A stretch of 64,000 bases of DNA, from NCBI RefSeq assembly GCF_009827655.1, contig NZ_WTYV01000006.1, positions 62,001 to 126,000 on the forward strand, given 5' to 3'. Of the stretch, positions 1-64,000 are shown one piece after another. Made by a program: the position numbers and the translations under genes. The notes beneath the pieces are model-generated. The model had not been told where the DNA came from and did no database searches. It saw only the letters and a program-made list of their open reading frames with translations. The DNA comes from Alteraurantiacibacter buctensis (lineage in GTDB: Bacteria; Pseudomonadota; Alphaproteobacteria; Sphingomonadales; Sphingomonadaceae). The stretch's first letter is position 1. Every line of letters starts with the position of its first letter.

Positions 1-1
1 C

Positions 2-1000
2 CTTTCCGGACTGGTCCTGACCGACGCCGAGCGCGGCTTCTTCCGCGAGGTGGACCCGGCTGGCTACATCCTGTTTGGCCGCAACATCGACAGCCCCGCA
101 CAGGTGCGCGCACTGACCGATGCGTTGCGGGCGATCCACGGGCGGGACCACCTGCTGGTCACCATCGACCAGGAAGGCGGCCGCGTGCAGCGGATGAAGG
201 ATCCCGTGTGGCCGTATTATCCCCCCGGCGGCGCGTTCGACCGGCTGTATGACACGGCCCCCGCCAGCGCGATCGAGGCCGCTCGCGCCAGCGCGCAGGC
301 CATGGGCATGGACCTGGCCCAGGCCGGTATCGCCATGACCCACGCCCCTGTGCTCGACGTGCGCCAGCCCGGCGCGCATGACGTGATCGGCGACCGGGCG
401 CTGGGCAGCGAGCCGAAGCGGGTGGCCGCCCTGGGCCGTGCGGTGCTGGATGGCCTCGCCCGCGCGGGCGTGGCCGGCACGATCAAGCACATGCCCGGCC
501 ACGGGCGCAGCATGGTCGATACGCACAAGGAACTGCCCACCGTCACCGCCACGGCAGAGGAACTGGAGTGGGACCTGGTCCCGTTCCGCCAGCTTGCCGC
601 ACAGGCCCCATCGGGCATGACCGGGCATCTGGTGTTCACCGCCTGGGACAAGGCCAATCCGGCCACCCTGTCGCCTATCGTGATCGAACAGGTGATCCGC
701 GGCAGCATCGGCTTTGACGGGCTGCTGTTCACCGACGATCTCGACATGGAGGCGCTGACCGGCACCGTGCCCGAGCGCGCCGCGCGGGCGATTGCCGCCG
801 GCTGCGACCTGGCCTTGAACTGCTGGGCTAAGATGGATGATATGGTCGGCATCGCGAAGGTGCTGCCCGCGCTGCCGCCCAAGGGGCATGAACGGCTGGA
901 GCGGGCGCTGCGGGTGGACCGCTCCAAGTCAGCGGGCGAATCGCAGGCCGGGCTGCTCGCCAGGCGTGACGCGCTGCTGGCGCTGGCGGAGCCCGCATGA
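2..1000 (+). CDS. nagZ: beta-N-acetylhexosaminidase NagZ (5' truncated by window edge)
   Basis: Cytoplasmic glycoside hydrolase family 3 enzyme that removes GlcNAc from anhydro-muropeptides during peptidoglycan recycling. The open frame runs in from the left edge, so the true start is outside the window; an internal GTG at 50 would remove conserved residues (LSGLVLTDAER) and is not the start. Seen: GYILFGRN, the KHMPGHGRSMVDTHKELP block that carries the family's His/Asp acid-base loop, and FTDDLDMEAL with the nucleophile Asp. The stop TGA overlaps the scpA ATG by 4 bp, so the genes are translationally coupled. The nagZ-scpA-scpB order is usual in alphaproteobacteria. Confidence 0.95.
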   Translation, partial: LSGLVLTDAERGFFREVDPAGYILFGRNIDSPAQVRALTDALRAIHGRDHLLVTIDQEGGRVQRMKDPVWPYYPPGGAFDRLYDTAPASAIEAARASAQAMGMDLAQAGIAMTHAPVLDVRQPGAHDVIGDRALGSEPKRVAALGRAVLDGLARAGVAGTIKHMPGHGRSMVDTHKELPTVTATAEELEWDLVPFRQLAAQAPSGMTGHLVFTAWDKANPATLSPIVIEQVIRGSIGFDGLLFTDDLDMEALTGTVPERAARAIAAGCDLALNCWAKMDDMVGIAKVLPALPPKGHERLERALRVDRSKSAGESQAGLLARRDALLALAEPA

Positions 1001-1797
1001 GCGACGACGGCCTGATGCTCGGCACCGCGCCCGATGCTGCCGGGGAGTGGGACGGCCCCGCCGCTGCCCCCACCGGCGAAGGCGCGCTTTATCTTGAACT
1101 CGATGGCTGGGAAGGCCCGCTTGACCTGCTGCTGGACCTGGCCCGGCGGCAGAAGGTGGACCTGAAGGCCATCTCCATCCTGGCGCTGGTGGACCAATAC
1201 ATCGCCTATATCGAGCGGGCCGAGGCGCTGAAGCTGGAGATTGCCGCCGACTACCTGGTGATGGCCGCCTGGCTGGCCTACCTGAAAAGCGCCATGCTGC
1301 TCCCCAAGGACGAGCAGGAGGACCCTTCGCCCGAGGAGCTGGCGCTGCGGCTGCAACTGCGGCTGGAGCGGCTGGGCGCGATGCGCGATGCCGCCGCCCG
1401 GCTGATGGCGCGCGACCGGCTGGGGCGCGATGTCTTCCCCCGCGGCGCGCCCGAAGGCATCCGCGTGATCCGCAAGAGCAGGTGGGACTGCGACTATTTC
1501 GCGCTGGTGCAGGCCTATGGTACGATCCAGCGGCGCAACGAGCCGGTGGTCCACATGGTCCGCGAACGCCCGGTGATGACGCTGGACAGCGCCATCGAGC
1601 GCGTCTCCTCCATGCTGGGGGTTACACTCAACTGGCTGGAACTGCGGGATTTCCTGCCCCGTCACAGCGACCCGCGCCTGCGCAAGTCGGCGCTTGCCTC
1701 CAGCTTCGTGGCGGCCCTTGAACTGGCCCGGCTGGGCAAGGCGGAACTGCGGCAGGAGGACGTGTTCGGCCCCCTGCACCTCAGGAGGGTGGCATGA
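997..1797 (+). CDS. scpA: segregation and condensation protein A
   Basis: Kleisin subunit of the bacterial SMC-ScpAB condensin, which compacts and segregates the chromosome. At 266 aa it has the family size. Residues 1-30 are a poorly conserved lead; the family core begins at LYLELDGWEGPLDLLLDLAR and continues with VDLKAISILALVDQYI and the helical region that binds the SMC neck. The C-terminal winged-helix part follows a basic segment. It overlaps nagZ by 4 bp and scpB by 4 bp, so its dose is tied to ScpB. The identification rests on the characteristic N-terminal block and on the neighbour ScpB. Confidence 0.94.
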   Translation: MSDDGLMLGTAPDAAGEWDGPAAAPTGEGALYLELDGWEGPLDLLLDLARRQKVDLKAISILALVDQYIAYIERAEALKLEIAADYLVMAAWLAYLKSAMLLPKDEQEDPSPEELALRLQLRLERLGAMRDAAARLMARDRLGRDVFPRGAPEGIRVIRKSRWDCDYFALVQAYGTIQRRNEPVVHMVRERPVMTLDSAIERVSSMLGVTLNWLELRDFLPRHSDPRLRKSALASSFVAALELARLGKAELRQEDVFGPLHLRRVA

Positions 1798-2396
1798 GCG
1801 ACGACCTGACCCGCGCAGTGGAAGCGCTGCTGTTTGCCGCCGAGGAGCCGATGAGCGCCGAGGAGATTGCCGCCCACCTTGAAGGGGCCGATGTGCGCGC
1901 GGCGCTGGACGAGTTGCAGGCCCTTTATCGCCCGCGCGGCGTGGTGCTGGTGGAGCGCGGCAAGCGCTGGCAGTTCCAGACCGCGCCGGACCTCGCGCAT
2001 CTGCTGCGGCGCGAGCGCGAGCAGGCCCGCCGCCTGTCCCGCGCGGCCACTGAAGTGCTGGCGATCATCGCCTATCACGAGCCGGTCAGCCGGGCGGAAA
2101 TCGAATCGATTCGCGGCGTGCAGACCAGCGCCGGTACGCTGGACGTGCTGATGGAGGCGGGCTGGGTGCGCCCCGCCGGACGGCGCGAGGTGCCCGGCCG
2201 CCCGGTGATCTATGCCACCACACCTGATTTCCTCAGCCATTTCGGCCTCACCAGCCGCCGTGACCTACCGGGAATCGACGAACTGAAGGCGGCGGGCCTG
2301 CTCGACAAGGTGGACGATGCCTTCGAGGCCGCTTTTGCCCGCGACGATCCCACTGAAAGTGCGGAAGAGGTGGCAAGCGACGGGGAAAGGCCCTAG
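1794..2396 (+). CDS. scpB: segregation and condensation protein B
   Basis: Winged-helix partner (kite protein) of ScpA in the SMC condensin complex. The protein has 200 aa, normal length. Seen: LTRAVEALLFAAEEPMSAEEIA near the N-terminus and the highly conserved TEVLAIIAYHEPVSRAEIESIRGV block, followed by LMEAGWVRPAGRREVPGRP, all ScpB hallmarks. The ATG at 1794 overlaps the scpA stop. The last 20 residues are acidic and variable. The 54-bp gap to tatA holds no clear terminator, so tatABC may be transcribed from the same unit. Confidence 0.94.
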   Translation: MSDDLTRAVEALLFAAEEPMSAEEIAAHLEGADVRAALDELQALYRPRGVVLVERGKRWQFQTAPDLAHLLRREREQARRLSRAATEVLAIIAYHEPVSRAEIESIRGVQTSAGTLDVLMEAGWVRPAGRREVPGRPVIYATTPDFLSHFGLTSRRDLPGIDELKAAGLLDKVDDAFEAAFARDDPTESAEEVASDGERP

Positions 2397-2450
2397 ATAG
2401 GGTTGACGGCTGCTGGGGGCAGGCCCCCCGCGCAACGCTTTCGGAGATGA

Positions 2451-2699
2451 ATGATGGGTAGTTTTTCGCTCTGGCACTGGATCATCGTGCTGGTCGTCAT
2501 CCTGGTGCTGTTCGGCCGTGGCCGCGTGGCCGATGTGATGGGTGAGTTCGGTAAGGGCATCAAGAGCTTCAAGTCCGGCATGAACGAGGACGAGAACAAG
2601 CCCGCCACCCCGGCTCCGCCGCCGCAGCAGATCACCGCCGAACCCGTGACGCCCGCGCCCGCCGCCAGCGAAACCAAGAACACCACCTCCGGCCAGTAA
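2451..2699 (+). CDS. tatA: Sec-independent protein translocase TatA
   Basis: Pore-forming subunit of the twin-arginine translocase, exporting folded proteins across the inner membrane. Seen: one N-terminal membrane helix (residues about 6-20, [15 protein letters not shown]), the conserved F-G hinge followed by an amphipathic helix ([16 protein letters not shown]), then a Pro/Ala-rich tail. Two consecutive ATGs begin the frame (2451 and 2454); either could serve. At 82 aa it is TatA-sized. It leads a tatA-tatB-tatC set with short gaps. Confidence 0.93.
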
Positions 2700-2724
2700 G
2701 GGCCGGTAACGTAAAGGAAAGCTG

Positions 2725-3105
2725 GTGTTCGACATCGGCGCATCCGAATTGCTGATGATCGCCGTCGTGGCGATCGTGGTGATCGGCCCCAAGGACATGC
2801 CCGCCGCCCTGCGCACCGCAGGCCGCTGGATCGCGAAAGCGCGCAAAATGTCCTCGCACTTCCGCACCGGGCTTGATGCCATGATCCGCGAGGCGGAGAT
2901 GGAAGACCTGGAGAAGAAGTGGAAGGAACAGAACGCCAAGATCATGGCGCTCTATCCCGAAGGCGGTCCTGCGGGTACCGAGCAGACCGGCGCCTACCCC
3001 GCCGCGCCGGCACCGACCGCTGCTGCCGCGCCAGCCGCTGCACCGGCCCCCACACCTGCCATCACCGCACCCGCTGCTGCTGACGCGCCGAAACAGGACG
3101 GCTGA
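2725..3105 (+). CDS. tatB: Sec-independent protein translocase TatB
   Basis: Substrate-receptor subunit of the Tat translocase, working with TatC. Starts with GTG at 2725 behind AAAGGAAAG. Seen: MFDIGASELL followed by a hydrophobic helix ending in VIGPKDMP, where TatB proteins carry VxGPxxLP, then an amphipathic helix and an Ala/Pro-rich C-terminus from about residue 80. The 126 aa length fits alphaproteobacterial TatB. It is told from TatA by the GPKDMP motif and the longer tail. The stop lies 5 bp before tatC. Confidence 0.92.
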   Translation: MFDIGASELLMIAVVAIVVIGPKDMPAALRTAGRWIAKARKMSSHFRTGLDAMIREAEMEDLEKKWKEQNAKIMALYPEGGPAGTEQTGAYPAAPAPTAAAAPAAAPAPTPAITAPAAADAPKQDG

Positions 3106-3110
3106 GCGTC

Positions 3111-3929
3111 ATGGTGCTGAAACTGAAAGACCTCGACGAATCGCAGGCCCCGCTGCTCGATCACCTGATCGAACTGCGCGGGCGGCTGATGAAGTGCGTG
3201 TTGGCCCTGGCAGTCACCTTTGCCATCAGCTTCTATTTCGTGGACGATATCTTCGGCTTCCTGATCCGCCCGCTGACCGATGCCTTCCCGCCGGGCGAGG
3301 GGCGGCTGATCTACACCCGCCTGTACGAAGCCTTCTTCGTGGATATCAAGGTGGCGCTGTTCTCCGCCTTCTTCCTCAGCTTTCCGATCATTTCCAACCA
3401 GTTGTGGGCCTTTGTTGCCCCTGGCCTGTACGCGCGGGAGAAGAAGGCCTTCCTGCCGTTCCTGATCGCCACGCCGGTGCTGTTCACCGCCGGGGCGGCG
3501 CTGGCCTATTACATGGTCATGCCCACGGCGTTCCACTTTTTCCTGGGCTTCCAGGGGAGCCGCGGCGGCCTGAGCGTTGAGGCGCTGCCGGGCACGGCGG
3601 ACTACCTGACGCTGGTGATGCAGTTCATCCTGGCCTTCGGCATCAGCTTCCTGCTGCCGGTGCTGCTGCTGCTGCTGAACCGCGCCGGCATCGTCAGCCG
3701 GGCACAACTGGCAGGGGCGCGCCGCTATGTGATCGTGGCAATCTTCATCGTGGCGGCCGTGGCCACGCCGCCCGACGTGGTCAGCCAGTTGATGCTGGCG
3801 ATCCCGCTGATCCTGCTGTTCGAAGGCTCGATGCTGGTGATGCGCTTTACGGAAGGGCGCGATGCAAAGGAACAGGCAGCGGAAGAGTCAGGAACGGCGG
3901 TGGCGGTGATGGAAAAGCCTGCCGAATAA
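3111..3929 (+). CDS. tatC: Sec-independent protein translocase TatC
   Basis: Six-helix membrane core of the Tat translocase that recognises the twin-arginine signal with TatB. The protein has 272 aa. Seen: the N-terminal signature PLLDHLIELRGRL that contacts the signal peptide, and the conserved FVAPGLYAREKKAFLPF loop, then hydrophobic segments through about residue 240. A 30-residue polar tail ends the protein. Last gene of the scpAB-tatABC run; the convergent amidohydrolase gene ends only 3 bp beyond its stop. Confidence 0.95.
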   Translation: MVLKLKDLDESQAPLLDHLIELRGRLMKCVLALAVTFAISFYFVDDIFGFLIRPLTDAFPPGEGRLIYTRLYEAFFVDIKVALFSAFFLSFPIISNQLWAFVAPGLYAREKKAFLPFLIATPVLFTAGAALAYYMVMPTAFHFFLGFQGSRGGLSVEALPGTADYLTLVMQFILAFGISFLLPVLLLLLNRAGIVSRAQLAGARRYVIVAIFIVAAVATPPDVVSQLMLAIPLILLFEGSMLVMRFTEGRDAKEQAAEESGTAVAVMEKPAE

Positions 3930-3932
3930 CGG

Positions 3933-5627
3933 CTATTCCGCTTCGCCTTCGGGCCGCTGCGCCGGCCTCTCGTTATCCCACACCCGCACCCCACCGATGA
4001 AGGTCTGCCGCACGCGCATGGTGCGCAGGTCTGCCGCGCTGGCAGTCAGCGGGTCGCCGTCGAGCACCACGAAATCGGCCCGCTCGCCCACGGCCAGGGT
4101 GCCGAAGCGCCCTTCCGCGAAACCCGCATAGGCGCCGCCTGCGGTATAGGCCGCCAGTGCTGCCTCGCGGCTGATCGCTTCCTGCGGTTGCCAGCCGCCT
4201 TGCGGCTCGCCGTCTGACCCTGTGCGGCTGATCGCTGCGGCAATCCCAGCCAGCGGATCGGCCACTTCCACGGGCGCATCCGAGCCAAAAGCCAGCGGTG
4301 CGCCGGCGGCCATTATGCTGCGCCAGGCATAGGCCCCGGCCAGCCGGTCAGGCCCCAGCCGTGCCTCGGCCATCAGCCGGTCGCTGGACTGGTGGATGGG
4401 CTGCATAGAGGCAATGGTGCCGTGGCGGGCAAACAGCGGCACATCGGCGGGATCGACTACCTGCGCGTGTTCGATCCGCCAGCGCCGGTCACCCGTGAAG
4501 TCCATCGCCAGCTGGTCTATAGCATCCAGCGCATCGGCATTGGCGGCATCGCCGATGGCGTGGATCGCCACTTGGAACCCGTCCATCGCAGCGCGGACCA
4601 TGGAATTCCTGAGCTGCGTGCCATCCAGCACCGGCAGGCCGCGATTGCCACGATCATCGGTATAGTCGGCTTTAAGCAGCGCCCCGCGCGATCCCAGCGC
4701 GCCATCCAGCCACAGCTTCACGCCGTTGAGGCGCAGCCGGTCGTTATACAGCCAGGAGGTGGGGCCAGTGCCGCCGATCAGCAGTATGGCGGGCACGCCG
4801 TCGGCATAGGCCATGATGCGCAGGCGTAGCGCGCCCGCGTCTCCGGCACGGCGGAAGGTCATCCAGTCTTCCACGCTGGTGCCCATGTCGGCGACGGCGG
4901 TGACCCCGTGGCGCAGGAATTCCTCCTCGGCCTCCCACAGCGCTACATTGCGATCACTGGCGCGGGGCGGGGGAACCCTGTCAGTGACCAGCGCCATCGC
5001 GTTGTCCACCAGCACCCCGGCGGGCGCGCGCGAGCCGGCCCCCGTACCACCGACGCGCACGATGCGGCCTCCGGCAGGATCGGGTGTCTGTGCGGTGATG
5101 TTGGCGGCGGCCAGCGCCGCGCTGCTGGCCCAGACCGCATGCCCGTCGGCCCGTTCGAGCACGATCGGGCGGCCACCGGACACGGTGTCAAGCTCGGCGG
5201 CGGTGGGCAGGCGGCCAAGGCCCCAGGTCACCTCGTTCCAGCCGCGCCCCACCAGCCAGGGGTTGTTGGGGTTGGCGGCGGCATAGGCGGCCACCAGCGC
5301 CAGCGCCTCGTCCAGACTGCGAGTTTCGCTGAGGTCCAGCGTCAGCTTGGAAAGGCCAAGTGCCATCACGTGGGCGTGGCTGTCGATGAAGCCGGGGACT
5401 ACCGTGGCCCCGTTCAGGTCCTCGTAGAAATCGATCTCGCCCCGGGGCCGGTCGCCGAAGTCGAGCAGTTGCACCACCCGGCCTTCTTCATCCACCACCA
5501 TGCCGGAGAAGCGGTCCACCCGCCCCTGCCGGTCGATCGACATGCCGCGCAGGTTGTCGAAATGGGTCTCGGCCAGCGCCGGGCCGGTGAGGAGCAGGGC
5601 AACCGATGCCAGCAGGCCGCGTTTCAT
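3933..5627 (-). CDS. secreted amidohydrolase (YtcJ/AepA-like)
   Basis: Predicted metal-dependent hydrolase of the amidohydrolase superfamily, in the group with the YtcJ and N-substituted-formamide deformylase proteins. Seen: signal peptide (residues 1-20, ending PALAE), the metal-binding HxH in GFIDSHAHVMALG (His84 and His86), a later His in QVAIHAIGDAANADALDAI, another in WRIEHAQVV, and the terminal Asp in LAFGSDAPVEV. Length 564 aa is usual. The substrate cannot be told from sequence. Its ATG overlaps the stop of the dehydrogenase gene upstream by 4 bp, so the two form an operon. Confidence 0.88.
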   Translation of the reverse strand: MKRGLLASVALLLTGPALAETHFDNLRGMSIDRQGRVDRFSGMVVDEEGRVVQLLDFGDRPRGEIDFYEDLNGATVVPGFIDSHAHVMALGLSKLTLDLSETRSLDEALALVAAYAAANPNNPWLVGRGWNEVTWGLGRLPTAAELDTVSGGRPIVLERADGHAVWASSAALAAANITAQTPDPAGGRIVRVGGTGAGSRAPAGVLVDNAMALVTDRVPPPRASDRNVALWEAEEEFLRHGVTAVADMGTSVEDWMTFRRAGDAGALRLRIMAYADGVPAILLIGGTGPTSWLYNDRLRLNGVKLWLDGALGSRGALLKADYTDDRGNRGLPVLDGTQLRNSMVRAAMDGFQVAIHAIGDAANADALDAIDQLAMDFTGDRRWRIEHAQVVDPADVPLFARHGTIASMQPIHQSSDRLMAEARLGPDRLAGAYAWRSIMAAGAPLAFGSDAPVEVADPLAGIAAAISRTGSDGEPQGGWQPQEAISREAALAAYTAGGAYAGFAEGRFGTLAVGERADFVVLDGDPLTASAADLRTMRVRQTFIGGVRVWDNERPAQRPEGEAE

Positions 5628-6523
5628 CCGGCCACCCTGGGAATATGGCGCACCAGGGCAGAGGTATCCTGCCGCCCGCCGCCCATGGCCTGCACTGTTT
5701 CGTAAAATCCGTCCACCAGCGCGGCAACGGGCATGGCAAGGCCGTGTTCCCCGGCTTCGGCCAGGGCAATCGCCAGGTCCTTCCTCATCCAGTCGATGGC
5801 GAAGCCGAAGTCGAACTCGTCGCGCGCCATCGTGGTCCAGCGATTGTCCATCTGCCAGCTTTGCGCCGCGCCGCCGCCGATGGCTTCCAGCACCTTGCCG
5901 GTATCAAGGCCGCTCGCCTGCGCCAGCCGCAGCCCTTCGCTGAGGCCCGCCAGGGTTCCGGCGATGCACACCTGGTTGACCGCCTTCGCGCCCTGGCCTG
6001 CGCCCGCCGGACCGAGATGAACGATCCGCGCGGCATAGGCCTGCATCACCGGCAGGGCCGCCGCCACGGCTGCTTCAGTCCCGCCGCACATCACCGCCAA
6101 CTTGCCGTTCTCGGCACCCGCCTGGCCGCCGGAGACGGGGGCATCGACCGCCAGCACGCCGTGTGCTTCCGCTTCAACGGCAATGCGCCGGGCCATGGCC
6201 GGGCTGATCGTGGTGTGATCGACCAGCAGGGTGCCCGGCGCCATCAGCGCCAGCGCACCCCGATCGCCCAGCAGCACGCCGGCCACGTCCTGATCGTTAC
6301 CAAGGCAGCTCAGCACCATGTCGGCCCCGCGCACCGCAACTGCCATGCTTTCGACCATCCGCAGGTGCAGCCCTTCGCCGGCAAAGCGGTCCAGCCATGC
6401 CTGCCCCCGTTCCGGAGAGCGGTTCCAGCTGGTTACGCGATGGCCGGCGCGGGCCAGGTGCGCGGCCATCGGCCCGCCCATCACGCCCAGGCCCAGGAAG
6501 GCGATGGTCTTGCAGTCGGTCAT
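5624..6523 (-). CDS. NAD(P)-dependent beta-hydroxyacid dehydrogenase (3-hydroxyisobutyrate dehydrogenase-like)
   Basis: Oxidoreductase of the 3-hydroxyisobutyrate/6-phosphogluconate dehydrogenase family. The start at 6523 is chosen because it follows a strong AGGAGG and gives MTDCKTIAFLGLGVMG, the normal N-terminus; the open frame extends much further upstream but only as antisense of ilvA. Seen: Rossmann motif GLGVMG (residues 11-16), the substrate motif DAPVSGGQAGAENGKLAVM, and the catalytic Lys in GQGAKAVNQ. Length 299 aa is normal. The physiological substrate (hydroxyisobutyrate, tartronate semialdehyde or other) is not decided. Divergent from ilvA with a 66-bp shared intergenic region. 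Confidence 0.9.
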   Translation of the reverse strand: MTDCKTIAFLGLGVMGGPMAAHLARAGHRVTSWNRSPERGQAWLDRFAGEGLHLRMVESMAVAVRGADMVLSCLGNDQDVAGVLLGDRGALALMAPGTLLVDHTTISPAMARRIAVEAEAHGVLAVDAPVSGGQAGAENGKLAVMCGGTEAAVAAALPVMQAYAARIVHLGPAGAGQGAKAVNQVCIAGTLAGLSEGLRLAQASGLDTGKVLEAIGGGAAQSWQMDNRWTTMARDEFDFGFAIDWMRKDLAIALAEAGEHGLAMPVAALVDGFYETVQAMGGGRQDTSALVRHIPRVAG

Positions 6524-6573
6524 GCCCCGCCTCCTGCCCGTTCCCCTGCGGCTTGGCAATGTGCGCCATTGTG

Positions 6574-6580
6574 CGCTAGG
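6574..6580 (+). promoter_or_regulatory. candidate -10 element directly before ilvA
   Basis: CGCTAGG lies 10 nt before the ilvA ATG at 6590, with TTGGCA about 17 nt further upstream. The short distance would place the transcript start at or near the start codon. AGGCGG partly overlaps and could also act as a weak ribosome site, so the reading is uncertain. Confidence 0.35.
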
Positions 6581-6589
6581 CGGCATGGC

Positions 6590-7882
6590 ATGACCGAGAC
6601 GCTGACCAAACCGCTCACCCTGACCCTGGCCGACGTGCAGGCTGCGGCGGGGCGAATTGCCGGCGCGGTGGTCCGCACCCCCACGATGCGCAGCGAAACG
6701 CTGAGCCGCATCACCGGGGCCGAGGTGTACCTGAAGTTCGAGAACCACCAGTTCACCGCCGCCTACAAGGAGCGCGGCGCGCTTAACGCCCTGCTGCACC
6801 TGACGCCGGAACAGCGCGCCAAGGGCGTGATCGCGGCCAGCGCGGGCAACCATTCGCAGGGCCTCAGCTATCACGGCACCCGGCTGGGCGTGCCGGTGAC
6901 CATCGTCATGCCCAAGACCACGCCCACGGTGAAAATCATGCAGACCGAGGCGGTCGGCGGCAAGGTGATCCTGGAAGGCGAGAGCTTCGACGAGGCCTAT
7001 GCCTATGCCCGCAGCATGGAGGCGCAACTGGGCCTGACGCTGGTGCCCCCGTTCGATGATCCGCTGGTGGCGGCCGGGCAGGGCACCGTGGCGCTGGAGA
7101 TGCTGGAGGACGAGCCCGATCTCGACATCCTGATGGTTCCCGTCGGCGGCGGCGGGCTGATCTCCGGCGTGGCCGTCGCGGCCAAGGGGCTGAAGCCCGC
7201 GATCAAGATCATCGGCGTGCAGACGGCCGAGTTCCCCGCTTTCTACACCCTGATGACGGGCAAGAAGGTGGACTCGCGCCAGGTAACCCTGGCCGAGGGC
7301 ATCGCGGTGAAGGAACCGGGCATGTTCACCCGCGGCGTGGTGCTGGACGTGGTCGACGAGATCCGCATCGTGTCCGAAAACTTCATCGAGGAAGCGATCT
7401 CGTTGCTGCTCGATATCGAAAAGACCGTGGTCGAAGGGGCCGGCGCAGTGGGGCTGGCGGCCCTGCTGCCCACCAACGATGGCACCCGCAAGCGGACCGA
7501 GTTCAAGGGCAAGAAAGTCGGCATCATCCTGACCGGCGGCAACATCGACCAGCGCTTCCTGGCCAACGTGATCCTGCGCAACCTGGTCCGTTCGGGCCGG
7601 ATCGGCCGTGTCAGCGTGCTGCTGGACGACCGCGCGGGGGCCTTGAGCCGGATCGCGCAGATTTTCACCGATCACAACGCCAACATCATCGAGGTGACGC
7701 ACCAGCGCATTTTCGGCAACCTGTCGGCCAAGAGCACGCAGACCGACATCGAGTTCGAGGTGCGCGACCGCGCGGCCCGCGACCGGCTGTTCGAGGCGCT
7801 GGAGCGGGCGGGCTACAAGTTCGACGTGATCACCCTGCAGGGCAACAAGGGCCAGCGCTTCACCCGCAGCAACGGCGACTAG
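6590..7882 (+). CDS. ilvA: threonine ammonia-lyase
   Basis: PLP enzyme that deaminates threonine to 2-oxobutyrate, the first step to isoleucine. Start ATG at 6590 gives 430 aa, beginning MTETLTKPLTLTLADV; the frame upstream is only antisense of the dehydrogenase gene. Seen: PLP lysine Lys60 in FTAAYKERGALN (family usually GSFKxRGA), the SAGNHSQG loop, the phosphate-binding PVGGGGLISG, and a C-terminal ACT-like regulatory domain from about residue 345 (VSVLLDDRAGALSRIAQIF). This is the short type with one ACT-like domain, so allosteric control by an amino acid is expected. A serine/threonine racemase or catabolic role is less likely but not excluded. Confidence 0.9.
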   Translation: MTETLTKPLTLTLADVQAAAGRIAGAVVRTPTMRSETLSRITGAEVYLKFENHQFTAAYKERGALNALLHLTPEQRAKGVIAASAGNHSQGLSYHGTRLGVPVTIVMPKTTPTVKIMQTEAVGGKVILEGESFDEAYAYARSMEAQLGLTLVPPFDDPLVAAGQGTVALEMLEDEPDLDILMVPVGGGGLISGVAVAAKGLKPAIKIIGVQTAEFPAFYTLMTGKKVDSRQVTLAEGIAVKEPGMFTRGVVLDVVDEIRIVSENFIEEAISLLLDIEKTVVEGAGAVGLAALLPTNDGTRKRTEFKGKKVGIILTGGNIDQRFLANVILRNLVRSGRIGRVSVLLDDRAGALSRIAQIFTDHNANIIEVTHQRIFGNLSAKSTQTDIEFEVRDRAARDRLFEALERAGYKFDVITLQGNKGQRFTRSNGD

Positions 7883-8031
7883 GGACTGCCAAGCGCTAAT
7901 CCGGCCAATCGCTAATTCCGCTTGCCGCATCTGCCCCGTTTCGGGGCGGGCAGGCCGCGCTTTTCCCCTGCCTTGTGCAAAATAATCCTGACCTTGCGAC
8001 AAATCGTGGTTAAGATTGTTTCAATGGACGA

Positions 8032-8054
8032 ATCCGCAAGGCATACCTGCGGAT
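8032..8054 (+). promoter_or_regulatory. leader hairpin upstream of ate
   Basis: Inverted repeat ATCCGCA / TGCGGAT with a 9-nt spacer, 43 nt before the ate GTG. It lies in a 214-bp gap (7883-8096) that must hold the ate promoter. Whether it acts in the RNA or as a protein site is unknown. Confidence 0.3.
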
Positions 8055-8096
8055 GTCCACATACGGATCAACCCCTAGACGAAGGATCGAGGACAG

Positions 8097-8957
8097 GTGA
8101 CGGCACCCGTACGATTCCCCCGCTTCTTCGTGACCGCGCCCGCGCCGTGCCCCTATCTGCCGGGCAAGACGGAGCGGAAGGTCTTTACCGAGCTGAAGGG
8201 CCCGCACGCGGACCAACTGCACGATGCCCTCAGCCGCATCGGCTTCCGCCGCAGCCAGACGGTGGCCTATCGCCCCTCGTGCATCGATTGCCGCGCCTGC
8301 GTGTCCGTCCGCGTGGTGGCGGGGGAGTTTGCGCCCTCCACCAGCCAGCGCCGGACCATGCGCGCCCACGCCGGCCTGATCGTCAGCGAATGCCGCCCCT
8401 GGGCCACGGGGGAACAATTTGCCCTGCTGCAGAAATATCTCGCCAGGCGCCACCCCGGCGGGGGCATGGCCGCCATGGACGAAGTCGATTTTGCCGACAT
8501 GGTGGAACACACTTCGGTTTCCAGCTTTGTTGTTGAATATCGGGAACCTGATGCCGATGGCAGGCCCGGGCGGCTGGTCGCTGCCTGCCTGACCGACCGG
8601 CAGTCTGACGGGCTTTCGATGATCTACAGCTTTTACGACCCTGACTACGGCCAGGATCAGGGGGCACGGGGTGGACTTGGCAGTTTCGTTATCCTGGATC
8701 ACATCCGCCAGGCTGTCGCCGCAGGGCTGCCCTTTGTTTACCTGGGTTACTGGGTCGCCGGTTCGCCGCGCATGCAGTACAAGGTCCGCTATCGCCCGCT
8801 CGAACAGCTCGGCCCCGATGGCTGGAGCCGTATGAGCAATGAGGAGCAGGCCGCCCATATTGCCCAGGTCACTGCAAGCGCGGTGGCGCGGCCCGGTGCC
8901 GACGGCCTTTCCAAGGACGGTACGCCTGGCGGGCAGGACCAGTACAAGTTCGCCTGA
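8097..8957 (+). CDS. bpt: aspartate/glutamate leucyltransferase (N-end rule transferase)
   Basis: Adds leucine to proteins with N-terminal Asp or Glu, marking them for ClpS/ClpAP. GTG start at 8097 preceded by GGATCGAGGACAG. The protein has 286 aa. Seen: the N-terminal ATE domain with [18 protein letters not shown] and the [19 protein letters not shown] cysteine motif, and the C-terminal ATE domain with [14 protein letters not shown] and [20 protein letters not shown]. These are diagnostic of the Bpt/Ate family. The last 30 residues are unconserved and overlap no other gene if tamA starts at 8965. Confidence 0.95.
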
Positions 8958-8964
8958 CCGCTCG

Positions 8965-11148
8965 TTGCGTTTCTCCCATCCAGCCCGGAAAGTCGCGCTC
9001 TGCCTGTCGCTGGTGCTGGCGCTGCACGCCCCGCTGGCGGCGCAGGACCTTGATTCCTCGGACGAGCTGGAAGCCCTGATCCCCGATAGCGCGGTGACAG
9101 ACCCCGATGCCTGGGCCGCCCAGGGAGCCGGCGAGGATCTGGCGGATACCGAGGAGGAAGCAGAAGCGCTCGACGCCGCGGCCGAGGCCGAGTTCCAGGC
9201 GCTGGAGCAATCGCTTGAGCGCGGCGAGGACGGTGCCCTGGCGCTGGACGATCCCGCCGGGCTGGACCTGCCGGCCGTTGCCGAAGTGGAGCCGGAGGAT
9301 CCGGTGGAGTTCGTCACCTTCGACGATGTGATCCGCCCGATTCCGCCCGGCAGCGAGGTGCGCCTGTCCGACGAGCTAGTGTTGGTCTTCCCCACGGAGA
9401 ACGCGCTGTTCCCGGTGCGTGACGAGTTCATCGACCGGTTCCGCAAGCTCTCGTCCGTGGCCGATCTTGACGATGACGGCAGCCAGGCCCTGCTGGCCGC
9501 GCAAGCCCGCGCCGACGAGGAGCTGCTGCAGCGGATGCTGCGCGTCTATGGCTATTTCGATGCCCAGGTGATCCGCTCGGTCACGCTGCCCGAAGCAGGG
9601 GAAAGCGCCGATCCCACCCGCGCCGTGGCCCGGTTCGACGTGATCCCGGGCCCGCGCTACACCGTGGGCAACGTGGACATGGGCCGCGTGGACGAGGCGA
9701 TCGGGGAAGATCCCGCGGCCCTGCGCGCAGCCTACAAGGTCAAGCCGGGTGACCTGCTTTCCATCGATGCCATCGCCGATGGCCGTTACCTGGTGGACAT
9801 CGAGCTGGGCGAGCGCGGCTATCCCTTCGCCACCATCGACGAGCCCAGCTTGCTGGTCGACCACGCCCGCGAGGCAGGCGATGTGACCCTGCCAGTGACG
9901 CCGGGCGGGCGCTTTGTCTTCGGCACGGTCACCAGCAACGACGAGGGTTTCCTGTCCGGCCACCACCTGGCCGATATTGCCCGCTTCCAGCCGGGCGACC
10001 TCTACCAGCGCAGTCTGGACATGGACCTGCGCCGCGCCATCCTGGCCACCGGGCTGGTGGGCACGGTTGAACTGACCCCGGTCGTGGTGGCCGAGCCGCA
10101 AGGCGACCAGCCGGGCACGGTGGACATGGCCGTGGCGCTCACCCGCGCGCCGGTGCGCACTGTGCAGGGCTCGCTCGGCTATGGCAGCCAGGAGGGCTTC
10201 CGCGCGGCGGCAAGCTGGGAGCACCGCAACCTGTTCCCGCCCGAGGGCATGCTGCGCGTGCGCGGGGTGGCGGGCACGCAGGAGCAGTTGGCCGGCGCCA
10301 CCGTGCGGTTCAACAATTTCCGGGGCCGCGACCGGGTGCTGACCCTTGATGCCTATGCCAGCAACATGGACAACGATGCCTTCGATGCCGAGACGGCCAG
10401 CCTGATCGCTACCTACGAACAGCTCAGCACCCTGCTGTTCCAGCGCGAGATTTCCTATGGCACCGGGCTGGAGCTGGTGGTGACCAACGAGCGCGACAAC
10501 CGCACGCGCATCGCCCCGGGCAATGCCCCCCGCGAAACCTACCTGATCGCCGCGCTGCCCAGCTATGCCCAGTGGGACACCAGCGACGACCTGCTGGACC
10601 CCACCGAAGGCTTCCGCCTGCGCGCGGCGCTGTCGCCCGAATACTCGCGGTTTGACGATACCAATTCGTTCTACCTCAAGAGCCAGTTCGACCTGTCCTA
10701 CTACCTGGCCATGGGCGAGGACGTGGTACTGGCCGCGCGCGGGCGGCTGGGGGCAATCTACGGTGCGGACTTGGCCAGCATCGCGCCTTCGCGCCGGTTC
10801 TATGCCGGCGGCGGCGGATCGGTGCGCGGCTATGGCTATCGCGCCATCGGCCCGCGCGATGAACTGGGTGAGCCCAATGGCGGCCGCTCGCTGGTGGAAC
10901 TCTCGGTCGAGGCGCGGGTACGCACCGGGCTGTTCGACAATTCCCTGTCGGTTGTACCGTTCTTCGACATTGGCAGCGTGGCGCGCAGCTCCACGCCCGA
11001 TTTACAGGCGCTGCGCATGGGGGCGGGCGTGGGCGTGCGCTATCACACCGGCTTCGGCCCAATCCGGCTTGACGTTGGCGTGCCGCTGAACCGCCAGCCG
11101 GGCGACGCGCCGGTGGCGGTTTACGTGGCGCTGGGCCAGGCATTCTGA
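8965..11148 (+). CDS. tamA: outer-membrane assembly protein TamA (Omp85 family)
   Basis: Outer-membrane barrel that, with TamB, helps insert outer-membrane proteins and move phospholipids. I choose TTG 8965 because it is the first in-frame start after the ate stop and gives a complete signal peptide (MRFSHPARK, hydrophobic stretch, cleavage after PLAAQ). An ATG at 8839 would lie inside ate and bury the signal. Order: an acidic segment at residues about 27-115, POTRA repeats at about 115-360, then a 16-strand surface-antigen barrel ending ALGQAF with C-terminal Phe. The barrel motif GGGGSVRGYGYRAIGP is present. Overlaps tamB by 1 bp. TamA is favoured over BamA because of the partner gene. Confidence 0.9.
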   Translation: MRFSHPARKVALCLSLVLALHAPLAAQDLDSSDELEALIPDSAVTDPDAWAAQGAGEDLADTEEEAEALDAAAEAEFQALEQSLERGEDGALALDDPAGLDLPAVAEVEPEDPVEFVTFDDVIRPIPPGSEVRLSDELVLVFPTENALFPVRDEFIDRFRKLSSVADLDDDGSQALLAAQARADEELLQRMLRVYGYFDAQVIRSVTLPEAGESADPTRAVARFDVIPGPRYTVGNVDMGRVDEAIGEDPAALRAAYKVKPGDLLSIDAIADGRYLVDIELGERGYPFATIDEPSLLVDHAREAGDVTLPVTPGGRFVFGTVTSNDEGFLSGHHLADIARFQPGDLYQRSLDMDLRRAILATGLVGTVELTPVVVAEPQGDQPGTVDMAVALTRAPVRTVQGSLGYGSQEGFRAAASWEHRNLFPPEGMLRVRGVAGTQEQLAGATVRFNNFRGRDRVLTLDAYASNMDNDAFDAETASLIATYEQLSTLLFQREISYGTGLELVVTNERDNRTRIAPGNAPRETYLIAALPSYAQWDTSDDLLDPTEGFRLRAALSPEYSRFDDTNSFYLKSQFDLSYYLAMGEDVVLAARGRLGAIYGADLASIAPSRRFYAGGGGSVRGYGYRAIGPRDELGEPNGGRSLVELSVEARVRTGLFDNSLSVVPFFDIGSVARSSTPDLQALRMGAGVGVRYHTGFGPIRLDVGVPLNRQPGDAPVAVYVALGQAF

Positions 11149-14100
11149 TGGCGGACGAGACGCTCCCCCCCACCGAACCGGCAGCCGAGGGGCCCCCGCA
11201 GCCGCGCAGGGCCGGCCCTGCGCGGCTGGCGCTGCGCTGGCTGGGGCGGCTGGTCTTCCTGCTGGTGGCGGTCATCCTGGGCTTTGTCGCCTTCCTCCAC
11301 ACTCCGCCGGGGCGGCAGATGCTGGTGGACCAGATCACCGCCTATGCTCCCGCGTCGGGCTTGCAGGTGGAAGTTGGGGACATCGAGGGCTCGATCCTGT
11401 GGAGCGCCACGCTGAAAGACGTGAAGCTGCGCGATGCCGATGGCGTCCTGTTTGCCGAAGTTCCCCGCGTGGAACTGGGCTGGCGGCCGTGGAAGTGGTT
11501 CATCTGGGGGCTGGACGTGCGCCACCTGGTGTTGTCCGGCGGATCGCTGCACAAGATCCCGCGCTTCGTGCCGGGCGATCCCGAGGCGCCGATCCTGCCC
11601 GATTTTCCCATCCGCATCAGCCGGCTGGTGGTGGAGGATATGCAGGTCGATCCCGGCCTGCTGGATGATCGCGCCCACACCATCCAGGTGCTGGCGGAAG
11701 TGGAAATCCTTGATGGCGAGGCGCACGTGGAAGCGCGCGGTGACGTTGGCGGGATGGACCGGCTGGCCCTGCTGCTCGATGCCGAGCCCGATGCCGACCG
11801 GTTCGACCTGGACCTTGACCTGACCGCGCCCGCCGGGGGCCTGTTCGCCACGATGGGTGGGTTCGACCAAGACCTGGTGCTGGATATCGGCGGTCAGGGT
11901 GGCTGGTCCAACTGGCAGGGGCGGATGACCGGCCAGCTTGGCGGTGCGCCGCTGGTCAATGCGCAACTGACCGCGCGCGAAGGGCTCTATCGCCTGGCCG
12001 GCACGGTGTTTCCGGGCGACCTGGTGGAAGGCGTGGGTGCCCGCGCGCTGGGCCGCGAGGTTGGCGTGGAGGCCGAAGGCACGCTAGCCAGCGGGGTTGT
12101 CACCGGCAGCCTCGCCATCGACGGGGCGGGGCTGGACCTCAGCGGCCAGGGCGGGATCGACCTGACCGACAAGGAATGGCACGCACTCCGGCTGGTCGCC
12201 GAAGTGCAGGACCCGGAGCTGTTCGGCCCCGGCCTGCAGTTGCGCGATGCGCGGGCGGAGATGTTCCTTGACGGGCCGTTCAACGCGCTGCGCGTGCCGC
12301 ACAGCCTGACCGTGGGCCGCCTGCAGGCGGGTGACGTGGTGCTGGCCAACCTGACGCAGCGCGGTGTGCTCACGTCCGTCAACGGGCAGTTGCGCCTGCC
12401 ACTGGCCGCCCGTGTCGCCCGCGTCACCAGCGGAAATACCCTGGCGGACGAGCGGCTTGTAGCGGGCACGCTGACCGGCGCGGTGCTGTATGACATGGAC
12501 AGCGGGGCCATCTCCTCGCGCGAGCTGGACCTGCGCTTCCCCGACCTTACCGCCCGGCTGGCGCTGGCGGGCAACACCTCCACCGGCAGTGTGCGCCTGA
12601 CCGGGCCGGTCAATGCCCGCGCCTTTGCCCTGGCCGATGTCGGCCTGGTCAGCGGCACGGCGCGGATTGATGCCGCACTGGGCGGCGGGCGGCCGTGGAC
12701 CCTGCGCGCAGAGCTGGATGGCCAGATTGCGCGCGTGGCCAATGCCACCATCGCCAACCTGGCGGGCGAGACGATCCGCTTTGCCGGTGGCCTGTCGCTG
12801 GGGCAGGACCGCCCGGTGCTGGTGCAGGGCATGCGGATCAACGCGGCGAAGCTGCAGGCGCAACTGGACGGGGAATTGCGCGGTGCGGTGACCGAGCTGT
12901 CCGGCAGCGGGCGGCAGGCGGATTACGGCGCTTTCACCTTCACCGCCACCTTGTCGGGTGACGGGCCGCGCGCGCGCCTGGTTCTGGCCGATCCCTATCC
13001 GCCAGCGGGCCTGAAGGACGTGGCACTGGAGATCGAGCCGGAAGGCGATGGCTTTGCCATTGCTACCCAGGGCCAATCGCTGCTGGGGCCGTTCAATGGC
13101 CAGCTTGGCCTGGTCGCGCCCGCGGGCGGGCCGACGCGGATCACCATCGAGCGGCTGGAGGTTGCCGCAACGCAGGTGACCGGCCAGCTTGCCCTGGTTA
13201 CCGGCGGGGTCAACGGCGCGCTCACCTTTGCCGGTGGCGGGGTGGACGGGCGGGTGAACCTGGCCGTGCGCCCCGAAGGACAGGGTTTCGACAGCGACCT
13301 GACCGTGCGCGATGCGCGCTTCGGCGGGTCCACCCCGCTGACCATCGCCAGCGCCGATGTGGACCTATCGGGCTATCTCGCCGGCCCCGCCTCGCGTGCG
13401 GAAGGCACCGTGCGGGCGCAGGGCATCGGTTATGGCACGCTTTTCATCGGCCGCTTTGCCGCCAATGCCACGATGGAGGGCGAGCAGGGCCATATCGATG
13501 CCGCACTGGCCGGCCGGCGCGGCAGCCGGTTCGAACTGCTGCTCAATGCCGATGCCAGCGCGTCCCGCGTGGCCGTGGCCGCGCGGGGATCGCTGGCGGG
13601 CGAGGCGATCACCATGCCGCGCCGCGCCGTGCTGCTGGCGCAGGATGACGGGAGCTGGCTGCTCGAACGCTCGCAGATCAATTACGCCGGCGGGTTGCTG
13701 GTGGCCGAAGGGCGCTTTGGCGGCCCGAACCCCGCCACGGCACGGCTGGCGCTGAACGGCATGCCACTGAGCGTACTTGATGCCGTGGGGGCCGACCTGG
13801 GGCTGGGGGGGCGCATTTCCGGCATCGTCGACATGGGCGCAGACGCCTCTGGCCTGCCCACGGGCGAGGCGCGGGTGCTGGTGGATGGCCTGACAAGGTC
13901 CGGCCTGGTGCTTGCCTCGCGCCCGCTGGACCTGGCCGCCGTGGTGCGGCTCACCCCCGATGCCCTCAGCGCCCGCGCGGTGATGCGCGGCGGGGAAGGG
14001 GCAGGGGGCCGCCTCAACGCCAGCGTCACCGGCCTGCCGCAGGCGGGCGCGCTGGGCGAGCGGCTCTATCGGGGCGTGTTGGCGGGCACGTTGACCTATG

Positions 14101-15374
14101 ACGGGCCGGCAGAATCACTGTGGCGGCTGGCGGCAGTCGACCTGATCGACATTTCCGGTCCGCTGCGGGTCAGCGCACGGCTGCGCGGATCGCTGGCCGA
14201 ACCCAGCCTCACCGGCTCGCTCGCCGGCGATGACCTGCGGGTGCAGAGCCAGCTCACCGGCAGCGACGTGAGCGACGTGACCCTGCGCGGCCGCTTCCGC
14301 GACAGCCGCCTGCAACTGGCCAGTTTCGCCGGCACAACGGCCAATGGCGGGCGGGTGAGCGGCAGCGGCTCGCTGGACCTGTCGGGCATCACCCGCCAGC
14401 GTGGCCCCGCCATCGACATGCGGCTGGCAGCGACCAATGCCCGCATCCTGCAACTGCCGGGAATGGGGGCCACGGTCACCGGCCCGATCCGCATCGTGTC
14501 CGACGGGGTGGGCGGCACCATTGCCGGCCGCCTGCTGGTGCGCCGCGCGGAATGGCTGCTGGGCCAGGCGGAAGAGACGGTGGACCTGCCCGACATCGCC
14601 ATTACCGAAGTCAACCGCCCGCTCGATACCGCGCCCCCGGCGCGCGTGGCGCGGCCGTGGCGCTACCTGATCGATGCCACCGCGCCGGGGGGAATCGAGG
14701 TGGACGGGATGGGGCTGGACAGCGAATGGTCGGGCGCCGTCCGCCTGCGCGGCACCACCGCCGATCCGCGCATCGGCGGCACCGTGCGGATCGTGCCGCG
14801 CCAGGGGTTCTATTCCTTCGCCGGCAACCGCTTCGATATCACCCGCGGGGTCATTTCGTTCGACGAGAACGCGCCGATCGATCCGCGCGTGGACATCCTG
14901 GCGGAAAGCGACGATTCGGGCCTCAACATCCAGGTCACCGTGCGCGGCCCTGCCAGCCGGGCCGACATTGCCTTTGCATCCACGCCTGCCCTGCCGGAGG
15001 AGGAACTGCTTTCGCGCCTGCTGTTCGGCGGCTCCATCACCGAGATTTCCCCCACCGATGCGCTGCAACTGGGCGCGGCGCTCAGCAGCTTGCGCGGTGG
15101 CGGCGGCGGGCTTGATACGATCAACCGCCTGCGCACGGCGATCGGGCTGGATCGCCTGCGCATCCTGCCGGCCGACCGGGCGCTGGACCGGGGCACGGCG
15201 GTGGCGCTGGGCAAGAACCTTGGCCGCAAGTTCTATGTCGAGATTGTGACCGACGGGCAGGGCTATAACGCCACCGAGCTGGAGTTCCGCGTAACCCGCT
15301 GGCTGAGCCTGCTGGCAGCGGTGGATACCGTGGGCCGTGGCCGGGGCGAGGCCGTGGTGAGCTACGATTATTGA
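11148..15374 (+). CDS. tamB: translocation and assembly module protein TamB
   Basis: Very long inner-membrane-anchored periplasmic protein (1408 aa) of the AsmA/TamB superfamily that bridges to TamA. Seen: one membrane helix at about residues 35-50 (LVFLLVAVILGFVAFLHT), hundreds of residues of alternating hydrophobic beta-strands (beta-taco groove) and a C-terminal DUF490 domain from about residue 1060 with the characteristic GSITEISPTDALQLGAALS and a C-terminal ELEFRVTRWLSLLAAV close to an aromatic end. The ATG overlaps the tamA stop codon. High confidence from length, layout and partner. Confidence 0.94.
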   Translation: MADETLPPTEPAAEGPPQPRRAGPARLALRWLGRLVFLLVAVILGFVAFLHTPPGRQMLVDQITAYAPASGLQVEVGDIEGSILWSATLKDVKLRDADGVLFAEVPRVELGWRPWKWFIWGLDVRHLVLSGGSLHKIPRFVPGDPEAPILPDFPIRISRLVVEDMQVDPGLLDDRAHTIQVLAEVEILDGEAHVEARGDVGGMDRLALLLDAEPDADRFDLDLDLTAPAGGLFATMGGFDQDLVLDIGGQGGWSNWQGRMTGQLGGAPLVNAQLTAREGLYRLAGTVFPGDLVEGVGARALGREVGVEAEGTLASGVVTGSLAIDGAGLDLSGQGGIDLTDKEWHALRLVAEVQDPELFGPGLQLRDARAEMFLDGPFNALRVPHSLTVGRLQAGDVVLANLTQRGVLTSVNGQLRLPLAARVARVTSGNTLADERLVAGTLTGAVLYDMDSGAISSRELDLRFPDLTARLALAGNTSTGSVRLTGPVNARAFALADVGLVSGTARIDAALGGGRPWTLRAELDGQIARVANATIANLAGETIRFAGGLSLGQDRPVLVQGMRINAAKLQAQLDGELRGAVTELSGSGRQADYGAFTFTATLSGDGPRARLVLADPYPPAGLKDVALEIEPEGDGFAIATQGQSLLGPFNGQLGLVAPAGGPTRITIERLEVAATQVTGQLALVTGGVNGALTFAGGGVDGRVNLAVRPEGQGFDSDLTVRDARFGGSTPLTIASADVDLSGYLAGPASRAEGTVRAQGIGYGTLFIGRFAANATMEGEQGHIDAALAGRRGSRFELLLNADASASRVAVAARGSLAGEAITMPRRAVLLAQDDGSWLLERSQINYAGGLLVAEGRFGGPNPATARLALNGMPLSVLDAVGADLGLGGRISGIVDMGADASGLPTGEARVLVDGLTRSGLVLASRPLDLAAVVRLTPDALSARAVMRGGEGAGGRLNASVTGLPQAGALGERLYRGVLAGTLTYDGPAESLWRLAAVDLIDISGPLRVSARLRGSLAEPSLTGSLAGDDLRVQSQLTGSDVSDVTLRGRFRDSRLQLASFAGTTANGGRVSGSGSLDLSGITRQRGPAIDMRLAATNARILQLPGMGATVTGPIRIVSDGVGGTIAGRLLVRRAEWLLGQAEETVDLPDIAITEVNRPLDTAPPARVARPWRYLIDATAPGGIEVDGMGLDSEWSGAVRLRGTTADPRIGGTVRIVPRQGFYSFAGNRFDITRGVISFDENAPIDPRVDILAESDDSGLNIQVTVRGPASRADIAFASTPALPEEELLSRLLFGGSITEISPTDALQLGAALSSLRGGGGGLDTINRLRTAIGLDRLRILPADRALDRGTAVALGKNLGRKFYVEIVTDGQGYNATELEFRVTRWLSLLAAVDTVGRGRGEAVVSYDY

Positions 15375-15386
15375 GGCATAGGAAAA

Positions 15387-15417
15387 GGGCGCTGCGGGCC
15401 GGGTTCCCGCAGCGCCC
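15387..15417 (-). terminator. strong intrinsic terminator between tamB and the FAS1 lipoprotein gene
   Basis: Perfect 12-bp stem GGGCGCTGCGGG / CCCGCAGCGCCC with a 7-nt loop. On the minus strand it is followed by TTTT, so it mainly ends the FAS1 transcript; it can also stop tamB transcription, though no U-run follows on the plus side. Confidence 0.85.
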
Positions 15418-15438
15418 CTGCTGTAACCGCAATGCCGG

Positions 15439-16008
15439 TCAGAGGGTCTTGAGCAGCCCGTCCACTGGCATCACCACGCCGTTGCCACCCTGCCTGCCGG
15501 GGCCGCCGATGGTGGCGCTGGCCCCGTCTGCGGCCGACACCGTCACCGTCTCGCCCGATCGGGTGAAGGTCAGCGGGGTCTGCGCCATGGTCTGCATGGT
15601 CACCTGGCCATCCTCGCTGGCGTCGATGGCCCTGGTGATGTCGTCCAGCGTCACGAAGCCGGGCAACAGGTGGCCGCGCAGCAGCGCCGCCATCGCCGGA
15701 TTGTCCGCCGCCGTGGCGCCCTGCTCGGGGTCGAGCGCGCCCATGGCCGTATCGGTGGGGGCCAGCAGCGTATAGCTGGGGGCAGCGTCGAGCACGTCCT
15801 CCAGCCCGGTGCGGTCGACCAGTTCCGCTGTGCGCGACAGGGCGGGATCATCATCCAGCAGGTCGCTCACGGTCTCGTCGGCCGATACGTCCAGCACCGT
15901 GTCTTCGGCTGCCGGTTCGGTGTCCGTGCAGGCACCCAGCAGCAGCAGGGCGGGGGCGGCCAGCGCCAGGGCCAGCACCCGGCCCCTGGGGTTCAGCCGC
16001 GCGCTCAT
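15439..16008 (-). CDS. FAS1 (fasciclin) domain lipoprotein
   Basis: Exported lipoprotein with one fasciclin domain, a fold tied to adhesion in many bacteria. The protein has 189 aa. Seen: signal peptide with lipobox LLGAC (Cys27), an acidic linker, then a FAS1 core with SRTAELVDRTGLEDVL and SYTLLAPTDTAMGAL, and the conserved LLRGHLLPGFVTLDDI, where FAS1 has LxxHVVxG. Its ATG overlaps the stop of the upstream repeat protein by 4 bp, so the two are co-translated. The exact ligand is unknown. Confidence 0.85.
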   Translation of the reverse strand: MSARLNPRGRVLALALAAPALLLLGACTDTEPAAEDTVLDVSADETVSDLLDDDPALSRTAELVDRTGLEDVLDAAPSYTLLAPTDTAMGALDPEQGATAADNPAMAALLRGHLLPGFVTLDDITRAIDASEDGQVTMQTMAQTPLTFTRSGETVTVSAADGASATIGGPGRQGGNGVVMPVDGLLKTL

Positions 16009-17024
16009 GCCAGCAACTCGATCGCGGTGCGGATGAGCTGCGTGGTCGGGTCCACCTCGTACACGTAGCCGTCGGAATAGCGGTACCAGGCGTCATCGGT
16101 GTCATAATACCGGTCGCGGTAATCGTACGGCACGTTGTACACGTCATAGCCGGTCGGCAGGGGCGATCCGACGGTGAACTCGTCCCCCGTCAGCAGGGCG
16201 GCGATCGAGGAGATCAGCGAGGTCTGCGGGTCAACCCGGTAGACCACGTTATCTGCATAGCGATAGGACGGTCCCAGCCCGTAATAGTCGGCATAATAGG
16301 GGTCGAGCCGGTCATAGCCATACGACTGAGGCCAGGGATTGCCCACCGCCAGCGCGCCGCCCAGCAGGGGGATGAAGCCGCTGATCAGCCCGCCATCGCC
16401 CAGGCGCAGCAGGTAGCCATTGTCGTAGCGGTAGTAGCCGCTGTCATAGCGCGGCAGGCCCCACCATCCCAGGTCATAGCGGTCGCGCACCAGCCAATTG
16501 GTCTTGCGCGCCTGGCCCGGGGGCTGGCAGCCGTTGTTCTTGGCGGCAAGACCCGGCGGGCAGCCGTCGAGCGCGCCGACGTAGCGGACTGGCGCGCGGT
16601 CCGGGCCACGATCATCGCGCACGATGTAGCGCAGCGGCGGTTCGCGCCAGTCCCGGTTGTCCGGGCCGCGGTTGTTGCGGTCGCGGGTCACGGCACGGTT
16701 GCCGGGCCCGGCGCGGTCGTAGCCGCGGGCCATGGCGACGGGCGCCCGCTCGTTGCCGCGCTGCTCGCGCATGGCCCCGGGATTGTCGTTGCCGCGATTG
16801 GCCGGCGGCCCGTTGTCGCGGGCGGCGGCCTGCCTGGCTTGGCCCTGGTTGCCGCGTTCCTCGTGCTGGGCGGTAGGTGCGCGGTCAGGCCGTTCGGCAG
16901 CGGGGCGGCCCCCACCATTGCCGTTGCCGCCGCCATTGCCATTCCCGTTGCCGCCGCCCGGCTGGGCCATCGCGCCCGAGGCGGCGAGGGCTAGCGCGGC
17001 CACTCCTGTCAGCATCCATTTCAT
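16005..17024 (-). CDS. exported Gly/Asn-rich protein with three C-terminal repeats (weakly RcnB-like)
   Basis: I do not recognise a function. The start at 17024 follows AAAGGAGACAG and gives a signal peptide (MKWMLTGVAALALAASGAMAQ). Residues 22-50 are a Gly/Asn run; 50-140 are Arg/Asn-rich and disordered. Then comes a segment with DWREPPLRYIVRDD that faintly recalls the RcnB periplasmic family. The last 145 residues contain three copies of a 45- to 60-residue unit that opens with a Tyr-Arg-Tyr motif (YRYDNGYLLRL at about 198, YRYADNVVYRV at about 254, YRYSDGYVYEV at about 315), each followed by an LI..I..LL helix. The third copy ends at the stop. 339 aa in all. Confidence 0.7.
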   Translation of the reverse strand: MKWMLTGVAALALAASGAMAQPGGGNGNGNGGGNGNGGGRPAAERPDRAPTAQHEERGNQGQARQAAARDNGPPANRGNDNPGAMREQRGNERAPVAMARGYDRAGPGNRAVTRDRNNRGPDNRDWREPPLRYIVRDDRGPDRAPVRYVGALDGCPPGLAAKNNGCQPPGQARKTNWLVRDRYDLGWWGLPRYDSGYYRYDNGYLLRLGDGGLISGFIPLLGGALAVGNPWPQSYGYDRLDPYYADYYGLGPSYRYADNVVYRVDPQTSLISSIAALLTGDEFTVGSPLPTGYDVYNVPYDYRDRYYDTDDAWYRYSDGYVYEVDPTTQLIRTAIELLA

Positions 17025-17085
17025 CGACTGTCTCCTTTGCAGGAGACAACCGGTGGCGGCACCCGGGGTTCCGCCCGCTGCCTGC

Positions 17086-17703
17086 CTAGCTGCCGGCCTG
17101 GTAGAGTTCCGCTTCGGCCGCCCGGCGCCGCACCAGCCCCGGCAGCACCTTGCCCCCGGCGCGCACCCAGCGGGCAAACTCGCGCGCCGCCCCTGCGTGG
17201 TCGCCCGCTATATGCCTGCGGGTGAGCGAGGCGCGGGCGACGGCCCCGGTGTTGTAGTGGAAGCTGGTCAGGGCATCGAACTGGGCCTGCGTCGCGGGCG
17301 CGCCGGCCAGCACCCGGGATACATCGGCGGCATAGCGCTTGAGGTCCGCCTCAAGCCGGGCATCGCACTGTGCGCCGGTCCAAACGGTGCCCGGGCCGAT
17401 CCGCGCGCCGGGGGTGGGGGCGAAGCGGTCCGGCCCGGTGGCGCCCCAGCCGATGGTCCACGGCGCGCCGCCGGTGCCGGGATCGGGATAGGCGGCATAG
17501 CGCCCGTCCGGCCGCCGCCGCGCGCAGCCTTCGAAACGCTTGATCAGCGCCACACCCACCGGGCTGACGCGAGGTGGGGAACTGGCGGCATCGGGGGCGG
17601 CGTAAAGCCGGGCAAGTTCGCGCTCCAGCGCCTGCTGTTCGGCGGCGGCAAGCGGGCGACCGAGCAAGCGGTCGAGCATCTGGGCAAAGGGGTTGGCAGC
17701 CAT
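17086..17703 (-). CDS. phage-type lysozyme (glycoside hydrolase family 24)
   Basis: Predicted muramidase cleaving the MurNAc-GlcNAc bond. The start at 17703 follows GCAGGAGACATG and gives 205 aa. Residues 1-48 are a variable lead without a clear signal peptide. The lysozyme domain has the catalytic Glu58 in LIKRFEGC and the TIGWGAT motif (83-89), then FDALTSFHYNTGAVARASL and the GLVRRRAAEAELY end typical of endolysins. No phage genes surround it, so it is either a domesticated endolysin or a cellular wall-remodelling enzyme. The export route is not visible. Confidence 0.85.
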   Translation of the reverse strand: MAANPFAQMLDRLLGRPLAAAEQQALERELARLYAAPDAASSPPRVSPVGVALIKRFEGCARRRPDGRYAAYPDPGTGGAPWTIGWGATGPDRFAPTPGARIGPGTVWTGAQCDARLEADLKRYAADVSRVLAGAPATQAQFDALTSFHYNTGAVARASLTRRHIAGDHAGAAREFARWVRAGGKVLPGLVRRRAAEAELYQAGS

Positions 17704-17801
17704 GGGGCATGTCTCCTGCGGGTAAAGCAGCCGCAGGCAAGGCACAGAATGGGGCCTGTAGGAAAGCCCTGTCAGGCTGAAGGGGTATCGCTGGGAATCA
17801 G

Positions 17802-17837
17802 AAAAAGGGCGCCCGGATCGCTCCGGACGCCCTTTTT
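17802..17837 (-). terminator. terminator of glnA
   Basis: AAAAAGGGCG and CGCCCTTTTT arms extended inward by CCGGA/TCCGG form a near-perfect 16-bp stem (one mismatch) with a 4-nt loop. A-run and T-run lie on the two sides, so it can work in both directions. It sits 20 bp after the glnA stop. Confidence 0.92.
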
Positions 17838-17857
17838 CGTTGCTACGAGACCTGTGC

Positions 17858-19267
17858 TTACAGGCTGTAGTACATGTCGAATTCGACCGGGCTGGGAGCC
17901 ATTTCCCAGCGGTACACTTCCGGCCACTTCAGTTCGATGTAGGCTTCGATCTGGTCCTTGGTGAACACGCCGCCCTTCAGCAGGAAGTCGTGATCGGCTT
18001 CCAGCGAGTTCAGGGCTTCACGCAGGCTGCCGCAAACCGTGGGGACCTGGGCCAGTTCTTCCGGCGGCAGGTCGTACAGGTTCTTGTCCATCGCATCGCC
18101 CGGGTGGATCTTGTTCTGGATGCCGTCCAGACCAGCCATCAGCAGCGCGGCATAGCACAGGTAGGGGTTGGCCATCGCGTCGGGGAAGCGGAATTCCACG
18201 CGCTTGGACTTCTCGCCCGAGCCATAGGGGATGCGGCACGAGGCCGAGCGGTTACGGGCCGAATAGGCCAGCAGCACGGGGGCTTCGAAGCCCGGCACCA
18301 GGCGCTTGTAGCTGTTGGTGGTCGGGTTGGTGAAGGCGTTCAGGGCCTTGGCGTGCTTGATGACGCCGCCGATGAAATACAGGCAGTTGGTGGACAGGCC
18401 CGCATACTCGTTGCCGGCGAAGGTCGGCTTGCCGTTTTCCCAGATCGAGATGTGGGTGTGCATGCCGCTGCCGTTATCGTCCTTGATCGGCTTGGGCATG
18501 AAGGTGGCCGTCTTGCCATAGGCATGGGCGACCTGCTGCACGACATACTTGTAGACCTGCATGCGGTCGGCGGTCTGCGTCAGGGTGCCGAAGGTCAGGC
18601 CCAGTTCGTGCTGCGCGGCAGCCACTTCGTGGTGGTGCTTGTCGCACGGCAGGCCCATTTCCAGCATGGTCGAAACCATCTCGGCGCGGATGTCCACGCA
18701 GCTGTCCACCGGGGCAACGGGGAAATAGCCACCCTTGGCGCGCGGGCGGTGGGCCAGGTTGCCGGCATCGTATTCCTTGCCGGTGTTGGTCGGCAGCTCG
18801 ATGTCGTCGATCGCATAGCCCGAGCCGGCGTAGCCGTTCTCGAAGCGCACGTCGTCGAACATGAAGAATTCGGCTTCCGGGCCGACGTAGACGGTGTCAC
18901 CCACGCCGGTGGTCTTGACATAGGCTTCGGCGCGCTTGGCGGTCGAGCGCGGGTCGCGGGCGTAGAGTTCGCCGGTCGACGGCTCGACGATGTCGCAGCA
19001 GATGATCATCATCGGGGTGGCGCTGAACGGATCGATGTACACGGCATCGAGGTCCGGCTTCAGGATCATGTCGCTCTCGTTGATGGCCTTCCAGCCTTCG
19101 ATCGACGAACCGTCGAACATCAGGCCTTCTTCCAGCTCGTCTTCGCCCAGAACGCCGGCGCACATGGTCAGGTGCTGCCACTTGCCCTTGGGATCGGTGA
19201 AACGCAGATCGACCCATTCGATCTCCTCGTCCTTGATGCGCTTCACGATTTTTGCTGCACTCGACAT
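17858..19267 (-). CDS. glnA: glutamine synthetase, type I
   Basis: ATP-dependent synthesis of glutamine from glutamate and ammonium in the cytoplasm. The protein has 469 aa. Seen: the N-terminal beta-grasp domain, [18 protein letters not shown], the catalytic-domain motif [17 protein letters not shown], and the adenylylation site Tyr398 in [11 protein letters not shown], so GlnE-mediated control is expected. It lies 84 bp downstream of glnB on the same strand; the glnB-glnA pair is a common alphaproteobacterial nitrogen operon. A strong terminator follows. Confidence 0.98.
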
Positions 19268-19351
19268 GGTTTATCCTTCCTTGATCAGAATTGGTCGTGT
19301 GTTCGGTGGCGGCGGCCGGAAAAATTGCGGCTTCCGGTCGCCCGAAGATTG

Positions 19352-19813
<462 letters not shown>

Positions 19814-19931
19814 CTAGACCAGTGCAGGGCCGCCGGAAAGGGCGGATTCGCAAGAATGGAATCATTTTGGACCTTGGCGGGAAACATTTTGTCCGCCAGT
19901 CAAGTAAAAAGTTGCTTAAAAATGCAGCAGG

Positions 19932-19952
19932 CCTGCCTAAAAAACAGGCAGG
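19932..19952 (-). terminator. hairpin directly after argC
   Basis: CCTGCCT and AGGCAGG form a 7-bp stem around a 7-nt loop that is T-rich on the minus strand, abutting the argC stop. A T-rich stretch (CATTTTT) follows a few bases later. The 19691-19952 gap otherwise holds the glnB promoter region and no gene. Confidence 0.45.
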
Positions 19953-20879
19953 TTAGATGGCCAGTCCCTGGTCTTGCGGCAGGCCTGCCATCAGGTTGAG
20001 GCTCTGCACGGCCGCCCCGCTGGCCCCCTTGCCCAGGTTGTCGAGCATCGCCAGCAGGCGCGCCTGCGACCCGCCGGCATTGGGCAGTACGTAAAGCTGC
20101 ATAGTATCGCTGGGGGCCATCGACCGGCGCAGCAGCAGTTCGCCGCTGGCGGGCGCCTCGGCCACACTGACCACCGGGCTGGCCGCGTAGAACTGCGCCA
20201 GGCAGTCAAGCAGGGCAGGCGGGCTGGCGGCACCGGGCATGGCGGCCAGGTGCAGAGGAATTTCCACCACCATGCCGCGATGGGCAGGGATCACTGCGGG
20301 CGTGAACAGCGGGGGCAGGGTGAGGCCGCACTGGGCCTGCATTTCGGGCACGTGCTTGTGGCCCAGTGCCAGGGCATAGCCGCGCCAGGCAATGTCCTGG
20401 TCAGCCTCGAACCGCTCGATCAGCGCCTTGCCGCCGCCCGAATAGCCGCTGACCGCGTTGCAGCTATAGGGCCAGTCAGCCGGCAGCAGGCCGGCGCGAA
20501 TCAGCGGGGCGAGCAGGGCGATGAAGCCGGTGGAATAGCAGCCGGGGTTGGACACGCGGGCCGCGTTGGCCACTGCCTCCAGCCCGCTGATCTCGGGGAA
20601 GCCATAAACCCAGCCGGGCGCCACGCGGTGCGCGGTGGAGGCATCGATGATGCGTACCTTGCTGCCTTCAGCCAGCGATACGGCCTCGCGCGCGGCATCG
20701 TCATGCAGGCACAGCACGGCGAAGTCCGCCGCGTGAAGCGCTTCCTGGCGGGCGGCGGGATCCTTGCGGCGGGCATTGTCGAGCACGATCAGCCCGAATT
20801 CGCTGCGCCCCGCCAGCCGGTCGGCGATCTCCAGGCCGGTGGTGCCGGCGGCTCCGTCGATGAATACCGAATGCGCCAC
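19953..20879 (-). CDS. argC: N-acetyl-gamma-glutamyl-phosphate reductase, type 2
   Basis: NADPH-dependent reduction of N-acetylglutamyl phosphate in arginine synthesis. I choose GTG 20879, giving 308 aa beginning VAHSVFIDGAAGTTGLEI, the standard type 2 N-terminus. Seen: nucleotide-binding GAAGTTG (9-15), catalytic Cys114 in SNPGCYSTGF, and GHKHVPEM with the catalytic His. The start lies 4 bp after the stop of the SH3-protein gene, so translation is probably coupled. The longer frame upstream would only overlap that gene. Confidence 0.93.
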   Translation of the reverse strand: MAHSVFIDGAAGTTGLEIADRLAGRSEFGLIVLDNARRKDPAARQEALHAADFAVLCLHDDAAREAVSLAEGSKVRIIDASTAHRVAPGWVYGFPEISGLEAVANAARVSNPGCYSTGFIALLAPLIRAGLLPADWPYSCNAVSGYSGGGKALIERFEADQDIAWRGYALALGHKHVPEMQAQCGLTLPPLFTPAVIPAHRGMVVEIPLHLAAMPGAASPPALLDCLAQFYAASPVVSVAEAPASGELLLRRSMAPSDTMQLYVLPNAGGSQARLLAMLDNLGKGASGAAVQSLNLMAGLPQDQGLAI

Positions 20880-20883
20880 CGCG

Positions 20884-21237
20884 TCAGACCACCGCTTCCA
20901 GCCGGTCCTTGTGGACATAGCCCACCGGCCCATGCAGCGACAGGCAGCCCCAGGCCCACTGGCCGGTAATGTCGAGCAGTTCGAAGCTGTCGCCTTCCAG
21001 CAGCACGCACAGCTCCTCCGCATCCTCGCGCGGGGCGGCCAGCAACGGCGCACCGCCGGGCATCACGGTGCGCGGCTGGGGCACGGCATAATGGGGCACG
21101 AAATAGCGGCCGGCGAGGCCGATATGCGCCAGGTCCCCGCGCAGGGGCACGGTCCGCTCGTCCGGGCGCACGACCGGGCCGGCCAGGCAGAACGGCCCTT
21201 GCGTGTGACTGCTGAGAGTGGTGTCCCCTGTGCTCAT
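20884..21237 (-). CDS. small SH3-domain protein
   Basis: Protein of 117 aa starting MSTGDTTLSSHTQGPF at 21237. It looks like the N-terminal SH3 domain found in NlpC/P60 wall peptidases (DLAHIGLAGRYFVPHYAVPQP and a LLLAAPREDAEEL-like strand, then WAWGCLSLHGPVGYV with the usual GYV ending). There is no signal peptide and no peptidase domain, so it may be a trimmed relative of such an enzyme or bind a ligand by itself. It precedes argC by 4 bp. Role unknown. Confidence 0.7.
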   Translation of the reverse strand: MSTGDTTLSSHTQGPFCLAGPVVRPDERTVPLRGDLAHIGLAGRYFVPHYAVPQPRTVMPGGAPLLAAPREDAEELCVLLEGDSFELLDITGQWAWGCLSLHGPVGYVHKDRLEAVV

Positions 21238-21276
21238 GACCGGGCGCTTAGACAAGCCGACACGGGAGGGCAAGCA

Positions 21277-22611
<1,335 letters not shown>

Positions 22612-22710
22612 GGCATTTTGCCCGCGATCCGGCTGGATTAGATCATCATTTGCGCTCATAAGCGCGATCATTGCCCGTTGCGGCACGGTTTGGGAAGGCA
22701 ATGACGTTTC

Positions 22711-23535
22711 ATGCGCAAGGTTAGTCCGGCTCTGGCACTGGTCCTGCTGCTGGCTGCCTGCGACCCGACCGATCCCCAGCCCCAGGCAAGCTCCACTCCC
22801 ACGCCTTCGGCCAGTGCCAGCGCGAGCGCAGCCCCCGCCAGCGGTGCGCGCAGCGTGGAGGAGGAGACGGACGATTTCCTGTTCGCCTATGCCTATCCGG
22901 CGCAGGCGGGCAACATCGCCCCGCTGGCCCGCCTGCTGGATTCCAGGGCGGACCGGCTGCGTGCCCAGCTTGCGGAGCAGAGCGCGCAAGGCCGGGCCGA
23001 TGCCCGCAGCAACGGCTTCCCGTTCAACAAGTATTCCAGCAGCGTCACCTGGGAAGTGGTGGCGGAAACCCCGGACTACCTCAGCCTGTCGGCGGAACTC
23101 ACCAGCTATACCGGCGGGGCCCACGGCAATTACGGCTTCGATTCGCTGGTGTGGGACAAGCAGGGCGAGCGGGTGCTGCAGGTGGGCGAATTCTTCACCT
23201 CGCTGGCCGCGCTGGAGGAGGTGGTGGGGGAAGACCTGTGCGACCTGCTCAACGCCGAGCGGGCCAAGCGCCGCGGCCCGGACGCGGCGGAGAACCAGGC
23301 CATTGCCGGCATCGAGCCGGACGATCCCTTCAACCAGTGCGTGCCGCTGAGCGATACCACGCTGCTGCTCGGCTCCACCAATGGCTCCAAGTTCAACCGC
23401 ATCGGGGTGCAGATCGGACCTTACGTGGCCGGACCCTATGCGGAAGGCAGCTGGGAATTTACCCTGCCGGTGACGGCGGAAGTGCTGGCCACGGTGGCGC
23501 CTGAATTCCGCGATGCCTTCGCGGCTCGCAATTGA
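22711..23535 (+). CDS. lipoprotein with DUF4163/DUF3298 (RsiV-like) domains
   Basis: Predicted envelope lipoprotein of 274 aa. Seen: signal peptide and lipobox LLAAC (Cys17), a Ser/Ala/Pro linker to about residue 48, then a domain with SAELTSYTGGAHGNYGF, the hallmark of the DUF3298 family (as in RsiV and PdaC), and a C-terminal strand-rich part. DUF3298 modules bind lysozyme in RsiV, but no such role can be assigned here. Lies just before map with a 26-bp gap. Confidence 0.8.
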   Translation: MRKVSPALALVLLLAACDPTDPQPQASSTPTPSASASASAAPASGARSVEEETDDFLFAYAYPAQAGNIAPLARLLDSRADRLRAQLAEQSAQGRADARSNGFPFNKYSSSVTWEVVAETPDYLSLSAELTSYTGGAHGNYGFDSLVWDKQGERVLQVGEFFTSLAALEEVVGEDLCDLLNAERAKRRGPDAAENQAIAGIEPDDPFNQCVPLSDTTLLLGSTNGSKFNRIGVQIGPYVAGPYAEGSWEFTLPVTAEVLATVAPEFRDAFAARN

Positions 23536-23545
23536 GCGCGGCAAT

Positions 23546-23552
23546 CGCTAAG
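23546..23552 (+). promoter_or_regulatory. candidate -10 element directly before map
   Basis: CGCTAAG sits 9 nt before the map ATG, and no ribosome binding site lies between. This spacing fits a leaderless transcript. Same motif and spacing as before proB. Confidence 0.35.
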
Positions 23553-23561
23553 TAGCCCGCC

Positions 23562-24386
23562 ATGGTCGAATATCAGCACGTAACCTCCGACATGTCCGTC
23601 TATCGCGACGGCACCATCAAGCTTCACGGGCCGGAAGGCTTCGACGGGATGCGCAAGGCCGGCCGGCTGGCCGCCGAGATCCTGGATGAGCTGACCACCT
23701 TCATCGTCCCCGGCGTGACCACTGCCGCCATCGACGACATGGTGAGGGGCATGATGCTGGACGCCGGATCGGTGCCCGCCACCCTGGGCTATCGAGGCTA
23801 CACCCATTCCTGCTGCACCAGCATCAACCACGTGATCTGCCACGGCATCCCGGGTGAAAAGGTGCTGAAGAGCGGCGACATCATCAATGTGGACGTGACC
23901 CCGCTGGTCGATGGCTGGCACGGCGATACCAGCCGCATGTATCTGGTGGGTGACGTGCCGCTTAAGGCGCGCCGGCTGGTGGAAGTGACCTACGAGTGCC
24001 TGATGATCGGCGTGGACATGGCCAAGCCCGGCGTGCGCATCGGCGATATTGCCGCCGCCATCCAGGCCCATGCCGAAAACCACCGCTATGGCGTGGTGCG
24101 CGAGTTCTGCGGCCACGGCCTGGGCCGCCTGTTCCACGATGCCCCCGAAGTGGTTCACGCCGGCCGCGCGGGGACGGGACCGGAACTGAAGGAAGGCATG
24201 TTCCTGACCATCGAGCCGATGATCAACCTGGGCAAGCCCCCCGCCAAGATGCTGAGCGACGGCTGGACTGCGGTGACGCGCGACAAGAGCCTGAGCGCGC
24301 AGTTCGAGCATTCGATCGGGATTACCGCGACCGGGCGGGAAATCTTTACCGAGAGTCCGAAGGGGCTGCACAAGCCGCCTTATTGA
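23562..24386 (+). CDS. map: type I methionine aminopeptidase
   Basis: Removes the initiator methionine from nascent proteins. The protein has 274 aa. The dimetal ligands are all present: Asp111, Asp122, His185, Glu218 and Glu249; the substrate His is His94 in CHGIPG. The N-terminal extension of about 20 residues relative to E. coli Map is usual in alphaproteobacteria. No clear Shine-Dalgarno precedes the ATG. Confidence 0.97.
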   Translation: MVEYQHVTSDMSVYRDGTIKLHGPEGFDGMRKAGRLAAEILDELTTFIVPGVTTAAIDDMVRGMMLDAGSVPATLGYRGYTHSCCTSINHVICHGIPGEKVLKSGDIINVDVTPLVDGWHGDTSRMYLVGDVPLKARRLVEVTYECLMIGVDMAKPGVRIGDIAAAIQAHAENHRYGVVREFCGHGLGRLFHDAPEVVHAGRAGTGPELKEGMFLTIEPMINLGKPPAKMLSDGWTAVTRDKSLSAQFEHSIGITATGREIFTESPKGLHKPPY

Positions 24387-24490
24387 CTGCCATCAATGCC
24401 GCGCCCTGGCCGACGCCTATCCTGATGGTGCAGGACAGGGCCGGCTGCTGAGCTTTCCTTTGGTCCTGCAGGATCAATGGGAGAGCAGTC

Positions 24491-24955
24491 ATGGTATTTC
24501 GTCAGCTTGCAGCGGCCTTCGTCCCCGCCCTCGCTCTTGCCGGGCTGGCCTTGCCGGGCGTCGCAACGGCGCAGGACGCACCCCAATCGCAGGCGCAAAT
24601 CCAGGAACTCGCCAACCGCTGGACCGCGGCCTACAACTCGGTGGACGTGCCGGCTCTGGAAGCGCTCTACGCCGATGACGCAGAACTCTACATCCACCAG
24701 GAAGGCCGCTTCATGGGGCGCGGAGCGATCGGCGATTACTGGGCGGCTGACATGGGCCGTTCCAACCCGATCACCGTGCTGAACGTGACCGATTCGGTCG
24801 TGGACCGGGAGATGTTGCTGGTCCACGGCAACTATCAGGTGTTGGATCGCAACAGCGGTATCCCGCTGGGTAGTGGGCGCTTTGCCCATATCTGGGTGCT
24901 GGACGAGGAAGGCTGGGTGCTCGATCGCGACATCTGGGTCGACCTCAGTCGCTAA
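24491..24955 (+). CDS. exported NTF2-like (SnoaL/DUF4440) protein
   Basis: Protein of 154 aa with a signal peptide (cleavage near GVATAQ, residue 27) and one NTF2-like cone domain: IQELANRWTAAYNSVDVPAL, ALYADDAELYIHQEGRFMGR, ending WVLDRDIWVDLS. Such proteins include isomerases, hydrolases and binding proteins; the active-site residues do not decide which. ATG 24491 follows GGGAGAGCAGTC. Convergent with ccmB, overlapping its end by 4 bp. Confidence 0.8.
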   Translation: MVFRQLAAAFVPALALAGLALPGVATAQDAPQSQAQIQELANRWTAAYNSVDVPALEALYADDAELYIHQEGRFMGRGAIGDYWAADMGRSNPITVLNVTDSVVDREMLLVHGNYQVLDRNSGIPLGSGRFAHIWVLDEEGWVLDRDIWVDLSR

Positions 24956-25611
24956 CCCTCCCGCGCTGCCCTGATCGCCGCCCCGCCCGCAAACGGGGCA
25001 ATCGCCACCAGCACCAGGCTGATTGCGGCGGTCAGGGCAAGGCCGCCTTCGCCGCCCGTGCTGAGCGAACCCGCGCCAAAGATCAGCAGCGGCACGGCCA
25101 GCGGCACCATCAGCAGGCCGCTCAGCGCCGCGCCGCCACTTTTCAGGCCCACGGTCACGCTGGCGATGATCACGCCGATGGCGGCGAGACCGGGCGTGCC
25201 TGCCAGCAGGCCCAGTTCCACGATCCGCAGCGTCTCGCCATCGATCCCCACCAGCGCGCTGGCGGGCAGGGCGGCCAGCAGCAGGAACGGCCCGAAGCTG
25301 AGCCAGTGGGCCAGCAGGCGCACGGCCACCACCAGTTCTTCCGACAGGCCACGCAGGGCCCACTGGTCGAACATGCCGCGCTCCACGTCAGCCGCCAGCA
25401 GCCGTTCCAGCGGCAGGATCGCGGCCAGCAGCGCGCCGACCCACAGCACGCCGCCGCCGCTCGCCGCCAGCAGGGTGGGGTTGGGGCCGACCGCGAAGGG
25501 ATAAAGCATGGCCACGGCCAGGAAGAACAGCACCGGCAGCAGCGATCCGCCACCGCGCCCGCCGGGCAGCAGGGTCGCGAGATCGCGCTTGAGGAGCGTC
25601 CACAGCGTCAT
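24952..25611 (-). CDS. ccmB: heme exporter protein B
   Basis: Membrane subunit of the CcmAB transporter in system I cytochrome c maturation. The start at 25611 overlaps the ccmA stop by 4 bp and gives the usual 219 aa. Six hydrophobic helices are visible; family blocks include PLERLLAADVERGMFDQW and LSEELVVAVRLLAHWLSFGPFL (read in two parts). Only ccmA and ccmB lie here; ccmC and the rest must be elsewhere. Cytochrome c is implied. Confidence 0.93.
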   Translation of the reverse strand: MTLWTLLKRDLATLLPGGRGGGSLLPVLFFLAVAMLYPFAVGPNPTLLAASGGGVLWVGALLAAILPLERLLAADVERGMFDQWALRGLSEELVVAVRLLAHWLSFGPFLLLAALPASALVGIDGETLRIVELGLLAGTPGLAAIGVIIASVTVGLKSGGAALSGLLMVPLAVPLLIFGAGSLSTGGEGGLALTAAISLVLVAIAPFAGGAAIRAAREG

Positions 25612-26180
25612 GCGGCGTAGTCTGCCAGGTCGAGGCGCTGGAGGCCGGGAAGCGTAAACGGCTGGTGGCTGGCAATCACCGCCATACCTCCGCCGACGCA
25701 ATGCTCGCCCACCAGTGCCTCCACCAGCGCCACGCCGTGGGTGTCGAGACCATTGAGCGGCTCGTCCAGCAGCCAGATCGGCGCGTCCTGACCAATCAGG
25801 CGGGCGAGGGCGGCGCGCTTCCTCTGGCCGGTGGAGAGATAGCGCACCGGCACGTCGATCAGGGTGGCCAAGCCAAGGCGCTCAAGCGGGGCGGCGCCTT
25901 TGTCCAATGCCCCCCAGAAAGCCAGCGCCGCGCCCAGCGGCTGGTGCTCGTCCAGCGCCGGCCGCTCGTCCACCAGCGCCAGTTGGCCGGACCGTTCAAC
26001 GCTCCCGGCGAAGGGCCGCAGCAGCCCGGCGAGGAGGCGGATCAGGCTGGACTTGCCCATGCCGTTGGGGCCGGCCACCTGCAGCGCCTGACCGCTGGAA
26101 AGCTCCAGAGATAGCCGCGCGAACAGCAGCCGCTCGCCACGGCGGCAGGCAAGATCGGTCGCGGTGAGGCGGGGTTCCAT
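25608..26180 (-). CDS. ccmA: heme exporter ATP-binding protein CcmA
   Basis: ABC ATPase powering release of the CcmE heme chaperone. The start at 26180 ([20 protein letters not shown]) gives 190 aa, the family size. Seen: Walker [10 protein letters not shown] (37-45), signature [14 protein letters not shown], Walker [13 protein letters not shown], and the switch His in VIASHQP. Upstream frame is not conserved. Diverges from the pterin dehydratase gene. Confidence 0.94.
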
Positions 26181-26230
26181 GGGGCGCTGCGTTAGGGCAG
26201 AGTGCGGCACACGACAAGCAGAGGGCGCGC

Positions 26231-26524
26231 ATGGGCAGGGTTGCGGAACTGACGGTCGAGGAACGCGCGGCCGCTCTGGCTGAGCTGCCCCTCTGGAATC
26301 TGCGCGAAGATGGTGCGGCAATCACCCGCCAGTTTAGGTTCAAGGATTTTGCACAAGCCTGGGCGTTCATGGGCAAGGTCGCCGCGCTGGCCGAGGCGCA
26401 GGACCACCACCCGGAATGGAGCAACGTCTACAACCGGGTGGAAATTACGCTGACCACCCATGATGCGGGCGGCCTGAGCGCAAGGGATGTGCGACTGGCA
26501 AAGGCGGTTGACGCGATTGCTTAG
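26231..26524 (+). CDS. phhB: 4a-hydroxytetrahydrobiopterin dehydratase
   Basis: Recycles the pterin cofactor of aromatic amino-acid hydroxylases. The protein has 97 aa, full length. Seen: the active-site motif [20 protein letters not shown] (His-His-Pro-Glu-Trp) and the [15 protein letters not shown] end. No phenylalanine hydroxylase gene is nearby, so it may serve another pterin or moonlight. Stop overlaps the convergent SDR stop by 4 bp. Confidence 0.94.
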
Positions 26525-27330
26525 CGACCCTCGCTGCTGTCGTGCGCCTCGGCCAGCAGGCGTGCCCGCTTGCGCAGGAGGTTGGGCATCCACTTGGCCA
26601 CGCGGCGCATTTTCTTCGCGGTCTTGCCGATAATGCGATGCACCTTGTCCTCGTGGATCGAGCGCCAGGCTTCGAAAGCCACGAATTCGACCGGGGTGAA
26701 TTCCAGCCCGGCGGCCACCACGGCATCGCGGATCGGGGTGTTGCGGCTGCGGTTGGGCGGGTTCATCAGCAGGGGCGTATCGATGAAGCTGGGCATCAGG
26801 CTGCGCACCCTGATGCCTTCGTCAGCCCACTCCGCTTCCAGGCTTTCGGTCAGCGACTTCACGCCCGCCTTGGTTGCGCCATAGACGCTCTGGTTGGCCA
26901 TGCCGTAAAGCGCGGCGGCGCTGGCGGTGTTGATCAGGGCGCTGCCCGGCGCAGCGGCCTTCAGGTGAGGGTAGGCCGCCATTGCCCCGTAGAACACGCC
27001 TTTCAGGTTCACGTCGATCAGCCGGTCCAGTTCCTCCACCGTGATCTCGCGCAGGGGACCACCGGCGGGGAGACCTGCGTTGTTGGCCATCACGTCGATC
27101 CGACCGGCCGTGGCGGCGAATTCGGCCAGAACCGTGTCCCACGCGGGCGCATCGATCACGTCGAGGCGGTAGGCCGCGCTCATCCCCGCAGGCAGCAGGG
27201 CTTGCGTTTCCGCCATGCCCGCCACGTTGAGGTCGGCCAGTCCCACGAACCAGCCTTCTGCTGCAAACCGCTGGGCAATGGCCCGGCCGATGCCGCTGGC
27301 GCCGCCGGTGATGAAGATCGACTTTCGCAT
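26521..27330 (-). CDS. SDR family oxidoreductase
   Basis: Classical short-chain dehydrogenase of 269 aa. Seen: cofactor motif TGGASGIG (8-15), NNAG (83-86), Ser137, and the catalytic Tyr150-x3-Lys154 (SVYGATKAG). The basic residue spacing suggests NAD(H) because Asp33 ends the second strand (GLADLN). The tail after residue 235 is Lys/Arg-rich, as in some membrane-associated or long-chain-substrate members. Its strong ribosome site GGGGAGAG lies inside a hairpin (see separate entry). Confidence 0.87.
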
Positions 27331-27335
27331 GGCGA

Positions 27336-27355
27336 CTCTCCCCTTTTCGGGAGAG
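27336..27355 (-). promoter_or_regulatory. hairpin covering the SDR ribosome binding site
   Basis: On the minus strand CTCTCCC pairs with GGGAGAG around a 6-nt loop GAAAAG. The 3' arm is the Shine-Dalgarno of the SDR gene, 6 nt before its ATG, and the hairpin begins right after the stop of the S9 peptidase gene. Ribosomes finishing the peptidase could open it (translational coupling). Confidence 0.5.
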
Positions 27356-27356
27356 C

Positions 27357-29291
27357 CTAGCCCAGTCCCTGCACCATGTCCTCACCCGTCAGGATCTGCG
27401 CGGTGGACTTGGCCAGCGCCTCCCCCAGCGGTTCGGCGCGCCCGCCCAGCACGGTCGCCAGGAACCCTTCGACCACGGCGTTGAAGGCGATGTTGTTTTC
27501 CGGCCGGTGGAAGCCGTGGCCTTCGTCCGGGAACAGCACATAGGTGACCGGGATGCCGTGGCCCTGCATGGCCGCGACGATCTGGTCGCTCTCGCTCTGC
27601 TTCACGCGCGGATCGTTGGCCCCCTGGCCGATCAGCAGCGGCTTCACGATCTTGTCTGCCTTGTGGATGGGCGAGCAGTCCTTCAGCAGTTGCAGGCCCT
27701 CGGGCGTGGTCGGGTCGCCCATCCGGTCGTGGAACTGCTTGACCATCGGTGCCCAGTAGGGGGGAATGGTTTCCAGCAGCGTTTCGAGGTTTGACGGCCC
27801 GACGATGTCGATGCCGCAAGCGAACACGTCGGGCGTGTAGGTGAGGCCAACCAGCGTGGCATAGCCGCCATAGCTGCCGCCCATGATCGCCACCTTGTCG
27901 AGGTCCGCGTGGCCCTGCGCCACGGCCCAGTCGACCGCGTCCAGCAGGTCATCGTGCATCGCTTTCGACCATTGCCGATTGCCGGCATTGGTGAAGTGCT
28001 TGCCGAAGCCGGTGGAGCCGCGAAAGTTGACCGACAGCACGCCATAGCCGCGGTTGGCCAGCCACTGGTGGGCGCGGTTGAAGCCGTATCCATCGCGCGC
28101 CCAGGGGCCGCCGTGAACCAGCAGCACCAGTGGCACCGGATCTTTCGCGTCGGCGGGCAGGGTGAGATAGCCGGGCAGGGTCAGCCCGTCGCGCGCCGGG
28201 ATTTCCACGCAGGCCATCGGTTGCAGCGGGGCATCTTCCAGCGCCGGCTTGGTGACGTAGAACAGGCTGAGCGAATCCAGCTCGCGGTCGTAGATGAAGC
28301 AGCGGATCGGCGCGGTGAGGGGATCGTTCCACACCAGCCACTTGCGGTCGTCATCGGTGCGGCTCATCACCCCGAAATCGCCATCGAGCTGGTCGCGCAG
28401 CCAGTCGAGCGAGGCCTTGATGCCGTGGTCGATGCAGTGCCATTCGGTGCGCAGGTAGGTGACGCTCCAGGCCTGCACCTCGCCGGTTTTCGTATGCCGC
28501 ATGGTGCCCCCGATATCGGCGCGCGGGTCTTCGGCGATCAGGGTGCGGGTGCCGGTGGCCACGTCCTCGGCATAGAGCGCGGCGGTATCGCGGCCCCGGC
28601 TGTCCAGCCAGTAGAGCGTGCTGCCATCGGTGGTATAGCCATCGGTGCCGGTGGTCAGGGCATCGTCCATGTCCACCACTTCGCACGGGGTCGGGGCGAT
28701 CACGCCGTCGGTGATCTGGTGCATGTCGGTGCCGCCGGCCTCGTTCTGGCGGATAGCCCAGCGCAGGGTCAGGCTGTCATCCGCCTCGAACCCGGCCCAT
28801 TCGTTGTTTTCCAGCACGATGGTGAGGTCGCCGGTCGTCAGGTCCAGCAGCCACACATCGTGCCACATGGGGTCGCGGTTGTTGAGGCCCACCAGCAGCT
28901 TGTCGCGGATCGTCTCGGAACTGCCGACCACGCGCACGCGGGTGTTCTCGAACGGGGTCAGGCAGCTTTCCTCCCCGCTCGCCAGGTCCACCTTGTAGAG
29001 CAGGTAGTTCTCGTCCCCCGCCTTGTCCTGGATGTAGAGCAGGGCCGAGGAGTCCGGGGCCCAGAAATACTGCGGGATCGGCCGGTCCGTGGCGCGGGTC
29101 ATGGCGCGGGCCTGGTCCGGCTCGGCATAGGGGGCCAGGAAGACGTTCATCACCCCGTCCAGCGGGGCCATCCAGCTCAGCCACTGCCCATCGGGGCTCA
29201 GCTTGCCGCCGCTCTTCTCCGGGTTGCCATACAGCACCTCGCGCGGGATCAGGGGCACGTGGCTTACGAGGTTGGCGGCGGTCCTGGTCAT
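27357..29291 (-). CDS. S9 family (prolyl-oligopeptidase-like) peptidase
   Basis: Serine peptidase with an N-terminal beta-propeller (about 1-340) and a C-terminal alpha/beta-hydrolase domain. The catalytic triad is visible: Ser473 in GGSYGGYA, Asp560 in GANDPRV and His592 in DEGHGFH. The oxyanion region is LLVHGGPWARDGYGF. The protein has 644 aa and no signal peptide, so it is probably cytoplasmic and acts on short peptides (acylaminoacyl or dipeptidyl peptidase type). Its promoter lies in 29292-29363, next to the islet boundary. Confidence 0.93.
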   Translation of the reverse strand: MTRTAANLVSHVPLIPREVLYGNPEKSGGKLSPDGQWLSWMAPLDGVMNVFLAPYAEPDQARAMTRATDRPIPQYFWAPDSSALLYIQDKAGDENYLLYKVDLASGEESCLTPFENTRVRVVGSSETIRDKLLVGLNNRDPMWHDVWLLDLTTGDLTIVLENNEWAGFEADDSLTLRWAIRQNEAGGTDMHQITDGVIAPTPCEVVDMDDALTTGTDGYTTDGSTLYWLDSRGRDTAALYAEDVATGTRTLIAEDPRADIGGTMRHTKTGEVQAWSVTYLRTEWHCIDHGIKASLDWLRDQLDGDFGVMSRTDDDRKWLVWNDPLTAPIRCFIYDRELDSLSLFYVTKPALEDAPLQPMACVEIPARDGLTLPGYLTLPADAKDPVPLVLLVHGGPWARDGYGFNRAHQWLANRGYGVLSVNFRGSTGFGKHFTNAGNRQWSKAMHDDLLDAVDWAVAQGHADLDKVAIMGGSYGGYATLVGLTYTPDVFACGIDIVGPSNLETLLETIPPYWAPMVKQFHDRMGDPTTPEGLQLLKDCSPIHKADKIVKPLLIGQGANDPRVKQSESDQIVAAMQGHGIPVTYVLFPDEGHGFHRPENNIAFNAVVEGFLATVLGGRAEPLGEALAKSTAQILTGEDMVQGLG

Positions 29292-29363
29292 GTGTGCTCC
29301 GGTAATGGCGTCCCGGTGAGGGAGGTAGGAAGAGTGGCGCGGAGAGGGAAGGGGCGGTGGCCG

Positions 29364-29390
29364 CTACAGCGCCGGATTGTCGTAACAATG
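29364..29390 (-). repeat. stranded duplicate of the AlkA-like gene 3' end (candidate attachment site, far copy)
   Basis: Read on the minus strand in the AlkA frame this 27-bp segment encodes HCYDNPAL and a TAG stop. The living AlkA-like gene ends, 3.55 kb away, with HCYDSTAI and TAG in a segment of the same length. The first four residues and the Ala are identical, and the central TGTTACGACA is identical in DNA. No open gene continues into this copy (a TAG codon precedes it), so it is a remnant. It is best explained as the original gene end, displaced by insertion of the islet. Confidence 0.75.
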
Positions 29391-29500
29391 CTACCGCTCA
29401 GGAGGTTGTGTAGAGGCAGACCGATTGATCTGATTGGAAGAAAGATTCGTGCCAGACTTCCCCAAACTGCGCAAAGCTTTCGCTGTCAGCGGTCGGGTCC

Positions 29501-29567
29501 AATGTCTGCTTTCGGGCCAACACCGCCAGCTTTCGAATGGCGGAAATGGGGGTGGGAAGCGGACATT
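29501..29567. repeat. 67-bp inverted-repeat element
   Basis: Ends are AATGTCTGCTT and AAGCGGACATT (10 of 11 bp inverted match), with a nested CCGCCA/TGGCGG stem inside. It lies in the gene-free stretch 29391-29700, which otherwise shows nothing I can name. It resembles the small dispersed palindromic elements of sphingomonad genomes, but copy number cannot be seen here. Confidence 0.5.
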
Positions 29568-29700
29568 GCGGAAAACTTGCCCTGCGGCATATTATGCGTG
29601 ACAACCAGTCATCACTTTGACGCGCTAGCCAAGGAGTCGCCAAGACCGTCCGGTCCAATTGCGTGATTGGCTCGTACACCGCTGGCAGGGATAGTGCTGC

Positions 29701-30210
29701 ATGCAACTAATCGACGCGGATCGGATTCAGCGCATCTGGAGGGAATTGAAAGCCCGATGCTCCGATAACGAAGAAGATCGTGGTATGACCGGACGGCCGC
29801 CGGCCTTTCTCTACCCTGCCTGGGAAGAGTACCAGAACTTTGCAGGTTGGGCGCTTGTGTCAGGATACCGCGACGATCTGGTCCTTGGACGGATTGATGA
29901 AGAGCGGATTTACGGACCGGACAATTGCCACTGGATTGCGCCCGGAAGGACGAGCGGGACAGGAACGCCATCAAACTTGACGGGCCGCCTTACAGCCGAT
30001 TCAGTAGAACTTGCGATGCAATGCTCGGTCCCCGAAAAATGGTGGGACGATGATCGCCTGTTCCTGCAGGTCACCAATCGAGGAAAGGGCTATTGGTATG
30101 TGCTCATCGAAGTTGGCCGCCGGAAGACAAGGCGCAAAATCGGCGAGTACCCATCGGTTTCCCTGAATGATGCCCGTAAGATCGCTCGGACTCAAACTGT
30201 AGACAGGTAG
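29701..30210 (+). CDS. AP2/homing-endonuclease-like domain fused to an integrase Arm-type DNA-binding domain
   Basis: Protein of 169 aa; not recognised as a whole. Residues 9-83 match the pattern of phage and mobile-element proteins that pair AP2-like and HNH segments: RIWRELKARC, WEEYQNFAGWALVSGYRDDL and RIDEERIYGPDNCHWI. The His/Asn nuclease centre is not evident, so it is more likely DNA-binding than cutting. Residues 118-163 (DRLFLQVTNRGKGYWYVLIE, then RRKTRRKIGEYPSVSLNDARK) match the Arm-DNA-binding domain (DUF4102 type) at the N-terminus of tyrosine integrases. The stop follows immediately, where an integrase would continue to its core and catalytic domains. No strong ribosome site before the ATG. 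Confidence 0.7.
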   Translation: MQLIDADRIQRIWRELKARCSDNEEDRGMTGRPPAFLYPAWEEYQNFAGWALVSGYRDDLVLGRIDEERIYGPDNCHWIAPGRTSGTGTPSNLTGRLTADSVELAMQCSVPEKWWDDDRLFLQVTNRGKGYWYVLIEVGRRKTRRKIGEYPSVSLNDARKIARTQTVDR

Positions 30211-30217
30211 CTAACCC

Positions 30218-30427
30218 ATGTCTCTGCCAAATCCCGCCGCCGCCGATGCAGTTTTGGCACTCGAATTGTTGTGCGAGATGCTCGCTTCTCGAATTGCGGC
30301 GGGCAATGCCACGAGGGAGGAAGTGACGCAGATTGTGAGAAGCGCAGCGGCAAAAGTCAGCGCTCATCAGCCGAGCCTCTCGGCATATGTGGAGGTGAGC
30401 GCCGAGAAACTGCTCCTCCGCCTTTGA
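30218..30427 (+). CDS. small hypothetical protein in the islet
   Basis: Sixty-nine residues, starting 7 bp after the stop of the AP2/Arm gene, so probably co-transcribed. The protein looks all-helical, with an Ala/Leu-rich N-terminal half (ALELLCEMLASRIAAGNATR) and EEVTQIVRSAAAKV. No family recognised. Ribosome site weak. Could be a partner of the upstream protein or a chance frame; the position and reasonable composition favour a gene. Confidence 0.5.
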   Translation: MSLPNPAAADAVLALELLCEMLASRIAAGNATREEVTQIVRSAAAKVSAHQPSLSAYVEVSAEKLLLRL

Positions 30428-30641
30428 CGGAAGTTCAGGCGGTCTACAGATGCCCGCTAACTTGGCTTGGTCACGCACCCATGCGTCCGGTTCGAATGTC
30501 CATATTGGGGTCGTTCGCTGACCGTCCGCTTCCAGGCTGACGCTCACCCTGGTACTAGATCGCATATGGGGTGGAAGGTTGAAGGCGCACAAATCGACGA
30601 TCTCGGTCGGGGCCAAGCATCTTCTTCTCGGGCAAAATCGA

Positions 30642-32540
30642 TCAGCGAGTGATCCGCAAAGCTGCCATCCGACGGCCTATTTCGGCAAACGTATTTTGCA
30701 GTTCCGAAGCATTGGCAGCTACGAAGTAATGTCCTGCGCCAGCGCAACTTTCCATCAGCGTGTTGGAACCAGTGCCGAAACTGATGACCCAGACCTGGAT
30801 GTTGCGACGCTTGACTTCCTCGCAAGCAAAACTGAACCGAGCTTCTACGGTCTGGGTTAGCGATAGCGAAGACGTGGGTCTCCAGCGGCGACGATCAAGC
30901 GGTTCAATGCCATATGCTCCGTAAGAGATGTCGAGAGGTGCGGTTTCGCCATCGGTCAGGAAGATCATGTGGCGCGAGGTTGGTATGCCACCAACGTCGG
31001 CATTATCGCTCGCAAAAAGACCAGTGGGAGAAAGTAGGCGACCGCCCCAGATCATGCCGATATCGTGGTAAGTATTGCCCTGGGGTACCAAGCTGTCGAC
31101 ATAAGCTGCCACGCGGGCAGCCGTCATGACTTGGAGCCGCTGTGCTGGGGCAGGGCAAGCACTGTATCCCCAAAACCAGGCGTTGATGAACTCTTCAGAG
31201 CTGTCCACCTTTCCTGGGTTAAGGCCCCCGCGCCCATTGGTCCTGATTTCTCTCGTATAGCTGAGTTCATGCAGCATCGGTCGCCACTGGGTGTCTGGAT
31301 TTCTGCGGTCAGGGATGCGGTCGATGTCGAGGTCCAGCGCTCGGCGAAGGTCTACGTTGTTGTAGTTGGTGATCTCGTAGGTGCTGCGCTCCTCGATGCA
31401 GCCACGATAAGTTGCAACGACCGGAAGTGGGGCGATTGGTGTGCCGCCCATCAACACATCAACCGAATTTGAAGAAGGCAAGAATCCTAAGTCCATTTCG
31501 AGAGTGTCGTAGCGCCATTCCGGGACTTCTTTAATCTCCGTCCCGATTTGGCGAAACGACCAGCGGTAACGGTGGTCTGCATGATTTGTCGGGGTGACCC
31601 GAAAGCTGTTGGCTGCGATTTCTTCGCATCCGTAACTTGTCCCGGTCTCCAAAATTTGTTGGTTAGTCCAACCATCCGCCCCCGCAGTTTGGCTCTCAAC
31701 GGTCTTACGCGAGGTGGATGCAGGACAAGCAGAGGTGATATAGCTTGCGGCCGTAGAAGTATTGCCGCTCAGGTAGGTGTATTGGGTTTCATAGACCGGT
31801 TCTTCCTTAAGCTTTCCGGTCTTTTGTGGTCGACGGTAGTTATACCTCCACTCGTCCACGAGCCAGTCTTGCTGCAGTAGGCCGCCGACGTTCACATTGG
31901 TTGAGTAAGGCAGAAAGCCATAACGAATGCGTGAACCTGGCGTTCTGTTGGCCTCCATTTGGGCGTAAAAACTCTTTACCGTCTCTCGAAGAGCCTGAAT
32001 GCGGCTTTTGGTATCTCCATAATTGGTAGTTGCCATGGAACCGGTTGTGTCGAGCACCAGCATGATATCCATATTGCCGGTATTGACTTGGGCCTGGCAT
32101 GATACCGAGATCGGAATGACCTTGAATCCGAAGACGCCCATTATCGTGGTTTCAACGTCAGCGGAGGCGGAACCGCTGACCGAGTTGTCCTCGTTCAACC
32201 GCATTGAAAACTTGCGGTTTACACTGCCGTAGGATTGGTCGCGGAAATTGACGTTGAAGAACCTCTGACCGCTATCGGCGGCGGCGGAGGGAATGGTGCT
32301 GCTGATCGCCACAGCGGTGCCCAGACGCTTGCGGGCAGCAAGCACTCCGGCGTCGCAGGCCTGTTGGAGCCGTGTTTCCGCGAGGTATCCGCGCCCCATA
32401 TCAATCCCGCTACCAACGAGGGCTAGTAAGGGGAACAGCGCCGCGGCCACGATCAGGATGACGTTGCCAGCAGTTTCGATCAGCAGGAGTGAAAAAAACT
32501 CCGCCGCACGTAGTCGCAGACTTTGGACGGTCGTTGCCAT
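30642..32540 (-). CDS. TadG-like protein with von Willebrand factor A domain
   Basis: Protein of 632 aa. Residues 26-46 form one membrane helix inside the TadE/TadG-type N-terminus (ETAGNVILIVAAALFPLLAL, then DMGRGYLAETRLQQACDAG). A vWA domain follows with MIDAS residues in LVLDTTGSM (Asp164, Ser168), Thr490 in PQGNTYHDIG and FLTDGE (527-532). A long insertion (about 220-470) splits the vWA fold. TadG proteins assist Tad (Flp) pilus systems, but no other tad gene is here. A surface-adhesion role is an alternative. Base composition is lower in GC than the flanking genes. Confidence 0.82.
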   Translation of the reverse strand: MATTVQSLRLRAAEFFSLLLIETAGNVILIVAAALFPLLALVGSGIDMGRGYLAETRLQQACDAGVLAARKRLGTAVAISSTIPSAAADSGQRFFNVNFRDQSYGSVNRKFSMRLNEDNSVSGSASADVETTIMGVFGFKVIPISVSCQAQVNTGNMDIMLVLDTTGSMATTNYGDTKSRIQALRETVKSFYAQMEANRTPGSRIRYGFLPYSTNVNVGGLLQQDWLVDEWRYNYRRPQKTGKLKEEPVYETQYTYLSGNTSTAASYITSACPASTSRKTVESQTAGADGWTNQQILETGTSYGCEEIAANSFRVTPTNHADHRYRWSFRQIGTEIKEVPEWRYDTLEMDLGFLPSSNSVDVLMGGTPIAPLPVVATYRGCIEERSTYEITNYNNVDLRRALDLDIDRIPDRRNPDTQWRPMLHELSYTREIRTNGRGGLNPGKVDSSEEFINAWFWGYSACPAPAQRLQVMTAARVAAYVDSLVPQGNTYHDIGMIWGGRLLSPTGLFASDNADVGGIPTSRHMIFLTDGETAPLDISYGAYGIEPLDRRRWRPTSSLSLTQTVEARFSFACEEVKRRNIQVWVISFGTGSNTLMESCAGAGHYFVAANASELQNTFAEIGRRMAALRITR

Positions 32541-32573
32541 GGTGCCTACGGGCTTAGTCTCACTCGGTTAAGA

Positions 32574-32894
32574 TCATCCTAAACGTTTGGTTATGAAGCG
32601 ATATGCGCGGGCAATCGAAAACGACAGGCTTGGGGTAGATGCATAGCTATCTGAAAAAATGGGGGGAGCTCTGGCCAACTCTCGAATGGCTCCTATGGGG
32701 TCGTTAGCCGACAGGCAGCTTTTGATGATCAAACGCCGAGAGCAGACAACTACAATGTCAGTTTGCGCGCCGGTATGTTCCAGTCGTGCAGAGATGGCCC
32801 AACCCTTTGAAAATACGATCTTATTGAGGTCATCCCTTTCGGCAACTGACATCATGCTATGGGATTGGCATTTGCAGGACTTTAGATAAGTCAC
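32574..32894 (-). CDS. possible small protein in islet (weak)
   Basis: An open frame of 106 codons on the same strand as tadG, ending 33 bp before it. An internal ATG would give 92 aa from MSVAERDDLNKIVFSKGW. The middle alternates hydrophobic and charged residues like a real domain (AISARLEHTGAQTDIVVVCS), but no family, ribosome site or homologue pattern is recognised. It fills most of the 376-bp stretch between tadG and the AlkA-like gene; otherwise that stretch holds only the inner palindrome near 32900. Confidence 0.3.
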   Translation of the reverse strand: MTYLKSCKCQSHSMMSVAERDDLNKIVFSKGWAISARLEHTGAQTDIVVVCSRRLIIKSCLSANDPIGAIRELARAPPIFSDSYASTPSLSFSIARAYRFITKRLG

Positions 32895-32904
32895 TGTAAT
32901 ACAG
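32894..32904. repeat. palindrome CTGTAATACAG inside the right end of the islet
   Basis: An 11-bp palindrome 25 bp inside the right core palindrome (ACTGT-CGTA-ACAGT) and sharing its CTGT/ACAG arms. Candidate accessory binding site for a recombinase or directionality factor. Confidence 0.3.
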
Positions 32905-32916
32905 CAGAAAATATTT

Positions 32917-32943
32917 CTAAATGGCGGTACTGTCGTAACAGTG
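32917..32943 (-). repeat. 3' end of the AlkA-like gene forming the near copy of the candidate attachment site
   Basis: These 27 bp encode the last residues HCYDSTAI and the TAG stop of the glycosylase, and contain the 14-bp palindrome ACTGTCGTAACAGT (32929-32942, plus strand). The matching far copy is at 29364-29390. In the palindrome the two copies differ at a symmetric pair of positions (C/G here, T/A there), so symmetry is kept in both. Confidence 0.75.
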
Positions 32944-33534
32944 CCAGGTGAAGATCGCCAGAGCGCCGCGGTGCGGGCGCCAGGGTTCGGCCATGGCGCG
33001 CGTGGCCTTTTCGTCCGGGCGTTCGGGCAGGTCCAGGATCTTGCCCAGGCCGGCCATCACCGCCAGGTCACCCGCCGGCCAGATGTCCGGGCGGCCTTCG
33101 GCAAACAGCAGGTAGATTTCCGCCGACCAGCGGCCGATGCCCTTGATACGGGTGAGCTGGGCGATCGCCTCCTCGTCATCGGCAGGCAGGGAATGGAGGT
33201 CCAGCTCGCCGCTCACCACCAGTTCGCACAGGGACCGGGCATAGCCCTGCTTCTGGCGCGACAGGCCGCAGGCGCGAAGGGCATCGAAATCCCGGGCCAG
33301 CAGCTCGTGCGGGGGGATGTCCTCGCCCAGTTCCGCCTCCAGCTTGCGCCACATGGAGCTGGCCGCCGCCACGCTCACCTGCTGGCCCACGATGGTCCGC
33401 AGCAGGGTGCGATAGCCGCGCTCGCGGATGCGCGCGGCGGGATAGCCGACCTTGGCCAGCGCGGCGGCAATCGCCGGTTCGCGCGCGGCCAGCCAGTCCA
33501 CGCTGGCGTGCAGTTGATCCTCGGCAATGCCCAT
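32917..33534 (-). CDS. DNA-3-methyladenine glycosylase II family (AlkA-like)
   Basis: Base-excision repair enzyme removing alkylated bases. The start at 33534 ([15 protein letters not shown]) gives 205 aa; the longer frame upstream is unconserved. Seen: helix-hairpin-helix-GPD region [20 protein letters not shown] (128-147) and catalytic Asp156 in WPAGDLAV. It lacks the N-terminal domain of E. coli AlkA, as in many alphaproteobacteria. The C-terminal HCYDSTAI is probably supplied by the inserted islet rather than being the ancestral end. Divergent from the ferredoxin gene. Confidence 0.9.
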
Positions 33535-33620
33535 GTGTCCCGCCTTGCATATTCGGCGGCAATTGCCTAGCCAGCCGCCACCAAACGCAACGCCACCATA
33601 CGCAACAGGGACCCGCATCC

Positions 33621-33938
33621 ATGCCCAAGCTGATCGTCGTCAACCGTGCCGGAGAAGAACGCGAAGTAGAGGCCGCCGCCGGCCTGAGCGTGATGGAAGC
33701 GATCCGCGACAACGGGTTTGACGAGCTGCTGGCCCTGTGCGGCGGCTGCTGTTCGTGCGCCACCTGCCACGTCCACGTGGACCCGGCCTTTGCCGACAAG
33801 TTGCCCGCCATGAGCGAGGACGAGAACGACCTGCTCGATTCCAGCGACAGCCGCGATGCCACCAGCCGCCTTTCGTGCCAGATCCCGTTCACCGATGCGC
33901 TGGACGGCCTGAAGGTGACCATCGCCGAAGAGGACTGA
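33621..33938 (+). CDS. [2Fe-2S] ferredoxin (adrenodoxin type)
   Basis: Small electron carrier of 105 aa. The cluster ligands are Cys40, Cys46, Cys49 and Cys86 (C-x5-C-x2-C, then RLSCQIP). Two further cysteines, Cys43 and Cys44, lie in the ligand loop ([10 protein letters not shown]), which is less common. In sphingomonads such ferredoxins often serve P450s; none is in this window. Ribosome site AGGGA precedes the ATG. Confidence 0.92.
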
Positions 33939-34011
33939 GGGCAGCAGGGCTTTACGGCCCCCAAGCGCAAATCCGTTGCACCCGTAACGTGCTGCACCTA
34001 ATTCGTGCAGC

Positions 34012-35019
34012 ATGACAGCACCGACCCCGCGCTCCGACAGCCTTGACCTGATCGGCAACACTCCCATCGTCCTGCTGGCCGGCCCCAGCGAGGCGGCGGG
34101 CTGCGAGATCTGGGGCAAGTGCGAGTTCGCCAACCCCGGCGCCTCGGTGAAAGACCGGGCGGCGCTGTGGATTGTGCGCGATGCGGAAGGCCGGGGCGAA
34201 CTGAAGCCCGGTGGCACCGTGGTGGAAGGCACCGCCGGCAACACCGGCATCGGCCTGGCGCTGGTGGCCAATGCCCTGGGCTACAAGACGATCATCGTCA
34301 TGCCCGACAACCAGAGCCAGGAAAAGATGGCCACCCTGCGCGCGCTGGGGGCCGAGCTGGTGCTGGTGCCGCCCACCAAGTTTGCCGATCCCAACCACTT
34401 CGTCCACACCAGCCGCCGGCTGGCCGAGGAGACGCCGGGCGCGGTCTGGGCCAACCAGTTCGACAACGTGGCCAACCGCCGTGCCCACATCGAAGGCACC
34501 GCGCCCGAAATCTGGGAGCAGATGGGCGGGCGCCTGGACGGCTTCACCTGCGCGGCGGGCACTGGCGGCACCATTGCCGGTACCGGCATGGGCCTGAAGG
34601 CCTTCGACGAGAACATCCGCGTGGCGCTGACCGATCCGTTCGGCGCGGCGCTGTACAATTATTACGCCCACGGCGAGCTGAAGGCCGAAGGCTCCAGCGT
34701 GGCCGAGGGTATCGGCCAGGGCCGCATCACCGCCAACCTGGAAGGCGCGCCGATCGACACCCAGTTCCGCATCAGCGACGAGGAGGGCCTGGAATGGGTC
34801 GCCCGCCTGCTGCGCGAGGAAGGGCTGGCGCTGGGCCTGTCGAGCGGGATCAATGTGGCGGGCGCGGTGGAACTGGGCCGGCAACTGGTGGCCGAAGGGC
34901 GCGAGGATGCGCGCGTGGTGACGATCCTGTGCGATACCGGCTTCCGCTATCTCTCCACGCTCTACAACGCGGAATGGCTGCGGTCGAAGAAACTGCCCGT
35001 TTTCGACTGGCTAGGTTAA
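34012..35019 (+). CDS. cysK: cysteine synthase A family protein
   Basis: PLP enzyme forming cysteine from O-acetylserine and sulfide. The protein has 335 aa. Seen: GNTPIVLL at the N-terminus, PLP Lys47 in NPGASVKDRAA, GTAGNTGIGLA (substrate loop, TSGNTG in most CysK), and phosphate-binding GTGGTIAGTG. The GTAGNTG form and the longer C-terminus place it with the alphaproteobacterial CysK-like subgroup, so a somewhat different amino-acid substrate is possible. Confidence 0.9.
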   Translation: MTAPTPRSDSLDLIGNTPIVLLAGPSEAAGCEIWGKCEFANPGASVKDRAALWIVRDAEGRGELKPGGTVVEGTAGNTGIGLALVANALGYKTIIVMPDNQSQEKMATLRALGAELVLVPPTKFADPNHFVHTSRRLAEETPGAVWANQFDNVANRRAHIEGTAPEIWEQMGGRLDGFTCAAGTGGTIAGTGMGLKAFDENIRVALTDPFGAALYNYYAHGELKAEGSSVAEGIGQGRITANLEGAPIDTQFRISDEEGLEWVARLLREEGLALGLSSGINVAGAVELGRQLVAEGREDARVVTILCDTGFRYLSTLYNAEWLRSKKLPVFDWLG

Positions 35020-35027
35020 TCTTGCGA

Positions 35028-35034
35028 CACTAGG
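35028..35034 (+). promoter_or_regulatory. candidate -10 element directly before the 35044 gene
   Basis: CACTAGG lies 9 nt before the ATG, like the motifs before ilvA, map, proC and proB. AGGA within it could also serve as a ribosome site. Confidence 0.3.
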
Positions 35035-35043
35035 ATAGCGGGC

Positions 35044-35406
35044 ATGGCGCTCGATCCGCACCAAATCCTCCAGGCCGGTGGCAATCCGGACAACGTGCCC
35101 CCGGCGCCGCTGGCCGGCACGCACCAGCAACGCCTGCAGCGGCTGCAGATCGGGCTGCTGGGGCTGGGCGGCATCCTGCTGCTGGTGGGCTTGGCCAACA
35201 TCATCATCGCCGGCGCGCGGCAGAGCGAGCAGGAAGCGGTGGCAGAGCTGCCCGCGCCTTCCGCCGAAGACCTGCCGGAGCCCGGTCGGCGCGATCCGCT
35301 GGCGGATGCCGGCGTGGCCCCCGGCCTGCCGGCCGATGACGCGGCTGACAGCGCCGCAGGAGCCGCGGAGGCCGGCAATGACCTCGAACTGGCTCCGCAG
35401 AACTAG
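35044..35406 (+). CDS. small membrane-anchored hypothetical protein
   Basis: Protein of 120 aa with one membrane helix at about residues 36-56 (IGLLGLGGILLLVGLANIII) and a long acidic, Ala/Pro/Asp-rich C-terminal tail. The N-terminal 35 residues are polar. No family recognised. It overlaps the next gene by 29 bp, and the two are probably one operon of linked function. Confidence 0.65.
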   Translation: MALDPHQILQAGGNPDNVPPAPLAGTHQQRLQRLQIGLLGLGGILLLVGLANIIIAGARQSEQEAVAELPAPSAEDLPEPGRRDPLADAGVAPGLPADDAADSAAGAAEAGNDLELAPQN

Positions 35407-36232
35407 CACGACGCTTGGCCTGGCGGCCTGGCTGGCGCTGGCTGGCCCCGCTGCTGCTCAGGACGCGGCGGCACCGGTGCGCCCGCCGCTGCTGCTGATG
35501 GGCACGATCCCGATCTACTGGGGCGAGGCGGGGGAACTGACCGACCTGCTGCACGGCGGAGCCACCCCGCACTGGGCGCGCGGCGTGCTGGAGCGCGGCT
35601 TCGAACTGGTTCCGCTCGATACCCTCAGCGCCGAGACCCTGCCGCCCGCCGGTGGCCGCCTGCTGCTGGCCCAGCCGCGCACCCTATCCGCGCCGGAGAA
35701 CGTGGCGCTGGACGCCTGGGTGCGGGGTGGCGGGCGCGTGCTGCTGTTTGCCGACCCGCTGATGACCGGCCACTCGCGCTTCGCCATCGGTGACCGGCGC
35801 CGCCCGCAAGACGTGGCGCTGCTGTCTCCCGTGCTCACCCACTGGGGACTGGAGCTGGCGCTGGCCGACCAGCCTGCGCCGGGCCTGGTGCCGGGCGATG
35901 CGGGTGTGGCGCAGTTCCCCGTCAACCAGGCGGGAAAACTGATGGCCCTGCCTGCCGGCGCATGCCGCGTACTGGGCGATGGCGTGGCTGCCCGCTGCGC
36001 CCTGGGCGCGGGCGAGGTGCTGGTGGTGGCCGATGCCGCGCTGCTGGACATCGACGGCCCGCTTGCGGGGGCCGAAGCGGGCCTGGCGGCGCTGGTGGAC
36101 TCGGCCTTCGGAGTCGATCTGGGGGAAACGGGGAAAATCGGGGATGGCGCGCGGGGTGCCAGCGGAAATGGCGGAAATCCGCCATTTTCAGATTCCCATG
36201 CCGACCACCATGGCCATGCTGATCCGCCTTAA
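35378..36232 (+). CDS. exported protein, possibly DUF4350/IFT52-like
   Basis: Start at 35378 chosen because it follows AGGAGCCGCGGAGG and gives a signal peptide (MTSNWLRRTSTTLGLAAWLA, cleavage after PAAAQ); the frame upstream only overlaps the previous gene. The 284-residue protein has LLLMGTIPIYWGEAGELTDL and a central WVRGGGRVLLFADPLMTG segment like the glutamine-amidotransferase-type fold of GldG/DUF4350 proteins. Function unknown. The C-terminal 35 residues are Gly/His-rich low complexity; their DNA forms the G-tract described below. Confidence 0.65.
   Translation: MTSNWLRRTSTTLGLAAWLALAGPAAAQDAAAPVRPPLLLMGTIPIYWGEAGELTDLLHGGATPHWARGVLERGFELVPLDTLSAETLPPAGGRLLLAQPRTLSAPENVALDAWVRGGGRVLLFADPLMTGHSRFAIGDRRRPQDVALLSPVLTHWGLELALADQPAPGLVPGDAGVAQFPVNQAGKLMALPAGACRVLGDGVAARCALGAGEVLVVADAALLDIDGPLAGAEAGLAALVDSAFGVDLGETGKIGDGARGASGNGGNPPFSDSHADHHGHADPP
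36121..36154 (+). other. four-run G-tract (G-quadruplex-type motif)
   Basis: Runs of five, four, four and four G at 36121, 36130, 36140 and 36151, with loops of 4, 6 and 7 nt (AAAC, AAAATC, ATGGCGC). This meets the usual G4-forming pattern. It lies in the 3' part of the exported-protein gene, 110 bp before the C-run array of the mraZ promoter. Confidence 0.5.
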
Positions 36233-36262
36233 AAGGTAATTATAAACAGGGATTTGCAGGTT

Positions 36263-36292
36263 CATCCCCAAAATCCCCCAGATTTCCCCTTT
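36263..36292 (+). promoter_or_regulatory. candidate MraZ operator (three C-run repeats with 10-bp period)
   Basis: CCCC occurs at 36266, 36276 and 36286, i.e. three TCCCC-like boxes exactly 10 bp apart. MraZ is known to bind tandem TGGGN boxes (same as NCCCA on the other strand) spaced by about 5 nt before its own operon. The array lies 166 bp before the mraZ start in a 225-bp gap (36233-36457). Binding is inferred. Confidence 0.5.
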
Positions 36293-36457
36293 TCTCACCA
36301 GTCCACCCGCGTTATCACGGGCGCAACCGGACATGGCGCCCGTAATGCATCCCGATTCCGTGGATGACCGGGCCGCGCACCTGCGCGGCTCGCGGCGGGG
36401 AAGGCGTGTCCGGGACGGCGTGGGGTTTCGGGACCGAAATTCAGGGGGGTTGGGCGC

Positions 36458-36955
36458 TTGGCGCAGGCTGCGGCAGGTTTTGGCGGACAGGGCTTCTCGC
36501 TGAAGGGCGGGGGAGACCGGTTCGTGCTGCCCGCCGACATGCGCAACGCCATTGCCCACGCCAGCGGCGACCGCGTGCTGAACGTGGGCCTGCACGAAAG
36601 CTGGCCCTGCCTGGTCGGCTTCGGCGGCGACCGCGTGGCCCAGTTCGATGCCATCCTGGACGAGCAGCAGGCCGAAGCCCGCGCCAATGGCGAGCCGTTC
36701 AACCGCGCGTTGCGCAAGGCCAACCTGTGGAGCTTCAAGCGCCACTTGTTCGATGCCAGCGGCCGCTTCGTGATGAACCCGTCCTCGGTGAAGCTGGGGA
36801 AGATCACCGACCAGATCTATTTCCACGGCGTGGGTGACGTGATCACTATGTGGAACCCGCAGGTACTGCTGGCCCTGGGTGACGAGTTCGCGGTGTTCAA
36901 GATCTACTGCGAACAGGAAATGGAAGAGGCGCTGGCCAAGGGGAAAGGCAAATGA
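36458..36955 (+). CDS. mraZ: transcriptional regulator MraZ
   Basis: AbrB-fold DNA-binding regulator of the dcw cluster. I choose TTG 36458 behind a G-rich AGGGGGG site; no in-frame ATG precedes the conserved start. The protein has 165 aa. Seen: two MraZ half repeats, [11 protein letters not shown] in the first and [15 protein letters not shown] in the second, plus [10 protein letters not shown]. First gene of the cluster; its stop overlaps rsmH by 4 bp. Confidence 0.92.
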
Positions 36956-37908
36956 GCGCCGCCCCCCACGTCCCCGTGCTGCTGGACGAAGTTCTGGCCG
37001 CGCTGGCGATCCAGCCGGGTGACGTGATCATCGATGCCACCTTCGGCGCGGGCGGCTATACCCGTGCCTTCCTGGATGCCGGCGCCACGGTCCACGCCTT
37101 CGACCGCGATCCCGATGCCATTGCCGATGGCGCGCGCTGGCCCGAAACGCAGGAAAACCCGCCGCGCCTGGTGCTGCACCCGCGCCGCTTCTCCGAGATG
37201 TGGGAGGCGATGACCGCCGCCGGGGTCGAGCGGGTGGACGGCGTGGCGATGGATATCGGCGTCTCCTCCATGCAGCTTGACCGGGCGGAGCGCGGCTTTG
37301 CCTTTTCGCTCAACGGCCCCCTGTCGATGCGGATGGACCAGGGCAAGCCCGATGCGGCCGATTTCCTGAACACGGCGGGCGAGGGCGAGATTGCCGACGT
37401 GCTCTATACCTATGGCGAGGAGCGCCAGTCGCGCCGCGTTGCCCGCGCCATCGTGGCCGCCCGCCCGCTGGAGACCACCGGGCAACTGGCCGACGTCGTG
37501 CGCCGTGCGCTGGGCTATCGCGCCGGGATGCCCAAGGACCCTGCCACCCGCAGCTTCCAGGCGATCCGCATCCACGTGAACGGCGAACTGGACGAGCTGG
37601 AAGCGGGCCTGGGCGCGGCCGAGGCACTGCTGAACGAGGGCGGGCGGCTGGCCGTGGTCAGCTTCCACAGCCTGGAGGATCGCATCGTCAAGCGCTTCCT
37701 GCGCGATGCCGCCAATGCCGGCGGGCGCGCCAGCCGCCACCTGCCGGACATGCCCGCCAGCCGCCCGGCCACCTTTGCCACCCCTGCCAAGGCGGTGCGC
37801 CCGAGCGCTGCCGAATGCGAGCGCAACCCTCGCGCCCGCTCTGCCACCCTGCGCGCTGCCATCCGCACCGCCGCCCCCGCACCCCGCCAGAAGGAGAAGG
37901 CCGCATGA
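36952..37908 (+). CDS. rsmH: 16S rRNA m4C1402 methyltransferase
   Basis: SAM-dependent methylation of C1402 in 16S rRNA (formerly MraW). The protein has 318 aa. Seen: [13 protein letters not shown], the SAM loop [36 protein letters not shown], and the [13 protein letters not shown] block. Overlaps mraZ and ftsL by 4 bp each. Confidence 0.97.
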
Positions 37909-38450
37909 CCCCGCAAGCCCGTTTCCGCCGCATCGGCTGGGTTGCCATGCTGACGGTGTGCACGTTGCTGTATGGCCTGCTGCACCTGCAGGTCTGGTCC
38001 GTCTCCAGCGAGGTCAAGCGCGCCGAGCGCCGGATCGTGGCGCTGGAGCAGTCCAAGCTGCTGCTGGAGACCGAGTTCCTCACGCGCAGCAGCCAGGCGC
38101 AACTGGCGGCGTGGAACCGGGTGGACTTCGGCTATTCCGCCCCGCGCGCCGACCAGTTCATTGCCAGCGAGCGGCAACTGGCCGCCTTCGGTGCCGATGG
38201 CGAACAGGGGCGCGAGGATGCCATGCGCTTGGCCAGCTTCTCGGCCGACCAGGAAGTGGCCCCGTTCCCCCGGCTGGTGTCCCCCATCACGGGCGAGCCG
38301 CTGGACGAGGACCTGGTGCGCCCCGCCGCCGCGCGCGATGACGAAGCGCCCACCGTGCTGGCCGCCGTCACCGGCGCCACGGCCCGCGCGCCGCTCAATG
38401 CACCTGCCGGCAACCGAGGCACGGTGCGCGTGATGCTGGGGGGGAACTGA
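37905..38450 (+). CDS. ftsL: cell division protein FtsL-like
   Basis: Bitopic divisome protein that partners FtsQ and FtsB. Start ATG 37905 overlaps the rsmH stop and follows GAAGGAGAAGG. Short cytoplasmic N-terminus, membrane helix at about residues 10-27 ([18 protein letters not shown]), then a coiled-coil stretch [22 protein letters not shown] (read in parts). The 181 aa length exceeds E. coli FtsL (121) because of a long polar C-terminus. Assigned by position and layout rather than strong sequence motifs. Confidence 0.85.
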
Positions 38451-38452
38451 GC

Positions 38453-40273
38453 ATGAGCCTGACCACCGCCTTCTCCGGTTTCGGCCGCACCGGTGGTTCG
38501 GCCCCTGGCCAGCGGATCGTGACGACCAAGCCGCCGCAGCCCCGCAACGGGCGGCATACCCGCATAGTCGACTATCGCCGCAGCGCCCTGCTGCTGGCCC
38601 GCCTGCGCGCGCTGATGGTGGGCGGGGCCTTCGTGGCCGTGGCCGGCGTGGCCGTGCTGCGGATCGGTTGGCTGGGCGTGGTCCAGCCCGCCCCCGCACA
38701 GGCCAGCATGGCCGAGGCGCTGCTGCCCCCGCGCGGCGAACTGACCGATCGCAACGGGGTGCCGCTGGCGCGCGCCTTCCCCGCCTATGCCCTGTGGTTC
38801 AACCCGCAGGCGATGGACGATGGCGGCGCGCCGCTGGTCAAGAGCCCGCAACAGGTGGCCGCCGAACTGAAGGCCATCTTCCCGGACCTGGACGAGGTGG
38901 AGTTGGTCGAAAAGCTGACCGGTGGCGAGCCCGTCTACCTGCGCCGCCGCGTACTGCCCGAGGATGCCAACCGCGTGCAGGACATCGGCGAGCTGGCGCT
39001 GGAACTCCCGCGCGAGCGTGACCGCTATTACCCGCAAGGGGCGCTTGCCGCCCACGTGCTGGGCTACCTGCAGGATGGCCAGGGCCGCGTGGGCATGGAG
39101 CAGGTGCTCAATGACCGGCTGACCGATCCCGCCACGCGCGGCCAGCCCACGGCACTTTCCATCGACGTGCGTGTGCAGGGCGCGCTGGAGGACGAGCTGT
39201 CGCGCGGGATGCAGGTGGTCAACGCCGTGGGCGCTGCCGGCTTGGTGCTGGACGTGGACAGCGGCGAAGTGCTAGCCATGGCCAGCCTGCCGCAGTTCGA
39301 TCCCAACCACGTGCAGCCGAGCGATCTGATGAGCCCGCCCGGCACCGAGGGCGGCCCCACCATGCCGCGCGTGTTCAACCGCGTGACCAACCAGGTCTAT
39401 GAACTGGGTTCCACCTTCAAGCCGCTGACCGTGGCCGCAGCGATCGACACCGGGTCGATCACCAACCTTGCCCGCACCTACCAGGCCAGCAACCCGATCC
39501 GTTTTGGCAGCATGTCGATCGGCGATAGCCACGCCAGCGCGCCCTATCTCAACGCTCCGCAGGCGCTGATCCATTCCAGCAACATCGTGACGGCCCAGAT
39601 CGCCGACGAAATGGGGCCGGCCGTGCTGCGCCGCTACATGATCGACATGGGCATGAACGAGCGGCCCTATATCGAGCTGCCCGGTCGCGGCGCGCCGCTG
39701 TGGCCGCGTGGCGACTGGGCGCGCATCACCGGCATGACCGTTGGCTTCGGCCACGGCATCGCGGTCACCCCGCTCAACCTCGCCAGCGCCTATGCCGCCA
39801 TGGTCAACGGCGGCGTGTGGCGCCCGGCCACCCTGCAGCGGGTGGAGCCGGGCCACGCCCCGCGCGGCCGCCGCGTGTTCAAGGCCAGCACCAGCGCGCG
39901 GATGAACCAGTTGCTGCGCATGATCGCGGTCTATGGCACCGGCCGCAATGCCGATGCCCCGGGCTTCCGCGTCGGCGGCAAGACCGGCAGCGCCGAAAAG
40001 CCGGGTGCCAACGGCTATCGCAAGTCCAGCCTGGTGGCCACTTTCGCCGCCGCCTTCCCGATGGACCAGCCGCGCTATGTCGTCATCATCATGCTGGACG
40101 AGCCGCAGGGCACGGCAGCCAGCAGCTTCCAGCGCACCGCCGCGTGGAACGCCGCCCCGATCGTCAAGCGGCTGATCCCGCGCATCGGCCCGCAACTGGG
40201 CGTGCTGCCCGATGAAAGCCGCGACATCGACCTGACCGACCTTGAACCGCTGGTGGGCGGGGGCGGCGACTGA
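38453..40273 (+). CDS. ftsI: peptidoglycan transpeptidase FtsI (PBP3)
   Basis: Septal class B penicillin-binding protein working with FtsW. The protein has 606 aa. Seen: one membrane helix at about residues 53-72, the dimerisation domain with LLPPRGELTDRNGVPLA, and the transpeptidase motifs Ser320-T-F-Lys323, S375-S376-N377 and K510-T511-G512. The ftsI stop overlaps the murE start by 1 bp. Confidence 0.97.
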   Translation: MSLTTAFSGFGRTGGSAPGQRIVTTKPPQPRNGRHTRIVDYRRSALLLARLRALMVGGAFVAVAGVAVLRIGWLGVVQPAPAQASMAEALLPPRGELTDRNGVPLARAFPAYALWFNPQAMDDGGAPLVKSPQQVAAELKAIFPDLDEVELVEKLTGGEPVYLRRRVLPEDANRVQDIGELALELPRERDRYYPQGALAAHVLGYLQDGQGRVGMEQVLNDRLTDPATRGQPTALSIDVRVQGALEDELSRGMQVVNAVGAAGLVLDVDSGEVLAMASLPQFDPNHVQPSDLMSPPGTEGGPTMPRVFNRVTNQVYELGSTFKPLTVAAAIDTGSITNLARTYQASNPIRFGSMSIGDSHASAPYLNAPQALIHSSNIVTAQIADEMGPAVLRRYMIDMGMNERPYIELPGRGAPLWPRGDWARITGMTVGFGHGIAVTPLNLASAYAAMVNGGVWRPATLQRVEPGHAPRGRRVFKASTSARMNQLLRMIAVYGTGRNADAPGFRVGGKTGSAEKPGANGYRKSSLVATFAAAFPMDQPRYVVIIMLDEPQGTAASSFQRTAAWNAAPIVKRLIPRIGPQLGVLPDESRDIDLTDLEPLVGGGGD

Positions 40274-41745
40274 TGCGCCTGGCGGAGCTTGCCGCAGCCC
40301 ACGGGATCGGCTCCGGCCCTGATGGCGAGAAGGTGGTCACCGGCTTTGCCATCGATCACCGCAAGGTGGCGCAGGGCAACGTGTTCGGGGCTTTCGAGGG
40401 TGCCAAGGTCAACGGCGAGGACTTCATCCCCGCTGCCGTGGCTGCCGGCGCAATCGCCGTGGTCGCCCGGCCGGAGGCGAATGTCGCGGGCGCGCTGCAC
40501 CTGGCCGATGCCAACCCACGCCGCGCCTTCGCCCGGCTGGCCGCGCGCTTCTATACCCCCGTGCCCGCCACGCTGGTGGCCGTCACCGGCACCAACGGCA
40601 AGACCAGCACGGTCGAGATGACGCGCCAGATCTGGCGCATGGCCGGCCACTCCGCTGCCTCCATCGGCACGCTGGGCGTGACCACGCCGGACGAGAGCGT
40701 GTCCACCGGCCTGACCACGCCGGATATCGTCAGTTTCCTGGCCAACATGGCGGGGCTGGCGCGCGAGGGCGTGACCCACGTGGCTTACGAGGCGAGCAGC
40801 CATGGCCTGTCGCAGTACCGCAACGAAGGGCTGAGCGTGGCCGCCGGGGCCTTCACCAACCTCAGCCGCGACCACCTCGATTACCATGCCGGCATGGAGG
40901 ACTACTTCGCCGCCAAGATGCGGCTGTTCACCGAAGTGGTGCGCGATGGCGGCACGGCGGTGATCTGGGCCGATGACGAATGGTCTGCCCGTGCCATGGC
41001 CGTGGCGCAGCAGCGCGGCCTGGCGCTGTTAACGGTGGGCGAGGGCGGGAAAACCCTGCACCTCGTCTCACGCGTTCCCGGTCACTTGGGTCAGGATCTT
41101 GAGATCGTCTATGAAGGCGTGACCCGCAAGGTGCGCCTCCCGCTGATCGGGGCCTATCAGGTGGCCAATGCGCTGGTCTCTGCCGGCCTTGTGCTGGCGA
41201 CGGGCGGTGAACCGGCGCACGTGTTCGATGCCCTTTCCCGCCTGCAACCGGTGCGCGGGCGGCTGGAGCGGGCGGTGATCGCGCAGGGCGGCGCGCCGGT
41301 CTATGTCGACTATGCCCATACGCCCGACGCGCTGGAGGCGGCTATTGCCGCGCTGCGCCCGCACGTGACGGGAAGGCTGATTACCGTGTTTGGCGCGGGC
41401 GGCGATCGCGACACCGGCAAGCGTGGCCCCATGGGTGCCGCCGCCGTGGCGGGCAGCGACCTGGTGATCGTGACCGACGACAACCCGCGCGGGGAAGACC
41501 CCGCCGCCATCCGCGCCGCCGTGCTGGCCGGTGCCCCCGGTGCGACCGAGATCGGCGACCGGCGCCAGGCGATCCGCGCCGCCATTGCCGCAGCGGGCAA
41601 GGACGACATCGTCCTGATTGCCGGCAAGGGCCACGAACAGGGCCAGATCATCGGCCGCGGGGACCAGACCCGCGTGCTGCCCTTCGATGACGTTGCCGTG
41701 GCGCGCGAGTGCGCTGCCGAGCTAGCAGGAGCTTCCCCAGCATGA
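40273..41745 (+). CDS. murE: UDP-MurNAc-L-Ala-D-Glu:meso-diaminopimelate ligase
   Basis: Adds meso-DAP to the UDP-MurNAc dipeptide. The protein has 490 aa. Seen: ATP loop GTNGKTS (106-112), carbamylated-Lys region, and the DNPR motif in TDDNPRGEDPAAI that marks meso-DAP rather than lysine ligases. Overlaps murF by 4 bp. Confidence 0.97.
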   Translation: MRLAELAAAHGIGSGPDGEKVVTGFAIDHRKVAQGNVFGAFEGAKVNGEDFIPAAVAAGAIAVVARPEANVAGALHLADANPRRAFARLAARFYTPVPATLVAVTGTNGKTSTVEMTRQIWRMAGHSAASIGTLGVTTPDESVSTGLTTPDIVSFLANMAGLAREGVTHVAYEASSHGLSQYRNEGLSVAAGAFTNLSRDHLDYHAGMEDYFAAKMRLFTEVVRDGGTAVIWADDEWSARAMAVAQQRGLALLTVGEGGKTLHLVSRVPGHLGQDLEIVYEGVTRKVRLPLIGAYQVANALVSAGLVLATGGEPAHVFDALSRLQPVRGRLERAVIAQGGAPVYVDYAHTPDALEAAIAALRPHVTGRLITVFGAGGDRDTGKRGPMGAAAVAGSDLVIVTDDNPRGEDPAAIRAAVLAGAPGATEIGDRRQAIRAAIAAAGKDDIVLIAGKGHEQGQIIGRGDQTRVLPFDDVAVARECAAELAGASPA

Positions 41746-43199
41746 ACGCGCTCGCTTCCATCCTGCGCTGGCCTGCCGATGCAGCCGACCGCCAGCGGCT
41801 GGCCCTGTGGACGTCCGCCGAGATCGCCAAGGCTACCGGCGGGACCGCTTATGGTGAATTTCAGGTTAGCGGCGTGGAGATGGACAGCCGCGACGTGAGA
41901 AGCGGCGACCTGTTCGTGGCCCTCAAGGGCGAGGCGATGGACGGCCATCGCTTCGTGGAGAAAGCCTTCGCCAGCGGTGCCGCCGCCGCACTGGTGGACC
42001 GGCCGGTGGACGGCCCGCACGTGCTGGTGGCCGATACCATGCAGGCCCTCCAGGACCTGGCCAAGGCCAGCCGTGAGCGGGCCGGGGCCACGGTGATCGG
42101 CGTGACCGGTTCGGTTGGCAAGACAGGTGTGAAGGAGGCGATCTTCGCATCTCTTGAGAGGACCAGCCGGGGCGGGGCGCACCGTTCCATCCGCAGCTAC
42201 AACAACCATGTGGGCGTGCCGCTGACGCTGAGCCGCATGCCACCGCGCAGCCGCTTCGGCGTGTTCGAGATGGGCATGAGCGCCGCGGGCGAGATCGCCC
42301 ACCTGACCGGCATGGTCCGCCCGCACGTGGCCGTGGTGACCACCATTGCGCCTGCCCATATCGAGAACCTGGGGTCCATCGAAGGGATCGCCCGGGCGAA
42401 GGCGGAAATCTTCGGCGGCCTGCAACCGGGCGGCACGGCGGTGATCCCGGCGGACAGCCCGCAATACGAAATCCTGCGCGAGGCGGCGCTGGCGGCGGGG
42501 GCGAAAGTGCTCTCGTTCGGCCGCGCCGAGCATGCCGACGTGCGCCTGCTGGACGTGATTGCCGATGCCGGCGGCGGATCGCTGGTCACCGCCTCGCTGC
42601 TGGGCCAGCGGCTGTGTTACACCGTGGCCGAGCCGGGCGAGCACTGGGTGGCCAATTCGGCCTGTGTGATGGCGGCGGTCCACGCCGCCGGCGGCGACCT
42701 GGGCGCGGCGGGCCTCGCGCTGGCCAGCATGGGCGGCCTGAAGGGCCGGGGCGCGCGCAGCCGCATTCCCGTGCCCGGCGGCCATGCCCTGCTGGTGGAC
42801 GAAAGCTACAACGCCAATCCCGCATCGATGCGCGCCACCCTGGCGCAGCTTGGGCAGACGCCCGCCACCCGCCGCCTGGCGGTGCTGGGCGCGATGAAGG
42901 AACTGGGCGATTTCGGCCCCGCCTTCCACGCCCAGTTGCTGGAGCCCTTGCTGGGCGCGCAGGTAGACTATGCCGTGCTGGTGGGCGAGGAAATGCTGCC
43001 CCTCGCGCGCGAATTGGGGAAAGGGCTGGCTTCCACGCTTGGCAAGCCGCTCCCCTTTGCCCATTGCGCCAATGCGGGCGAGGCAATCGCCGCGCTGGAG
43101 GAGTTCGGCCTGGCAGGCGGGGACGCGGTGCTGGTCAAGGGCTCCAACAGCGTCGGCCTGTCGCGCCTGGTGGCGCACTTCAGCGCCCGGGAAGGCTGA
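41742..43199 (+). CDS. murF: UDP-MurNAc-tripeptide:D-Ala-D-Ala ligase
   Basis: Completes the UDP-MurNAc pentapeptide. The start at 41742 overlaps the murE stop and gives 485 aa (MNALASILRWPADAADRQ). Seen: ATP loop VTGSVGKTGVKEAI, SYNNHVGVPLTLSR, the FEMGMSAAGEIAHLTGMVRP block, and DESYNANPASMRA. A 12-bp gap follows before mraY. Confidence 0.96.
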   Translation: MNALASILRWPADAADRQRLALWTSAEIAKATGGTAYGEFQVSGVEMDSRDVRSGDLFVALKGEAMDGHRFVEKAFASGAAAALVDRPVDGPHVLVADTMQALQDLAKASRERAGATVIGVTGSVGKTGVKEAIFASLERTSRGGAHRSIRSYNNHVGVPLTLSRMPPRSRFGVFEMGMSAAGEIAHLTGMVRPHVAVVTTIAPAHIENLGSIEGIARAKAEIFGGLQPGGTAVIPADSPQYEILREAALAAGAKVLSFGRAEHADVRLLDVIADAGGGSLVTASLLGQRLCYTVAEPGEHWVANSACVMAAVHAAGGDLGAAGLALASMGGLKGRGARSRIPVPGGHALLVDESYNANPASMRATLAQLGQTPATRRLAVLGAMKELGDFGPAFHAQLLEPLLGAQVDYAVLVGEEMLPLARELGKGLASTLGKPLPFAHCANAGEAIAALEEFGLAGGDAVLVKGSNSVGLSRLVAHFSAREG

Positions 43200-43211
43200 T
43201 CGACCGGAACC

Positions 43212-44282
43212 ATGCTCTACTACCTCGCCCAACTGCTGGACTTCGAGGGCATCCTCAACCTCGTGCGCTACCAGACCTTCCGGGCCGGTGCCGCGCTGAT
43301 GACCGCGCTGGTGATCGGCCTGATCATCGGGCCGAAGTTCATCGCCATGCTTCGCGTGCGCCAGGGCAAGGGCCAGCCGATCCGCGAGGACGGGCCGCAG
43401 AGCCACCTGGCCAAGCGCGGCACGCCCACCATGGGCGGGCTGATGATCCTGACCAGCCTGATGGTCTCGATGCTGCTGTGGATGGACCTCAGCAGCCCCT
43501 TTGTCTGGGCCTGCCTGGCGGTGTGCGCCGGTTTTGGCGTGATCGGCTTCCTCGACGACTTGGACAAGGTGACCAAGGGTCACCACAAGGGCCTGTCCGG
43601 CAAGGCGCGGCTGCTGGCCGAATTCGCCGTGGCGGGGATCGCCTCGTGGCTGATCGTGGGCGAGATCAACACCAACGTTTATGTGCCGTTCTTCTCTGAC
43701 CGGTCGATCCCGCTGGGGCCATTCTATTATGTCTTCGCCGCCACGGTGATCGTGGGCATGGGCAATGCGGTCAACCTGACCGACGGGCTGGACGGCCTGG
43801 CCACCATGCCAGTGGTGATCGCCGCCGGGGCCTTTGCCATCATCTGTTACGTGGTCGGCCGCGTCGACTATTCGGATTACCTGGGGATCCCCTATGTCCC
43901 GCTCGCGGGAGAACTGGCGCTGTTCTGCACCGCCATCATGGGCGCGGGGTTGGCCTTCCTGTGGTTCAACGCGCCCCCGGCCGCCGTGTTCATGGGCGAT
44001 ACCGGCAGCCTGGCGCTGGGCGGGGCACTGGGCGCGGTGGCCGTGGCCAGCCATCACGAGATCGTGCTGCTGATCGTGGGTGGCCTGTTCGTGATGGAGA
44101 CCGCATCGGTCATCATCCAGGTCTTCTGGTTCAAGCGCACCGGCCGCCGGGTGTTCCGCATGGCCCCCATCCACCACCATTTCGAACAGCTCGGCTGGAA
44201 GGAATCGACCGTGGTGATCCGCTTCTGGATCATCGCGATCGTGCTGGCGCTGATCGGTCTTGCCACGTTGAAGCTCAGGTGA
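43212..44282 (+). CDS. mraY: phospho-MurNAc-pentapeptide transferase
   Basis: Integral membrane enzyme forming lipid I. The protein has 356 aa, about ten membrane helices. Seen: [47 protein letters not shown] and [15 protein letters not shown], all diagnostic. ATG after a short gap from murF; its TGA overlaps the murD GTG. Confidence 0.98.
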
Positions 44283-45598
44283 TCACGGCTCGCGCCTTCG
44301 CAGGAAAACGATACGCCGTTCTCGGCCTCGCCCGCACGGGGCTGGCCACGGTGGAAAGCCTGCTGGCCAGCGGGGCCGATGTCACCGCGTGGGACCGGCA
44401 GCAGACCCCGCGCGCCAAGCTGGAGGGCCGCTGCACGCTGGCCGATCCCATGGAGATCGACCTGGCGGGTTTCGACGGCGTGGTCGTGTCCCCCGGCGTT
44501 CCGCTCAACACACACCCGCTGGCGGACAAGGCCCGCGCGGCGGGCGTGCCGCTGATCGGGGACATTGAACTGTTCGCGCAGGCTCGCGCGGAGCTTCCGC
44601 CGCACAAGGTGGTCGGCATCACCGGCACCAACGGCAAGAGCACTACCACGGCGCTGGTTACACACATCCTGAGCCAGGCAGGCGTGCCCGCGCTGATGGG
44701 GGGCAACATCGGCCTCCCGATCCTGGGCCGCGATCCGCTGCCTGAAGGCGGGGTCTATGTGCTGGAGTTGTCGAGCTACCAGATCGACCTGACGCATCGC
44801 CTAGCTTGCGATGTGGCCGTGCTGCTGAACATCACGCCCGACCATCTTGACCGGTATGACGGCTTCGATGCCTACGCCGCCAGCAAGGGGCGGCTGTTCG
44901 CCATGCAGAGGGCGGGGCAGGTGGCGATTGTCTCCGCCTCCACGCCCGCAGCGCTGGCGCAGGTGGCCGGCCTGCCGCAGCAGGTCATCACGGTCGATCC
45001 CGCGCAGCCCGAGGACCAGAGCCGCTGGCCCGCGCTGCAAGGTCCGCACAACCTGGAGAACGTGCTGGCCGCCCGCGCTGCCTGCCGTGCGCTGGGCCTC
45101 AGCGACCAGCAGATCGAGGCAGGCCTCGCCTCCTATCGCAGCCTGCCGCACCGGATGGAGATCATCGCCCAGCACAACGGCGTGTTGTGGGTGAACGACA
45201 GCAAGGCCACCAACGCTGCCTCCACCGCCCCGGCGCTGGCTGCCTGGCCTGCCACGGACAAGCCCCGCGTCCACTGGATCTGCGGCGGGATTGCCAAGGC
45301 CGATAACCTGGACGAGTGCCTGCCTTACATCGGCAACGTGGCGTCCACCTATACCATCGGTGAGGCGGGGCCGATGTTTGCCGACATCCTTTCGCCCCAC
45401 ACCCGGGTCGAACGCTGCGAGATGCTGTGCGAGGCCGCCGACCGCGCGGCAAAGGCCGTCCGTCCGGGTGACGTGGTGCTGTTCAGCCCGGCCTGTGCCA
45501 GCTTTGACCAGTTCCGCGACTACGAGGCACGCGGCGATGCCTTCCGCGACTGCGTGGCGCGGGTCACCGGGCAGTCCGCCGGAGCGGGTGAGGCATGA
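44279..45598 (+). CDS. murD: UDP-MurNAc-L-alanine:D-glutamate ligase
   Basis: Second Mur ligase of the pathway. GTG start at 44279 overlaps the mraY stop (GTGA) and gives 439 aa. Seen: [19 protein letters not shown] at the N-terminus, ATP loop [33 protein letters not shown] and the C-terminal [20 protein letters not shown]. Overlaps ftsW by 4 bp. Confidence 0.97.
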
Positions 45599-46818
45599 AC
45601 GGCGCGCGTCCCTATGTCCCCCGCGCCGGCCAGCGCGCTGCGGCCGCCACGGCCTTCCCGCTGGACCGCAAGCGGCAACTGCTGATCTGGTGGCGCGAGA
45701 TCGACCGGGTGCTGCTGGCGCTGGTGCTGGGCCTGATGGCGCTGGGCGCGCTGGCGGTGATGGCGGCCAGTCCCGCCAGCGCCGGTCGCCTGTCCACCGA
45801 TGATGTGACGCTGGGCGACATGCACTGGTTCTGGCTGCACCTGCGCTGGCAGGTGCTGGGCATCGCGGTCATGCTGGGCACGTCGCTGGTACCGCCGGAA
45901 ACCGCGCGGCGCGGATCGATCCTGCTGGCCGCGCTGATGCTGGCCTTCCTGGTGCTGGTGCCGCTGATCGGCGTGGAGAAGAACGGCGCCACCCGCTGGC
46001 TGAACCTTGGCGTGCAGTTCCAGCCGTCCGAATTCCTCAAGCCCGCCTTTGCCGTGCTGATCGCATGGATCCTTTCATGGCAGGCGCGAGATCCCGGGCT
46101 GCCGGTGATCGGCATTTCAGGCACCGTGCTGGGGGCCATCGTGGTGCTGCTGATGCTGCAGCCCAACCTGGGCGAGGCGATCCTGTTCGTGGGCTGCTGG
46201 TTCGTGCTGGTGCTGCTGGCGGGCCTGCCGCTGAAGCGGCTGGGCCTGATGGCCGGGGCCGGGCTGGGCCTGCTGGTGCTGGCCTACATCTTCTATGAAA
46301 ACGGCCGCAACCGCATCAACGCCTTCTTCGGCGGGGGCACCGCCTATGACCAGGTTGACCTGGCCAGCCGCACGCTGCTTGGCGGCGGGTGGACCGGCAC
46401 CGGGCTGGGGCTGGGCACCAACAAGATGCGCCTGCCCGAAGCGCATACCGACTATATCTTCTCGGTGGTGGGCGAGGAATTCGGCCTGCTGGCCTGCGCC
46501 CTGCTGGTGGCGGTGTACCTGGCCATCGTGGTGCGCGTGGTGCTGCGCCTGATGGCGGAAGACCGGCTGTTCATCGTGCTGGCGGGCACGGGGCTGACCG
46601 CGCTGTTCGGCGGGCAGGCTTTCATCAACATCCTGATGAACCTGCAACTGTTCCCGTCCAAGGGAATGACGCTGCCGCTGGTCAGCTATGGCGGTAGTTC
46701 CACCATCGCCCAGTGCTTTACCGTGGGCCTGCTTCTGGCGGTAACGCGGCGTAATCCGTATCTGAGTAGCGAGAAATTCCTGCTGCCCCAAGGCGGCCCC
46801 AAGAGGATCAGGCGATGA
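45595..46818 (+). CDS. ftsW: lipid II polymerase FtsW
   Basis: SEDS-family septal glycosyltransferase and FtsI partner. The protein has 407 aa, about ten membrane helices after a 35-residue basic N-terminus. Seen: GATRWLNLGVQFQPSEFLK, HTDYIFSVVGEEFGLLAC and the LPLVSYGGSSTIAQC end, characteristic of SEDS proteins. Overlaps murD and murG by 4 bp. Confidence 0.96.
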   Translation: MNGARPYVPRAGQRAAAATAFPLDRKRQLLIWWREIDRVLLALVLGLMALGALAVMAASPASAGRLSTDDVTLGDMHWFWLHLRWQVLGIAVMLGTSLVPPETARRGSILLAALMLAFLVLVPLIGVEKNGATRWLNLGVQFQPSEFLKPAFAVLIAWILSWQARDPGLPVIGISGTVLGAIVVLLMLQPNLGEAILFVGCWFVLVLLAGLPLKRLGLMAGAGLGLLVLAYIFYENGRNRINAFFGGGTAYDQVDLASRTLLGGGWTGTGLGLGTNKMRLPEAHTDYIFSVVGEEFGLLACALLVAVYLAIVVRVVLRLMAEDRLFIVLAGTGLTALFGGQAFINILMNLQLFPSKGMTLPLVSYGGSSTIAQCFTVGLLLAVTRRNPYLSSEKFLLPQGGPKRIRR

Positions 46819-47999
46819 CCCCGGTTTCGCGGCACTATGTCCTGGCGGCAGGCGGCACCGGCGGCCACCTGACCCCCGCCTTCGCCCTGGCGGCAGAGCT
46901 GGTGGCGCGCGGCCATCACGTGGCGCTGGTGACCGACGAGCGCGGCGCGGCGATCCCCGGCAAGCCCGATTTCCTGCCCGCCCACGTGCTGCCCGCCGGC
47001 CGCTTCGGCAAGAACCCGCTGCACTGGCCCAGGGGCTTTGCCGCCGTGCTGGAAGGGCGCAAGATGGCGCGCCGCCTGTACGAGACGTTCCAGCCCACCG
47101 CCGTGGTCGGCTTCGGCGGATACCCCGCGCTGCCCGCCCTGCTGGGCGCGCAGGCCGATGGCATCCCCACCGTGATCCACGAGCAGAACGCCGTGCTGGG
47201 CCGGGTCAACCGCCTGCTGGCGGGCCGGGTGGATGCCATTGCTACCGCTTACCCGGATGTTGCGCGCCTTAAGCCGAAGTACCAGGGCAAGGTCCACCTG
47301 GTCGGCAATCCCGTGCGGCCCGAGGTCATGACGCTGCGTGACCTGGAGTTTCCGGCCTTCACGGCCGACGGCCTGTTCCGCGTGCTGGTGACCGGCGGTA
47401 GCCAGGGCGCCCGGGTGCTTTCCGAAGTGGTGCCCGATGGGCTGGCCATGCTGCCCCCGGCACTGCGCAGCCGCCTGCAGGTGACCCAGCAGTGCCGCGC
47501 GGAAGACCTTGACGCGGTGCGCCAGCGCTATGCCAGCCACGGCATTCCGGCGGAACTGGGCACCTATTTCGAAGACATGCAGGCGCGGCTGGCCGATGCC
47601 CACCTGTTCATCGGCCGCGCCGGGGCCAGCACCATTGCCGAACTGACGGCGGTGGGCCGCCCGGCGATCCTGGTGCCGCTGCCCATTGCCACCGATGACC
47701 ATCAGGCCGCCAACGTGCGCGAGATGGTGAAGGCCGGCGGGGCGCGCTCGATCCGGCAGGAGAAGTTTACCGCCCCCGAACTGGCCAAGCAGATCCAGGC
47801 CATCGCCCAGAACCCGGAAGCGCTCGCCACTGCGGCCCATGCGGCGTGGAACTGCGGCCGGCCCAACGCAGCGGCGGACCTGGCGGACATTCTGGAGAGC
47901 TTCGGCGGTGCGCCGATCCAGGACGTGATCCGCGTGGCCGATGCGGCCGTGGCCGGGGCCGTGATGGGCGGGGCAGCCACCGCGCGGGTGCAGCCATGA
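46815..47999 (+). CDS. murG: lipid II synthase MurG
   Basis: Peripheral membrane GlcNAc transferase converting lipid I to lipid II. The protein has 394 aa. Seen: the first G-loop [30 protein letters not shown], the second G-loop [11 protein letters not shown], and the UDP-GlcNAc site [20 protein letters not shown]-terminal 15 residues are variable. Overlaps murC by 4 bp. Confidence 0.97.
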
Positions 48000-49411
48000 A
48001 AGGCGTCCCCACCGATATCGGCACGATCCACTTCGTGGGCATCGGCGGCATCGGCATGTCCGGTATTGCCGAGGTGATGCACAACCTGGGCTACAGCGTG
48101 CAAGGGTCCGACATTGCCGAAGGCTACGTGGTGGAAGGGCTGCGCAAGCGCGGCATCACCGTGCATATCGGCCACGCCGCCGCCAACTTGGGGCAGGCCG
48201 CCGTTGTGGTCACCTCCACCGCGGTGAAGCGCGACAATCCCGAAGTGGCGGAGGCGCTGGAACGGCGCATTCCCGTGGTTCGCCGGGCGGAAATGCTGGC
48301 CGAGCTGATGCGGCTGAAGAACACCGTGGCCGTGGCCGGCACCCACGGCAAGACGACGACCACCAGCATGGTCGCGACCCTGCTCGATGCCGGCGGGGTC
48401 GATCCCACGGTGATCAACGGCGGGATCATCGAAAGCTATGGCAGTAACGCGCGCCTTGGCGGCAGTGACTGGATGGTGGTGGAGGCTGACGAAAGTGACG
48501 GCAGCTTCCTGCGGCTGGACGGGACGATTGCCGTCGTCACCAACATCGACCCTGAGCACCTCGATCATTACGGCAGCTTCGATGCGGTGAAGGATGCCTT
48601 CCTGCAGTTCGTGGAGAACGTGCCCTTCTATGGCGCGGCGGTGCTGTGCCTCGATCATCCGGAGGTGCAGAAGCTGATCGCCCGCGTGCGTGACCGGCGG
48701 GTAATCACCTATGGCTTTTCCCCCCATGCCGACGTGCGGGCGGAGAACATCACGACCGAGGGCGGCACCAGCCGCTTCGATGCCGTGCACCGCGACCGGG
48801 ATGGCATCGAACACCGGATTGACGGGATCGCGCTGCCGATGCCGGGCCGCCACAACGTGCAGAACGCGCTGGCCGCCATTGCCGTGGCGCGCGAGATGGA
48901 GTGCCCGGACGATACCATCCGCGCCGGGTTTGCCCGCTTTGGCGGGGTGCGCCGCCGCTTCACCCTGGCGGGCGAAGTGGACGGGGTGCGGATCATCGAC
49001 GATTACGCCCATCACCCGGTTGAAATCCGCGCCGTCCTGTCCGCCGCGCGCGAGGCAGTGGCGCCGGGCGGCCGTGTGATCGCGGTGGCCCAGCCGCACC
49101 GTTTCACCCGCCTGCGCGACCTGATGGAGGAGTTCCAGGGCTGCTTCGGCGATGCCGACATTGTCTACGGCGCGCCCGTCTATCAAGCGGGCGAGGCACC
49201 GATCGCGGGCGTTGACAACCATGCGCTGGTGGCGGGCATCAAGGCGCGCGGCCACCGGCATGCGAGCACCATTGCCGGGCCTGAAGCGCTGGCGAAGGAA
49301 CTGGCTTCACTCATCGTGCCGGGCGATATCGTGGTGTGCCTGGGCGCGGGTGACATCACCAAGTGGGCGGCAGGGCTGGCCGATGCCATCCGCAAGGAGC
49401 GTGGCTCATGA
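47996..49411 (+). CDS. murC: UDP-MurNAc:L-alanine ligase
   Basis: First Mur ligase. The start at 47996 gives 471 aa ([20 protein letters not shown]). Seen: [17 protein letters not shown] loop [32 protein letters not shown] and [10 protein letters not shown]. Overlaps murG and murB by 4 bp. Confidence 0.97.
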
Positions 49412-50349
49412 CCATGCAGGCGGGCGAGCAGACCTATGGCATGACCGGTGCGGGCTGGGGCAAGGTGGCCATGCCGCCGGTGCGGGGCAAGCTGACCCCA
49501 CACGCGCCGCTGGACAAGCTTGTCTGGTTCAAGAGCGGCGGTCCGGCCGACTGGCTGTTCGAACCGGCCGACGTGGATGACCTGACGCAGTTCCTCTCCC
49601 GCCTGCCGGAGGATACCCCGGTGATGGCGATCGGCCTTGGCTCCAACCTGATCATCCGCGATGGCGGGGTGCCCGGCGTTGTGGTGCGGCTGGGCAAGGC
49701 TTTCGCCAGCGTGGAGGTGCAGCGCGACTGTATCCTGGAATGCGGCGGCGGGGCGCCGGGCATCCTGGTATCTTCCACCGCGCGCGATGCGGGGATCGCG
49801 GGGCTGGAATTCCTGCGTGGCATCCCCGGCACCGTGGGCGGCTTCGTGCGCATGAACGGCGGTGCCTATGGCCGCGAGGTGGCCGATATCCTGGTCGATT
49901 GCGACGTGGTGCTGCCCGGCGGCGAACTTGTGACGCTGCCGGTGGCCGATCTCGACTATTCCTACCGCCACTCGCGCCTGCCCGAAGGGGCCATCGTGGT
50001 GTCCGCCCGCTTCCGCGGTACGCGGGGCGATCCCGCCGCCATCGGCGCGGAGATGGACCGCATTGCCGAAGCGCGCGAGGCCAGCCAGCCGCTGCGCAGC
50101 AAGACCGGCGGCTCCACCTTCAAGAATCCAGAAGGCCGCAAGGCGTGGCAACTGGTCGACGAAGCGGGCTGCCGGGGCTTGACCCGTGGCGGCGCGCAAG
50201 TCAGCGAAAAGCACGCCAACTTCCTGATCAACACCGGCGATGCCACCAGCGCGGACATCGAAGGCCTGGGCGAGGAAGTGCGCGCCCGCGTGGCCAAGAC
50301 AACCGGCGTGGCGCTGGAATGGGAAATCAAGCGAGTGGGAAGACCGTGA
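49408..50349 (+). CDS. murB: UDP-N-acetylenolpyruvoylglucosamine reductase
   Basis: FAD/NADPH enzyme making UDP-MurNAc. Start ATG 49408 overlaps murC; the 313-aa protein begins [16 protein letters not shown]. Seen: [32 protein letters not shown] (FAD site), [18 protein letters not shown], and the catalytic region [12 protein letters not shown] with the conserved Ser. A second ATG at 49417 is possible. Confidence 0.97.
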
Positions 50350-51308
50350 GCACCTTGCCGAAACTGCATGTTGCCGTCCTGATGGGTGGCTGGGCCAACG
50401 AGCGGCCCGTCAGCCTGATGAGCGGCAACGGCGTGGCCGATGCGCTGGAGGAGCGCGGCCACCGGGTGACCCGCATCCACCTGGACCGCGACATTGCCGC
50501 ACTGCTTGCCGAGGCAAAGCCCGATGTGGTGTTCAACGCGCTCCACGGCGTGCCGGGGGAAGACGGCACGGTGCAGGGCATGATGGATCTGATGGGCATC
50601 CCCTATACCCACTCCGGCATGGTCACCTCGGTCATCGCGATCGACAAGGAACTGACCAAGCAGGCGCTGGTGCCCCACGGCATCCCCATGCCCGGCGGGC
50701 GCATTGTGAAGAGCGAAGACCTGTACACCGCCGATCCGCTGGCCCGCCCCTATGTGCTGAAGCCGGTGAACGAAGGGTCCAGCGTGGGCGTGGCCATCGT
50801 CACCGACCAGTCCAACTGCGGCAACCCGATCCGCCGCGACGCCACCGGTCCGTGGCAGGAGTTTTCCACCCTGCTGGCCGAACCCTATATCCGCGGGCGC
50901 GAACTGACCGCCGCCGTGATGGGCGCGGGCGACAAGGCGCGCGCCCTGCTGGTGACCGAACTGGTGCCCAAGAGCGGGTTTTACGATTTCGACGCCAAGT
51001 ACACCGATGGCATGACGCAGCACGTCTGCCCGGCGGAAATTCCCGACGAGATCACGAAGCTGTGCCAGCAATATGCCCTCGCCGCGCACCGCCGCCTGGG
51101 CTGCCGCGGCGTGTCGCGCAGCGATTTCCGCTGGGATGACGAGCGTGGGGAAGACGGCCTGTTCCTGCTGGAAACCAACACCCAGCCGGGTATGACCGCG
51201 CTCAGCCTGGTGCCCGAACAGGCCCGCGCCTGCGGCATTTCCTATGGCGAGCTGGTGGAGATGATCGTGGCCGACGCGCTCGAGCACTTCGGGAAGGACA
51301 TAGGCTGA
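50346..51308 (+). CDS. ddl: D-alanine--D-alanine ligase
   Basis: ATP-grasp ligase making D-Ala-D-Ala. GTG start at 50346 overlaps the murB stop and gives 320 aa. Seen: VLMGGWANERPVSLMSG, FNALHGVPGEDGTVQG, KPVNEGSSVGVAIV and LETNTQPGMTALSLVPEQA. The NTQPGMT motif replaces the more common NTLPGMT. Overlaps ftsQ by 1 bp. Confidence 0.96.
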   Translation: MSTLPKLHVAVLMGGWANERPVSLMSGNGVADALEERGHRVTRIHLDRDIAALLAEAKPDVVFNALHGVPGEDGTVQGMMDLMGIPYTHSGMVTSVIAIDKELTKQALVPHGIPMPGGRIVKSEDLYTADPLARPYVLKPVNEGSSVGVAIVTDQSNCGNPIRRDATGPWQEFSTLLAEPYIRGRELTAAVMGAGDKARALLVTELVPKSGFYDFDAKYTDGMTQHVCPAEIPDEITKLCQQYALAAHRRLGCRGVSRSDFRWDDERGEDGLFLLETNTQPGMTALSLVPEQARACGISYGELVEMIVADALEHFGKDIG

Positions 51309-52225
51309 TGGCCCAGCGCATCACCCGTAACGCCAGCGGGGTGCGCCAGCAGGCGCGCGTCCAGGGGCGGGCGGGGCAGGTGCGCAAGGCGCGCGCGGCG
51401 GGCTCCGGCCTGGTCGACCGGGCCATGAATGCGCTGCCCTTTACCGAGGAGCAGTGGCACCGCTTCTTCACCGTGCTGATCGTGGCTGCCGGGCTTACCG
51501 TGCTGGTGGTGGTCCTGCGCCTCACCGGCCTGTGGGCGCTGGGCCAACAGCAGGTGGCGCGCGCCACCGCCAATGCCGGCTACCGGGTGGAGAACGTCTC
51601 GGTGCGCGGGACCGACCGGCTCGATCCGGCGCGGGTCTACGAGCGGGCGCTGGACCGGCAGGACCTGTCGATGATGCTGGTCGACGTGGAGGCGCTGCGC
51701 CAGGAACTGCTGCGGATAAGCTGGGTGAAGGATGCCCGCGTCTCGCGCCAGTTGCCCGACATGCTGGTGATCGACATCGTGGAACGCCAGCCGCACGCCG
51801 TGCTGCGCCGCCCCGACCGGCTGGTGCTGATTGACGAGACGGGCCGCGAGCTTGACCCGATCCCCGCCTCGCAGGTGGGCGACATGCTGGTGATCGAGGG
51901 CGAGGGCGCGCAGAGCAAGGTGGCCGACCTGGCGCACCTGCTGGAAGCTGCCCCCGCGCTGCGTCCGCAAGTGCGCGCCGCGCGCTGGGTGGGCAACCGC
52001 CGCTGGGACCTGACCTTCACCACCGGGCAGACGCTGGCCCTGCCCGAAGGGGCCGAACGCTCGGCCGCCGCGCTGATAAGCTTTGCCCGCGCCGATGGCA
52101 TGCACCGCCTGATCGGCGGCGAAGCCGTGGCCTTCGACCTGCGCAACGCGCCGCGCATGTACCTGCGCGCGCCGGGCCACGGCGAGGACGAGCAGACCGA
52201 AATCCCCTCCGCAGGAGACACCTGA
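51308..52225 (+). CDS. ftsQ: cell division protein FtsQ
   Basis: Bitopic divisome scaffold. The protein has 305 aa: a 50-residue basic cytoplasmic N-terminus, a membrane helix at about residues 56-75 (FTVLIVAAGLTVLVVVLRLT), a POTRA domain (ENVSVRGTDRLDPARVYERA) and the FtsQ beta domain (WVKDARVSRQLPDMLVIDIV, ERQPHAV). Overlaps ddl and ftsA by 1 bp each. Confidence 0.93.
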   Translation: MAQRITRNASGVRQQARVQGRAGQVRKARAAGSGLVDRAMNALPFTEEQWHRFFTVLIVAAGLTVLVVVLRLTGLWALGQQQVARATANAGYRVENVSVRGTDRLDPARVYERALDRQDLSMMLVDVEALRQELLRISWVKDARVSRQLPDMLVIDIVERQPHAVLRRPDRLVLIDETGRELDPIPASQVGDMLVIEGEGAQSKVADLAHLLEAAPALRPQVRAARWVGNRRWDLTFTTGQTLALPEGAERSAAALISFARADGMHRLIGGEAVAFDLRNAPRMYLRAPGHGEDEQTEIPSAGDT

Positions 52226-53514
52226 TGGCCGCCCAGCCGCGCTTCACGAATGTCATAGCCGTGGTCAACATCGGCTCGTTCCGCATCTCGGCGATGATCG
52301 CCGGGCAGGCGGAGGATGGCGAGATGCACGTGCTGGGCAGCGGCCACCGCGCCAGCCAGGGGATCAAGCGCGGCTATGTGACCGATATGGCCGCCGCCAC
52401 CTATGCCGTGCGCGATGCGGTGGAGCGGGCCGAGAAGCTGGCCGGCACCACGGTCAATTCGGTGTGGATCGGCTGTTCGGGCGCTGGCCTTGCCAGCACG
52501 ATCAATCCGGTGGAAATCGACATCGGCGGCCGCCGGATCGAGGAAGAGGACATCGAGCACCTGCTGGTGGCCGCGAGGGACGGGCTGGAGCCCGACGGGC
52601 GCACCGTGCTGCACGCGCTGCCGGCCTGTTATTTCCTCGACGGGGCCGATGGCGTGGCCAACCCAACGGGCCTGCATGCCGATCGCCTCGGCGTGGATAT
52701 CCACGTTATGCTGGCCGACAGCGCCCCGGTGCGCAACGTCACCGAAGCGGTGCAGAACGCCCACCTTGAGGTGGAAGGCGTGGTCGCCACCCCGCTCGCC
52801 GCCGGCTACGCCTGCCTGACGCAGGAGGAGCGTGACCTGGGCGTGGCGCTGGTGGAACTGGGCGCGGCGGTCACCAATGTCTCGGTCTATGCCGGGGGAA
52901 TGCTGGTGGGTCTGACCAGCATCCCGCGCGGATCGGGCGATATTACCGATGCCGTGGCCAGCGCCTTCGGCATCCGCCGCTTCCAGGCCGAACGGCTGAA
53001 GTGTGTCAACGGCTCGGCCATTGCCAGCCCGCACGATCACCGCGAGATGGTGAGCGTGACCGGCCCGGACGATGCCGGCAGCAGCGTGGTGGCGCGCGGG
53101 GCCGATGCCAACGGGCGCATTGCCCGCGCCAGCCTGATCGCGGTGATTACCGGGGAACTCGACACCCTGATGCGGGATATCGGCCGGGCGCTGGATGCCA
53201 TGGGCTTCGTCACCGGCAAGGCCGGCGCGCGGCAGGTGGTGCTGACCGGCGGCGGGGCCGAGATGACGGGACTGGCAGACTATGCCCAGAGCGTGCTGGG
53301 CACGCCGGTGCGGATCGGCCGCCCGCCGGCCCTGCGCGGCCTGCCCGAGGCGCACGCCGTGCCCGGTTTCGCCACCCTGGCGGGCCTGGCGCTCTATGCC
53401 GCCGAAGACCCGATCGACATCCGCGCGGTGGGCAGCCGCTTCACCGATACCACGCGGATGGACAGCCTGGGGCTTGTGCGCCAGGTGTGGCAGGCGATGC
53501 GGGCCTATTTCTGA
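52225..53514 (+). CDS. ftsA: cell division protein FtsA
   Basis: Actin-like ATPase tethering FtsZ to the membrane. The protein has 429 aa. Seen: VVNIGSFRISAMIAG (phosphate 1), RGYVTDMAAATYAVRDAVERA, ELGAAVTNVSVYAGGMLVG (phosphate 2), LTGGGAEMTGL (adenosine) and a C-terminal amphipathic helix LGLVRQVWQAMRAYF. The only long gap of the cluster (131 bp) follows, before ftsZ. Confidence 0.96.
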   Translation: MAAQPRFTNVIAVVNIGSFRISAMIAGQAEDGEMHVLGSGHRASQGIKRGYVTDMAAATYAVRDAVERAEKLAGTTVNSVWIGCSGAGLASTINPVEIDIGGRRIEEEDIEHLLVAARDGLEPDGRTVLHALPACYFLDGADGVANPTGLHADRLGVDIHVMLADSAPVRNVTEAVQNAHLEVEGVVATPLAAGYACLTQEERDLGVALVELGAAVTNVSVYAGGMLVGLTSIPRGSGDITDAVASAFGIRRFQAERLKCVNGSAIASPHDHREMVSVTGPDDAGSSVVARGADANGRIARASLIAVITGELDTLMRDIGRALDAMGFVTGKAGARQVVLTGGGAEMTGLADYAQSVLGTPVRIGRPPALRGLPEAHAVPGFATLAGLALYAAEDPIDIRAVGSRFTDTTRMDSLGLVRQVWQAMRAYF

Positions 53515-53645
53515 TGGTTAGCGGTCATTCATCGCACGCCGCGCATGGCTGTGGATATAGCGCATTACCTGATAACGCCGCGATTCGCTTTGTGGCACAA
53601 GCGTAAGATTACCAACACACAATCGGCACCCGGGAGTGCAGTGAC
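53515..53645 (+). promoter_or_regulatory. ftsA-ftsZ intergenic region with probable ftsZ promoter
   Basis: This 131-bp gap breaks the chain of overlapping genes and is AT-richer than its flanks (GTGGATATAGCGCATTACC, TAAGATTACC). It ends in GGGAGTGCAGTGAC before the ftsZ ATG, a good ribosome site. A separate ftsZ promoter is likely; the exact -10 cannot be fixed by eye. Confidence 0.5.
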
Positions 53646-55280
53646 ATGAGCATCAATATCGGACCCCCTTCGGTGGAAGAACTGCGCCCCCGGATCACGG
53701 TGATCGGCGTGGGTGGTGCGGGCGGCAACGCCATCGCCAACATGATCGAGGCGGAGATCGAAGGGGTCGATTTCATCGTCGCCAACACCGATGCCCAGGC
53801 GCTCAACAACGCCGTGGCCGAACACCGCATCCAGCTGGGCCCGGATATCACCCAGGGCCTGGGTGCCGGTTCGCGCCCCGAAGTGGGCCGCGCCGCCGCC
53901 GAGGAAACGGTGGAAGAGATCGAGCGCGCGCTGGATGGCGTGAACATGGTCTTCATCGCCGCGGGCATGGGTGGCGGCACCGGCACCGGTGCGGCACCCG
54001 TGATCGCGGAGATCGCGCGGCGCAAGGGCATCCTCACCGTGGGCGTGGTGACCAAGCCGTTCCTGTTCGAAGGCACGCGCCGGATGCGCAGCGCCGAGGC
54101 CGGCATCGACGAGCTGCAGAAGCATGTCGACACGCTGATCGTCATCCCCAACCAGAACCTGTTCCTGGTGGCCAAGGCCGAGACGACCTTCAAGGAAGCC
54201 TTCATGCTGGCCGACGAGGTGCTGCAGCAGGGCGTCCGCTCGATCACCGACCTGATGGTGATGCCGGGCCTGATCAACCTCGACTTTGCCGACGTTCGCA
54301 GCGTGATGAACGAGATGGGCAAGGCCATGATGGGCACGGGCGAGGGCGAAGGCCCCAACCGTGCGCTGGAAGCGGCTGAACGCGCCATCGCCAACCCGCT
54401 GCTCGACGGCGTGAGCATGCAGGGCGCCAAGGGCGTGATCATCTCGATCATCGGCGGCGAGGACATGAAGCTGCTGGAGGTTGACGAAGCCGCCAACCAC
54501 ATCCGCGAGCTGGTGGACCCGGAAGCCAACATCATCTGGGGCTCGGCCTTCAACCCGGAACTGGATGGCCGCATCCGCGTCTCGGTGGTCGCCACCGGTA
54601 TAGAGAGCACCGGGGAGGGCGCCCGTTCCGCCCCGCAGGCCATGGGCCTGGGCCTGGGGCGTGGCCCCAAGAAGCCCGCCCTGCCGCTGCCTCCGGCGGA
54701 TGAGCTGGCCGACGAGGCGGCCGACAAGGCCGAGGACGATGCCTTCAACCGCTCGTTCTCGCTGGGTGGTAGCGCGGCTCCCGCAGCGGCGGCACTGGCC
54801 TTCCCGCCCGCCGAGGACACCCGTGACGAGCTGGACCTGGCTGCACCTGAGCCGGCTGTGGAACCGGCGGTGGACGACAGCCGCTTCGCCCCGCTCGCGC
54901 CCTCCGCACCGGATGAGTCCGCGGATGACGACGGCCTGTTCGACCTGACCGAGGAACTGGGCGACACCGCGCCTCCGGCCGATGCCGGTAATGACGAGCT
55001 GCTGCTCGACGCCGGTCGCATGGCCGAACCGCAGGACGATGGCATGAGCCGCCGCCGGCGCTTCTTCGGTGGTGGCGAGAGCGCGGCGGCCGAACCGGCC
55101 CCGGCTGCTCCCGCACCCGCCGCCCCGGCTTCTCCTGCGGGCAGCACGTTGTTCGAACGCATGGCCAACCTGTCGCGCGGGTCGGCGTCCTCGGCCGACG
55201 AGCCGGGCGATGATGACGATGACGACAGCGGCTCGGCCATGCGCATCCCGCGCTTCCTGGGCCGCCAGAACAACCAGTGA
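53646..55280 (+). CDS. ftsZ: cell division protein FtsZ
   Basis: Tubulin-like GTPase forming the Z-ring. The protein has 544 aa. Seen: [15 protein letters not shown], the tubulin signature GGGTGTG (109-115), the T7 loop [18 protein letters not shown], a GTPase/C-terminal domain to about residue 320, then an unusually long (about 200 residues) Ala/Asp/Glu/Pro-rich linker and the conserved C-terminal peptide [11 protein letters not shown] that contacts FtsA. Alphaproteobacterial FtsZs commonly have long linkers. Confidence 0.98.
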
Positions 55281-55287
55281 TCGCATA

Positions 55288-55322
55288 GCCCTTGCGCTGC
55301 GGCGAAACTGCGGCGCAAGGGC
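55288..55322 (+). terminator. hairpin after ftsZ
   Basis: GCCCTTGCGC and GCGCAAGGGC form a 10-bp stem with a 15-nt loop, 8 bp after the ftsZ stop and 7 bp before the next ATG. No U-run follows, so it may be an attenuator or RNA-processing structure rather than a full terminator. Confidence 0.5.
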
Positions 55323-55329
55323 CCTTGGA

Positions 55330-56916
55330 ATGGATCTGATGAAGGACGGGTTTGCCAGGCTGGGGGCAGTCGGCACGGTGCCGGCGCTGCTCTTTGCGGG
55401 CGCGCCGCTCGTGATCACACCAATCGTGTCCGCCGAAGTGGCGGCGCAGGAAGTGGTGCAGCCGCTGCCCAATCCGGCGGCAGGGCAACTGGCCGAAGCC
55501 ATGCGCCGCCTCGCCCGCGCCCCCACCTCGCTGCCCGACCTGTTGCAGGCCGCCCGCGCCTCGGTGGAACTGAACGACGTGGACGGGGCCAACGGCTTTG
55601 CCGAGCGCGCCGCCGCCATCGCCCCGCGTGACGGAGCCGTGCTGGCGGTGCGCGCGCTGGTTGCCCTCAAGCGCCAGCAGCCCGAAGCCGCGCTGGACCT
55701 GTTTGCGGAAGCCGCTGCGACGGGCGAGCCGCTGGACCCCTATGCCGCCGAACAGGGGCTGGCCTTTGACCTGGTGGGTCGCAATGCCGAGGCGCAGGAA
55801 CGCTATGGCGTGGCGCTCTCGCAGCAGGAAACCGACGAGGTCGTGCGTCGCCTGGCCCTCAGCTTTGCCATCGCGGGCGACCAGGCGGCCAGCGAGGCAA
55901 CCCTGCTGCCGCTGCTCCAGCGGCGCGACGTGGCCGCCTATCGCACGCGCGCCTTTGCCCTGGCCGTGCTGGGCCGCGAAGAGGAAGGCGTGGCGATTGC
56001 CGAGGCCATGCTGCCCCAGCGCCTGGCCCTGCGCATGGCTCCCTATCTGCGCACGATGCGTTCGCTGACCCCGGCGCAGCAGGCGGCGGCAGGCAACCTG
56101 GGCCAGTTCCCGGCGATGGCGGAGGTGGGCCGCGAACAACCGCAACTGACCCGCCGCGCCGAAACGCCGACCACGCCTTCCGGCCGCTCGGACAGCCGCC
56201 TGATTCCCGGGGGCCGCCCGCTTGGTTCCGCCAGCAACGGTGCGGAAGGGGAACTGCCGGCGATTGCGATGGCTTCGTCGCCACCCGCGCCACTGCCGCC
56301 GCCGCCACCACCGCCGCCGCCTCCTCCTCCGCCGCCTCCTGCCCCGCCGCCGCCTCCGCCGCCGCCACCACCTCCACCGCCGCCTGCGCCGGTCGTCGTG
56401 GCCAGCGCGCCGCCGCCTTCTCCGCCGCCCGCTCCGGTGGTGGTCGCCAGCGCGCCGCCGCCGCCTGCTCCGGTGGTGCAGGAAACGCCGCAGAGCATTG
56501 CCGAGGCCTTTGCCGAATTCACCCGTGCCGGCGTGGTGCCGGTTGCCGCCGCGCGCGCCGGTGCCGTCGATATCACCGCGATCGAGGTGCGCCGCGAGCG
56601 CCCGCCGCCACCGCCTGCTCCCCCGCCGCCGCCCCCGCCGCCGCGCCATCCCAGCCGCATCTGGGTGCAGGTCGGCACGGGGCAGAACGTGGAGGCCTTC
56701 CGGTTTGACTGGCGGCGCATGGTCCGCACCGGCGGCGCGCTGCTCAACGGGCGCGAGCCCTATCGCGCGCGCTGGGGGCAGACCAACCGGCTGCTGATCG
56801 GGCCTTTCCCCAATGTGCGCGAGGCCAATGAGATGGTCACCGACCTTGAGGAAAAGGGCATCGATTCCTTCCGCTTCACCAGCAGCGCGGGTGAGGAAGT
56901 GGTGCCGCTGAACTGA
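55330..56916 (+). CDS. SPOR-domain protein with poly-proline linkers
   Basis: Predicted periplasmic peptidoglycan-binding protein of 528 aa. ATG 55330 or 55339 may start it; both ribosome sites are weak. Order: signal or anchor helix (about 10-35), a TPR-like helical part (about 45-240), a poly-Pro region with uninterrupted runs of 15 and 14 prolines (about 322-352), a middle segment, a second Pro run, and a C-terminal SPOR domain (HPSRIWVQVGTGQN, ANEMVTDLEEKGIDSFRF). SPOR domains bind denuded glycan strands at septa, which fits its place after ftsZ. Confidence 0.85.
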   Translation: MDLMKDGFARLGAVGTVPALLFAGAPLVITPIVSAEVAAQEVVQPLPNPAAGQLAEAMRRLARAPTSLPDLLQAARASVELNDVDGANGFAERAAAIAPRDGAVLAVRALVALKRQQPEAALDLFAEAAATGEPLDPYAAEQGLAFDLVGRNAEAQERYGVALSQQETDEVVRRLALSFAIAGDQAASEATLLPLLQRRDVAAYRTRAFALAVLGREEEGVAIAEAMLPQRLALRMAPYLRTMRSLTPAQQAAAGNLGQFPAMAEVGREQPQLTRRAETPTTPSGRSDSRLIPGGRPLGSASNGAEGELPAIAMASSPPAPLPPPPPPPPPPPPPPPAPPPPPPPPPPPPPPAPVVVASAPPPSPPPAPVVVASAPPPPAPVVQETPQSIAEAFAEFTRAGVVPVAAARAGAVDITAIEVRRERPPPPPAPPPPPPPPRHPSRIWVQVGTGQNVEAFRFDWRRMVRTGGALLNGREPYRARWGQTNRLLIGPFPNVREANEMVTDLEEKGIDSFRFTSSAGEEVVPLN

Positions 56917-56937
56917 CCCGGCGGCCCGTGCGGGCAG

Positions 56938-56970
56938 GGGGAAAACGGCGGTTTTCCGCAGGTTTTCCCC
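56938..56970 (+). terminator. nested hairpin after the SPOR gene
   Basis: GGGGAAAAC pairs with GTTTTCCCC, and inside it GCGG-TTTT-CCGC forms a second stem. It starts 22 bp after the stop. No U-run follows; terminator or protein-bound palindrome. Confidence 0.5.
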
Positions 56971-57094
56971 AGCCTGGTCACAGGATTCCCCCGCTATTTC
57001 TGCACAGCTTGCCAACAGGCTTGTGCCAGTTCTCCCCTGCATCCACAGCCGCGCCGATTGCCACCGGGGCACGCGGCAACGCATGGTCTGCCCC

Positions 57095-57601
57095 ATGAGA
57101 ACCGCGCAATCCGATAATGACCGGGCCGACGATGCCGCACCGGTAGACATGCTGGCCGCGCTGTTCGAGGCCCATGGCTGGCCGGTGGAATTCATCCGCG
57201 ATGACGAGGTGACCACCGAGATTCCCGGCAGTTGGACCACCTACCAGGTGCGCGGCGTGTGGCGCGCGGAGGACCGGGTGCTGCAACTGCTGTGCCTGCC
57301 CGACGTGCGCGTGCCCGATGCCAAGCTGGATCCCGCGCGCGAGCTGCTGGCCCTGGCCAACGAGCAGTTGTGGCTGGGCCATTTCGACCTGTGGAGCCAG
57401 GGCGGGGTGCTGGTCTATCGCCATGCCGCGATGCTGGGCGATGACGGGCTGCTGAGCCTGTCGATGGCCCAGGCGCTGGTGGACAACGCGATTTCCGAAT
57501 GCGACCGGTTCTATCCCGCCTTCCAGTTCGTGCTGTGGGGCGACAAGACCGCGCGCGCGGCGCTGGATGCGGCGCTGGTGGATGCTGCGGGCGAGGCCTG
57601 A
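57095..57601 (+). CDS. YbjN domain-containing protein
   Basis: Cytoplasmic 168-aa protein of the YbjN family (type III chaperone-like fold). Start 57095 (MRTAQSDNDRADDAA) chosen; 57083 (MVCP) is possible. Seen: DMLAALFEAHGWPVEFIRDD, WRAEDRVLQLLCLPDVRVP, and FDLWSQGGVLVYRHAAML with the conserved AISECDRFYPAFQFVLWG end. Role unproven; family members affect stress and motility. Confidence 0.85.
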   Translation: MRTAQSDNDRADDAAPVDMLAALFEAHGWPVEFIRDDEVTTEIPGSWTTYQVRGVWRAEDRVLQLLCLPDVRVPDAKLDPARELLALANEQLWLGHFDLWSQGGVLVYRHAAMLGDDGLLSLSMAQALVDNAISECDRFYPAFQFVLWGDKTARAALDAALVDAAGEA

Positions 57602-57669
57602 AGTCTCTCGCGGAAGTCCTGCCGTCCACAGCAGTTCGCCGCAGCCCGCTTCCCCGTTCCGCAAAGTGC

Positions 57670-57676
57670 GGCTAGG
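57670..57676 (+). promoter_or_regulatory. candidate -10 element directly before proC
   Basis: GGCTAGG, 8 nt before the proC ATG, with no clear ribosome site between. Same layout as before map and proB. Confidence 0.3.
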
Positions 57677-57684
57677 TCCGGCTC

Positions 57685-58482
57685 ATGCTCGAATCCATAC
57701 TCATCGTCGGCTGCGGCAACATGGCCGGGGCCATGGTCGAAGGCTGGCTGGCCGACGGCCTCAACCCGTCTCGCCTGACCATCGTCGATCCCTTGCGCAC
57801 CGAAGGCCCCGGCGGCATGCCGGTCCTGCCCGCGCTGCCCGAGGATGGCACGTTCGATGCCGTGCTGCTGGGCATCAAGCCGCAGAACCTGGCCGAAGCC
57901 GCCCCCGGCATCGCCGCGCTGGTGGGGGAGGGGACCACGGTCCTCTCGCTGCTAGCAGGGATCGAGCTGGCCGTGCTGCAACGCCATTTCCCCGCAGCCC
58001 GCGCGCGGGTGCGGGTGATGCCCAACCTGGCCGTGGCGCTGGGCAAGGCCCCGATCGCGCTGGCGACCGACAGCACCGACGAGGCGCTGGCCGCGGCCGT
58101 GGTGGGCCTGATGCAGCCGCTGGGCACGCCTGAATGGATCGGGGAGGACAAGTTCGACCTGGTCACCGCCCTGGCCGGCAGTGGCCCCGCTTTCGTCTAT
58201 CGCTTCATCGATGCGCTGGGCGCGGCCGCGACGCGGCTGGGCCTGCCGGAAGAACAGGCCCGCCGCCTGGCGCTGGCCATGGTGGAGGGTGCCTCCGCGC
58301 TTGCCGCCGCATCCCCGCACGATCCGGGCAAGCTGGCCGACATGGTGGCCAGCAAGGGCGGCGTTACCCGCGCCGGGCTGGATGTGCTCGACAACGGCGA
58401 GGCGCTGGGCCGCGTGGTGATCGACACCTTGCGCGCCGCGCGCGACCGCAGCGCCGAGATGGCCCGCGAGGCGCGCGACTAG
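57685..58482 (+). CDS. proC: pyrroline-5-carboxylate reductase
   Basis: Last step of proline synthesis, NAD(P)H dependent. The protein has 265 aa. Seen: GCGNMAGAMVEGWLADG (nucleotide site at 9-15), GIKPQNL, VRVMPNLAVALGKAPIAL, and the C-terminal signature DMVASKGGVTRAGLDVLDNG. proB lies 3.4 kb downstream, so two proline steps are in this region. Confidence 0.96.
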   Translation: MLESILIVGCGNMAGAMVEGWLADGLNPSRLTIVDPLRTEGPGGMPVLPALPEDGTFDAVLLGIKPQNLAEAAPGIAALVGEGTTVLSLLAGIELAVLQRHFPAARARVRVMPNLAVALGKAPIALATDSTDEALAAAVVGLMQPLGTPEWIGEDKFDLVTALAGSGPAFVYRFIDALGAAATRLGLPEEQARRLALAMVEGASALAAASPHDPGKLADMVASKGGVTRAGLDVLDNGEALGRVVIDTLRAARDRSAEMAREARD

Positions 58483-58608
58483 GAACTGCTACCGGGAGCC
58501 AGCGGTTAGTCTGGTGACGCAAGTCCGGTTTTGCTTGAATGTGGAGCATAAAGCTCCGATATTCCCCTTACCGGCTTGTCGTCGCTCGGCGCCGGAATGG
58601 AGTATTAT

Positions 58609-59352
58609 ATGGCTAACTGGAACGAACCCCGGCCCACCGGCCTGGGATTCGGCGGAGCGCCCGGGGTCGCCGGACAGGGCGACGCGGCGGTGTTTGACGC
58701 AGGTCTGCGCAAGCACATGCTCTCGATTTACAACTACATGACCAGCGGCATCCTGCTGACCGGTATCGTCGCCATGCTGTTTGCCGGTTCCGGCATGGCA
58801 GCCCAGGTGATGACCGGCGGCGCGCTGCGCTGGCTGATCATCCTTTCGCCCCTGGCGATCGTCTTCGCGATGAGCTTTGGCGCGCAGCGCTTCAGCAAGA
58901 CCACGCTGCAGGCGATGTACTGGGGTTTCGCCACCCTGATGGGCCTGTCGCTGTCGACGGTGTTCCTGGTCTACACCGGGGAATCGATCGCGGTGACCTT
59001 CTTCGCCACGGCGGCGGCCTTCGCGGGCCTCAGCCTCTATGGCTATACCACGAAGAAGAACCTCAGCGGCTTCGGCAGCTTCCTGATCATGGGCGTGGTG
59101 GGCCTGATCGTGGCCAGCCTGCTCAACATCTGGCTGCAGTCGCCCGGCCTGATGTGGGCCATCAGCGCGCTGGGCGTGCTGATCTTCGCCGGTCTGACCG
59201 CTTATGACACGCAGCGCCTGAAGGCCGAATACGCCTACCTGCGCGGCACCGATTTCGCCGGCAAGGCGGTGATCCTGGGCGCGCTGACGCTGTATCTGGA
59301 CTTCATCAACATGTTCCAGTTCCTGCTCAGCTTCCTGGGCAATCGCGAGTAA
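58609..59352 (+). CDS. Bax inhibitor-1/YccA family membrane protein
   Basis: Seven-helix membrane protein of 247 aa; start at 58609 (MANWNEPRPTGLGFGG) follows GGAATGGAG. Seen: a 35-residue polar N-terminus, MLSIYNYMTSGILLTGIVAM, and the C-terminal LTAYDTQRLK, whose conserved Asp takes part in the BI-1 pH-sensing calcium leak. Family members influence ion leak or FtsH; the role here is not decided. A strong terminator follows. Confidence 0.92.
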   Translation: MANWNEPRPTGLGFGGAPGVAGQGDAAVFDAGLRKHMLSIYNYMTSGILLTGIVAMLFAGSGMAAQVMTGGALRWLIILSPLAIVFAMSFGAQRFSKTTLQAMYWGFATLMGLSLSTVFLVYTGESIAVTFFATAAAFAGLSLYGYTTKKNLSGFGSFLIMGVVGLIVASLLNIWLQSPGLMWAISALGVLIFAGLTAYDTQRLKAEYAYLRGTDFAGKAVILGALTLYLDFINMFQFLLSFLGNRE

Positions 59353-59389
59353 CCCACTCGCCTCATCGCAGCAGCGATTCGCTTTATCG

Positions 59390-59424
59390 TGCCCGGGGTG
59401 CAGCAAATGCATCCCGGGCATTTT
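59390..59424 (+). terminator. terminator of the BI-1 family gene
   Basis: TGCCCGGGGTGCA pairs with TGCATCCCGGGCA (13 bp, one G-T pair) around GCAAA, followed by TTTT. Confidence 0.9.
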
Positions 59425-59514
59425 CATTGCCCTGCCAGCACGCTAGGCAGGCGGTTCATGCAAACGGGGCGGTTGCCGCAACAGCGCGCCGCGGGACGAG
59501 AGAGGCAGTAAACG

Positions 59515-60432
59515 ATGGTCTTCCATACGCGAAAGGAGCGCGCTTCGCTCGTCGCCGCAGCCACGGGCTCGGCCCTGCTGGCCGCCTGCGCCACACCCGC
59601 GCCGCCGCCCCCGCCGCCGCCGCCCCCGCCGCCGCCGGTGGTTGAGGTGACGCCGGAACCGATCCCCTATCGCCCGATCCCGCCGGGCGGCGCACCCTAT
59701 GTGATGGAGATCCCGGGCAAGGACGCCAACGGCGTGCGGATGACAGTGAACGCCAACCTCGATACGGTGGAAACACTGTGGAACTTCCGCAGCGGCTGGA
59801 ACGTCGCCGCACTCAACTGCAACGGGCCGGAGGACGGCCGCATCATCGAAGGCTATTCGGCCTTTCTGACCACTTTCCGGCGCCCGCTGGCCGCTGCCAA
59901 CAGCGAGCTGGACCGGCGCACCCGCCGCCAGCACAGCAGCAATGCCGCCGCCGTGCGTGCGCGCGAGGCGCGCATGACATCGGTCTACAACTACTTCGCC
60001 CAGCCGCCCGCCCGGGCCGATTTCTGCGGCGTGGCGCGGGTGCTTTCGGCCTATATGCTGGATGCCGCGCCCAGCGATGCCAATGCCCTGGCGGCGGCCT
60101 ATCTGCCGCAGTTCGAAGGTGCGTTCGAACGGTTCTTCTCCGATTACGAGGCCTACCAGGTCCAGTCCGCCGCGTGGGATCAGCAGTATGGCGCGCAATA
60201 CGGTGCCTCGCAGCCCGGCTATGTCGCCGTGTGGGGTACCCAGCAGGTGCCTGCGCTGGGGATCGCCACCAGCCTGATCGCGCAGGAGGACGGGGTGCTC
60301 GGTCTGCCTGCCGGCGAGGTGCTCGATCCGCTGACCGGGGTTGCCGTGCCGATCATCCCCGCGACAGATGCGGGCATCACCACGCCGGTGGTGCAACCGC
60401 TGCCCGCCGGGCCGACGCCGCGCCGCCGCTGA
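59515..60432 (+). CDS. lipoprotein with a 12-proline linker, unknown function
   Basis: Not recognised. 305 aa with lipobox LLAAC (Cys25), then a run of 12 prolines as a rigid spacer, then a mostly helical region (70-260) and a Pro-rich end. [20 protein letters not shown] and the [17 protein letters not shown] segment are well formed and contain two of three cysteines (another at about 170), possibly a disulfide. ATG 59515 follows GAGAGGCAGTAAACG. Confidence 0.75.
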
Positions 60433-60501
60433 GGTTCCTTCGCCGCTGAGGTTGCGGCCGGGCGGCAGGCGATTTTAGGCCTTCCAAGCGGCAGGCCCAT
60501 T

Positions 60502-60508
60502 CGCTAAG
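60502..60508 (+). promoter_or_regulatory. candidate -10 of the tRNA-Ala promoter
   Basis: CGCTAAG about 46 nt before the mature tRNA 5' end, the same motif as before map and proB. The gap 60433-60553 holds no gene. Confidence 0.3.
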
Positions 60509-60553
60509 AGGCGCGCCTTCGCATGGGGCCACCCTTGCGCGGAAATCTGGAAC

Positions 60554-60629
<76 letters not shown>

Positions 60630-60636
60630 GGTTTCT

Positions 60637-60745
60637 GAGCACGCCTATCCGGGCGTGCGATCCTCGCTCCCGGCCAGCATAGCTGGCCTTCGCTGCGGGC
60701 GGCCGTTCGGCCTTGCGGACCCTGCGGGTCCGTGCTCGGGTTTTT
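60637..60745 (+). repeat. multi-hairpin element after the tRNA (REP-like, may also terminate it)
   Basis: Four hairpins in a row: GCACGCC/GGCGTGC (60639-60658), GGCCAGC-ATA-GCTGGCC (60672-60688), GGCCG-TT-CGGCC (60701-60712) and GGACCC-TGC-GGGTCC (60717-60731), enclosed by GAGCACG (60637) and CGTGCTC (60731) and followed by TTTTT. It could be a composite palindromic repeat, a tRNA trailer or a small RNA. Confidence 0.6.
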
Positions 60746-60769
60746 CACCACGCTTTCGCTTGGGGCCCT

Positions 60770-60775
60770 TATACT
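60770..60775 (+). promoter_or_regulatory. candidate -10 box of obgE
   Basis: TATACT, 14 nt before the obgE ATG. No Shine-Dalgarno lies between; a very short leader is implied. Confidence 0.35.
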
Positions 60776-60789
60776 CTAGGCGTTTTGCT

Positions 60790-61857
60790 ATGCATTTTCT
60801 CGATCAGGCCAAAATCTATGTAAAGTCCGGCGGGGGCGGGCCCGGTGCGGTCAGCTTCCGGCGCGAGAAGTACATCGAATATGGCGGCCCCGATGGCGGC
60901 AATGGCGGCAAGGGCGGCGATATCGTGTTCGTGGCCGTGCCCGGCCTCAACACCCTGATCGATTTCCGCTACACCCAGCACTTCAAGGCGAGGCGCGGCG
61001 ACCACGGCATGGGCAAGAACCGCACCGGCGCAAGCGCGCCCGACCTGGTGATCGAGGTGCCGCTGGGCACCCAGGTCCTGGCCGAGGACCAGGAAACCGT
61101 CCTGGCCGACCTGATCGAGGAGGGCCAGCGCGTGGTCCTGCTGGAAGGCGGCATGGGCGGTCGCGGCAATGCCAGCTACAAGACCAGCACCAACCGCGCC
61201 CCGCGCCAGCACCAGCAGGGCATTCCGGGTGAGGAGCTGTGGGTATGGCTGCGGCTGAAGCTGCTGGCCGATGCGGGCCTGGTGGGCCTTCCCAATGCGG
61301 GCAAGAGCACCTTCATCAACGCGGTTTCCAATGCGCGCGCCAAGGTGGGCGACTATGCCTTCACCACGCTGGTGCCCAAGCTGGGCGTGGTGCAGCACAA
61401 GGGCCGCGAATTCGTGCTGGCCGACATTCCCGGCCTGATCGAGGGTGCAGCCGATGGCGCGGGGATCGGAGACCGGTTCCTGGGCCATATTGAACGCTGC
61501 CGCGTGCTGATCCACCTGATCGACATCACCGGCGATCCGGTGGAGGCCATGCGCATCGTCGAGGGTGAGCTGGAGGCCTATGGTGCCGGGCTGGAGAACA
61601 AGGCGCGGCTGGTGGCGCTGAACAAGATCGACCTGGCCGATGCCGAACTGGCCGATGCCTTCGCGGCGGAGCTGCTGGCAGCGGGGGCGGACCGCGTGTT
61701 CCCCATCTCCGGCGCGACGGGGCAGGGGATCGAGGCGCTTATGGATGCCGTGCTGGAATACCTGCCCGCCCGCACCGCGACAGAAAACCCGCACGAGATT
61801 CCTGCCGAGGCAGGCGCGGAAGAAGCGCCGGAGAAGCCGTGGGATCCGCTGGGCTGA
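60790..61857 (+). CDS. obgE: GTPase ObgE/CgtA
   Basis: Essential ribosome-associated GTPase involved in 50S assembly and stress control. The start at 60790 ([14 protein letters not shown]) gives 355 aa. Seen: glycine-rich Obg domain ([17 protein letters not shown]), P-loop [10 protein letters not shown], switch region [21 protein letters not shown]. It ends soon after the G domain and lacks a long C-terminal domain. Normally next to rpmA/rplU; those are not here. Confidence 0.96.
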
Positions 61858-61892
61858 CATCCGCCAGCCGATTTGCGCGGGCCACGCGTTCC

Positions 61893-61899
61893 CGCTAAG
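61893..61899 (+). promoter_or_regulatory. candidate -10 element directly before proB
   Basis: CGCTAAG, 9 nt before the proB ATG, without a ribosome site. Fits a leaderless transcript. Confidence 0.35.
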
Positions 61900-61908
61900 C
61901 GGCGCAAC

Positions 61909-63042
61909 ATGACCATCGCCCGCCTTGCCGACCTGGCCGATCCCGCGCTTGCCCCCCGCCTGGTGGTCAAGGTCGGCTCGTCCCTGCTGGTCGACAAGCA
62001 GGGCCAGCCGCGCCGCGCATGGCTGCAGGGGCTGGTGGCGGAACTGGCCGCCGCGCGGGCGCGCGGGCAGCAGGTGATCGTGGTCAGCTCGGGCGCGATT
62101 GCGCTCGGCTCGCGCCGGCTGGGCATGAAGGGCGGGGGCCGCGCCAGCCTGGCCGACGCACAGGCCGCTGCTGCCGTGGGGCAGATCGCGCTGGCCGGCC
62201 TGTGGGCGGACCTGCTGGGCGCGCATGACCTGGCTGCCGCGCAGATCCTGCTGACGCTGGAGGACCTGGAAAACCGCCCCACCTACCTCAACGCCACCGC
62301 CACGCTGGGCCGCCTGCTGGATGCTGGCGCGGTGCCGATCATCAACGAGAACGATTCGGTCGCCACGCAGGAAATCCGCTTTGGCGACAACGACCGGCTG
62401 GCCGCGAGGGTAGCTCAGGCTGCCGGGGCCAGCGCGGTGATCCTGCTGTCCGATGTGGACGGGCTGTACGATCGCAACCCCAGGGATCCCGGGGCGATCC
62501 GCATCGAGACGGTGCAGGGGATCACGCCCGAAGTTTACGCCATGGCCGATGGCGGCTCGGCCAGCGGCATGGGCTCGGGCGGGATGACGTCCAAGCTGCA
62601 GGCCGCCGAGATGGCTGGCCTGGCCGGCATTGCCCTCACCATCGGCAGCGGGCTGGTGGACGCCCCGCTCGCCCGCGTGATCGATCGGGGCGTGGGCACG
62701 CTGTTCCTGCCGGTGCGCAAAGCCGGGGCGATGAAGGCGTGGCTGGGTGGGCGGCTGCGCCTGAAAGGCTCGCTGGTGATCGACGACGGGGCGGAGCAGG
62801 CCCTGGCGCGGGGCGGCAGCCTGCTGGCTGCCGGGATCACCGCCGTGGAGGGTGACTTCGCGCGCGGCGATCTGGTGGCCATCCGCCGCAAGGATGGCGC
62901 GCTGCTGGGCAAGGGGCTGGCCGAATACGATGCGCCCGCCTGCCACCAGTTGCAGGGCCGCCCGACATCGGAGCATCAGGCGATCCTGGGCTATGCCCCG
63001 CGCTCGGCCGTGGTCCACCGCGACCAGTTGGTTCTGCTGTGA
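61909..63042 (+). CDS. proB: glutamate 5-kinase
   Basis: First step of proline synthesis. The start at 61909 (MTIARLADLADPAL) gives 377 aa. Seen: amino-acid kinase domain with VVKVGSSLLVD, VVSSGAIALGSRRLGM, NENDSVATQEIRFGDNDRLA and GMGSGGMTSKLQAAEMA, then a C-terminal PUA domain (from about 285). Proline feedback is expected. GTG of the next gene overlaps its stop by 4 bp. Confidence 0.96.
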   Translation: MTIARLADLADPALAPRLVVKVGSSLLVDKQGQPRRAWLQGLVAELAAARARGQQVIVVSSGAIALGSRRLGMKGGGRASLADAQAAAAVGQIALAGLWADLLGAHDLAAAQILLTLEDLENRPTYLNATATLGRLLDAGAVPIINENDSVATQEIRFGDNDRLAARVAQAAGASAVILLSDVDGLYDRNPRDPGAIRIETVQGITPEVYAMADGGSASGMGSGGMTSKLQAAEMAGLAGIALTIGSGLVDAPLARVIDRGVGTLFLPVRKAGAMKAWLGGRLRLKGSLVIDDGAEQALARGGSLLAAGITAVEGDFARGDLVAIRRKDGALLGKGLAEYDAPACHQLQGRPTSEHQAILGYAPRSAVVHRDQLVLL

Positions 63043-63989
63043 GCAAGCCGCCAGTGTCGTCTCCCGTGCTCGCCATAACGGGGGGCACGGGGTTCCTGGG
63101 CAGCCACGTGCTGGAACAGGCTCTGGGGCAGGGCCTCAGGCCGCAGGCGCTCACACGCCGCATGGGCGGCGCGCATTTCGGCAGCGGGGTGCCGCAGCCG
63201 CTGTGGATCGAAGGCACGCTGGCCGATCCGGCTGCGCTGGCCATGCTGGCCGAAGGCGCGGACGCGGTGCTGCACATTGCCGGCGCAGTCAACGTGCCCA
63301 CGCGTGAGGCATTTGCCGCCGCCAATATCGCGGGCACGCAAGCCGTGGTGGAAGCGGCCAGGGCGGCAGGCGTGCGCCGGTTCATCCACGTCTCCAGCCT
63401 GGCCGCGCGCGAGCCGGGCCTGTCCGCCTATGGCTGGTCCAAGGCCGGGGCGGAGGAGGTGGTGCGGCAAAGCGGGCTGGACTGGACGATCGTACGTCCG
63501 CCCGCGATCTATGGCCCGCGCGACCGGGACATGTTCGAGATGTTCCGCGCCGCCAAGCTGGGCGTGCTGCCGGTGCCGCCAGCCGGTGCCGCCTCGGTGA
63601 TCCATGCGGCAGACCTGGCGCGGCTGCTGCTGGCGGCGGCGCATGGTGGCGGGCCGGACTGGAGCGAACGGCTGTTCGAGCCGGATGATGGCCGCCCTGG
63701 CGGCTGGGCGCATCCTGATCTGGCCCGAGCTATCGGCAGCGCGATGGGTCGCCGCGTGTGGGCCCCTGGCCTGCCCGCCCCCGTGCTGCGCGGTGCGGCG
63801 CGGCTGGACCGGCTGGCGCGCGGCGACAAGGCGAAACTGACGCCCGACCGGGCCAGCTACATGCTCCATCCGGACTGGGTTTCCTCGCCCGCGCTGGCCG
63901 TGCCGGAGCACCTGTGGACCCCGGCAATCCCCACCTTGGAGGGGCTGGCGCAAACCGCCGCGTGGTATCAGGCCAACGGCTGGGTATGA
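63039..63989 (+). CDS. NAD-dependent epimerase/dehydratase family protein
   Basis: Extended SDR of 316 aa; GTG start overlaps the proB stop. Seen: cofactor loop TGGTGFLGSHV, HIAGAVNVPTREAFAAANI, the YxxxK motif in SAYGWSKAGAEEV, and RPPAIYGPRDRDMFEMFRA. Similar to atypical SDRs near ubiquinone or sterol/hopanoid genes; the substrate is not decided. The last 11 bp of the window after its stop contain nothing assignable. Confidence 0.88.
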   Translation: MSKPPVSSPVLAITGGTGFLGSHVLEQALGQGLRPQALTRRMGGAHFGSGVPQPLWIEGTLADPAALAMLAEGADAVLHIAGAVNVPTREAFAAANIAGTQAVVEAARAAGVRRFIHVSSLAAREPGLSAYGWSKAGAEEVVRQSGLDWTIVRPPAIYGPRDRDMFEMFRAAKLGVLPVPPAGAASVIHAADLARLLLAAAHGGGPDWSERLFEPDDGRPGGWAHPDLARAIGSAMGRRVWAPGLPAPVLRGAARLDRLARGDKAKLTPDRASYMLHPDWVSSPALAVPEHLWTPAIPTLEGLAQTAAWYQANGWV

Positions 63990-64000
63990 CACTCTAAGTT

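Follow-up and report, generated by a model that had tools for sequence, protein, structure and literature searches.

An islet of 3539 bp lies in the 3' end of an AlkA-like DNA glycosylase gene in the 64,000-nucleotide stretch of DNA analysed here (the window), and the original end of that gene stands displaced on the far side of the islet, just before an S9-family peptidase gene. Relatives with the empty site were found, and a second genome, that of Altererythrobacter sp. KTW20L (G018), has an insertion in the same gene end whose S9-side inner end is homologous to that of the islet. The features are as follows.

27357..29291, minus strand: S9-family peptidase gene, next gene downstream of alkA where the site is empty (Pfam Peptidase_S9, 4.5e-43; synteny)
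29364..29390, minus strand: displaced original alkA end, HCYDNPAL-stop (family-pattern match; same as the G019 end)
29378..29391: short repeat copy, S9 side, TGTCGTAACAATGC (sequence comparison)
29392..32930: islet body, lower GC (GC profile; missing from the relatives with a short alkA–S9 gap)
29392..29541: S9-side inner islet end, homologous to the KTW20L insertion (shuffle test)
29701..30210, plus strand: 169-aa ORF with an HNH-family front part and an integrase-type Arm DNA-binding domain (phrog_3377 HNH, 2.1e-11; Arm-DNA-bind_3, 5.5e-9)
30218..30427, plus strand: 69-aa ORF, no family match above cut-off (Pfam and PHROG scans)
30642..32540, minus strand: TadE/G-like protein of 632 aa, part of it von Willebrand A-like (Pfam Tad, 7.8e-11)
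32695..32719, plus strand: dispersed repeat copy, ATGGGGTCGTTAGCCGACAGGCAGC (five places in the window's own genome with at most 3 mismatches; backward control 0)
32917..32930, minus strand: GTACCGCCATTTAG, presumed substitute for the gene's final codons and stop (unlike the ends in 36 of 38 relatives)
32917..33546, minus strand: AlkA-like HhH-GPD DNA glycosylase gene, 209 aa from the start used, ending HCYDSTAI-stop (Pfam HhH-GPD, 1.1e-13)
32931..32944: short repeat copy, alkA side, TGTCGTAACAGTGC (sequence comparison)

The two gene ends and the empty site

Both 3'-end segments named in an earlier, sequence-only reading were confirmed by reading them on the minus strand, where 32943–32917 gives HCYDSTAI-stop and 29390–29364 gives HCYDNPAL-stop; the gap between the displaced family-type end and the present end of alkA is 3.55 kb. 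On the plus strand, TGTCGTAACAATGC and TGTCGTAACAGTGC have 14 bp in common with one mismatch. The DNA between them is AT-richer, as had been claimed, with a GC content of 0.51–0.58 in 500-base windows inside 29500–32749 versus 0.64–0.75 in the flanks shown.

The AlkA-like gene was matched in 38 of 39 other genomes of the same genus, and in 36 of these 38 relatives it ends HCY(D/N/S)N(P/A)AL-stop. The displaced copy departs from this family end pattern at 1 of 30 positions; among 60 dinucleotide shuffles of the interval, the five best had 7, 7, 8, 8 and 8 mismatches. Over 28 bases it also matches the native end of the relative G019 exactly. The odd end is the one that now sits on alkA; the difference between the two ends thus marks a new end and not decay, and does not support the earlier argument for an old insertion. 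The end GTACCGCCATTTAG was presumably brought by the insert. Up to the core the gene is ordinary for its genus (88% identity to G002, G019 and G029 over the 100 bp before the last 27).

At the empty site, a native-type alkA end is followed by the S9 start within 55–113 bp, an arrangement sought in relatives and present in 13 of the 38. The pattern GCAYTGYTAYRAYAAYSCNGCNYTNTRR, allowing one mismatch, occurs once in the window's own genome, at the displaced end; across 199 family genomes it was matched in 65, with two matches in none and zero throughout in the backward-pattern control. Since no further intact displaced end was found among the 199, the alkA 3' end is rarely used as an insertion site, a point against site-specific insertion.

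A second insertion in Altererythrobacter sp. KTW20L

In KTW20L, alkA has yet another new ending (DSGVI-stop), and the S9 gene is preceded by an intact displaced end (WHCYDNPAL). Together with the empty site, this upholds the original proposal of an insertion at the alkA 3' end with displacement of the native one. In KTW20L the shared core spans 16 bp, 3 of them mismatched, its boundary is nearly the same as in the window, and both substitute ends are exactly of native length. The window belongs to an Altererythrobacter-like bacterium; at this point of the gene a related species has an insertion of its own.

The displaced ends of the two genomes differ at 5 of 27 bases, every one a synonymous third position (chance 0.0016 if differences were spread evenly), and because only such positions differ, both ends were probably coding until after the split. 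The same pattern disfavours reading the displaced end as a conserved promoter of the S9 gene. The S9-side inner ends are homologous, no shuffle of 1000 reaching their score over either 100 bp or 150 bp. The alkA-side inner ends are unlike within 100 bp (score reached by 366 of 1000 shuffles), which tells against site-specific insertion, and show a weak likeness over other stretches (45 of 1000 over 0–200, 8 of 1000 over 80–200); a third alkA-end-like piece stands in the corresponding position. Over 300 bp their score lies above all 500 shuffles, though by way of a repeat-like stretch. Because they lie in repeat-like DNA, neither the long left-arm alignment (reached by no shuffle of 500) nor a left–right likeness inside the window (0 of 500) was taken as element homology.

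The KTW20L insertion lies on two contigs and its interior is not assembled. The last 306 bases of contig C7 match, besides themselves, two repeat-like places in that genome, and no overlap was found among the six contig ends compared. Contigs C9 and C1 carry Arm-type integrase-like ORFs, with no link to the alkA site.

A third genome, G038, bears on the number of events. Its assembly is an 87% complete draft in which alkA lies at the edge of a contig; the alkA end is of native type, and no displaced copy is present in the 466 bp examined before the S9 gene. Its grouping with KTW20L received UFBoot support of 87 from S9, 86 from S9 and Fdx, and 98 from S9, Fdx and AlkA. In the AlkA-only tree this support is just 66 and the window's genome is grouped with neither, a further point against site-specific insertion. 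A single insertion in the common ancestor of the three, retained in the window's genome and KTW20L while its interior turned over, but lost from G038 or overwritten there, would account for the homologous S9-side ends, the weak alkA-side likeness and the third alkA-end-like piece. We consider it unlikely: all five displaced-end differences are synonymous, the native end of G038 would require precise restoration, and the stretch of G038 ahead of S9 shows no significant likeness to the islet arms (scores reached by 265 and 550 of 1000 shuffles). Because of the synonymous-only differences, and because G038, which groups with KTW20L, has a native end and no displaced copy, these comparisons favour two insertions, or one plus a precise loss, as the probable number and order of events.

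Contents of the islet

The Arm DNA-binding domain of the 169-aa ORF (PF13356, 5.5e-9) covers residues 112–164, and neither a Pfam scan nor a six-frame PF00589 search found a catalytic Phage_integrase domain in this ORF. None of the 14 PF00589 matches in the six-frame search of the genome lies in the islet, the nearest on the same contig being about 107 kb away, and at the alkA end of the relatives examined no intact integrase-bearing element turned up. The ORF was matched in 74 of 298 family genomes, its own included (E up to 1e-3); among the matches listed besides its own, four lie in the front part, ending by residue 94, and the rest start at residue 57 at the earliest. No relative of it was found in the viral contigs; 150 phage records match, none over 80% of the query. 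The islet gave no match to plasmids at the sensitivity used. The genes had been called foreign to their surroundings, which is partly right, but the largest of them, encoding the TadE/G-like protein, is closest to a paralogue in its own genome (73% aa; contig C17, 184469–186364) and also has close relatives in the genus.

At the inner edges of the islet stands a perfect 6-bp inverted repeat (TACCGC at 29392–29397, GCGGTA at 32924–32929). Together with the HNH-family and Arm parts of the ORF at 29701–30210, it could suggest transposition that duplicated a 14-bp target, or homing through the product of that ORF. Such an origin seems very improbable: by eye the inverted repeat was not seen at the KTW20L junctions, no transposase family was found in the five islet ORFs scanned, target duplication would not yield native-length substitute ends twice, and homing usually leaves no duplication.

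Phage-borne alkA ends were also considered. No viral contig has the native-end pattern and four have the DS..I pattern, but these share the same 28 bases, three have the same stop-laden frame upstream, and one, L142, is AT-rich phage coding DNA, so the four were taken as one chance match. AlkA itself is found in four distant phage records.

Mode of insertion

The reading we lean towards, by a modest degree, is an integrase-like site-specific insertion of a small integrative element into the last alkA codons, its integrase lost or elsewhere. The element would enter at a short core around GCAYTGTTACGACA and supply its own substitute end (STAI-stop), so that the gene keeps a frame of native length, while the original end (NPAL-stop) would come to lie beyond the insert, immediately ahead of the S9 gene. 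In KTW20L a related element would have acted likewise. Since the recombinase would have been lost or would act from elsewhere, the islet is probably what remains of a stranded element whose cargo is a pilus-protein paralogue. An integrase using this end as attB had been proposed from the sequence; of integrase-type domains the islet gave only the Arm domain. Against the proposal stand the lack of a Phage_integrase domain in the islet, the lack of an intact integrase-bearing element at the site among those found, and the 14 of 38 relatives whose alkA–S9 gap exceeds 900 bp with no displaced end; the integrase-like mode is unproven, and integrase and attB use is what we infer. That such an attB is undescribed agrees with a literature search of open-licence papers.

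Islands of the Islander/TIGER type enter gene 3' ends, restoring the target and displacing a fragment (PMC4383910). The islet resembles them in the regenerated target at one end, the displaced fragment at the other and the empty site in relatives, and differs in that it occupies an alkA-like protein gene instead of one for tRNA or tmRNA, and its 3.5 kb hold no integrase catalytic domain. The dusA-specific islands, which enter at the dusA 5' end and have an integrase common to all (PMC4482086), likewise use a protein-coding gene of nucleic-acid metabolism and carry varied cargo; the islet, in contrast, sits in the 3' end of alkA and yielded no integrase.

The alkA–S9 gap may instead be a general hotspot, filled through recombination in the core genes on either side, at which incoming linear DNA pairs with the resident alkA at one end and illegitimate joining of the other end inside the last alkA codons leaves a scar, no integrase being needed. 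The gap exceeds 900 bp in 16 of the 38 relatives and holds unrelated DNA (among them G017, with no S9 gene in the 4.8 kb examined). G019 and G030 each have, beyond one G8/CEMIP-like gene, a displaced alkA end that has decayed (about 50 bp and about 70 bp respectively), with 4 of 30 mismatches in each where the lowest of 20 shuffles had 7 and 8. Best matches in G014 (10 mismatches; lowest of 20 shuffles 11) and G020 (9; lowest in shuffles 10) were not counted as displaced ends. Between G030 and G019, identity is higher in alkA (82.8%) and G8 (83.7%) than in S9 (77.3%) and Fdx (79.0%), and the alkA tree places G030 with G019 and G029 (support 88), in conflict with the S9 tree. For the decayed ends of G019 and G030, alkA-anchored recombination fits better than site-specific insertion. 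Even in this pair, joint transfer of alkA and G8 is unproven, because G029 is equally close to G030 in alkA (82.9%) with no G8-like ORF in its alkA–S9 gap.

Comparable hotspots and scars are published. Recombination hotspots at flanking core genes (PMC5635113) resemble the alkA–S9 gap, which holds unrelated DNA in many relatives with no integrase noticed; unlike them, the window and KTW20L combine a short core with displaced and substitute ends. Scars of homology-facilitated illegitimate recombination with a long homologous anchor are described at Vibrio effector loci (PMC5361080), where, as in G019 and G030, the old gene end lies downstream of a new module; in the window there is no sign of a donor alkA body. 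A sliding-identity comparison, itself noisy, gave no clear breakpoint and no donor-like alkA segment upstream of the core, and the nearly identical boundary, short core and native-length substitute ends recur in two genomes. For the window, uptake by homology is therefore a possible but distinctly less probable explanation than site-specific insertion.

A bolder extension of the site-specific reading, that very small elements of an undescribed family attach at the conserved last codons of alkA-like genes, with specificity from the HNH-Arm protein or a recombinase acting in trans and an element-specific substitute C terminus each time, strikes us as doubtful.

A gene for an alkylation-repair-type glycosylase is thus an entry point for extra DNA at which the gene is not shortened; its empty site and displaced end are documented, as is a second case. 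One locus shows two kinds of junction, short (14–16 bp) in the window and KTW20L and decayed scars (about 50–70 bp) in G019 and G030, and because these contrast at a single locus, alkA–S9 offers a compact natural test of site-specific insertion versus homology-anchored gene uptake.

The displaced alkA end and the empty site

In the window, an AlkA-like glycosylase gene (alkA) and the S9-family peptidase gene (S9) that is its downstream neighbour at the empty site are separated by an islet of 3539 bp of lower-GC DNA. The features at its two junctions, including the short repeat common to both (the core), are as follows.

33546-32917, minus strand: AlkA-like HhH-GPD glycosylase gene (Pfam HhH-GPD), ending HCYDSTAI-stop
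32931-32944 and 29378-29391: core copies, 14 bp with one mismatch
29390-29364, minus strand: displaced alkA end, HCYDNPAL-stop, 72 bp ahead of the S9 start codon
29291-27357, minus strand: S9 peptidase gene

The second alkA-type end on the S9 side, noticed in the sequence-only reading, is real and not due to chance: it departs from the family end pattern at 1 of 30 positions, whereas the closest of 60 shuffles showed 7 mismatches. The 28-base end pattern occurs once in the window's own genome at up to one mismatch, and a backward control gave no match in any of 199 genomes. Over 28 bases, the displaced copy is identical to the native end of one relative, G019.

Forty genomes of the genus, the window's own included, were searched, and the gene was present in 39, the miss being a 79% complete assembly (G015). 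Leaving out the window's own genome, 38 relatives carry it, and in 36 of them it has the native end, HCY(D/N/S)N(P/A)AL-stop, the exceptions being G018 (HCYDSGVI) and G033 (HIYNKAAM). The distance from alkA stop to S9 start was 55–113 bp in 13 of these relatives, 172–624 bp in 7, and more than 900 bp in 15; G017 had no S9 within the 4.8 kb fetched, and G018 and G038 each carry alkA and S9 on separate contigs. The short gap is the empty site that the sequence-only reading had asked to look for in related genomes.

A second insertion case and the number of events

A search for other elements at the same gene end had also been suggested, and one was found in Altererythrobacter sp. KTW20L (G018), where alkA carries its own new end (DSGVI-stop, 290 bp from the contig end) and an intact displaced end, WHCYDNPAL-stop, precedes S9 on another contig, the insertion being unassembled across the two. 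Here the common core spans 16 bp, 3 of them mismatched. On the S9 side, the inner ends of both insertions share homology: none of 1000 shuffles matched the score over 100 bp, nor did any over 150 bp. For the alkA-side inner ends, no likeness was seen within 100 bp (366 of 1000 shuffles reached the score); likeness was weak over 200 bp (45/1000) and stronger at 80–200 bp (8/1000), and over 300 bp no shuffle of 500 reached the score, but in a repeat-like stretch. The DS..I-type alkA end was found in KTW20L alone in genome_contigs, which holds one genome per species (84,980 species) and from which the window's own genome may be absent. The KTW20L locus with the new stop (L089) also holds a third piece resembling the alkA end, an exact match over 15 bases ∼125 bp past that stop (none of 2000 shuffles equalled it); at the matching place, the window agrees at 11 of 15 bases. 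Earlier rounds of insertion at the same alkA end are possible.

Between the two genomes, 5 of the 27 bases of the displaced end differ; each change falls at a third codon position and is synonymous, a pattern with a chance of 0.0016 if differences were spread evenly. Because all five are synonymous, the displaced ends were probably still coding after the two genomes split. Trees were built for 15 chosen genomes from S9, S9 plus a further gene (Fdx), both plus AlkA, and AlkA alone. G038 grouped with KTW20L at UFBoot values of 87, 86, and 98 in the first three; the AlkA-only tree gave this pair at 66, with the window's own genome not beside it. The alkA of G038 has a native-type end (NAAL), no displaced copy was found in the 466 bp ahead of its S9 (best 12/30 mismatches; shuffles gave at least 9), and over 150 bp this DNA showed no significant likeness to the insertion arms (out of 1000 shuffles, 265 and 550 reached the score). 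Two insertions, or one followed by precise loss, fit best, as judged from few genes, with G038 an 87% complete draft whose alkA lies at a contig edge and the KTW20L insertion unassembled across.

Islet contents and mode of entry

Three products were annotated in the islet.

29701-30210: 169-aa ORF, HNH-family front part plus integrase-type Arm DNA-binding domain, without the catalytic domain
69-aa ORF: no family match above the cut-off
632-aa TadE/G-like protein: von Willebrand A-like region (below the cut-off)

Among the matches listed, no other family match spans both parts of the HNH–Arm ORF. The best relatives of the TadE/G-like protein are a same-genome paralogue (73%), partial matches in G018 and G038 (66–70%, two pieces each), and proteins of G025, G002, and G024 (60–62%). 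With such relatives in its own genome and genus, the islet, whose genes were earlier described as foreign to the surroundings, bears no obvious mark of an origin outside the genus. Copies of a dispersed repeat around GGGGTCGTTAGCCGACAGGCAGC lie at 32695-32719, 30492-30531, and 29525-29551; the repeat, counted genome-wide, occurs at five places at up to 3 mismatches and at none in G018, G019, or G030 at that limit.

Because none of the genome's 14 Phage_integrase matches falls in the islet, the islet alone is not a complete mobile element. Its anatomy is that of Islander-type islands (PMC4383910), and it works like one, yet we do not class it as a proven one because an integrase was looked for and not found in it. 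Protein-gene targets of islands are already known, such as dusA (PMC4482086), and others are mentioned in general terms (PMC12884075); among the papers listed from an open-licence library, no report of alkA or a glycosylase as attachment site was found.

We lean slightly towards entry of the window islet by an integrase-like insertion. The core is short, the boundary is nearly identical in two genomes, the substitute ends have exactly the native length, and the S9-side ends are homologous; furthermore, the alkA body is ordinary for the genus as far as the core, the 100 bp ahead of the last 27 being 88% identical to G002, G019, and G029 and 76% to G018. Against such an insertion, neither an integrase in the islet nor an intact element was found, 199 family genomes yielded no further intact displaced end, and the locus acquires genes by other means. 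Homology-anchored uptake, an alternative, seems clearly less likely for the islet.

The alkA–S9 gap in other relatives

ORFs between alkA and S9 were catalogued in 23 relatives. On inspection, they resemble ordinary cargo; three of their products, a pair of G8 proteins and a TIR-TPR protein, were put through Pfam, and an integrase could be present among the remaining ORFs. In 14 of the 16 relatives with a gap above 900 bp (G017 included), no match to the end pattern better than 9/30 mismatches was found. The other two, G019 (locus L101) and G030 (locus L102), carry decayed displaced alkA ends with 4 mismatches, which by eye span ∼50 and ∼70 bp of the gene end, respectively, and lie past a G8/CEMIP-like gene.

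L101 1192-3798 and L102 1171-3726, minus strand: secreted-looking G8/CEMIP beta-helix protein gene (Pfam), directly after alkA
L102 3953-5761: TIR-TPR protein gene (Pfam), flanked by the decayed displaced alkA end and S9

The two genomes are more alike in alkA (82.8%) and G8 (83.7%) than in S9 (77.3%) and Fdx (79.0%), and the alkA and S9 trees conflict for this pair. G029 has no G8-type ORF in its gap listing, yet is equally close to G030 in alkA. We read the pair as the probable outcome of alkA-anchored recombination leaving a scar, as PMC5361080 proposes for Vibrio effector modules. The alkA–S9 locus is a wider hotspot.
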